DNA of 64,000 nt from positions 12,478,126 through 12,542,125 of the forward strand of contig NC_133238.1 of assembly GCF_040436345.1 (NCBI RefSeq), written 5' to 3'. Position numbers and translations under genes: made by a program. Below are positions 1 to 64,000 of the stretch, in pieces; within the stretch, counting starts at the first letter, position 1, and each line of letters begins with the position of its first letter. The stretch comes from Pagrus major. Lineage: Eukaryota; Chordata; Actinopteri; Spariformes; Sparidae. A model generated the notes under the pieces. It was not told where the DNA came from. It did no database searches and saw only the letters and a program-made list of their open reading frames with translations.

Positions 1-12
1 GTTTTCTGCCAG

Positions 13-2700
13 AAATCGTATGACGCCAAAGTCTGGCCCGTACACAGACCATCCCTCTACCTACATCGAAGAGCATGAGGGTGTAGCCAAGAACACTCAA
101 GCTGACACCACCGGCTCTGTGAGTGGTCGAGCTGGGGCCGGGACCGGAGAGAGAAACAGGAACTCCATCAACCAGGAGCGCCAGCAGCAAGCCAACGCCC
201 GCCTGCCCAGCCCAGAGGGCAGCAGCACCAGCATGGGAATGAGAGGCAGCCCCTCAGCCTCCACCACAACCACCACTATCATCTCTGAGTCTGAGGGACC
301 TGTGGGGGTCGCCACAGTCCCTGTCTGCCTCCACCTCACCCAGGAAGATCTGGAAACCACCAAGCTGGACCCGAAAGAAGTGGACAAGAATCTAAAGGAG
401 AGCTCAGATGAGAACCTGATGGAGCACTCGCAGAAGCAGTTCTGCTCTCCAGATCCGCTGAGCCCCGGCAGCTCCAGCCTCCTGTACCCCCTCATAAAGA
501 TGGCCACCGAGGCCTCAGGCACATCAGACCCCGCTGCCCCCATGCCCACCACCATCTTCCCCCTTCCCAAGCAGCAGAACCTGCCCAAGAGGCCGTCCAG
601 TCTGCCCCTGCGCACCAAGCCCACCAAGAAAGAGTCGTCATCGTCTTCGCTCAGGTTCAAGTTCGGACGCTCGGGGAAGTCTAACCTGCGGCAGGTGGAG
701 GGAGCAAAGATGAACATTGGTGCAGTAACGGGCACGAACACAGCTGTAGAGGCTCACCGGAGCGCAGGCACAAACAACACACCTGTTCTAAGAGATATAC
801 ATGTCAACGGTGGCGTCAACGGCACTGTCAACGGTCACGCCAGCACTGGGATCTCATCCATGGCTACAGGTGGAGCGACAGGTTTCGGAGGATCCAGCAT
901 AACTCAGAACGGCTCCGGAGCCCTGAGGTCGGATGACGGCCACCTGAGCCTGGGTGTCATCACCGCCAGCCCCGACGAACACGAGCCGCTTCTGAGCCGC
1001 GAGCGAGAGCAGCCAGATCCGAGGGACACGTCGTCGAGCGTCGCCGCTCTCCGCTCAGCCCGACCCAACACCAACAACAACAACAGCAACACCGGCCACG
1101 GCCAGGGGGACGGGGAGAGCGGAGGAGAGAGTGATGGAGAGGAGGAGGGCAGCGGAGAGGGAGGAAGCAGGGAAACCACAGGGCCCCCGGGGGAAAGCTC
1201 GGGGTCGGGATCTGGCGCCGCTGATTCCCAGGGGGCAGCTCCTGTCACCATGAGGGGGGAGTCCCTGCTCAGGCAGCCCAGAGCCCGCAGGCCTGAGAGA
1301 CCCAACTCCCTGGACCTGTCCTTCACAACACAGGACCTCGCCTCATTCGGTGATTTAATACACCAACACCTCACACACAGAATAGTTCAGTAGGCTCAGT
1401 CATTTTCTTAAACAGCTGGTCTCTGTAGTTTATATCAAACGTTACAGAAAGAAATATAACATTTGTTGGGGACTATTTTCAGCGGTGGATGAATCCACAT
1501 TTGGTCTAGTGAGGATATATAGTATATTTCTGGCAGCAGGACTGTGTATGTGGGATTGAGTCAAAATAAACTACAGAGCGTTTGTTTTTGGACAACAGTG
1601 GAGCGTTATGGCACAGAGGAGTGAGCTATATCAGGCTTTGGACACACACACAATACTTTGCTGATTCCAAAAAAGTTGGGACGTTCATAAATGCAGAATG
1701 CCTTTCGAGGATGCCACGTTCATACCCAGTCATGATACAATCACCTGTCACCATTAACCTTTTTGTTTTTTTATCACATTCCACAAATTCAGAAGAAGCA
1801 TATATGGACAAAAATCAATGAAGTTCACAAGGTAAACATTAAATATGTTGTGTGTTTTTCTGTTTTAGATTAGCTATACGTCACAAAGGATTCATGAGTT
1901 ATGTTTTTTTTTTTTGTTCTACAGTGTTCCAACTTTTTTGGAATCGGGGTTTTCACATTGGAGAAACTTGAACCTACATGTTTTACATTCTTATTTGATA
2001 AATAACTTAAAACAATGTGGTCCAGTCTTAAAATAGTTATTGATTCATTCTGTGTTTCCCAACTATTACAATTGATTATTCATTAAAGCACTCCAATTGC
2101 TGAATTGCATTGTTATTACCATTAATTGTTGATTAGATCATTTATAATGGATCTGAATGTGCAGCCTTAAAGGGACACTACAGCGATTTTACTCACCGAG
2201 TGATGTCATCAGGGTTGTCTTGGTGACTACAAACTTTTAACAGAAAGGTTGAAGTCACAAACTGGGAGCACAAAGTGGGAAAGAAATGTTTTATTTTTCT
2301 TAAAAACCTGTTGATCTACTATCAATATAGTCGGCGATTAATTTAATAGTTAACAGCTGACTGATTAATGGTTGCACTTCTTGTTTCATGCTGTGTAAAA
2401 ACCTGCCACATGACACTAATCAGTGTTCCTTCCTGTTTTCCAGGGGAGGGCTTGGTACAGCCAGACGGAGCCTTGGGCGGGACCGGAGAAAAGATCAAGA
2501 AGCGCGTCAAAACTCCTTACTCCCTGAAGAAGTGGCGACCCACCACATGGGTCATCTCCACAGACAGCAGGGGGCCAGAGGTCAACAACAACGGCTCCTC
2601 CCGCGGTCAAGGTCACGGTCAGAGCCGGCCCAAGTCCAGTTCGGCCATTTACCTGCGGGGGGGGAGCTTGGCCAGCGAGCCCAGCGACACGCACGTGTGA
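13..2700 (+). CDS. bmpr2: BMP receptor type II, C-terminal tail (last two coding exons)
   Basis: Type II serine/threonine kinase receptor for BMPs at the plasma membrane. Only the long cytoplasmic tail is in the window; the kinase exons lie to the left. Exons: 13-1349 and 2444-2700 (stop 2698-2700). Bases 1-12 end in a CAG acceptor. The first exon starts on the third base of a codon and ends on the first base of one, which is the phase I recall for human BMPR2 exon 12. Conserved blocks are visible: EKNRNSIN-like [72 protein letters not shown], and in the last exon [19 protein letters not shown] followed by STWVIST-like TTWVISTD. The tail is Ser/Thr/Gly rich. Reading through the first exon's donor would give a stop at 1391-1393, so splicing is required for the conserved end. 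The paralogue (bmpr2a or bmpr2b) cannot be decided here. Confidence 0.96.
1350..2443 (+). other. bmpr2 last intron
   Basis: GT (1350-1351) to AG (2442-2443). It contains a short inverted-repeat transposon (1663-1945). Bases near 2165-2235 ('gtgatgtcatcaggg' context) resemble stretches near 34740 and 40850, so a second dispersed repeat is likely. No coding exon seen. Confidence 0.85.
1663..1945. mobile_element. MITE-like non-autonomous DNA transposon
   Basis: Perfect 17-bp terminal inverted repeats: GATTCCAAAAAAGTTGG at 1663-1679 and its reverse complement at 1929-1945. They enclose about 250 bp of AT-rich sequence without a transposase. Termini of this kind are common in teleost genomes; the superfamily is not assigned here. 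Flanking bases do not show a clean target-site duplication by eye. Confidence 0.7.
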
Positions 2701-4310
2701 ACTCAGACCCTCTGACTAGACTGAAAAAAAAAAAAAAACAGAGCGTTTGGTTTGTGTCTGTCGAGCTCTCTGCTCTGAATCAGCAAGAGGAAGCTATGGA
2801 GTGTCTTGTGAACAAACAGTCGAGTCTGATCATGTACAGTAATTAGGTCTGTCTCGCTCCCGTGTGTCTTTCTGATGATGGCATTGCTTTAAATGGAATC
2901 CAGCTATGCAGCATTCTCGTCCGCTTCTGTTTCCGCATTTGATTAATCTCCCCTTTTGTCGGTTTGTTTCATGTTTCATCCTCATGAGCGTAGCAATGTT
3001 TTGAATGGATTTATTTTTTTCTATGTGCACTTTGAAACCGATTAAAATCAGTGTTTAGAAGTCCTGTTTGTTGCGACCACGACAAGAAGTGGTCTCTAAA
3101 CTTTAAAAAGGCGATGAAAAACAATCAACACTTTTGAGCGTTCTCTTTCTCGTCCTCTGCTGTATCAAGCGATGTTGGAGAGTCGGCTCTGTAAAAGAAT
3201 TGAGGGTCTTAAAAGACGGAACAAACTACTTTTTTCATTTCCTTGATTTGTATGCAATACCAATTTTTGTCTTTTTTGACTATGTATCCATTTTTTGTAT
3301 CATAATTTTTAATTGTGCAATAGGATGTAGCTTTTAGATGCTTTCGATGTTTTTATCGCTTCCATTTCTTTGGTCGTTGTTTTATCCCGTCATTATTTTA
3401 ATATGTTAATCTCTGTTGCACTTATGAATAGTCACAATCGTTTTGTAAACAATCCACCGTACACTATCACCCCCTGACTCAAGAGGAGAAAATGGATGAC
3501 AATCCTCCTCGCTTTCCTTCTTCTGTGGACTACTTTTAAAGGGGGAACAAACACTAACAATCAATCCCAGCTGACTGGAAAAGTGTTCATGGAACTCCTC
3601 TGCACAATTACACCAGGAACGGCTCAAACTCTGGGGTCTTTTAACACTACAATCATGAGAATCAAATCTACGGAGGGATCTGTTACAGTGCCCGACTCAA
3701 TCACTGTACCACTATCACACCTGACCTCACTGTGGACTGTGTGTTTAGCTGTCTGTTTGTGACTGAAAGACCAGAAACACTAGAAAGACCAGATTCTGCT
3801 CTTTGAACTCTGTTGGAAATCAGAAACTAGTCTAAAAAGAAAAACAAACAAAAAAACCAAACCCCTCTGAAGCACGCTGGATATTATTTCCGCTTCTTCT
3901 TGTCTCATCCCTCGATGTTTCAAATGACTGATTCTGTGTGCGCGCGTGTATGTGTGTGCGAATGAGTGTGCACGTGTTGTGTTTCTTTACGTCAGCAAGC
4001 ATTAGAGTTGTTGGGGCCTAGCGCTGTACAGGCGTGCTGAAATGTCATTGTACTCATTCTGTATTTTCAGCGCTGCTTCAGGGCATATGAAAAGATCTCA
4101 TTTATGTTTTTGTAATCTGTAATTTGTATGAAAAAAACATATGTATGTGTATTGCATTGATATTTGCATCATTTTTATGGAATTCTGTTTTGCATTCAAT
4201 GGACATGGCCTTTGATTCCATTGCTATGCGTCTGCTCGGTACAGTTTCTGTAAACATTTTCAAGTCAATATGAAAGAAAAAATTCTCAATAAATGTATGA
4301 AATAATTGTT
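2701..4310 (+). other. bmpr2 3' UTR
   Basis: Non-coding, AT-rich sequence directly after the bmpr2 stop. It ends near a canonical AATAAA at 4288-4293, with a GT-rich stretch (ttggttatgtctgtt) just downstream. The small open frames inside show no recognisable protein. It is long, as is typical for BMPR2. Confidence 0.75.
4288..4293 (+). terminator. poly(A) signal of bmpr2
   Basis: AATAAA hexamer in 'ctcaataaatg', followed by a GT-rich downstream element. This is the first well-placed signal after a 1.6-kb 3' UTR. Confidence 0.6.
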
Positions 4311-6040
4311 GGTTATGTCTGTTACGGATATATCGCTCATGTTGCTTTTAGGCCTTAAAGGTGCAATATGTAAGAATTGACAAATTCATACTCCAAACAA
4401 ATAGGGGGCAGCATATCACCAGAGTAACCGCTAACTGCTGCTGACTATAGCTGCGGTTTTGTTTACTATAAGGCTTTCACCTCTGGAAATACAAACTGTA
4501 TAAAGGCTAGCTGGTTAGCATGCTAACTTTAATAGACATCTCTTCAACACAATGCGTAGACGTCCTTGATGTAGCGTCGAAACGGTTATTTATTCACATT
4601 CTGTTGATAATTTTACTTAATTTTTTAAAGTATACGCTAACATGTGGCAACTTATCACCAGACTGCCTGACTGACTTATTATGAAGCTACAGCTAGCTGC
4701 CTGTTAGCCTAGCTTAGCATAAAGACTGGGAATGGGGGGGACAGCTAGCCTGGCTCTCTCCAAAGGGAATAACAATCTGCTTCCTAGCACTAATTGCTTA
4801 TTTATATTCCTGAGGTGCACATTTAGATAAAACAGATGATGCTCTGTAGGCCATCAGAAGCAGGTAGGCTATCTAAAGTGGGAGCTTGAATTTCATGATC
4901 AGCCCACCAGGGAAGGGCAAGGCTGAACCTGTTTTGGGTACCATTTTGGGATGAGACCTGCAGCAGCTGCAACAGCTGCGGACCACGGCTGCATGATGAA
5001 ACAGCTCCGGTCCTCAAGTCAAAATGGACTTAAACGTGTACGAGACAGATAAAATGTAGATTTTAGGAGCTCTGTTAAATATAACAGGCTGTTTTTGATC
5101 TCCTCGAAACACCGTAAGTCGCTGGTTTGGACGCAGGAGGGAGACCTTTCCTCCCCTCCGCTTGTTTACCTCCCTTCTCCTCCTCTCCGCCGTCTGTCTG
5201 CTCCACGCGCCCTAGCAACTGCAGCATCAGCACGAGCAGCGCAGCGTTGGTACGCTACGTCACAGCGCTGCTTCGGCTGCGTCAAGGCGGCACGAGGCAG
5301 CCGGGGCAGGACCGGAAGCCGACTGATTCGCATTCAAAATAAAATAAAACGCGTCAGTGTTTTTGGTGCAACTTTATTGTGATTTTTAGTGATGTTTCTT
5401 CTTGTTTAAGATCTAGATACATTTGACTTCTTTAAACATTGTTTTTAGGTGCTTTACATTTCTTGACAATGCCTATGACTTACAAAAAGTCAAATGTGGG
5501 CCCTATTGATATTATATACACATATATTAATATAAATAATTACTTGTTTAGCTTGTATTGCAATGCTGCCTAGCCCAGATGGTACATTTACTCAAATACT
5601 GAACTTTGCGACAGTTTTGAGGTAATACATTGCATTGCATGTCTTTATGCATGTTAATGCAATTATTATAATCCTCAGCAATATAATAATTAATTAATAC
5701 TTCAACTTCTAATTCCTTGAGTGTATTTTGCTGACAATGCTTCTGTACTGAAATTTAGTTTTGGATGCAGGACTTTTACTTGTAATTCAGTCTTTATCGT
5801 GTGATATCACTACTTTTACTTCAGTAAAATGATGTACAAACTTCTTCCACAACTGCCTGTCCCTCGGTTTGTTGTGCAGTAATTTGCAAAAGCTCAAAAC
5901 TGAAACAATGGAGGTGTTACAACTACATTTTCATACAGGGGTTTTAAGATCTGTTAATATAGCTCAGCTTTGGAAGACCATACGTATCCATAGCCCCAGG
6001 TAGGACGCGACACGCTACGCATTTTACTTTGAAAACGCCA
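4311..6040. other. intergenic spacer bmpr2 / fam117b
   Basis: No coding exon recognised. 4360-4560 and 4690-4760 hold 'gctagc/ttagcat'-rich sequence of a kind seen again near 9600, 33910 and 44520, probably dispersed repeat debris. A short GC-rich block lies at 5130-5330; it has no identifiable protein. Confidence 0.6.
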
Positions 6041-6552
6041 GCCGGAAGTCGTGTCGTGTATCCGGGCTCGCTTCACACTGGTCCCTCTCCCGTCGTGTCA
6101 ACCGAGGCTAGCCCAGCATCACCGCCTTCTTCTTTCTATCCCTTCTGTATTTTCTATCCTTCTGTTATTTTTTCCGTCTTCCCCCGACACCTCACTCTCT
6201 CCGCCCGGCGCTCGACGCGTTTTCCTCTTTTTGTACACATTTTCCCTCGAGCGGGAGGCGCTCGGGGAGCCGCTTCAGCCGTCGTGCCGCATCAGCCGGG
6301 GGAGAAAAACATCCATCCACGACGACGGAGGAGGCAGGGTGCGAGTACAGCAACGCCCATTTTGACACCTACTGTATCACTACGGCACCCGCGGAGACGC
6401 TTTAGTGTCTTTTTCTATGTCTGCTTCTTTAATATCTCACGGGGCTTTCCTCACTTGTAGCCAGCCTGCGCCCTCGTCCTTCCCCCCCCTGCCTCTTTAG
6501 CATCTTCGAGTAGCGGCGAGTATCAACAGGGGCCGGGGTGCTGAAGACCTCC

Positions 6553-6577
<25 letters not shown>
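6041..6577 (+). promoter_or_regulatory. GC-rich promoter and first exon of fam117b
   Basis: A CpG-rich block (many CG dinucleotides from about 6050 to 6540) rises out of AT-rich DNA. It ends in a consensus donor (tctgcag|gtgagt, GT at 6578). The exon holds a good candidate start codon at 6553-6555. Position, base composition and donor fit a CpG-island promoter with a mostly untranslated first exon. The transcription start site is not determined. Confidence 0.55.
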
Positions 6578-14436
<7,859 letters not shown>

Positions 14437-17400
14437 GGAACCTCCCCCTACAAAATCAGAAAACATTGGAAACTAGGAAACAACCCTTCTGCTCCAGAAA
14501 AATGCCTTCAGCATGCCAGCTAAGCTCTCTCTGATGTCCTTATCTTGTTGAAAAAGCGCTTCCCACTGCCTCTCCTCCTCAGACGACGACTACGACGTGA
14601 GAGTCCTGCGGCAGCCCTGCAGCGGGTGTTTGCAGCTAACATTTCATCGCTTTCTTCTACCTTTAGTGCTGGTTATGTTCCTGTTTTTTAGGAGGAAAAG
14701 GGCGAAAAGGACAGACTCTTTTATTTCATCGTATTATACCATGGCGCCTTTCCACGGACATATCTCTTTTTCTATCTGTAGTTATTTCTCTTGATATTAA
14801 AATATGCCTTCCATTACTTAAAAAAAAAACAAAAAAATAAGGCCGCTGGTTTCCTTGGCGGCCGAGAGTTTGACCACGGAGGCTCATTTTTGGTGCTGCC
14901 AGATATTATCGTAGCAAAACTTGAACGGTCGCGACAAGGAGAAGTTAAAAATGTGCCTGATTATTTTAGACCGCTCAGTTTCGCTAAACCAGCGTAGTGC
15001 TCGGATCACACGTGATGTTTGCACTATGATGGCCATAGATACACACACAAAGGCAGGGACAGATGAAAATATACATTCGACCACCTGTGAAGTAAATCCA
15101 GACATCTGTTTTGTACTTTAATCAGCCTTTTACAGTGACAGCTGACTGTAAACCGGTATGAGCTGATGCCTTTGGTTCCCTGCCGGGCGGTGTGTATCGA
15201 TGGGAAACACAGGCCAGGGCTATGATGTGTGCAGCGTGTTCAACCTGTGTCTGCTTGCCCCTCCTTCCCCAAGCGCCAGCCTTTTTTTCTCAAAATGTCC
15301 CTTTTTACTCCACCACCATCACAACCACCACCACCACCTCCTTCTGTTCCTCCTTTCTCCAGCTCTCTCTGTCCTTTTTTTTCCCTCACTGTCACTGTTA
15401 ACGCTGATTTCCTCCTGTCTTGCTCAGTGTTGTTGTGAAATGTGTCCAGGAGGGGCCTCGTCGTCCTCATGGGACAGGCTCCCTCTGGCTTGCAGGGCCC
15501 TGAGCATGGAGAGGTTAGATGAGCCCAAATACTACACCATGAGGGTAGATGGAGTTTAGATATGAATCAGACAGAAGCTACCTACTGTGGGATTCCTAGT
15601 CCAAATTGCTGAAGTGCAAAGCTTAAAAACCCTGAAAGTTTTGGTTTGAATCCAAACTTTTTTCCTCTAGGACATAAGAGTTATGCTCAACAATATATTT
15701 ATATTAACAATAAATGAAAAGACTACATGTAATGTGAAAGGTGTCACTTGTAGTGACAAACCTACAGAGAATTATCTCCCAGCTCGTCAGCTCTACGGAG
15801 CTTTTTTTTAGCTACTTTCAGCTCATTGTTTTGGTTTCACAGCACAAAACTTTAATGTTATTCTTCGCTTTGTTTCCATCAACCAACTCTTAATGTACAT
15901 AAGTAGATGGAAGCAGTTTCTTTAACAGATTTTCTGGAAATTTGGTTAAAACGCGCTGATGAAAACTAGACCCGTGTTGTGTATATTAATATTAATATAT
16001 TAATACAGGTTTTGATTAAAAAAGCAACAATCAAAGTTAAAGTTTCAAAATAAAAAGCATGTGGGTGTGCTTTCAAATGATTCACCTGATTGTTGCACAT
16101 GTGCGACCTCACTTTTTTCCAAATAAGCCCCGCCCTCTTCAAGCTACCTAGAAAAACGAAAATTACAGAAAACTTTCTTGTACAATAACCAAAACTGTTT
16201 TAAATTTACTAGTATATTTTGTATTAATGTTGGAGCCAATTACTCAAATTAAGAAGCTAAATGAAAAACTATTTTTCAGGCGCTTCAACATAATTTTGAC
16301 AGCGTATATACGATTACATACATGTATTACCTTTCTTTAAACTGTAAATTATATCCCCTAAGCAACTTTCTCAACATCTGCTTTTTCAAATAAGATGAAG
16401 TCTTCAGTCTGTTCATCTCACTTCAGTCATTTTTTCAAGCAGGTTGACCAACACTGTCAAAAAAAACACAAAAAAACAACCTCCGATGCAGCTGACCTCA
16501 CGAGAAAAAAATAACTTGATCTAGCACCATCTAGTGGACTGGAAAAGCCACTGAACTTATTTTTCTGGTACCAAAAATGTTACTGGTATTTGCAATATTA
16601 AGACTTTTTTGTGGGACAAGGCATGCGTGTAATGATATTATATTGCCACACAAAATTTTGCGATACTATACTTTATAGATTTTTTCTCCCATCCCTCATG
16701 GAAAGCATCAGTTTCTTTATCATCCTGTCAAGTTTACAAAGCACACAAAAAACAAAATACTTTTTGTTTTCATTCTAATCTTTTGAATTTAAATCTGCTG
16801 AAATGAAACATATTTTTACATACATGTATGGTAAACAGCACCTCTCAGTGTAGTTTGTTGGTTGGCAGCCTCTCCATGCCCCGGCCCACCTTCCTGTATA
16901 TGTCATTACTACTTGACTGTGCCTGCTCCGGTGGGATAGGAATGTACTGGATATGTAAATATAGAGGCACACTGTGTTTGTATTATCGGCTGACAAAGAT
17001 ATGTATCTGAATGAGTCAACAATTGTACCATATAACCCTCCTCCTCCTCCTCCTGCTTTCTCTCCGCTGAGTACTGTGAATTACTACATGTCTCATTATT
17101 GTGAATAATAATGTATTTATTTATCAGGAGTGTCATCGGGTCTGCAGAGAATTTTAATCCAGAATAGATTACATCGTCCATCTCAGGTTGTAGTGAATAG
17201 GATACAAAAACAAAAAGATATACTAACTTCTCAGCGCACACTAACAAGTCTACACTACTATTAAGAGAGCGAACCAACAGCTGCTATCTACAGTATGTAG
17301 CCTCACACAGTGGAGATCCTGAATGATGTAAACCTGTAGCAGAGTAGAAGTAGAGAGAAGTGACCTGATTTGGCACGAGTGACGTCTCGGAGAAAAAAAA

Positions 17401-17650
17401 AAAAAAAATTATTGACGAAATGAAGAGTTTCTGTTCCAAAATGAGATATCCACTTGCTGAAAAACAATCACACCAACAGCGACATGTTCTCCTTTGTCGT
17501 TTTTAGACGTCTGTTTACAACAAAAACAAAAGTAGTTTGGAGGTTCATACACGTGATAATAATATTACAGATTTATTTTTATTTTTCAAAGTGGATAAAC
17601 GGCATTTTGGAATGAGGCTCGACACAATGATTCTTTGTTTGCTTGTCCAG
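14437..17650 (+). other. fam117b 3' UTR and intergenic sequence
   Basis: Non-coding sequence after the fam117b stop. Candidate AATAAA hexamers occur, for example near 15708, but no single end can be chosen. Small open frames here have no recognisable homologue. Confidence 0.5.
17038..17053. repeat. (CTC)n microsatellite
   Basis: Five CTC units in a row in non-coding sequence downstream of fam117b. Confidence 0.8.
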
Positions 17651-19645
17651 TTTATTGGAAACAGAACTGCCAAGTTTTCATCTGTTAAACCCCTCGAGTG
17701 AAATAAAAAGGCATAGTTGAATTAAATAAAGCATTTGTGATTGACTTGAGAAATACATTCTTTTTTTTTTGTTTGTTTAAATCAAGAGTAAACAGTACAA
17801 TACAAGATGTGACAAACACTAAATCTGTAGTTTCCCTTCCCTTCCTTCCTGCTTTTCCCTCAACAAAAGTCCACGTTACATTAAAAACAAGAAAAAAAGA
17901 AAAACTAAATGTGCAGCTTGTATAAAAAGACTCACAAAACATGACAAAGTTTTCCCATGATGCACTCCGAGTGCGATCCACACAGGCACACAAACGTCAG
18001 AACTGAGGATTTGGTTTCAGTCGGTGCGTGTGGACGCCATATTCACATATCATCCATAAAATACATTTTAGAAAGTCTTCACTCAACATTCAAAAATGTC
18101 AGTCTTGGTTGTTTTTTTTTTACCAACATGGTAACAGTTCTCCAGTGTTGATTCTTTTCCCTTGCAACAAAATCCATCTGCGAATCCTCACGACACAACA
18201 CACAGAGCTCAAAATACAGTATTTTACAGTGTTATTTCATAGCGTTATCTTAGTTTTACAGTGTACTGCACATCAAAATTTGCAATAGTGTTATAATCTG
18301 AAAATAAATACATTTCGATGCAGCTTAGGTGTCGTTTCTTGCAGATTTATAGGACTTAAATAACCCACGCACCCCCAAAAATATGTTTTTTGTGTGTCCT
18401 ACTTTTAAGCTTCCTTCAAGAGAGAAAAACTACAAAATAACTCTCATCCTTCACACATTTTTCTTGGCCTTGGACTTGTGATTGTGAAACGACAGATGGG
18501 ACTGAAGATGATTTCAAAAGCGTCCTATTTTTACACATTCAGCGATCAGAATCTGGGCTGAAGGTGAGAGGATGAACGCGGAGAGGCTACTGGTGTCCAA
18601 AAAACACTGTGGGTTTCCACTGTGCCTGTAATCTGACTCCAGCTCAGGCTGTCGTAACGACACCATCAGTCCTCTCCAGAGACAAGACGGCTCATAGTTC
18701 TGAATCCCTCAGAGGAAACTGAGGATTTTTAAATAAAGCGTCACATTATTTATCTTGAACTGGTGAAGATTCAGGGGTCTGTATCAAAAAGCAAGCCTCA
18801 CTGAGTCTAACATCAGTGATCCTGGATAACTGGGAGTGTTTTTGTTGCATGAATAACAACAAACTACCATGGAGAATAAAAAGAGTTCAAAGTAAAGTGA
18901 GGCAAGAAAGTACAGATAATCTGATGAGATCAAATCTGACTGAAACAATGCATTTGTAAAGCTAACTTTGGCTGTTAACCGAAGCTAATGGGCTATCAAA
19001 TATGTTGCTGTACCCTGAAATATGGCCTGACGGTTTATAACTTTTGAATTTAATTTTGACTCAGTACTTCTGAGGATTCTGTCGGAAAGATTACTTCATT
19101 TTTCCAACGATCTGTTGATGCAAAGACAGCTGGATAACCCACTAATGTTGCTTCACGATACTGACCCCTGTGTGCAGCGTGAGCTTCAACTGCTGTTTTT
19201 GTCTTGGTGTACAAATAAAGGCTCAGTGAGGCTCAGGGTCCCATCTCATCTCATACATACACTATGTCCTGTAGATATTTATATATATATATACTCTTCA
19301 TTAAAATGTGACAATCATGTGCTACCATGTAGAAACGACATTAAGCAGTAAATAGAGATTTTCTTTTACACACAGAGTTCCTTGTCGTGTGCACACACAG
19401 CAAACTGACACACACGCCCAGACAACACAAACATGAGTAAAACAGAAAAAAACACAACGGCGTTGAGAATAAACCTGTAACACAAACGTTCTCTGCGCCC
19501 GACAGAAGCGGCAATAACTGATAGTGAAAGGTAACGCATGGGGTTTAATGTGTGCATCAGTCAGTGTCTTCATGTGTTAACAGTCATGTAAGGAGCTGCA
19601 GAGTCAGCTGACAGTGTTTCATTTCCCAGTGTAAAACCTTCCAGT

Positions 19646-19717
<72 letters not shown>

Positions 19718-19870
19718 TGTGGATATGCCCTGTCTCCTGCTGACAGAAATGCGTGTGTTTCTTTTACTTGGCTGTTGACATGGAAACGTGCTGACATCCA
19801 GATCCTTTGAGAGAATTCATACACTGCTGCACACACACACACACACTCACACACACACACAAACGGAGCG
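17651..19870 (-). other. probable ica1l 3' UTR
   Basis: Follows the ica1l stop on the minus strand. A minus-strand AATAAA lies at 17651-17656 (tttatt on +), so a 2.2-kb 3' UTR is possible. It contains a 67-bp CA/GT microsatellite close to the stop codon. The true end is not determined. Confidence 0.45.
19648..19714. repeat. (CA)n microsatellite, about 67 bp
   Basis: Uninterrupted alternating CA, read as GT in the ica1l transcript direction. It begins about 155 nt downstream of the ica1l stop. A second, shorter broken CA run is at 19830-19861. Confidence 0.97.
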
Positions 19871-30457
<10,587 letters not shown>

Positions 30458-33400
30458 CTACGCCCCCGCATCCGTCTGACAGGCTGAGTGTCTGTAGGTG
30501 TACAGCTTGTTATCTGCACCTCCACTCAACATCAGCTGAAAATAGAAACAGAAGAAGGAAAGAGAGGAGATTTTTATGTATTGTTGACATTAATTTCCCA
30601 CTGGATCAGGCACCGATTGTTCTTTGCTTTGGGATTATATTTTTGGAAAACAGTCTTACCCCACTTTCTGTCCAGTCCACACAAAACACTTTGTCTTCAT
30701 GGGCTGCCAGGTCATACAGAGGAGCCTTAAAGCTGTGACACATGAAAGAAACACACGTTAACGTCATTCACATAAGCTGGTTAATATAGAGGTTTATTAC
30801 AGAAAGAGTGAAGAAGATAAGAGACAAACAGCACCAACCAAAGAGTGGGCGTAGGCTGAAGAAATAGCTCACAGCTCTATATAACTGACCCAGTATTTTA
30901 TTCTGACAAAGACAGGAAGCTTGCTCCAAACGGAGCCGTCACCGGGAGAAAGCTGTTTATTTCCAGGCGTGAGGAAGGAACAGGATGTCCCACAGCTCCA
31001 CACGCCTGCACCGGTGACCTCTCATACTTTAATATTGACCTTTTTGATGCTCAGTCTAAATTTTCTGTAAAAGTACAGAAGAACTGGGATCTAATCCTCC
31101 TGTTTTGAAACCAAATTTCTAAAGTTTGATGTACTGAGTAGGAGCTAATGGGCTTGTGCCACAGAGAGGGAAGTTGGAAAGGAACGGAAGATGGACAAAC
31201 ACATAAAAGATCCTTTAAGTCCCAATGGGTGCATGTTACCGCCTTCTGAAATACACACTCTAAACTAAGTGCTGTACAGACCTTCTGGTGTCCCACAGCT
31301 TGACCAGGTTGTCGAGGGAACCCGAGACCAGCTGGTGCTCATGTGACGGCGCCCACTTCACAGCGGTGACCCAGCCAGTGTGGGAGGTCAGAGACAGCAG
31401 CACCAGCGACCCGTCTGGAGAGGAGAGGAGAGGAGGCGTTTAGAGCCGTGAAGAGGAAGAGTGAGGCGAAGTGCCCACAGGGGGCGGAAATAAAACGCTG
31501 CTGCTAAAACAGCTAGGATTGTATTGAGAGACAGCGGTGGTGTTTAGAGATCACTGGTACCTTTGGTGCGAGGGTCCCACAGTCTGATGTGTCTGTCGGT
31601 GCTGCCTGAGGCCAGCCGTCGACACAGAGGTGAGTAGGAAATACAGTTAAACACTTTGCTGCCCGTCTGTGGAGAGGACAAAAAACATCAGGTTATTGTA
31701 GAAAATACCAAATACAGGTGTCCAGGTGTGCAGTTGCAAACTCCACCTGTAGCCTGAGAGCCAAAAGCCAAGGCACAGTGTTTTTCTCACCAGTGTAGTC
31801 TTCATCCCGCCTGTCTCGACATCCCACATGCGGATGGTGTGGTCCCACGATGCACTGCAAACCTCCTCGCTGTCGCACCACAGGACGGACGACACTGCCT
31901 CGTTGTGTCCGGATAACGTCATCAGGGGAGTCTGTGTCAGCGTGAGAACATGTGAACCATCACATTAATCAAACATGTGAACTTGAGCATCGGTTTCTAT
32001 ATTATCAAACCTTATAGACGACTCACCCTGGTCAGGCCCAGCTGTTGAGTCTTCTGTTTCTTCCTCGGTCTGTCGGCAGGTTCTTCAACCTCGTCGGCCT
32101 CGTCTGTGGGCACTGACAGCACAGGAAAAAGGTTGTAGCTTGGCAGAGATTTGCTTTATATTCGGTAACACTTCAATCAATCTTTCTTGCAACCTACCTG
32201 CTGACCAGATCTTCAACATTTTGTCCCAGGAGCCGCTGCAGAACTGTGAGGGAGCAACACAAACACTTTGAATACTCAATCCTGATCATTCCTACTTCTT
32301 CTCATCTGCTTTTCTTCCCTCTTTACCTTCGAGCCGGTGGGGTCTGTGGCGACGGTGTCAACGCTCCCCGTGTGCCCCCGACAGCAGTGTCTCGCTTTCA
32401 CCTTGTTCCTCTCAGAGTTCCACTCCCACAGCAGGACGGTTTGGTCCAGAGAGGCCGTCAGAAGCAGAGAGGTCAGACCGTCTGCATGCAAAAACACCAA
32501 ACAGACATTTTAAGAAGGGTTTGTCATAATTTAGCCAGCAGAGTGGATGTCTGGCATCGCCGTCCTGCTCACCTCTTTTGACCCAGGCTACATCTTTCAC
32601 CACATCTGTGTGTCCGGCCACCGTCATCACCGCCTTGCCCTCCACGGACCAGATCCTGGCCGTCTTGTCGTATGACCCTGTTAGGATCCTGGAAAAATGT
32701 GGAGATTATAGAAGATTTCAAGCACATATATATTCACACCACAGACAAGTAGTAATGCAGTCTTAAACAACAGTCCTGTAAAAAATCCTCCTCTCCCTCT
32801 TTAGAAAATGTATCTATTTGTTCTCATGTTCGTTTGCAGTTACTTCACCTTGTTCTACTTTAATTATGTAAGAAATCTAAGTAAAATATTATCCACAAAA
32901 ACTAAATTTATGTTGTGTGATACCAGTGTAATGCTGATGAAAAGCCTGGTATTTCTAGTCTGGGTTCTGGTGCATGGTCTTCTTACCATTCAGCATCTGC
33001 ATCTACGGAGCTGATCCAGTCATCGTGCATCATACACTCCTCTGGCTCTGGTGCTGTGATCCGCTCTACGTACTCTATCTCCACCACGTCTTCCTGAAAC
33101 AGACACACAAACACTGATGCATGAATATCAAACTATGTGTTCCCAGCCAGTCCCTATTCCCGGAAATATAAAAGGAATAGCATGGAAAACGTCTTTCCTT
33201 CGTAGTTCACAAACTGAGTCACTGGAAGCACCCAGTGCCGTTAGTGCAACAGAAGCAAAACCTATCTAGTCAGGTTTTAGCGGTGAGGCTGGTCTTACCG
33301 TCGATATGCCTTCTGTGTCCATGTGAGAGGACAGAGACGTTCGCAGGAACTGACCCCTGACCAGGAAGTCGAACTCCACTTTGGTGTGAGATGCTGTAGA

Positions 33401-34186
33401 AACAAAACAACAACATATGAATTCAAGACATTACAAGTATTTTTGATCAAGCACTGGGATTTTGTGAACGATCTCATATAATTTATGTAAATATACACAC
33501 CCATATAAAACCTGAGATCATTTCTTTCACAATATGCTACACAAAGACAATTAGTCATAGTTTTATACAACCCTGCTGCAAGTGGACACTCCGCTGGGCA
33601 ACTGTGTGCCAGAAAAAGTCAAACACACTTGTAAATGTTTAATTAAAGTGTGTATCTTTACCATTTTTAGCCTCCAGTAGCTTGTTGATGACATTGCTGA
33701 GGTCCTGCACTTCAGCTCCAGCAGGGATGGAGAATGGGACATCATCTACAACATACCTACAAACAGAAAGCTATTAGTTACAACCATCAAATTCAGACAA
33801 ACATATCTAACACTAAATGGATTAATTTGTCTTATAGGTTAATGTATATGGCTGTAAATATGGAGGAGAGAGTGAAATACGATACAGCACCTAGATTTCT
33901 CATATCTTATGGTTGTTAGCATTAGCTTAGCTAGCTAAAACATTAGCCACGAACTGTTTAAGGCTAACAGTAATACGTGGCTAAGCAAACATTAATAGTG
34001 CACATTCACAGGTTTAAAGCCGAGTAGTGTTTCACAATAATGTCGCAGTGTTTACTGTAAGTTACAGCTAGTTAGCCAGCTCGCTAGCCATCTTGTCTTT
34101 TTTTTTTTTTTTTAGTTTTTTAATGTAAAAGAAATAAGCACTCACCGTTTGTTCTCCGTGAAGAACCTCGCTTGTAACTGCGACAT
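30458..34186 (-). CDS. wdr12: WD repeat protein 12, ribosome biogenesis (YTM1 homologue)
   Basis: Nucleolar subunit of the PeBoW complex (PES1-BOP1-WDR12), needed for 27S/32S pre-rRNA processing and 60S assembly. Thirteen coding exons, high to low: 34186-34146, 33756-33662, 33393-33299, 33093-32987, 32688-32573, 32481-32327, 32243-32198, 32112-32027, 31931-31791, 31666-31561, 31414-31282, 30732-30660, 30535-30458. Total 1,272 nt, 423 aa, the same length as human WDR12. The N-terminus [20 protein letters not shown] then PFSIPAG begins the NLE (ubiquitin-like) domain that contacts the Midasin MIDAS domain. WD motifs follow: [59 protein letters not shown] basic, acidic linker ([12 protein letters not shown]) is encoded by the 86-nt exon. 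All splice phases agree. Confidence 0.97.
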
Positions 34187-35220
34187 GTTCAGTTATATGT
34201 TTCTCTTAAAGAACACGAGCTATAAGAATATAAGATATGGGTCAATAGTTAATCTGTTCCTTCATAACACATCTGACTCTCATGCAGGCAGTCGTGCCAT
34301 GTGGTGCGGACGTAAGGCACTTCAGCAGAGCACAGATGCAGACGAGCGATGATGCGGATCTGTGCTCCTCTATTAATGCCTGGCCGGAGTAACTCGCCGT
34401 GCCTGTAGCTGTTATTTGCCAAACAGCGACTACTGTTGACACAAGTGGCATGTACAGGATAATGGCACACTGCGTTTCTATTCATTCACTGTAAACAGAC
34501 TCCAGTAATGACAGCTCCTCAAAGCATAATCCAAAGTTAGCTAACATTAGCCACAATACGCTTATGATGCTTACAAGTTCATCTCAAGAGGAAGACAGAA
34601 TTATTGATTCTTTCCAAAGATACATAATCTTATTCTGAGTGCAGTGAAGCATCTGTAACCAACACTGATTCATCTTTGAACTGAATTAAACCCAGACAGT
34701 GAAATAAAAACTACATTTGGTAACAAATACTGGATAGAAACTAAAAAATTTCCATCAGTGATGTCACTCAGTCGCCAAGCATTTTGGGTAATGTAGGCAC
34801 AAGGTGTTGAAGAGGAAGTAGAACGTGTGAAATATATTGGCAATATCTTGGGTTCAACTCTTATTGATTTTGATCATGTTTTCAAACTGTCCATAATGAG
34901 TCAAACAGTGTTTTAGCATGCATTGCTAAACCAGTGTATTGCTTAAAAAAAATGTTGCCTACACTACCCACAATGCAACTAAGCCACTAAATGACATCAC
35001 TGGAGGAAATTTGTCAGATTATATGCAGCTTTCTCTGGAGTCACAAAAGACTTTATACTTCTTTTTTCACATTAGTACTCCAGGACCTGTAAACACTTTA
35101 AAGTGTTAAAGTGGTGCAGTTATCCTTTAATTTAATAACATTGAATAATCGAATAAATGTACTCTACATTTTTATACTGACCAAGCAAATAAAACCAAAA
35201 CACATCATTACAGCAAAAAA
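34187..35220. other. wdr12 5' flank and spacer to nop58
   Basis: About 1 kb without a coding exon. It should hold the wdr12 promoter (not strongly CpG-rich). 34740-35130 resembles a stretch at 40650-40990 (shared words such as 'tttctctggag' and 'cctgtaaacac') and is probably a dispersed repeat. Confidence 0.45.
34740..35130. repeat. dispersed repeat copy, also seen in the first nufip1 intron
   Basis: Shares the order 'gatgtcact...', 'ttctctggag.cacaaaaga', 'agtactcc', 'cctgtaaacac' with 40650-40990, and part of it with 2165-2235. Family not named. Confidence 0.4.
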
Positions 35221-35614
35221 TTTATTTCACCAGGGCGGATGTTCAGTCTAGGACAATAATAAGAGAACTGGGGAATCTCAACTCGTTCCTCTGTGCTGAA
35301 TTGGATACAGATGTGTTCACAAATAAAACTGATGACGGTAGATTACAAACTTAGTACACATCATTTAAAAAATAAAATAAAAATTTACATTGTTCACTCA
35401 TCTTAAGTATGGAAATACATGGTGAGATTTCAAACCACAGCTTACTCAAAGTTATAAAAGTGGATCCCACCGTTTTGTTCTTTAACATGAACTCTTTCTG
35501 ATGTCCTGAAACAGGCACTCGATACAGTATTGCCCTGATTAGATATAAATGTATGACACAAAACTAAAATGACATAAAAAACTAGAACAGAACATATATA
35601 CACTCTCCACTCTC
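35221..35614 (-). other. nop58 3' UTR with poly(A) signal
   Basis: Sequence after the nop58 stop on the minus strand. The first well-placed minus-strand AATAAA is at 35221-35226 (tttatt on +), about 390 nt past the stop. Confidence 0.6.
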
Positions 35615-38600
35615 TCATTCATCATCTTCTTCCTCCTTGGCTTTCTTTTTCTTCTTCTTTTTCTTCTTTTCCGTTGACTGCAGAAAGAACATAAGTCAAG
35701 TTAGCGCAACAAATTTTCAACACTGGAAAACAAATCTCATGAATCGTCTCAAGACTCAGGATCAAGTTTATAAAACATAATCCGACCTCTGTTACAGCTA
35801 CTTCTTCCTCCTCCTCTTTTGGTTCCTCGGCTTCAGCCTCTGCCTTCTTATCCTTCTTTTTCTTCTTCTTTTTCTTTGGGGTCTCCTCTTCTACTGCTTC
35901 TTCTTCTTCTACAACAAAACATGCACACAAAAAAACCCTTGAGCATCATGAACACTGTTGTTGACACCACAAGATTCGTCTCATTCCCACTACACCCACC
36001 TTCTGGTACTGCTTCTTTTTTGGGCTTCTTGGCTTTCACTACTGGTGTTTCTGGCTCCTCAGCAGCCTCCTCCTCCTCCTCCTCCATCTCCTCAAACTTC
36101 CTCTTCTTTGAGGTGGAGGGAATTGTAGAGTCGCCGGATGGATCGTACATTCTCACTTCACTGTGGAGAAAAAAAGTAGGCATTTAACACATATCCTATT
36201 TACATGTGGAATTATTTCATCTTTGGAAAAGAGCAGGTTATGACTCTTCACCTCTTGTGCTGGTATTTGTCTGCCTTTGCCATTGCTTTGCCTGTTCCAC
36301 TGATTCTGCGGATCTGAGAATGAAAAATACAAAACACGATCAGATGACCAGCAGAGAGAGCTCATAGTTACTACATATGACATTCATGATTAATATCCTT
36401 CAGTCGAAGTGGTACTTACTCCTCTCTCCTCCAGCTGGCGCAACCTTGCCTCCAACTTGGCGCGGTTCTCTGCTCCCATTTCTGCATTTGTGTCCTCTCC
36501 CAGGGCGTCATAGCGAATAGCCAGCGCTGCTTTAGCAGCCAGCATTCTTGAGATCTGCACAGAAAAATAAATAGCCCATGTTTATCTTCTACCAATCAGA
36601 CTGATGATCATTAACCGGTCCAGTTACAGCTCCTTCTAAACATACCTTGCCCTTATTCTTGGCAGTGGTCTGACCCACTAGGGAGGCGTGGTAGATGAGG
36701 CCGTACTTGGGTGTGTCTTTGCGGGTCTTCAGGGCTCTAAACAGAGCCTTCTCTGCGCCAAGGATCTGCACTGTGGAGGCTGGATGCTTTGCCAGATTCA
36801 GAAGGGAACCTTAAACACAACAAATACATGTAAATACAATGCTCTCACCAGTGCCTGCCAAATGTTCTCTTTAAGCAAGCTCAGATGAGGTAGTGACTTA
36901 AAAGCATCAGTCAATTTCAGGAAAGTGACATAATGTCGTCATCATCACCGCTTGGCTGGTTTTCACACAGTCCCCTTTTCAGACACGTACCTGCATGTGA
37001 GATGAGACGGGCGCCGACCAGCTCGCCCACCATGACTGTCAGGTTGGGGGCGATCGCCATCATTCGGTTCTTCAGGTAGTCGTACAGCTGAGTGCGGTAA
37101 TCTGTAATCTCAATCACCTGCAGCAAAAAGAGAAGATGGTTCGATTCCCTTCCTGTATGTTTATATTCAAAGCAGGAGTCTTGAAATGTGACAGTTCAGA
37201 TGAGGTAGTGACTGAAAACCCACATGATTTGTTTCAGGAAAAAGACAAAAGTCGTCATCATCACCACTGTCACTCAAGCTCTCAGATTCTTAAGGACGAA
37301 TGAAACATACCTGATCACACAGGTGCCTGATGTTGCCGATGTCCTGCTCCGACACCTCTGTTCCCATGGAGATCTCAGCAGCCAGTTTAACCTCAGCCTC
37401 GATTTCCTCAGGGAGGAGGTCTGACAGATCGGAGCCGGCCACGTTTGTGCGATCACCTGAAGACCCACAGAGACATTTAGCCACTTAGGAATACTGTCAC
37501 TTTAATGCATGTAAAGTTAAAGCTGCAACTATGGAACATTATGTGAACTAGTTTTTAAAAAGGGACACAAATGCAGATTATTTTTACCAATTTTGCGGAC
37601 AGATTTGCAGTAGGCCAAGTTGTCAGTGACGATTTTTCCCAGCTCGGGAAAGTGCCAGCCGTACCACTCCCTGCATCGCATAATGTAGTTGTTAAGCTCC
37701 TTATCCAGGTCATCTAACAGAGCTGAAGAGACAATGAAAAGTCAGTCAGTCATTGCTTAATAATGAAAATAAGTTGCAGCCCTACCCATCCATAAATAGT
37801 GTAGTGCTTTTGTTACATTACGCACACAAAAAACAACTTACATATGGCTTGCACGATCATAGTGTCGACTTTGTCCGGACTGAACTTCAGCTTGTAACGG
37901 GATAAACTGGAGAACACAGAAAATAGGGTTTATTAGTGAGTTACATCACACTCCAAACTATTTTTGAGTGTAGTGTGCCTTAAGAGAGACTGCTGCCTCA
38001 GTGGTAGTGACGAATGCTGAGGAAAATCTACAGGAAGTTTCAGACAGCAAGTGTAATCATAGGCAGCAGTCACTTTTAACAAAACACTAGCTGTGCTGCA
38101 TTTACCTGTGAGCCAACCCCAGAGACATGGCACTGATCTCTCTTGGAGGAAGTCCAGTGATCAGGGCCTCCATCTGGCTCCTGATGCATCTCATCAGTTC
38201 AGCCACGGCCGGGCTGTGGACACAGCTCAGGTCCAGCTTTTCCTGAAAAACACCAAAACTGGTTAGAGACCCAACTCTGAGCTAGTGAATACCTGAGTGA
38301 GTGTAACAGATTGTTGGGTCGCTTACTTTAATAACACCACCGAGCTTCACATCACTGATGGCCAGCTGCTCATGGGCCTCCTTGGCAACAACCTTCTTCA
38401 GGACTTTCTTCAAGCTCTTGCCAATTTTTCCCTCGACAAGGGCAGTGGCAGCTGAAAAATAGAAAACAGTCAAACTAATGTACTTGAGGGGAACATCTAA
38501 AACAGAGGACTAACTACCTCTCTTCACCATCTAAACTAGCCGCTAACATGACATGAAGTGGTCTCAGCGGTAGTGACGTATACTGTGAAATGCCTCATGT

Positions 38601-39495
38601 TTTAATCAGACACAGGAATGCATCACAGACCACAGATCTCAGGTGTACAAGAGCGCACAAACACAGGTGTCATTACCTGCTAAGGCCTCTGTTGTGTCCT
38701 GGAACTTCTCAAAGTGCTTCAGCTTCACACTAAAGAGGGAAAGCAAAAAAACATTTAGGTGACACTTCATCAACTTTATCAATCAATGACAACCGTCTAG
38801 TTGCGTCTGTAACACAAGCTGCTCTGGGCAGTTGAATGTTGCATCAACACTTACACTTTGTTCGCCTTTTCAGGAGTTTCAAACTCCTTATACAAGCTGT
38901 CGACTTTTTGCAGTTTGGATTCATCGAGGACCTGAAATATAAAAAGACACTTAAAGTTAATTGTCATCTTTTAAAATAGATTTTAATCAGCAATGACGGG
39001 CTGCACGTGTAAATGAAACACTTAAATGTAAATTACCTTTAAAATAGGTGGTTAACGCCAAAATCTTTTAATGCTGATCATTATATGGCATCGTCGTTTG
39101 CTTCATTTACAATGTGCACGTTAATGTCGCTTCATGAGAAGTAGCGACATGCACTGAAGTCAGCCTCAACATGCACACGTGGTTACAAGGCCTTTCAGCT
39201 GCTAGCTAACTTAGTGTTAGCTTGTGCATCAGCAATGACACTCGTGCACAGGTACAAACCTTACACGTACACATTCACATAAATGAGGATAAATTAAAAG
39301 ATTACATTTATAGTTGTCTTCACTGTCTGCTAAAACCGAACCAGCGTGCGCTGTTAGTTACTAGCTGCGTAGCTAACCTAAGCTAACTCGGGTAATAACG
39401 CGTATTTGCCGCTATTTCTTTAAATGACAGGAAATAAAAGCCGTACGTACCTTGAATATGGCATATCCAGCGGCGGTCTCAAATAACACCAGCAT
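35615..39495 (-). CDS. nop58: NOP58, core protein of box C/D snoRNPs; snoRNA host gene
   Basis: Nucleolar scaffold which, with NOP56, fibrillarin and SNU13, forms the rRNA 2'-O-methylation snoRNP. Fifteen exons, high to low: 39495-39451, 38931-38855, 38729-38677, 38451-38327, 38242-38106, 37906-37842, 37722-37588, 37456-37311, 37117-36991, 36809-36646, 36554-36420, 36313-36252, 36160-36000, 35908-35787, 35677-35615. Total 1,617 nt, 538 aa (human 529). NOP5N domain at the N-terminus ([16 protein letters not shown]). NOSIC region [20 protein letters not shown]. Nop domain with [39 protein letters not shown] and [13 protein letters not shown]. The C-terminus is a low-complexity KKE/KKD tail (exons 13-15), typical of NOP58 and NOP56. 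Introns 3, 5, 8 and 9 each contain a box C/D snoRNA. The gene is divergent from nufip1. Confidence 0.98.
36876..36954 (-). ncRNA. snord11: box C/D snoRNA, SNORD11-like (18S Gm509 guide), copy 1
   Basis: In the nop58 intron between exons 9 and 10. Read on the minus strand: C box GUGAUGA (36942-36948), D box CUGA (36881-36884), 5-bp terminal stem CAAGC/GCUUG (36950-36954 with 36876-36880). The element above the D box is GUCACUACCUC, complementary to 18S rRNA GAGGUAGUGAC. By the D+5 rule the target is the third base of that 18S string, human G509. Human NOP58 hosts SNORD11 and SNORD11B. Confidence 0.88.
37188..37273 (-). ncRNA. snord11b: box C/D snoRNA, SNORD11-like (18S Gm509 guide), copy 2
   Basis: In the nop58 intron between exons 8 and 9. 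C box GUGAUGA (37258-37264), D box CUGA (37196-37199), perfect 8-bp terminal stem (37188-37195 with 37266-37273). The guide above the D box is the same as in the copy in the next intron (GUCACUACCUC, two bases then CUGA), so the target is the same 18S residue. An internal CUGA before a 'gaaacaaatc' stretch could be D'. Which copy is orthologous to human SNORD11 or SNORD11B is not decided. Confidence 0.9.
37988..38071 (-). ncRNA. snord70: box C/D snoRNA, SNORD70-like (18S Am512 guide), copy 1
   Basis: In the nop58 intron between exons 5 and 6. The guide GUCACUACC lies one base above D box CUGA (37998-38001). This shifts the D+5 target three bases 3' compared with the SNORD11 type, to human A512. 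The terminal stem is a perfect 10 bp (37988-37997 with 38062-38071). The C box is imperfect: AUGAUUA (38054-38060) rather than RUGAUGA. Confidence 0.85.
38558..38633 (-). ncRNA. snord70b: box C/D snoRNA, SNORD70-like (18S Am512 guide), copy 2
   Basis: In the nop58 intron between exons 3 and 4. C box GUGAUGC (38620-38626), D box CUGA (38564-38567), 6-bp terminal stem (38558-38563 with 38628-38633), internal CUGA usable as D'. The guide GUCACUACC one base above the D box gives the same register, and so the same predicted 18S target, as the copy in the intron before exon 6. Confidence 0.87.
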
Positions 39496-40356
39496 GTTGG
39501 CCGCCGGTCAGTCACTTTATAGAGTTTGTACGCTCTCTGGTTGAGAGCCTTCAGGTTTTTCTGGTAGTCACCACGCTGCTGCTCCGACTGTGGCTGAAGC
39601 ACACGCGGGGAGAGCGAGCACCAGGAAACTGCTGGGTTGCCAGTTCCGCTCAGTCGATATCACCCCCTACCGGACGTGATAGTGTGATTTTATTGATATT
39701 TTAGCAAATTTTAAACACATTACAAATATGATTTGGTTTTAAGAATTGTTGATATCATCTCTGTGTTATTTCCACTATAAGATGTTTTTTTTAACAGTGC
39801 ATAATTAGGTTGAATTTCTCAAAAACAACAAAAAAAGATGAGTTGGCGTATGAAAAAAACGCTCGACATAGCTTTCTGGCGCTTTATGCCTACATAAAGA
39901 TGTTATCTGGTGTTAATATATTTCTAAGCTTATCTAACATCCTGCAACTTTGTCCACATTTCTTTAAAAGTGGAACACAAATTATACGCTGTTTTCCGCT
40001 CCCCAACCTGGCAACCCAAGAGGATTGTCACCTCAAATCTCGCGAGAAGTTGTCACTAAAATGCCGGTTTAAAGAAAATACATTAAATAAAATCGTAGAT
40101 AAGACAAAGTAACCGTTTAACTTAATATATAAAAATGTACACAAAACATTGTTATTATAAAATGCAAGCTATAGTTAGGAACATGTATTTTATCTCTGCT
40201 CAAATGTTCCGTGTACTTCCTGTTCTCGCGGAAGTGACGAACCTACGTACAAACTAGAGCAAAACATGTACATGTGAGAGCTGCGTGGTGGTGAGAAACA
40301 CATTTACTTCAAATACACTTCCCTGTCGACGTGCAGAAAGACCTCGGACGTGCAGC
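39496..40356. promoter_or_regulatory. divergent (bidirectional) promoter of nop58 and nufip1
   Basis: The two start codons, 39495 (-) and 40357 (+), are 861 bp apart with no other gene between. The stretch holds a perfect TCTCGCGAGA palindrome (40038-40047). Two inverted ETS-like sites, ACTTCCTG (40215-40222) and CGGAAGTG (40229-40236), sit close above nufip1. No TATA box at a useful place was seen on the nufip1 side. Shared control is inferred from layout. Confidence 0.6.
40038..40047. promoter_or_regulatory. TCTCGCGAGA palindrome (housekeeping-promoter motif)
   Basis: Exact 10-bp palindrome containing two CG dinucleotides in otherwise AT-rich DNA. This motif is known from CpG-island and bidirectional promoters of housekeeping genes and is bound by BANP in vertebrates (Kaiso/ZBTB33 has also been proposed). 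It lies 319 bp from the nufip1 start codon and 543 bp from that of nop58. Confidence 0.65.
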
Positions 40357-43300
40357 ATGAATGAACCGGGACACTATCCTCCGCCGGACTTCGGCGGTCT
40401 TGCTCCAAACACGATCCAGTCCTTCCAGTACCAGCAGCAGCCCCGCTCCAGCAACTTCCACCCCAGCATGTGGAGCTGGTCCGAGACGCCGTCGGAGCCC
40501 AGCTGGGACCACAGCGGCCAGGGGGGGTGGCATCACGGGGCAGCGGCAGGGTTTGGTTTCCAGTCAGGCCGTGGAAACTATGGACCTAAACGTCCGTACG
40601 GTAAGCTACCTATAAAGTACTTTTAATGGTATTAAAAAACACCCCAAACAATAGTCCCTACTATGGGTCAGGGTCCAAAGGCACTAGATCCTACATTTCC
40701 CATAATGCCACCTAAAGCATATAAGGTTAGACCCCGCTGGAAGATGCCCATGTCTTTCAAACTCCACACCTTTTAGTTAGTAACTCAGGGCTTCCTGTTT
40801 AAAATTGGCTGTCTACAAGCCTGAGCTGAAATAACCCAAATGACATCACTATGACATCATCAGGGTTACTTTCTCAGGTTTCTCTGGAGCCACAGAGGAT
40901 ATGCATCACTGTGTTTACAGGCTGAGTAGTACTCCTCATGACGAGTTAAGTGGACTTGGTCTGTAGAATTGGTGAAATGCCCCTTTAAGTGTTATACAGA
41001 AAACATTGTGAATTTATTGAGATTTAAATATCGATGTGCGTGTGTTGTCATTCCTCTAACTTCAAGTCTTGTCTTCAGGTCAAAACTTTGGTCATGAGTG
41101 GCATCAAGGTGGACATCGGGGCGGAAGACAGAATCATGGACCCCCCAACAACCACGGGAAGAAGGTTGGATCATTACCACTTAGATCATGATCATGACTT
41201 TAATGGTGTTTTTTATGTGGCAGCAGAATACACGCGTTACATGATGTGAACTGATGTGTTTCTATCTCACAGCAGAAAAATAAGAAGGAACCAGAGTTTT
41301 CCCATTTTTGCGACACCTGTGACCGGGGCTTCAAAAACCAGGAGAAGTACGATGAACACATCTCTCAACATGTCAAGGTAATTTAATCTGATTTGACACT
41401 GTATATTTCGCTTTATTTCATGTCATTTGTGGAAATCTGTGTTCACATTTTACTGACCGCCTCCTTCACATCTCTTTCGTAGTGTTCTGTGCCCGACTGC
41501 AGCTTCATGGCTCATGAAAAAATAGTCAGCATCCACTGGAAAAATGTAGGTCAAACAACTTGCTGTGTACAATGAACTTAGATTCCCGTTGTTTATTTTT
41601 GTTAACGTCAGTGTTTCTTTCCTCCTGATTGCAGAACCATGCACCAGGAGCTAAAAGAATCAAGCTGGACACACCAGACGAGATCGCAAAATGGAGAGAG
41701 GAGAGGCGCAAGTCAGTAAACATTTTTTAGTAGATACCCAAAATGAAAGCATGAACCTAAACGTGAGCATAATATGCAACCTTTAATTTGTTTTTGTAGA
41801 AACTTTCCAACTCTTCAGAATATCGAAAAGAAGAGAAAGGTGATGGAGGTGCGGGAGGAGACAGGAGCTGTTCTGGAGACAGCACAGTTTGGGTAAATCG
41901 TGTTTTCTCTTTTATTACATCCAAACACAAAAGTATATTTGCACTTTCGCTATGACATGAGGCCTGAGCTAGAGTCTAAATCCAAACTTTAATATTTTAT
42001 TCACAGACGAATGAGAGGCAGAGGAAGAGGACGGGGTCGAGGTCGCGGCTGGGGCAACAGAGGGTTTCATGGGCGACATCCTCAAGGCCCCCACCCATCG
42101 GACAGCAGTGCTACAGAGACACCCCCACCCCTAACCCAACGCTCCAGGGACGTGGATCCACTGGGAGCGCTGGCCAGCAGTGACCATGGTGAGTGGCTCG
42201 TCTGACATGGGCAGGACTCGGTATTCAAACAAGACTGTAAACAATCACCTGACGGTGTTTGTCATGTGCTTCCAGATTCTGACAGAGAGGACCCAGCTGC
42301 TGAGTCCAGAACCGGTGGCCTGGTTGTGGCTCCTAAACAGATGAGCTCGGCTCTGGGCTCGCTGGTGGCCAACTACGGCTCCATGAGTGAGAGTGAAAGT
42401 GATGAACCAGAGGGTGAGTTCATATCATGTTTGGCAAAAATATACACAAGATACATACAGACGCATATATTAACAAACAAAATATTATGACAGAGCAAAA
42501 AAACTGACATTTTCCATCATTTCCATCCAGTATTCTCATTATCCTCTTTTCTGTTTGTTTCAGCCATACCCATCCAGAGAGCCAAAGACCTTGTGCAAGA
42601 AAACAAGGCCCTACTGAACTCAGTGCCACCAAACTCCCAGGACAGAGGACCTTCTTGTGCCCCGAAATCCTCTCCTCAGGGTACAGAAGCTCACAAAGTC
42701 CCCCAGCCTGACTCTGTGGTTCACACACCTCACAACAGGAGAGGAAGAGGGGCAAGGGGAGGCAGGGGAGGAAGGGGTGGTAGAGGAGGACACCAAGATA
42801 GATTGCAGGCACGTCGTCCCACTCTGCTTGAGATGGTAAGGAGAAAACTGAGATTATGCAAGCGTGATTTACAAGAATGTTCTCAGCCCTCATGTGCTCC
42901 TCTGATTTCTTTCACTCTGTTTAGTTACTGGCCCCAGATATCCGCCATGAGAGGAACGTCCTCCTGCAGTGTGTGCGCTACGTTGTCCGAAGCAACTTCT
43001 TTGGCCTGGAGAGCAAAGCTCAGAACCAGGAGGGGATGAAGGATAAACCCAAATCAGCCACCCCAACTGGAGAGCATGAAGAAAGGCAGGAAAAACAATC
43101 AGAGAAAGACAGTGCTGTGCCTCAAGTTGGCAATCAGGAGGATTTAGAAACGAGCAAAGCTGTTGTCGTGGACCAAAACTGTCTGGAGCAGGGTTTGCAG
43201 AGTGATCAAGTATGCTCAGAAGCATCCGCAGCAGCAAGGGCTGAGCAGGCTGCAGGGGATTTCGTTCAAAATGCTGAACAGACGGCTGCCAAAGACTGTC

Positions 43301-43392
43301 ACAGCCTGGATTTAACATCCACAGATAAAATCACATGTGTATCGAATATATATGATGATGAAATATGGGAAAGCCCTGGTGCTGTTATGTAA
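40357..43392 (+). CDS. nufip1: NUFIP1, zinc-finger box C/D snoRNP assembly factor
   Basis: Vertebrate counterpart of yeast Rsa1. It bridges SNU13, NOP58 and the R2TP chaperone during box C/D snoRNP assembly, and has also been reported as a ribophagy receptor. Ten exons: 40357-40600, 41079-41164, 41273-41377, 41483-41545, 41635-41711, 41800-41892, 42007-42188, 42276-42413, 42564-42835, 42925-43392; 1,728 nt, 575 aa. The C2H2 finger reads [21 protein letters not shown] (exon 3), followed by [19 protein letters not shown]. The conserved NUFIP region follows: [37 protein letters not shown]. The N-terminus [15 protein letters not shown] matches the NUFIP1 start, preferred over an in-frame ATG at 40285. 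Two RG-rich tracts (exons 7 and 9) stand out. The C-terminus keeps [20 protein letters not shown] then QCVRY. The acidic tail after exon 10's start is not recognised. Confidence 0.95.
40601..41078 (+). other. nufip1 first intron, contains a dispersed repeat
   Basis: Bases 40650-40990 resemble 34740-35130. Nothing coding. Confidence 0.5.
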
Positions 43393-44081
43393 AGTCCTTG
43401 TAAAATAAAAAAAAATTGGATTTATCTGCTTTTTGTTCTGAGGGTGAGACATTTGTCTTTCATACATTGATTTAATTATGTTAAATTCTTGTTTTTTTTA
43501 AAGGACTGTCATTTTTTTTAATGTGATACTGTGTTAGTGTTACTAACAAGATCAGTTATTTTTGTAACACGATGGAGGAAGATCCTTTTCCCTTTGAAAT
43601 AAATCACAACCCTATAGATAATTTAATGTTGTACAAATGTTTATTTTATTTGAGTAAGTTTGATTTATGGATACATGTTCATGGTTTGCTAGTAATGAGC
43701 TAGAAACTGAAAGGAATCCCATATAACTTGTATGTAATTAAAGGTGTTTATCGTGTTATATTTTCACAGCACATAGATAATAAGCAGTGTGGTTCCCAAA
43801 TAAAACTTTAATTTAGTAATATGCCAGATTGAGATGTTTGATTTAATCATCTGTGCAGCGAATTACTGAGAAAGAAGCGGAGATACACATAGAAACGTCT
43901 TATTTTTTAGTAAGCATCTCGGCTTTTTGAATAATAATAACAGTCTGTCTTCTCACTTATGGTATAAGAATATGAAATTAAAAATATTTTGTTTTTTCTG
44001 ACTGTGAAGGTCAACAGTCCACTATCAACACCGTCCACCAGGAGTGCCCAAGCTTGTACAACGAGCGCACCCACAGGAGTC
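43393..44081 (+). other. nufip1 3' UTR and spacer
   Basis: AATAAA occurs at 43404-43409, directly after the stop, and again near 43600, so either a very short or a 200-nt 3' UTR is possible. The rest is AT-rich with no gene seen. Confidence 0.55.
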
Positions 44082-44094
44082 GTCGCCTAGAAAC
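44082..44094 (+). promoter_or_regulatory. RFX X-box, cilia-gene promoter motif
   Basis: GTCGCC-T-AGAAAC fits the X-box consensus GYNRCC-N(1-3)-RRNRAC with no mismatch. It is 181 bp from the start codon of the cfap47-like gene, within the usual range for RFX targets. RFX factors drive cilia and axoneme genes. Confidence 0.6.
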
Positions 44095-44237
44095 TACCTG
44101 AGCTGCCAGCGTCTGTTTAGTCTCCAGCCTACCAACGGTGAAGTTGACTATAGGTATGCGAGTCAGCAAGTCGACATAACTTCACCATACATTATTTTTT
44201 AAAGAAGGGGAAATATCTCCGCGGCGAGGGTTGTCTG

Positions 44238-44256
44238 TAAGTAAGTAAGTAAGTAG
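44238..44256. repeat. (GTAA)n short tandem repeat
   Basis: About four and a half tetranucleotide units in the 5' leader, 20 bases above the start codon at 44275. Confidence 0.85.
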
Positions 44257-44274
44257 TAACTATAAAGTCATAAC

Positions 44275-44603
44275 ATGGCTGCGAGCTGCGTTCGAGTGGA
44301 CCCACCGTTTGTCGAGTTCAAAGATGTGAAAGTGGGGAAGGTTTACAAAACTAAAGTCACGGCAGCAAATGTTGGAAAAACGTCGAAGAAAATAACTTTT
44401 GAGAGACCTGCGTTAAAGGTAAGGTATACCCTAAGATGTTTTTCAGTAAAGTAACTATACAAAATTAAAGAATTAAATCCATAGCGGGCTAAATAAGAAT
44501 TTGGCTAATTGCTCGTTAAGCTAGCAATTAACACCTCATGTATGACATTACGTCAGGTCGTTAGCATTAGCTAGCTAACTTTATCGTTGGTTTGACTCGA
44601 CGA

Positions 44604-44664
<61 letters not shown>

Positions 44665-47600
44665 AAAAGTTATGGAATGTAACAAAGTACATTAAAGTAC
44701 ACTTTTGAGGTACTTGTACTTTACTTGAGTATTTCCTTTTTTTTGCTACTTAGCTAATACTTCCACTCCAAGGACATTATAATTAACATTTCGGAAGATA
44801 ATTTTGTACTTTTACTTCACTGCATTTATTTAATTTTAGTTACTAAATAACTAACACAACTACTTGTATAGGTTTATTTATTTCAACATAAACATTTCTT
44901 TTAATAGATCTGCATACCTACCTACACATCACAAAATAGCTGTGAGGTGATGTAACTAAGTACATTTAAGTACACTTTTGAGGTACTTGTACTTTACTTG
45001 AGTATTTCCTTTTTTTTGCTACTTAGCTAATACTTCCACTCCAAGGACATTATAATTAACATTTCGGAAGATAATTTTGTACTTTTACTTCACTGCATTT
45101 ATTTAATTTTAGTTACTAAATAACTAACACAACTACTTGTATAGGTTTATTTATTTCAACATAAACATTTCTTTTAATAGATCTGCATACCTACCTACAC
45201 ATCACAAAATAGCTGTGAGGTGATGTAACTAAGTACATTTAAGTACACTTTTGAGGTACTTGTACTTTACTTGAGTATTTCCTTTTTTTTGCTACTTAGC
45301 TAATACTTCCACTCCAAGGACATTATAATTAACATTTCGGAAGATAATTTTGTACTTTTACTTCACTGCATTTATTTAATTTTAGTTACTAAATAACTAA
45401 CACAACTACTTGTATAGGTTTATTTATTTCAACATAAACATTTCTTTTAATAGATCTGCATACCTACCTACACATCACAAAATAGCTGTGAGGTGATGTA
45501 ACTAAGTACATTTAAGTACACTTTTGAGGTACTTGTACTTTACTTGAATATTTCCATTTCCGGCTACTTTATACTTTCAGTCCACCACATTTTTTAGGCA
45601 AATATTGTACTTTTTCTCCACTACATTTATTTGGTAATTTTAGTTACTAGTTACATTGCAAGTTGCCTGCTGAATCAGATCCAAAGCCTAGTATACAGTA
45701 TATATATGTAGCCTTTGATATACTTTTCCTTGTAGTTTTGATACTTGTGTACATTTATTCCCAATAAATTACTTTGATACTTAAGTAAATTTTATATCAG
45801 ATGTTACTTAAATGCTTTTCTTATGGGTGACTTCCACTTTTATCAAAGAAATACTTTAACACAGTATCTTTGCTTTTACTCTAGTATGACTTTTGGGTAC
45901 TTTTTACAACACATCCATTAACTCACTCTGCCTTATCTAGCTTTTGTATAGTAAGATGCATATGTCCCTCTCTTAAACTGTCTTTGTCCTAAATGTTTAC
46001 TACTTGAATCAAAAGGTGCCAACAGAGTGGTTCTTTCTGAACATTTGATTGATCCCTTTTTTTCCTCCTCCTTCTTTCTTTCCCCTTTTCCTGCAGTTAT
46101 TCAAGTTCAAACCCCTTACCTCAGCTGAGGTAGTGGCTCCTGGTCTGTCTGTAAGCGGCTTGCTGGAGTTCACTCCAGAGGAAGACCAAGAGATCAGCGA
46201 CTGCCTCCTAATTTATGTAGATGATGTGGAGACCATTGAAATCCCATTGCTGGGGTAAGCAGGCTAGACATATATGTTAACATCTGACACATATTAAAGT
46301 TATTTAGGACCAAAAACATACCAATATCCATGCACACAACTCTCCTCTAGGTTTCCCAGAGCTTGCTCCCTGCTAATGGACTCAGTATTAGACTTTGGCT
46401 GTGTTGCTGCCTTCAGTCAGATTATCAGCAAACATCACCATATAACCAATCAAGGATCAGCACCAGGTAAATCAAGTGTGTCTGGAGATACTTTATCTAA
46501 GTTGCTCACATGTGTATGACATTCATTTTCCAAAACACAGACTCCAGGACCCATCAAATTAAATTTATTACGTTGCTGCTGCTGCTGTTGACTTAAAGCC
46601 TCACAATGTGATTCCCTCTTTATTTTTTAACTTTTTTTTAAATTATATTTTCTGAAATGAAGCAGGTTTTGGTGTGAATACACATATGTGTTTGTGTGTG
46701 TCTGTTTGTGTGTGTGCACTGAAGGTTTGTTCCAGGTGCAGTACAATGGAGACCCATCAGTCAGACTTTCACCTTGCAGTGGAGTCATAGCAGCTGGCGC
46801 CACTCAGTGGCTGAAAGTGGAACTGCGCACAGATGTGCCCAGGCTGATTGATGAGAAGGCTCTGTAAGAAAATCTTCAGATATCTGTGACCACAGATAGC
46901 ATGTATTAAATGGATAGGACACTAAATGCTAAGTTTCACATTTTAAGAAATTAGCTAATGATATTTTGTCATTTAAGGAGTGAATCATTGTGTCATTTTA
47001 CACTAAAACCCACCTGAACCTCCCTCTCCTTTTGTCGCAGGGTGAAACTGCAGAATTGCTCTGCTGTAGTTCTCAGTATAAGGGCTGAGGTTGTGGACCA
47101 GCACCTTGAAGTCTTTGACTTGCAGGTAAATCAGTGCTTCAAGTGGATTTATGGCTTTCCCCCTCTAAATTGTGTTCATGTTAAGATGCTGTGCCATTTC
47201 ACAGGGGGATCCATTGTCCTGTCTGTGGTTTGGACCTGTATACTTTGGTACATCCTGCGTGGAGAATGTTGTTCTGAGAAACAATGCACCCCAAGCATGT
47301 GACTGGGTCTGTCTGCTCCAGGATACTGCTGCTGGGACTGAGGTGGTGAGTGACACGCTCGGGGACACTATGCATAGCCAGAAGCTAGTCATACTGAACT
47401 GAAAATGAAACAACAATGCTTTGAATGTGTTGGCTGTGTAGGGAACAGATCTCCAGAAGACAACAGACGCCGCCCTGCTGGAGAGAATGAAGAGGTGCAG
47501 CCAGAACACTCAAGACCTCTCTCAGGTCTTGGTGTGTGATCCCAAACAGGGTCGGCTGGGACCGTATGACAAAACCATTGTCGCAGTACACTTCAGCCCC

Positions 47601-50600
47601 ATGTGTAAGAGGTAAATTGTCTGTGAATGTGCCTGAAAACAAAAAAAATATTTTTTTTATGAGTACCCAATGGCCTTAACATTCCTATCAAAATAATTGC
47701 CACTTAGAAATGTAAATATTGTCTAAAATTGTTGTGCGGTAATATATTCTATAGAAATACCATAAAGTTATATATGATAGTATGGGAAAAGAAGTGCTAC
47801 TCCCCGTCGGGGAATCGAACCCCGGTCTCCCGCGTGACAGGCGGGGATACTCACCACTATACTAACGAGGAGATGATCGAGGCAGTGCAGGTGTGGCCGG
47901 AACTTAATCTTACCTGTACAGAATAACACTGGCTGTCTTTCAGTACACCTGAAGGGAAGAAACGTGATCACTCATCCACCCGGCAAGACTACTGCCTGTT
48001 CCTGCTGTTTGAATCGCTTGGAAGCAGATACGGCTTCACCCATCATAATGGTACTAACAAAACACGCACACTCATGTCACATCACATAGTACAATACAAG
48101 CGCTCAGAGGAACAAGCCAGCAGTTTAGTTTGTAGAACTCTACGAGCAGATTATTCCTTGATATTTGGTTGAAACTGTCTTCTCTCTGTCTCATAGGTAA
48201 CAGCAGTGTGGAGCTGGCAGTGACAGGCTCAGGGCTGCCCGTTTCTCTTGTGCCTAGTCCCTCTGAAAGATTCGATTTCCTCACCTGTGTGACAGGCCAA
48301 TGTGTGGACCGACTGTGTGTCCTGAAGAACCTCTGCCCTCAGCTTCCCGTCAACTTCCGCTTCCCCAAGTTAGCACATTTCACCGCCAAGCCCTCAATTG
48401 GCACAATCTCCCCCGGGCAATGCCAGGTAATGCTGGTGTTTGATTTAGTTACTTGTTTATAAATCCAAGCAGAGCAGTGAATGTGGGAACTGTTTTTCTC
48501 TGTTGCCTTCCCCAGGATGTAGTTTTGTCTTTCACTGCGAGGCAGCAAGGGAGCTTCCAGGTGCATCAGAAGATTGAAGTCTTAGGTCATGTTCTTCAGA
48601 AAGATGGCAACACCGCTAAAGATGTTTCTGCACTTCAGCTGTGCAGCATTCACACCATCACACTACATCTGTCTGCTGTCTGCCACAGTGAGACCAAACA
48701 CACCAACAATGTGTCTGTCGCTCAATACTTTGTCTTCCCCTCCCTGTCTGTGGCTCTTAACTGAACTGCTTTCTGCTGAAGCCAAAGCTTTCAAAACAAC
48801 TTCTTTTATTTCTTTTGTTTTTAAACAAAAAAACAAAAAAATTTAATATCACCAGACTCGTCCTTGAATTAGATGATCTTGATACACGTACCTTGGCTGC
48901 TTTACAGGCATCAATCCAGCTGCTGCCTTCAACACGGATAAAACACGACTCCACGTACATCGCGGGGAGAGGAGTCCAAACACAGAGGGGGAGGAGTTCC
49001 TGGCCTTTCCCAGTGACCACGCCACAAGCACCAGACCTGCCTCTGCACACAGACAGTACAGGTAGAGGTCAAAGAAACACACTCTTTAACAAGCTTAGTG
49101 CAGATTGACAGCTAATTTGTCAGCTGAAATGTGTTTGTAACAAGACAAAAAAAACAACAAATCAGATTTTCCTTAACAGTCTGAAATAGGCATATTTCAT
49201 TTCTATGTAGTTTTTTTAACAACATGTGTTTCAATCTTCACTCAAAATGTTTTGATTTTCGTCATTTTGTTGTTACGGAAGCATTTCTAGCTTTATTGCA
49301 TTCAGGACCATCTTCACTGGTGTGCACCGCTACCACTATCTGGACACAGGCTATGCTTTCACTGAGGAAGAGGAGCACCAGAGACAGCAGCATCTACAGA
49401 TTTATGCAGACTTCATCAAACAGCTCAGACAAACACGCCTGCAGAAGATCAAGGAGAAGTAGGCTTTCTTATATCTTCCTATATCAAGCTTTTTTTGTCT
49501 TGCAGATGTACAGTAATAGTGCAGTTTTACCTTTTTGTTGCTAGACAGCAGGAAAAATTGGAGGAGGACGATGTGGATATTGGGATTGTTCCTTCTCAAG
49601 GGCTTGTTCCCCCTAAACTCCGCATCAGCGACCTGGAGAGCTGTGAGATCTCAGAGACCAACAACAGCTGTGCTTCCACAGCAGCTAAACGCAGCAAAGA
49701 CATGACATCCAGCATCCAGCAGGGAAACAGTCAGGTCAGATCAAAGAGGATCCAAAGAAAACATCTCGTCAATTTAAATGGTAACAGATCTGTTAACATT
49801 TGCAGAACTCAGGAAAGTTTCTGTTTTTTTCTCTTGCATTCTCTCCAGGTGTCAGAGCTAATAAATGCCGTTCCATCCACCAGCCACGAGGTGGCAGACT
49901 GCAACAGGACTCTGACAGCTCAGGAGCTCTGCCAAGTTGACATAGGTTAGAGATTCATTTCAGAAGTGCTAGACTCACTGAGCTTCAGTATAAACTGAAA
50001 TACAGCAAAACAGGAATTAAAACAAGAGGTTTTTATGTGTTGTTTTTTTTTTCTGTATACTAGTATATTAATATACTCTGTATACTTAGAAGGAAAATAA
50101 TCACCCACAAATATGATTGCTGAGAATAATCAATCATTAAAATTATTTACAGGTTATAACAAGTGCAGAAGAATTGTTTCATGTTGAACAGCCAGGTAAA
50201 AATCTAACTCTTTCCTCATCAGGCCCAGCGTTACTGGACTTTGGCGAGGTGTGTGTGCAGTCAGTGTGTGTCCAGAAGCTGCAGCTGATCAATCACCTAT
50301 CAGTGTTTGTCTGGGTGCAGCTGGAGGTGGACTCCCCTGAGCTGCAGGGCTCCTCACCCCTCTCCCACGTCCTTCCACCCCACTCCCACAACACCCTGAA
50401 CCTGATGTTTCAAAGCAGCAAGCTGGGTCCTTTCTATAGGTCGGTGGGGCTTTAATTACACGAAAATCAAATATTGGAGTTCAGCAGCAATACAAACACA
50501 ATTCTTTTCTCCAGACCTGTATCCTACACAGTGAACCAGCAACACCCTGGTCAGATACGGGTCCAGGCACAGGTCGTCCCCTTGGCTCTGGAGCTGTCAG

Positions 50601-53600
50601 ACACCCTGCTGGTGCTCCGCCCCACCCGCGCTCTGCTCGCCCAGTCAGGATACAGGGGCTCGGTGACCCTTAGAAACAGGCGTAACCAGGCCACAGAGTT
50701 CACATGGAGACCGGTAGTGACAGAGAGTGGCATCCTGTTCTCTGTTCGACCAGCTACTGGTAGACTGTGTTTGACAAGAGGCTTTATTGTTATTTTTAGA
50801 TAATAGAATTGCCTTTTGAATTAGAGCTGATACAACAAAACTACCGCTCCCTATCCCTCCCCAGGCACAGTGGAACCATACAGTGAATTGGACTGTGAGG
50901 TGGTGTGGCACCCCTCCTTCACCTCCCCTGCAGAAGGAGACTTTGACCTCTGCGTCCATGAGGGCAAAACTCAACGCCTGCACTGTGTTGCTAAGGTCTG
51001 GACCTACAACAGTGAAGATCATTATGCCATTAGTCATTCTAGTATCAAACTGAAACTTTTCACACCATAATCTATTTCTCTTCTACCCTTCTATAGCAGG
51101 GGTTTGCAACATTTTGGTTGTGGGACAGGCAAGCAATTTGGGACTGGTATAACTACTACTGCTACTGTCAATATATCCATTTATTCTGAATAGGGATGCA
51201 CATTTCAAGCAACTTCTTTAATTGACAGTTGGCTGCCTTAACAATCGGTAATCAGTTAATCATTAATATATGAAATATGGTGGAAGTTTTTCCATTAGAA
51301 AGCTGTGTGTAGGCTACATTAGGAATTAAAAGAAAAGATTAAATAAACACCATGTTACCTGAATAATAACCGAAATAACACAAAATAAACCTAATTATAA
51401 ATAAGGCAAAAGCAAAGATGTGGTCTTATCAAAGGAGAGAGAGCATAGAAATAAGGACAGAGGGAGTCTAGAGCTGAAACTTTTATTGGAAATCTTGTTC
51501 TTAAATTGTCAGGTCTTGTTGTTTTTTGTGCTGTCAGGAGGGTAGCATCAGGGGGAGGATTGATGATGTCTGTCCTTGTCTCATAACATCTTTGTCATTT
51601 GGTAGTCAACACCTCCTCAGAGGCCGGTGTAAGGTTGCAGCGCAATCGTTGAAAACACTTGATTTATACTCTAAGTGTGTCCCCAACCGTCATGTTTTTA
51701 CCAACACAAAAACAACAAAACTCTGTCGCACGGGTTTGTGCAAATTTGAAAGCTGCTCTGTCTGAGCAAGTCAGAGCTCTAACACATACAGTAAGTATCT
51801 AATGTAGTCTTGAACATCTGCTGTAATCAGTTTATAGCTTGTTCGAGAAGTTTTCGCAGCAGTATTGAGATATGGAATCAATGAAAATCTACTTTTTAAA
51901 CTGTGAGAGCTTTACATTTTTGTGTCCATTTCTCACTTTATGATGTGGTATAACATAAAACATGTGACCCACCTTGAGATGGCTCATTATCGTTATATTT
52001 AAAGTTAATAGCAAAATGAGTTTCAGCAATCTAAATCCTTAATAATAGATACAAATTAAATAAATGATCAAAATGAAAGAGCCTCTTTATTGACTCATTC
52101 TTTTTTCTTTCTTTTTTTAACCAATGTTTAGCAATCATACAAAGACAAATCCATCATAGAGGCTGATATCGATTTCTGCTCTGACAGCAGCCTCAGTAGA
52201 CCAGAACAGAACTCAGCAACAAGGCGTGTATTAAGTAAAGCTAAACTTGTTCCGCTCACACTTGCTACTATTGCTCTCTTCACTGAGTTGTACACATGCT
52301 TCAAATACATGTTCCCTTGGGGCTTATTTTGTAAAATGCATGAAATCAGTGACTGGAGTAGAAGTAGACGAGGCAGGTTTAGGGAGGGTTGGTGAATGAA
52401 ACATATAGAAAGAACTCTGTGGATTAATTATCACAGAACAATTAAATATAACCTTGAGAATGTTTTCCTTCTCCCAGGTTGGATCCACCAGCGTGCAGCT
52501 GGCAGAGAAACAGCTCCTGTTCCAATCAGTACCTCTCAACATGCCTTCTGTCAGAACTGCAGTCTTACACAACACTGGACAGAACCATGCCTACTACCAG
52601 GTGCCCACACACACTCTCTTGTTTTTGCACACTAAACAAGAAACATAGCCAGCCTCACGCTACACGCTGTCTCTGTTTGTTTGAGGCAGGTGTTAGATGT
52701 TTGCCCTCTGCCCGGCATGGTGGCGAGTCCGGCCGAGGGCGTGGTGCCAAGCGGGGGGCAGGCCGTGCTTGAGATCCACTTCAACCCTGACTCTGTCATC
52801 AAGTTTGACGCCAGAGTCGAGGTGAGAAATAGAGAAGAGGAGATGGAGCTGTTTATTGCCATGTTATGGTGATTTCTCTATATGTGTGTGTTGGTGTGTG
52901 TGTATGTAAGGAATAAAGAAAGAAATTGATGTACACAAAGCATGTATGTGCATTACAGATAGCTTTGAGGAGCATGAAGTCCATAGAGCTCAGAGTGGGC
53001 GGATCAGTGGAGCCTCCGAACGTAGACATCAGCGTGGTGAGTTATTGCATGTGTGTGTTTACACGTTTATGCACACAGTGTTTTTAGTTGTGACAAACTG
53101 CAGTAATAAACATGGCTTGAGAAAAAGCAGTTGCATAAAAAGAGAATTACAAAATGGTTTCATACATAAAAGCATTCATGAACTCCTTTAATTTACAGGC
53201 TTAGAGCTTACAGCAGAGCATAAACCACATGTGAGTGAGCCAGCTTGTCTAAACCTCACAAATTCAACTGGCAACAGACAAGTCTATTGCATTAACGTAT
53301 CATTATGTAGTAAATGTTGATTTCACAATATAAGATTGGTTCCCTATAAACCTTGTTTTCCCCATGCAATTTTGTCTGCCACTGGGCACAAAATATCCAG
53401 AGAAAATGAAGATTGACTGGTGATACAGCGAGGCTGGCAGCCTGACACTATTTCTTTGTGCTTCCATGTCTCCATTATAGACTAAATGAATTAATAAACT
53501 CACATTACGTCCTGTGTTATTAGTAGTTGTTACTCTGAGAAAAACCAGAACGATCTTGTTGTCTTTGCCTCAGCAGTAGCAACAATAATACCACTTTGAT

Positions 53601-56600
53601 AGGCTGTCTGTTTGCCCTTTAACTTGTGAAACAAACTTTATCTAAGTTCAGGAGTGTACCATTAACGATGTAAACCCCATTAAAATCAGCAAGCAGAAGA
53701 CACGGCTAAAAGTCTATTATTGTAGTTATTGTAGCACATGGAACAAGCACGACTATGATGGGACTGTCATGATCCTTTCATGATTGTCAATATCTTTTTT
53801 TTTTTCATTCAAATAAATTGAATAAGGACAGATGTTACATACACTTGAGTGAATGTCCAAGAAGTGGATAACAGAATGTGATTGTCCCACCAGGGCTGAA
53901 AGTTTTGACTCAACAATAAAGACAATTAACAATAAGATAAACTAATCATAAGCAAAGGTTGATATTACTCCAGTTAAGTCAGGTCTCACTTATAAAATTG
54001 TATAAACAAATTAAGCTCTTGGTTACTTAACAATTTCAATTTTTATCAGGGATTGTAATAACAGCAAAAGCAGACAGAGAGGGGTTTTACACTTTTTTAA
54101 ATTAGATATTCAATCATAAATCTGCTTTGTTTGTGTGCAGTATTTTTTGTCTATCATCTTACTCTTTTGTCTTTCTCAAGAGGTCCACAGTGAAAAGAAG
54201 CTGTTAGCTTTGTTTTGCCCTCCACAGTTTAATTGTATGTCAGGGCTGGGTGATTGCAGTCTTTTATTTACCTTTATTTTTGTCAAATAAATCGATCTAT
54301 GCTTCGTTCTATGCCACAAGCGCAGTCAATTTAATTAACAGTTTGTTCACCGTGTTGATTAAACTTTGTACAAAGGATGCACCTGTAGATAATAAGAAGA
54401 ACAGGCCACAAATAAAATGGATGTGCCTTGATTTGGAAAAAGAAATGGACTCAGTGTGGTGAACTGAGAGCAGGTTACTCCTAGTAGTAGGAGATGGTGT
54501 TAAGCAGAGTTCTTGGTATATTGGAGTTTATCCAAAGTTTACTGGGCAACTCAGTTAGAAATCCAGTGTGAGGGTCTCTGCCACTGTTAGGAAATGATGG
54601 CCAGAGGTTGAAGGTTGTTTCTCAAAGGACAGAAAGTAGATTTGGTCTTGGAAAGAGCTCTGTTTCATGGTGTGTTGAGAAAGTTAAGAAAGCCACTGGC
54701 TTTCTTACATGTAATATCAAAATTGTCTGTGAAATGTAGTTTGTAACAAAGGAAGAAACTTATCAAATATGAACAATCCAAAAAGGAGTTAGGCAACACT
54801 TATAGAAAAGCATTGTTTTTCACTGTTAAACTATTATATAAATCCTGAATTGTGTGTAGGTGGTTGAGCTCCTTCACTAAGAAGGGAAATGTGCATTACC
54901 TTGATACATAAAGGACGTGGAAATCCTACACACATACTGTGCTGCAGATAATCTTATCCTAAAATGAATTCTATAGCTCAAGAATCCTGGTTTTGTGCAC
55001 TCAGACAGTGCTTTGTGCACAGGCCTTGTAGACAGGCATATAGCTGTAAATACCGGCTTCATGTAGGTCACAAAATAAATTGCTGTTTTGTTCGTTGTTG
55101 TTGGTTTTTGATGAGTTACACTGTAGTGTTTTGATTTTGTCTGGTTGTTGTGACTGATAACTGATGTTTTGATAGTAATTCAAACCATTCACACAAAACG
55201 GCACCGACATATATTTTAATTGCAAGATTAGAAGGTTTATAGAGAAAAATAGGAAGGAAGAAAGAAAGAAAAAAGGAAAAAAAACATACAGTTCCTCCAG
55301 CCACATGCTCCCACCTACGTCTCTCATCATTCTGCGGTTTATATAAACTTAACTAAAGCAGAAGCTGTCTTAATAGATGCATTTGCCTCCTCGTCAGCAT
55401 TTCTAAAACTAAAAGATTATGAAAAGAGGACGCCCACTGTCAAATACATAATCTATGCAGAGGTGTCATCTTTGTATTCTTAGCTGCAGTCATGCCAGAC
55501 AAAAGGTTTTTTTTGATACCTTGACAGATTAAGAAATGACTCATCAGTCAACAGCTCTGTGCTTGGTAGGCATGCCATGCAAGTCAATAACATAATGGCC
55601 TCTTGACACCAAAATATTGAACGTGGGGATACTCAAAAACTAATAAGAATATAAGGAAAGAATTGATTTGACACCTCCAGTAGTCTTATATTATTGACAT
55701 TATAAAATGTTAGCAATGCTAGAGTGTAATGCATCTGTTTTTTGACTTATGCTGGTTTCATTTGAAAGAGCTGACTTGTCATATGCCACTTACAGCATTT
55801 AAGAACATACTGGACACGAACATGCACGGTTTTGAATTTGTTGAGGTGGAGCCTGGGGCACTCTAGTTTGAAATGTACTCCTGGATCATTTCAACGGTTT
55901 CTACCATTATTAATCTCCACAGAGATGATAATAGTTCGGCTTATAGATGTGGAAAGTGAAAAATAGGGGTAAAGTGACGGTGTAAGGAAGTCAGACTTTG
56001 TGTTAAAGTGTGTGTGTGTGTGCATCTTCAAAAACAGCAGGGGTTGCACCTTTGAAAGAAATTAAGTCAAGGATATTCTGCTTTTGTACTTCTCTATTAT
56101 TCTTTCTCTTTCATTCTTAATTGCTGTAGCTGTTGAGGTGCAGGAACAGAGCTTCCTTGGCAGAATATAGATCTTAGGTTTCTCTCAGAAACATCAAGAG
56201 CAGAGTTTGTAGAGAAGTTCTCTCACTCAAACTTAATACATAAAAGGAATTTAGAAGCTTTTCTTTCAGTTTTTAAACTAGTTTGACTTTTTCCCAATTC
56301 CACCTATTCTGTCTACTTGTATTGTTGTTTACTCTGCTGAAATGGTAAATAATTGGATAATTAGATGTCAGGACACAAAAACTGGAATGGCGTTTATTCA
56401 TTTCATTCATCTTGATTCACTCAAAATGCTTCTTCCTTTGTAGTACATGTTATTTTACCAGTTTTGGGGATATCCAACTTTAATTGTTTCTCTCTCATTT
56501 ACTTGTGTTCAGCCTGATTTTCAGTTTAATGGGGTCCATACTGGTTCTCAGCGAGCTATACCATTCGCTCTGACAAACCTCTCCTCAGCCGAAGCCCAGG

Positions 56601-59600
56601 TCACCTTCGACCTGTCAGAATACACCGACTTCTCTTTGCAGCTCCCTCACTCCTCAGCAAGTACGTATTTACACACAGGATGCAGCATTTCACACAGTTG
56701 ATTCATTATGATGGGTGGGTAATATGTCCTCAAGAAAAGAGGTTGTTCATGCCACAGAGTACATAGTATTATTGTATTACTGTCTGTGTGGGCTGTAACT
56801 AGAATAGAAGATTAGAAATAATTTGTGCAATAAAAGTGATAACGTGGTTTAAATACACAATATTGTCTAATTGTTTTTCTGTGCATTTTTGCAAGCAGAA
56901 AAGGAGCCAGGCGTGAGTGTTGTGGAGGTCCAGGTCAATCAGACTGTGGACTGTTCCCTTGTCTTTTCTCCCACCCGGGTGAGACTTTGACAGAACTTCT
57001 CTCAGTACATGTACAATAATGGAGACTGAGCAGACCAAGCTCCAGTGGTACATTTAGCATCCATGATTTGACTGTTCTCTAAGGGCCAAGACACACCAAA
57101 CTGAAAAGTCACCAACAAGGGCTGACTAGTGCCAATGGTGCGGGACACGCTGCAGAAACTAGGGCCACAATGTCGATTGTCAACCTGGTGTGTCAGGGCC
57201 CTTAACCCCTCCTTTGAACAGCAATTGTCCAGTCATAGCTTTGCAGTCATTTTGAGGCCCAGCAGGTCTGTCAAGCTTTAGATTTCTCCACTAACATGGG
57301 GCTCTATCAACAGTGATACTTGATATAAAAGTTCTTGGGTTGTGTCTTTTTAGCCTTTTTCAAAAGGGATTAATTAGTGTGTGTAACTGCGATAGTCAGC
57401 AGCTAACTAGCTTACTACCCACAGATATAAGTAAATAATGAGAAGCCTCATTATTTTTTCCACCTCTGTCTAAAATCAAAGACAAATTATTTCAAAGATG
57501 AAAGGTACATGCTGCCACCTACTGTCCTGGAGTGTGTAACATCATGTCTTTATGAAGAGTTAATGTAGTGGAGGTGGTATATGAGGCAGCAATTATGACC
57601 TTGAATCTCTAACAGCTGATGACCAAACAGTAGCAGTTGTTTGAAATGGTGGAGTAAAATTTCATCAAATCTTTTCACAGATTTTAAGTGTTGGCAAATA
57701 TGTTACAATACCTTTTACATTTATATTCAGCCATGATAACCAATGTGCAATATGTGTATATCTCATCTTAAAGTTGTTTGTAAGAGTGAGACATGAAAAT
57801 ATCAGAGAAATAGAGGAGGACAGTCAAGGAAATGTCTTCCTGCAGGTGGACTGTTATGACTTTGACTTGCCACTGATGGTCAACGGAGTGAGATGGCCCA
57901 CTGCTTCTCTGTCTCCTTTCCCCACTCCATCCTCCACCTCCTCCTCACTGTCAGCTGGCAGCAGGAAGCATGTCGTCAAACCTGTGTCTGTCACTATGGC
58001 GACACCACGGTCACAGCGTATATGGGCCACAGGTGGGATCATTAATGTGGAGTTGTGAGTGTGTTTGAAACTGAAGAGGAAATATTGACATTGTTCATGT
58101 ACAAAACACATTTCACACATGGGAACAAGTTCATGTGGCTAAATGTAATGCTTTTCTTTCCCTCGCTGCTTTTTAGTGCTGTGCTCACCACTGGAAATGT
58201 CCCCCTCTAGCCTGCAGTTCTACGTGAAACCTTTGAGACCGCAGTCTGATGCTAACACTAAGGTATCCTCCTTCCATTCACATGTTTTTCTCTCTATTTT
58301 TCCCTTCATTCCTAAAGTTTCCCCTTAACTTTCGTACTCTCCTCTCTCACTTTTCTCCTTTATTGTTCTCATTTTAACTTCTAGCTTTCGTCCTACTGAG
58401 CATCTGACACAACCGTCTGACATATAAAATAATTGCATGTTTCCTTTTTACTCATCTTCTGTGTTTTGGTTCTTTTGATCTCACTCCATATCTCGCTCTT
58501 CTCTCCCCTGCAGACCGTTGAGCTGAAAGCAGTGTGTGAAGAGAATGTCTTTTGGCGTATTGGTGTCAGGAAGCATGTAAACTGGTGGTTTGACTGTGCA
58601 GCAGTAGCGGTATCAACAGAGGACAGAGGAGAGGGAGAGATATGTACCGTGTCTCCATCATCAGGCAGTCTGGGACCCGGTCAGTTCATCTGTTTGTCGA
58701 TCAGCATCAGCCCTGAGGCTATCAGAACAGGTGAGAAATGATTGGAAACACACAAGCATTATGATTGATTACTTTATCTCTTACTCCTTTACCCTTTCTC
58801 ACACATACAAAGTCGTATGAGAAAATATAGCTGTTCTCTGATCACACCATTACAATTGATATCACTTAACCCCTTTCTCCCCTCACACACACATGTTTGG
58901 AGGAAAACTAGATAATACAAAACATAAGTCATTGCTCAATAGAGTGAAACCTCCCTCAGAATATATTGTCACATAAAACATAAAGTAAATCTCAATTAAA
59001 ATAATATTCAGTTAAAGAATGATGTAATGCAGCTCGGGCCATTGACCATAAAGAAGAAATTATGTCTCGCTCTGGGACTAAACATCTGAAGTCAATACAT
59101 ATTCTTGTCTTGCTGAGAGAAACCAGAAACAGACCAGTGGTTCTTTTTCATTTTTGTCCAGTGTCACCCTTCACACTGCCTGTGTGATGCCTCATAAGAC
59201 TGCCTGTGACTTTAAAGAGCCTTAGACGTTATCCATTTGGAGAATACCATATGATAACCTTTAAGGAGAGTCATGTAGCTCACCCCAGGTCTATATCGTT
59301 GTGCATGAGTCTTGTTTCCCCAAGTCTCTACAACGGAGTTAGTGAGTGCAAAGTAAGTGAAGTGCGCCTTGCTCAGCAAGTGCACTTTTGGTGTTTTCAT
59401 GGCCAGGCTTATCTTGTACAGCTGTGGCGTACTTGGGTATGGGGATGAGATCAGAAAGAATACATTATCGTTCATTATGTGTGGGTGTCTTAGAGGCTGT
59501 TGCAATTATGGCCATGGCCAATCACTTTCACGACTTTCATCCCCCTGAAAAACATGACTCTCCACGTGATGACACACATACAGTCTTCCTCAGTGGAAGC

Positions 59601-60766
59601 TTCTTGTTTTTTGCTACATGCAGAGTTTCAAATATCAATACAGAAACTTAAATATGGTGATTCTATTGTCATCATTACATTGTTGATTCTTTGTGACATA
59701 AACACAATCCCTGTAGTGATCCACGTTTTTGTTTCTGGGAGCATCACGCCACGTCTGCCTGTATTAAAATGCAGAGCTCCAGGCGGTAGACTCGTTAAGA
59801 AGAAGATGACACGCTTAGTTGTTTCTCCAGTTACCCATTGTTTTGGATGGAGAAAACGGGGAGGACTAACAGGAACTGACCGTCCTGTGGGAGTTAGTAG
59901 CTGTTTTAATGGATCTTGGACTTTTCATAGAACTATGTGACTTGTTTTTAGTGTGTCGTTATCCAGCAGCGCCTGTTGATTAACAGTACAAAGTGTAGAA
60001 TGATTAATTAGAATGACACGTTTGATGTGCAAATAAGTACAGAGGTGTCAGTGATTATTTTGCACAAATTGAACCAGTGGATCTCTCTTGCATAAATGTG
60101 GCTTGACATGATGTTGTCGACATCACTTCAGTTAGTACAGATGGAGCATTTACATGCTGTATTCAAGAGAGTCAGCGGAGTAAAAGGTGTTGTTACACTC
60201 TGGAAAGAAGACAGAAATGTGTTGTTTTTGCCCTATCCTCCATTTTCACTTCTTCCACTTGACCTGAAAAATCTCATATATATAAAACATCTATGAATGC
60301 CAATAGACAGACAAGGACACAAGTGCCCTTCAATCGTTGTGTTCATGTTCTTATACTCATCATGATACTGTGCAGTCAAGTTGAGAAGAAGGTCTGCACT
60401 GCAGATGGTTTTGTTAGAAGTATCAACAACCTATATTGGCATCGGAAACTTGTAGGAGAAAACACTAGCAGCGCAAGCTGTCTCTGCCACTGCTCCACTG
60501 GATTTCCACTTGTGTTCTCAGCTTGATTTGTGAATTTTTTTCTTCTAGGGTCTGGACGAGTGACTAAACTGTCCCTCCCTCTTTACCTGGGAGACAAGGG
60601 AGAGGAAAAGGGACATCAACCCTACAGAGAGCTGTCTGTCACTATTACTCTCCAGCTTCCCCTTATCACCATCCACCCCCCTCAAATCCTCCTTACACCA
60701 GTACCCCTGGAAAGCAATGCAACTGTCATTCTCACCCTGTTTGCACTAGGATATCCTAGGTTGGTT

Positions 60767-60807
<41 letters not shown>

Positions 60808-63531
60808 CTATTCACCCTAGACCAAAAACAGTTGCAGTAGCAGTTTCATCTTTGAATCCCTCACTTTTGATTATTTGGATCATGACACACGGACAGCCAC
60901 TTTGCGATCACAGTTGTCGTCGTCAGCTTTTTGGGTAAGCTGAGCAATAAAGATGATGGACTTTTATTGTATTTACATTTTTCTAGCTCATGGCAATTTA
61001 CCAGCTGTGTTGAGCAATTAGAACTAAATGAGTGTGGAGGAAACACTGCCACCCACATAAACTAAATACATTTTTCATGCTAGTGGGATGTTTATCAATC
61101 AAGCCAGGTCTCGTTATCTGGCAGGTCTGGGCTCATGTTGGATTTTGCTTACATTGTGAGGCAGTAAGCTGGTTTACATTGACGTCAATCTGTATGCACT
61201 ATTACATCTCTGGCTGCATTTTCTGACCCCCTGGGACTGAACTGAGGAACAGTGTATCTCCTCAAAAAATATATACATAAAGCTGGGACACTGTTTACAT
61301 GCCAAGTTTTATATAAAACAATACAAAATGTTAGTACAACCGGAAAAAAGTAACAAAAAAATTACAAATGCATAAGACTGAGGTTTTTGTCACACATCAT
61401 ATAACATTTAAATCTAGTTCGGAGGTTCTGTCTATCTGATATGCTCTTTTATATATTCACTGTCTGTCTATGTTTGCAGTGGAACTGGTGTAACAGCAGA
61501 AGTGGAAGAGGTGGAACTGGAGGATGGGACAAAGATCCAACCTGTTTCTGTCATGTTTCCAGAGGGTAACAACATCCCTGCCCAGGATCAGGTACACCCC
61601 TATACTATGAAGTCATGTTGACCAAAAATGGATGTCGTTCTTGTTACTTACTTGAGTTTTGTGTCATGTGGTCTCAATGCTTTAAGACTGTGTTAAAGTA
61701 GGTCCACATCAAGCCTAAAAAGACACATCTACCATGGCTGTATTTATCTGTACTTTACTTTTTCATTTTGCTGTCAACAGTATATTCACACACTGTTCAG
61801 ATACAATCATGTCTGTATAAATTTCAGTCACAACTTGAGGCTGTAAGAAGATCTTATGGTGTGAGCAAAACCCAATTTATGTGCAATGAATCTATCTGTT
61901 GATCAGGGGATACAAACTGGATTGATATAACAAGTGAAATAGGTTTTCCTGGCTGGTGATTCAACAGAAACACTGTCATGATCTGTAATATTATCCCACT
62001 TTCTCACTCTTATCTGCAACCATAGAGACATCCAGTCAGCCTCCAGAACCAGGAGTCCGATGTGGCCTCTCTGGTCTGCAGTGTGTCCTTCTGCTCTGCC
62101 GTCCCTCTGTCCCTCTGCACAACCATCACCTTCACTGACGACCAAGCCAACAGGTAACCGGGATAGCACATTGTGGGTTTTGGTCTTTTCAAGGGATTTC
62201 TTGACAATAACAAAAATAGAGAATATCAACGGCACTATCTTTTGAATATATATTTTTAAAATTAATTCATTCTACATACTTCTCCCTTCTCTACTTCTCT
62301 CCCTCCAGGTTTAAGGCTAAGGTGTGTGCTATCGCTGACAGCTGTCTGTTGACAGTCTGGCCCTTCATGGCTTTGCACCGCTCTGAGCAACAGATAATTC
62401 TCAAGACTGGTACTTTATAACACACACACATACATCACACAATGTACCTGTATGTATGGGTAGACTGAAGGGCCAGACCTCTTGAAAGTTTGAGAAAAAG
62501 GTATTGGTAGACTAAATTAAACATTATTTTATAGCTGCAAACTTTACTCCTTTTGGCAACATTCTCCATTTGGATTAAAATATACAGCACCGGTGTTATT
62601 TGTTTTGAGGCGAAGAGTTTTTCTCTGAGTGGGGGCACAGAAAAGTGTCAGGAAAGTTGTACATGACTGAGCAGAGACAACAAGCACTTGAAATCTTTAT
62701 ACAGGTGAAAAGACAGAGAAAAATAGCTTTCAACCTTCTCCAGTCAATCAGTTGTTTATTCTATAAATGTCAGACAATGGTGCAATATATGTCTTCAAAT
62801 TACTAAGTATACATTTATACAAAATGTTTTATTACAGGTTCGAATCAGTTTACAGCTATGATTATTTATTCAGTGTTTTTCTCCTTTCATCTGATTGATT
62901 TATGTGTGACTGTCATTTAGGGGCGACAGCTGTCGAGGCGATCCTTCAGCACTATCACACACCAAGTCCTGCCTCTGGTCCAACTTCATCCTCCTCATCC
63001 ACATTTGATCACAATAGCTCAACATACAAGAACACCATCTCAGGTCAGAAAATGTGTCATGTGTTTATATGTTTGTCTCTATATTTCTGCTTATGTCTCA
63101 GCGGGAGTCTGTGTTTTGCTTTCCTCTTCAGACTCCTATCCAGGCAGTGACAGTGTGAGTGGTCAGGCCAGCAGGGACACAGACATCTCTCCCAACAGAG
63201 ACACTCCAACGAATCCTGGCATCCCACAATTCCCTGCTGCCAATTCAGAGGAGGGAATATATTACCAGAATGTGTTACTGGCGGTGGAGAGGTGGTTTAG
63301 CATCTTTGGGTGGCCGACTGGAGTGCACCCTATCTCTGTACCACACACACTCAGAAGGTAGACCCAAGAGTTTAGCTCAGGGGCCACATTTGGAGTCCAG
63401 TTTATGTCAGAGGACTTCCACTTTGAGGTATTTCTTCTATTATAATGTATATCTCTCTCTCCCTCCAGAGTTGTATCAAAAATTCAAACGAATCCTTCCA
63501 GCAGTAGAGTCAGTCAAAGTAAAGATTCCAG
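44275..63531 (+). CDS. cfap47: Large MSP/ASH-domain axonemal protein, probably CFAP47 (5' part; continues past window)
   Basis: 32 phase-consistent exons, 4,664 nt, about 1,554 codons, still open at the right edge. Exons: 44275-44418, 46097-46254, 46351-46466, 46725-46863, 47041-47125, 47205-47345, 47442-47611, 47944-48050, 48197-48426, 48516-48687, 48908-49061, 49306-49458, 49545-49734, 49849-49945, 50223-50439, 50515-50759, 50865-50995, 52478-52600, 52690-52821, 52959-53036, 56513-56660, 56899-56978, 57846-58032, 58177-58262, 58514-58730, 60549-60759, 61480-61591, 62026-62153, 62309-62409, 62921-63043, 63132-63357, 63469-63531. Ig-like MSP/ASH signatures recur: PPFVEFKDVKVGKVYKTKVT, LDFGCVAAFSQII, VYFGTSCVENVVLRN, LLDFGEVCVQSVCVQKL. 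Exons 12-13 encode a charged helix (EEEEHQRQQHLQIYADFIKQ). The last exons hold RWFSIFGWPTGVHPISVP, likely near the CH domain. Alternatives: another HYDIN/CFAP65/DLEC1-type protein. Gene model firm, name less so. Confidence 0.72.
44604..44664. repeat. (ATCT)n microsatellite, about 15 units
   Basis: Uninterrupted ATCT tetranucleotide run of about 61 bp in the first intron of the cfap47-like gene. Confidence 0.97.
44676..45912. mobile_element. interspersed element with 'tacttgtactttacttgag' core, internally amplified
   Basis: The sequence shows many 'acttttac', 'aagtac' and 'ttgaggtacttgtact' words, characteristic of a common teleost non-autonomous repeat. It begins 'gtaacaaagtacattaaagtac' and ends near 'ggtactttttacaac'. 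The left part is expanded as the 273-bp tandem units, while the right part (45548-45912) is single copy. No transposase. Superfamily not assigned. Confidence 0.5.
44701..45519. repeat. 273-bp tandem repeat, three apparently identical units plus a partial fourth
   Basis: Unit starts (word 'acttttgaggtacttgtact') are at 44701, 44974, 45247 and 45520, exactly 273 bp apart. Read by eye, the three full units agree at every base. The fourth diverges after about 28 bp ('ttgaatatttcc' in place of 'ttgagtatttcc'). Confidence 0.95.
47800..47871 (-). tRNA. tRNA-Asp (anticodon GTC)
   Basis: 72-nt cloverleaf on the minus strand. 7-bp acceptor stem TCCTCGT/ACGGGGA (one G-T pair), D arm with GTGGTGAGTA, anticodon GTC at 47836-47838 in loop CTGTCAC, and T arm with GGTTCGATTCC (B box). 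It looks identical to the standard vertebrate tRNA-Asp(GTC). No intron; CCA is not encoded, as expected. A TTTT Pol III terminator lies just downstream (47787-47790). It sits in the intron between exons 7 and 8 of the cfap47-like gene, antisense to it. Confidence 0.97.
50996..52477 (+). other. cfap47-like intron 17
   Basis: 1.5 kb. 51096-51130 ('gcaggggtttgcaac') resembles the terminus of a hAT transposon and may start a decayed copy; no matching end was fixed. No exon recognised. Confidence 0.45.
53037..56512 (+). other. cfap47-like intron 20 (largest, 3.5 kb)
   Basis: AT-rich, with no exon, RNA gene or intact mobile element recognised. The phase-0 junction of its flanking exons shows no exon is obligatory here, but one with a length divisible by three cannot be excluded. 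Confidence 0.5.
56979..57845 (+). other. cfap47-like intron 22
   Basis: 867 bp, non-coding. Nothing recognised. Confidence 0.5.
58731..60548 (+). other. cfap47-like intron 25
   Basis: 1.8 kb. 59200-60000 is less AT-rich than its surroundings and carries several short open frames, up to about 146 codons, that resemble no protein I know. It may be old transposon sequence. Confidence 0.4.
60760..61479 (+). other. cfap47-like intron 26
   Basis: 720 bp with a (CA)n run of about 26 bp at 60775-60800. Nothing else recognised. Confidence 0.55.
60775..60800. repeat. (CA)n microsatellite
   Basis: About 13 CA units directly after the donor of exon 26. Confidence 0.9.
61592..62920 (+). other. cfap47-like introns 27-29
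   Basis: Introns 61592-62025, 62154-62308 and 62410-62920 have GT/AG borders. A B-box-like 'ggttcgaatc' at 62838 has no matching A box. No other features. Confidence 0.55.
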
Positions 63532-64000
63532 GTGTGTATATGAGGGATGAATTTTTAGTAATAAAATTGTTATTGTAGTCGCTAATGAGTCATTATTATG
63601 GTAGAGCAGTGAAAGCAGTCTTAGCTAACAAGATGACAACATAAGAGAGCTGGATGTTAAAAACTGGGTAATTGAAAGGAGTTGAAAGTGAGCACCTTGA
63701 AAGCAGATTCTGCCTGCTGAATAATGCTTTTATATGGAGATCTTAAGAATAAGTAGAGGCTCTCAAGTGCAAATAATTTTTGTCTGCTTTCAAACAGCAG
63801 TGGGCAGTCTACTCTGTTCATTATTGATTATTTAGAGGGTTAAAAAGGGTCAAGAAACATAGTTTATGATACTTGAACTGAAGCTCTGGTGGGTTAGGGT
63901 TAATTTTGCATCAATGGATGCATTGATCTGTGTCAGGATGCAGGGACATAACGATATTGTATTGTTGTGTTTAGGTCTTTAGTGGACATGCTTCACCACC
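63532..64000 (+). other. start of cfap47-like intron 32
   Basis: Begins with a GT donor (gtgtgt). No further exon before the window ends, so the gene continues to the right. Confidence 0.6.

Follow-up and report, generated by a model that had tools for sequence, protein, structure and literature searches.

Head-to-head nop58 and nufip1 genes of Pagrus major and a candidate shared promoter region between them

The wdr12, nop58 and nufip1 genes and the snoRNAs of nop58

The window analysed here, a 64-kb stretch of Pagrus major DNA with 0 N, contains wdr12, nop58 and nufip1 as intact adjacent genes, and the ends proposed for this group (30458..43392) are correct. Specifically, wdr12 (34186->30458, minus strand) has 13 coding exons for 423 amino acids; its exon model omits the first codon, an ATG that was placed at 34186. 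Its product matches the human WDR12 structure 8fky over residues 1-423 (E=4.1e-233), and an NLE domain was found by Pfam in the first 203 residues, which were the part scanned. The nop58 gene (39495->35615, minus strand; 15 coding exons, 538 amino acids) encodes a product that matches the human NOP58 structure 7mq8 over residues 1-536 (E=4.4e-252). The nufip1 gene (40357->43392, plus strand; 10 coding exons, 575 amino acids) encodes a protein with both the Pfam NUFIP1 domain (PF10453, E=3.4e-20) and the conserved C-terminal peptide, 29 residues of which were aligned with the human NUFIP1 peptide 5l85 (E=4.8e-8). Judged from these structure and Pfam matches, the identities of all three predicted products are certain, and the original prediction of three neighbouring genes is borne out.

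The nop58 and nufip1 genes are adjacent and divergent, no gene was recognised in between, and the gap between their start codons measures exactly 861 bp (39496..40356), which is the head-to-head spacing that had been claimed. Their start sites should therefore lie closer together than this, unless a non-coding first exon is located elsewhere. The wdr12 gene lies in tandem to nop58, 1.4 kb downstream of the nop58 stop, and is thus only a tandem neighbour outside any shared promoter. The three-gene neighbourhood itself is one coincidence chosen after the fact and is weak evidence of anything beyond chance.

Introns 3, 5, 8 and 9 of nop58 contain box C/D snoRNAs, two of the SNORD70 type and two of the SNORD11 type, all on the minus strand. 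At Rfam gathering cut-offs, three snoRNAs were detected in the window: SNORD70 in intron 5 (37986..38073, 79 nt from the 3' splice site) and SNORD11B-family snoRNAs in introns 8 (37189..37272, 71 nt) and 9 (36874..36956, 64 nt). The SNORD70-like snoRNA in intron 3 (38552..38636, 100 nt from the 3' splice site) falls short of the Rfam cut-off, with a score of 40.4 bits where 50 are required (E=0.0029); with this copy the four snoRNAs foreseen for nop58 are present. All four carry a CUGA box D. An exact box C UGAUGA was found in two of the four (introns 8 and 9), both SNORD70-type copies being without an exact match, and the Rfam SNORD70 consensus itself reads AUGAUGu at box C. Moreover, the guides of all four can pair with a conserved 18S segment, presumed to be present in this genome, in duplexes of 10, 12, 11 and 11 bp (G-U allowed). 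In this segment the SNORD70-type guides would target an A and the SNORD11-type guides a G, 3 nucleotides apart.

Overlapping 18S binding sites for SNORD11 and SNORD70 are reported in passages of PMC5612246. In passages of PMC4682413, which do not give the species, Snord70 and Snord11 were seen at Nop58 by read coverage, so a role of nop58 as host of these two snoRNAs is not special. Host gene and Rfam families are the same for mammalian NOP58 and Pagrus major, whereas Pagrus major has two copies of each type and its intron 3 copy has diverged below the Rfam cut-off. Likewise, the NOP56-SNORD86 autoregulation described in part of PMC11028025 involves a C/D snoRNP protein gene with intronic C/D snoRNAs.

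Placement of nop58, nufip1 and gpalpp1 in the genome

Genome-wide, the NUFIP1 family gave two matches, both of them exons of nufip1 on C24, and family searches found one nop58 locus. This means one locus found, because exon-by-exon genome searches can miss genes: the NOP5NT search detected a single locus, on C6, and failed to recover the window's own nop58. The Nop domain matched the nop58 locus, one locus on C6 and one on C17, the latter two being taken as nop56 and prpf31. Among 14 control genomes, matches numbered 0/14 for PF08156, PF10453, PF12572 and PF15388, 1/14 for PF02270 (E. coli, below the cut-off) and 4/14 for PF01798 (archaea). FAM117 gave 28 matches, on C24, C23, C20, C17 and C3, which do not settle the sister chromosome of the nop58 block.

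Matches to gpalpp1 were located on C4, those to gtf2f2 on C4 and C9, and those to nufip1 on C24 only; nufip1 lies apart from the gpalpp1/gtf2f2/tpt1 block. On C4, gpalpp1 and ercc3 form a head-to-head pair with a spacing of 828 bp. Because gpalpp1 is on another chromosome and paired with ercc3, nufip1 and gpalpp1 both have other partners here. Human NUFIP1 is located at 13q14, and KIAA1704 is presumably GPALPP1. In the table of head-to-head pairs of PMC3024869 (Table 4), NUFIP1 is paired with KIAA1704; it is head to head there too, but with a partner other than nop58. Together with the position of gpalpp1 on C4, this supports a pairing of nufip1 other than the published one.

Genes were screened by codon-usage score and by eye in 110 kb of C4, in 30 kb of C9 and in 100 kb of the C24 flank, where one piece shares its initial 4 kb with the window; database comparison covered the named genes only. 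A kinase fragment in the C24 flank was identified by comparison with solved structures; Pfam returned 0 families for this fragment and for the putative last bmpr2 exon. Among the papers returned by full-text literature searches, no title or abstract opening dealt with a linkage of nop58 and nufip1 in fish. Neither gene is named in the main text of PMC11676430 or PMC12672016, and the medaka supplementary list may include the pair.

Sequence features of the gap

A CpG-undepleted stretch of 1604 bp (38997..40600) has an observed/expected CpG ratio of 0.97; the median for the window is 0.42. It takes in the larger part of nop58 intron 1, the two start regions and exon 1 of nufip1, and stops at nufip1 intron 1, where the ratio is 0.20; in the nop58 body (35678-38854) it is 0.41. 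The stretch holds 74 CpG compared with about 32 under background depletion (Poisson P 1.9e-10, for a stretch selected by its CpG score), and among the 19 stretches of this kind in the window it is the longest and ranks third by score. Across six 200-bp windows from 39600 to 40299, the ratio stays at 0.92-1.08. The gap centre is AT-rich (GC 0.31 over 39680-40200), contains CpG-free gaps 172 and 107 bp long and shows a weak CpG excess of its own (P 0.018), and the separate GC-richer ends lie close to each ATG. The ratio of 0.97 would be the footprint of non-methylation, weak in the AT-rich centre. Because of this centre, its CpG-free gaps and its weak CpG excess, two adjoining separate promoters would fit nearly as well.

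Several short elements are located in the gap. On the plus strand, TCTCGCGG (40224-40231) overlaps GCGGAAGT (40228-40235), forming a site (40224..40235) that we take to be ETS-like. CTGGCAACCCA occurs at 39633..39643 (minus, the nop58 sense strand) and again, as its perfect inverted partner, at 40008..40018 (plus, the nufip1 sense strand). Similarly, CGTACAAACT at 39523..39532 (minus, nop58 sense strand) has an inverted partner at 40246..40255 (plus, nufip1 sense strand). An inverted duplication of one promoter was considered and rejected, as the two halves share no more than two exact motifs and a further match at 11 of 12 positions. The two exact shared motifs were equalled in 31 of 2000 shuffles, in a test chosen after the motifs had been seen.

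Additionally, TCTCGCGAGA at 40038..40047 is a perfect 10-mer identified, from passages of PMC6192621 and PMC9363121, as the palindromic CGCG (Banp) element. It occurs once in the 64-kb window (0.01 expected), at distances of 310 and 543 bp from the two ATGs. In the parts of PMC6192621 consulted, a single copy of the element drives both directions in reporters, and the element is over-represented at genes for ribosomal proteins and at housekeeping genes. According to the same passages, 93% of human CGCG elements lie in promoters annotated as one-directional, so its presence is no proof of bidirectionality. In zebrafish, CGCG was the top-enriched motif in chromatin closing in banp mutants, and the element is located 20-70 nt upstream of start sites (passages of PMC9363121). 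The distances of TCTCGCGAGA, which are counted to the two ATGs and not to start sites, exceed this range, and this, like the length of the gap, would speak against a shared promoter. As in the CGCG/Banp promoters of these two sources, the perfect TCTCGCGAGA sits here in a CpG-undepleted region between divergent genes. The gpalpp1/ercc3 gap on C4 was found to lack TCTCGCGAGA, a further point against the shared-promoter reading, and BLASTN between the two gaps gave chance-level matches only (best E 0.087); their common ancestry was therefore rejected.

Origin and possible control of the pair

Medaka has 1737 head-to-head gene pairs with bidirectional promoters, whose fragments are mostly <400 bp from start site to start site, with a mean of 42% GC (PMC11676430). 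The nop58/nufip1 pair resembles such vertebrate pairs in its divergent orientation, short gap, housekeeping and ribosome-biogenesis functions and GC-poor fish promoter (gap GC 40%). It differs in that its 861 bp, counted between start codons and not start sites, is long for the class, and in that its two products work in one particle, the RNA-guided snoRNP that chemically modifies ribosomal RNA. Although real and tidily arranged, the locus is a neat, ordinary housekeeping gene pair of a common kind.

On balance, we consider it probable, with appreciable room for doubt, that a rearrangement made nop58 and nufip1 an ordinary head-to-head pair sharing one non-methylated promoter region. Both start regions would lie inside one CpG-undepleted, non-methylated promoter region, probably held open by the CGCG/Banp-type element and separate core sites at each end, and transcription would probably start outwards in both directions from the gap. 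With an open stretch and outward starts of this kind, the same cells would tend to produce nop58, its four intronic snoRNAs and nufip1. The pairing, which differs from the published NUFIP1 partner, may have arisen when nufip1 was split from the gpalpp1/gtf2f2/tpt1 block, if it was the lineage of Pagrus major that changed. The CpG profile over both starts and the CGCG element appear to add support for a common regulatory stretch.

A rearrangement could also have placed nufip1 beside nop58 as a chance neighbour, with two independent core promoters and without shared control, and we regard this as a serious though doubtful alternative. Both being housekeeping genes, the two would look co-expressed anyway. 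The AT-rich centre with CpG-free gaps of up to 172 bp, the separate GC-richer ends and the length of the gap all suit this explanation, and so does gpalpp1, whose pairing with ercc3, without an evident functional link, indicates that head-to-head pairings arise without functional matching. However, CpG is not depleted between the start regions at the 200-bp scale, the two gap halves have motifs in common, and the CGCG element lies between the start regions. It is unlikely that the locus records a partner swap. In this scenario, a break in the fish lineage would have cut the common promoter of a NUFIP1/GPALPP1 pair, both halves would have been re-sealed head to head with new partners at near-equal spacing (861 and 828 bp), and one product, a snoRNP unit of core protein, guide RNAs and assembly factor under one Banp-responsive promoter, would have been kept by selection.

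More improbable still would be an operon-like module, selected for holding NOP58 and its assembly factor in balance and kept across ray-finned fish. NUFIP1 tethers 15.5K to NOP56, NOP58 and fibrillarin according to passages of PMC9406135, a direct functional link that fits such a module, as do the two short motifs present in the same sense in both promoters. Yet the pairing was examined in one fish genome, the NUFIP1 partner published in PMC3024869 differs, and the shared-motif test was post hoc. Least credible is the insertion of a mobile element that carried a promoter between the genes. The 11-nt CTGGCAACCCA arms, perfect and inverted 364 nt apart, resemble short inverted ends, but an inverted match of at least 11 nt arose in 145 of 2000 shuffles, and no matching target-site duplication was seen by eye. 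Moreover, a search of the 786-Mb genome that skips very common words returned no match to the inner 371 bp of the gap (39640-40010) other than itself, which disfavours a transposon origin.

New here are the genome placement, the changed partners of nufip1 and gpalpp1, the 1604-bp CpG stretch, the unique TCTCGCGAGA and an inner gap without another match in the genome search. If one switch serves both genes, as in the shared promoter region that we favour, the locus would be a natural example of the joint supply of a snoRNP protein with its RNAs and its chaperone. The changed partners of nufip1 and gpalpp1 would then offer a way to ask whether acquiring a new partner is tolerated by a bidirectional promoter or of benefit to it.

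Gene models and gene order

Exon models with GT-AG borders were built for wdr12, nop58 and nufip1, and their translations were then checked; all three genes are full length. The nop58 gene encodes 538 residues in 15 coding exons, of which residues 1-536 align to human NOP58 (E=4.4e-252), and wdr12, whose product works in 60S assembly, encodes 423 residues in 13 coding exons, all 423 being spanned by the human WDR12 match (E=4.1e-233). The 10 coding exons of nufip1 encode 575 residues, including a NUFIP1 domain (E=3.4e-20) and a C-terminal peptide matching structure 5l85 (E=4.8e-8); the donor of exon 2 (GTTGGA) is not strong. The start codons of nop58 (39495) and nufip1 (40357) are separated by 861 bases (39496-40356), exactly as the original prediction had counted.

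The window (G000:C24:12478126-12542125 in the searched assembly of 785,883,843 bases and 25 contigs) contains, from left to right, bmpr2, fam117b, ica1l, wdr12, nop58, nufip1 and a cfap47-like gene. wdr12 and nop58 point leftward, with wdr12 in tandem 1.4 kb downstream of nop58 and bearing its own short CpG-undepleted stretch (34146-34428), and nufip1 and the cfap47-like gene point rightward. fam117b was identified by PF15388, ica1l by its Arfaptin domain (name assigned by eye), and the last gene by HYDIN/CFA65-like and ASH domains, which we take to indicate CFAP47. In the flank to the left of the window, a kinase fragment matches the human BMPR2 structure (3g2f, E=6.3e-33); a putative large last bmpr2 exon (20-1390) was assigned by eye, and a Pfam scan of it returned zero matches. 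Human 2q33 presumably holds NOP58, BMPR2, FAM117B, ICA1L and WDR12 in an order that differs from this one in the place of NOP58.

Additionally, the FAM117 family gave 28 matches, all on the plus strand, at five chromosomal loci (C24, C23, C20, C17 and C3), more than the two FAM117 genes that we assume for human. The cfap47-like gene carries an intronic tRNA-Asp (GTC) on the minus strand (47799-47872) and, in intron 1, a tandem array (44677-45559; 273-bp unit, 3.2 copies, 99% alike) adjoined by an ATCT microsatellite (44604-44664). Similar pieces of 19-20 bp (89-90%, best E 5.6e-4) in the wdr12-nop58 spacer (34700-35120) and nufip1 intron 1 (40601-41078) are perhaps remnants of one dispersed repeat.

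The interval between nop58 and nufip1

Judged from sequence, the most likely reading of nop58 and nufip1 is a head-to-head pair of housekeeping genes, both of which would start from one common open promoter region. The stretch 38997-40600, with 74 CpG and an observed/expected ratio of 0.97 (nop58 body 35678-38854, 0.41; nufip1 intron 1, 0.20; window median, 0.42), is the longest and third by score among the 19 CpG-undepleted stretches found in the window. Since promoters of cold-blooded vertebrates sit in non-methylated islands often missed by simple CpG-island rules, according to excerpts of PMC3583005, this GC-poor but CpG-undepleted stretch could represent such an island. The AT-rich middle (39680-40200, GC 0.31) holds only 11 CpG, a weak excess (P 0.018), which leaves two abutting islands over the two start regions, instead of one, as a possible alternative.

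Within the interval, one perfect TCTCGCGAGA lies at 40038 (the sole copy within 64 kb, 0.01 expected); it was present in 1 of 100 shuffles, and zero copies were found across 110 kb of C4, 100 kb of C24 flank and 30 kb of C9. Passages of PMC9363121 name it as the Banp motif of zebrafish, and those of PMC6192621 report that the motif alone gives transcription in both directions in reporters, although 93% of human elements of this type are in promoters annotated one-way. An ETS-like site occurs at 40228. CTGGCAACCCA and CGTACAAACT each occur once per side, on the sense strand of the respective gene; such sharing was equalled by 31 of 2000 dinucleotide shuffles of the two halves, a post hoc figure taken as a hint. 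Short inverted motif copies near both edges of the inner interval (39640-40010) were rejected as ends of a repeat seen elsewhere, because the genome search used found no second copy of this inner part.

In medaka, 13% of genes sit in head-to-head pairs, a set in which RNA processing and ribosome biogenesis are over-represented (PMC11676430), so back-to-back ribosome-biogenesis genes are an expected kind of pair. The direct meeting of the two products is the unusual feature: NUFIP1 tethers 15.5K to NOP56, NOP58 and fibrillarin, as described in part of PMC9406135. A balanced NOP58/NUFIP1 supply could help, and selection for such balance is conjecture.

Intronic snoRNAs of nop58

Introns 3, 5, 8 and 9 of nop58 contain snoRNAs located 100, 79, 71 and 64 nucleotides upstream of the 3' splice site, respectively; three were found at Rfam's own cut-offs and the fourth only below cut-off, in a permissive search. 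In all four, the stretch preceding box D can form a duplex of 10-12 bp with GGGGAGGUAGUGACG, taken here as the conserved 18S segment. The fifth-nucleotide rule predicts a G as the target of both SNORD11-type RNAs and, three nucleotides further, an A as the target of both SNORD70-type RNAs, in agreement with human G509 and A512. An exact UGAUGA box C is missing from both SNORD70-type copies. Hosting of Snord70 and Snord11 by Nop58 is already apparent from a published case study (PMC4682413).

Partners of nufip1 and gpalpp1 across the genome

The NUFIP1 family gave two matches genome-wide, one below cut-off, both being exons of the window's nufip1. The Nop domain was found at three loci (the window, C6 and C17; 4 matches each), taken as nop58, nop56 and prpf31. 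We assume that the human 13q14 block holds NUFIP1, GPALPP1 (formerly KIAA1704), GTF2F2 and TPT1. In Pagrus major, TFIIF-beta (gtf2f2) occurs twice, on C4 (17.807 Mb) and on C9 (23.020 Mb, adjoining tpt1; TCTP, E=3.3e-16), and nufip1 was absent from both places by genome family search, which can miss genes (the NOP5NT search overlooked the window's own nop58).

gpalpp1 (PF12572; C4, 17.81 Mb) forms a head-to-head pair with ercc3 (identified as XPB, E=2e-66), with 828 bases between start codons (5262-6091 of the C4 stretch L013, G000:C4:17815262-17816091), a spacing much like that of nop58 and nufip1. NUFIP1 and KIAA1704 are themselves tabulated among head-to-head pairs (PMC3024869, Table 4), and both members of that published pair therefore have other head-to-head partners here. 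We infer that the change of partner occurred in fish, not mammal. The C4 block around gpalpp1 and ercc3 seems to mix genes, with names partly assigned by eye, whose human counterparts are on 2q and 13q.
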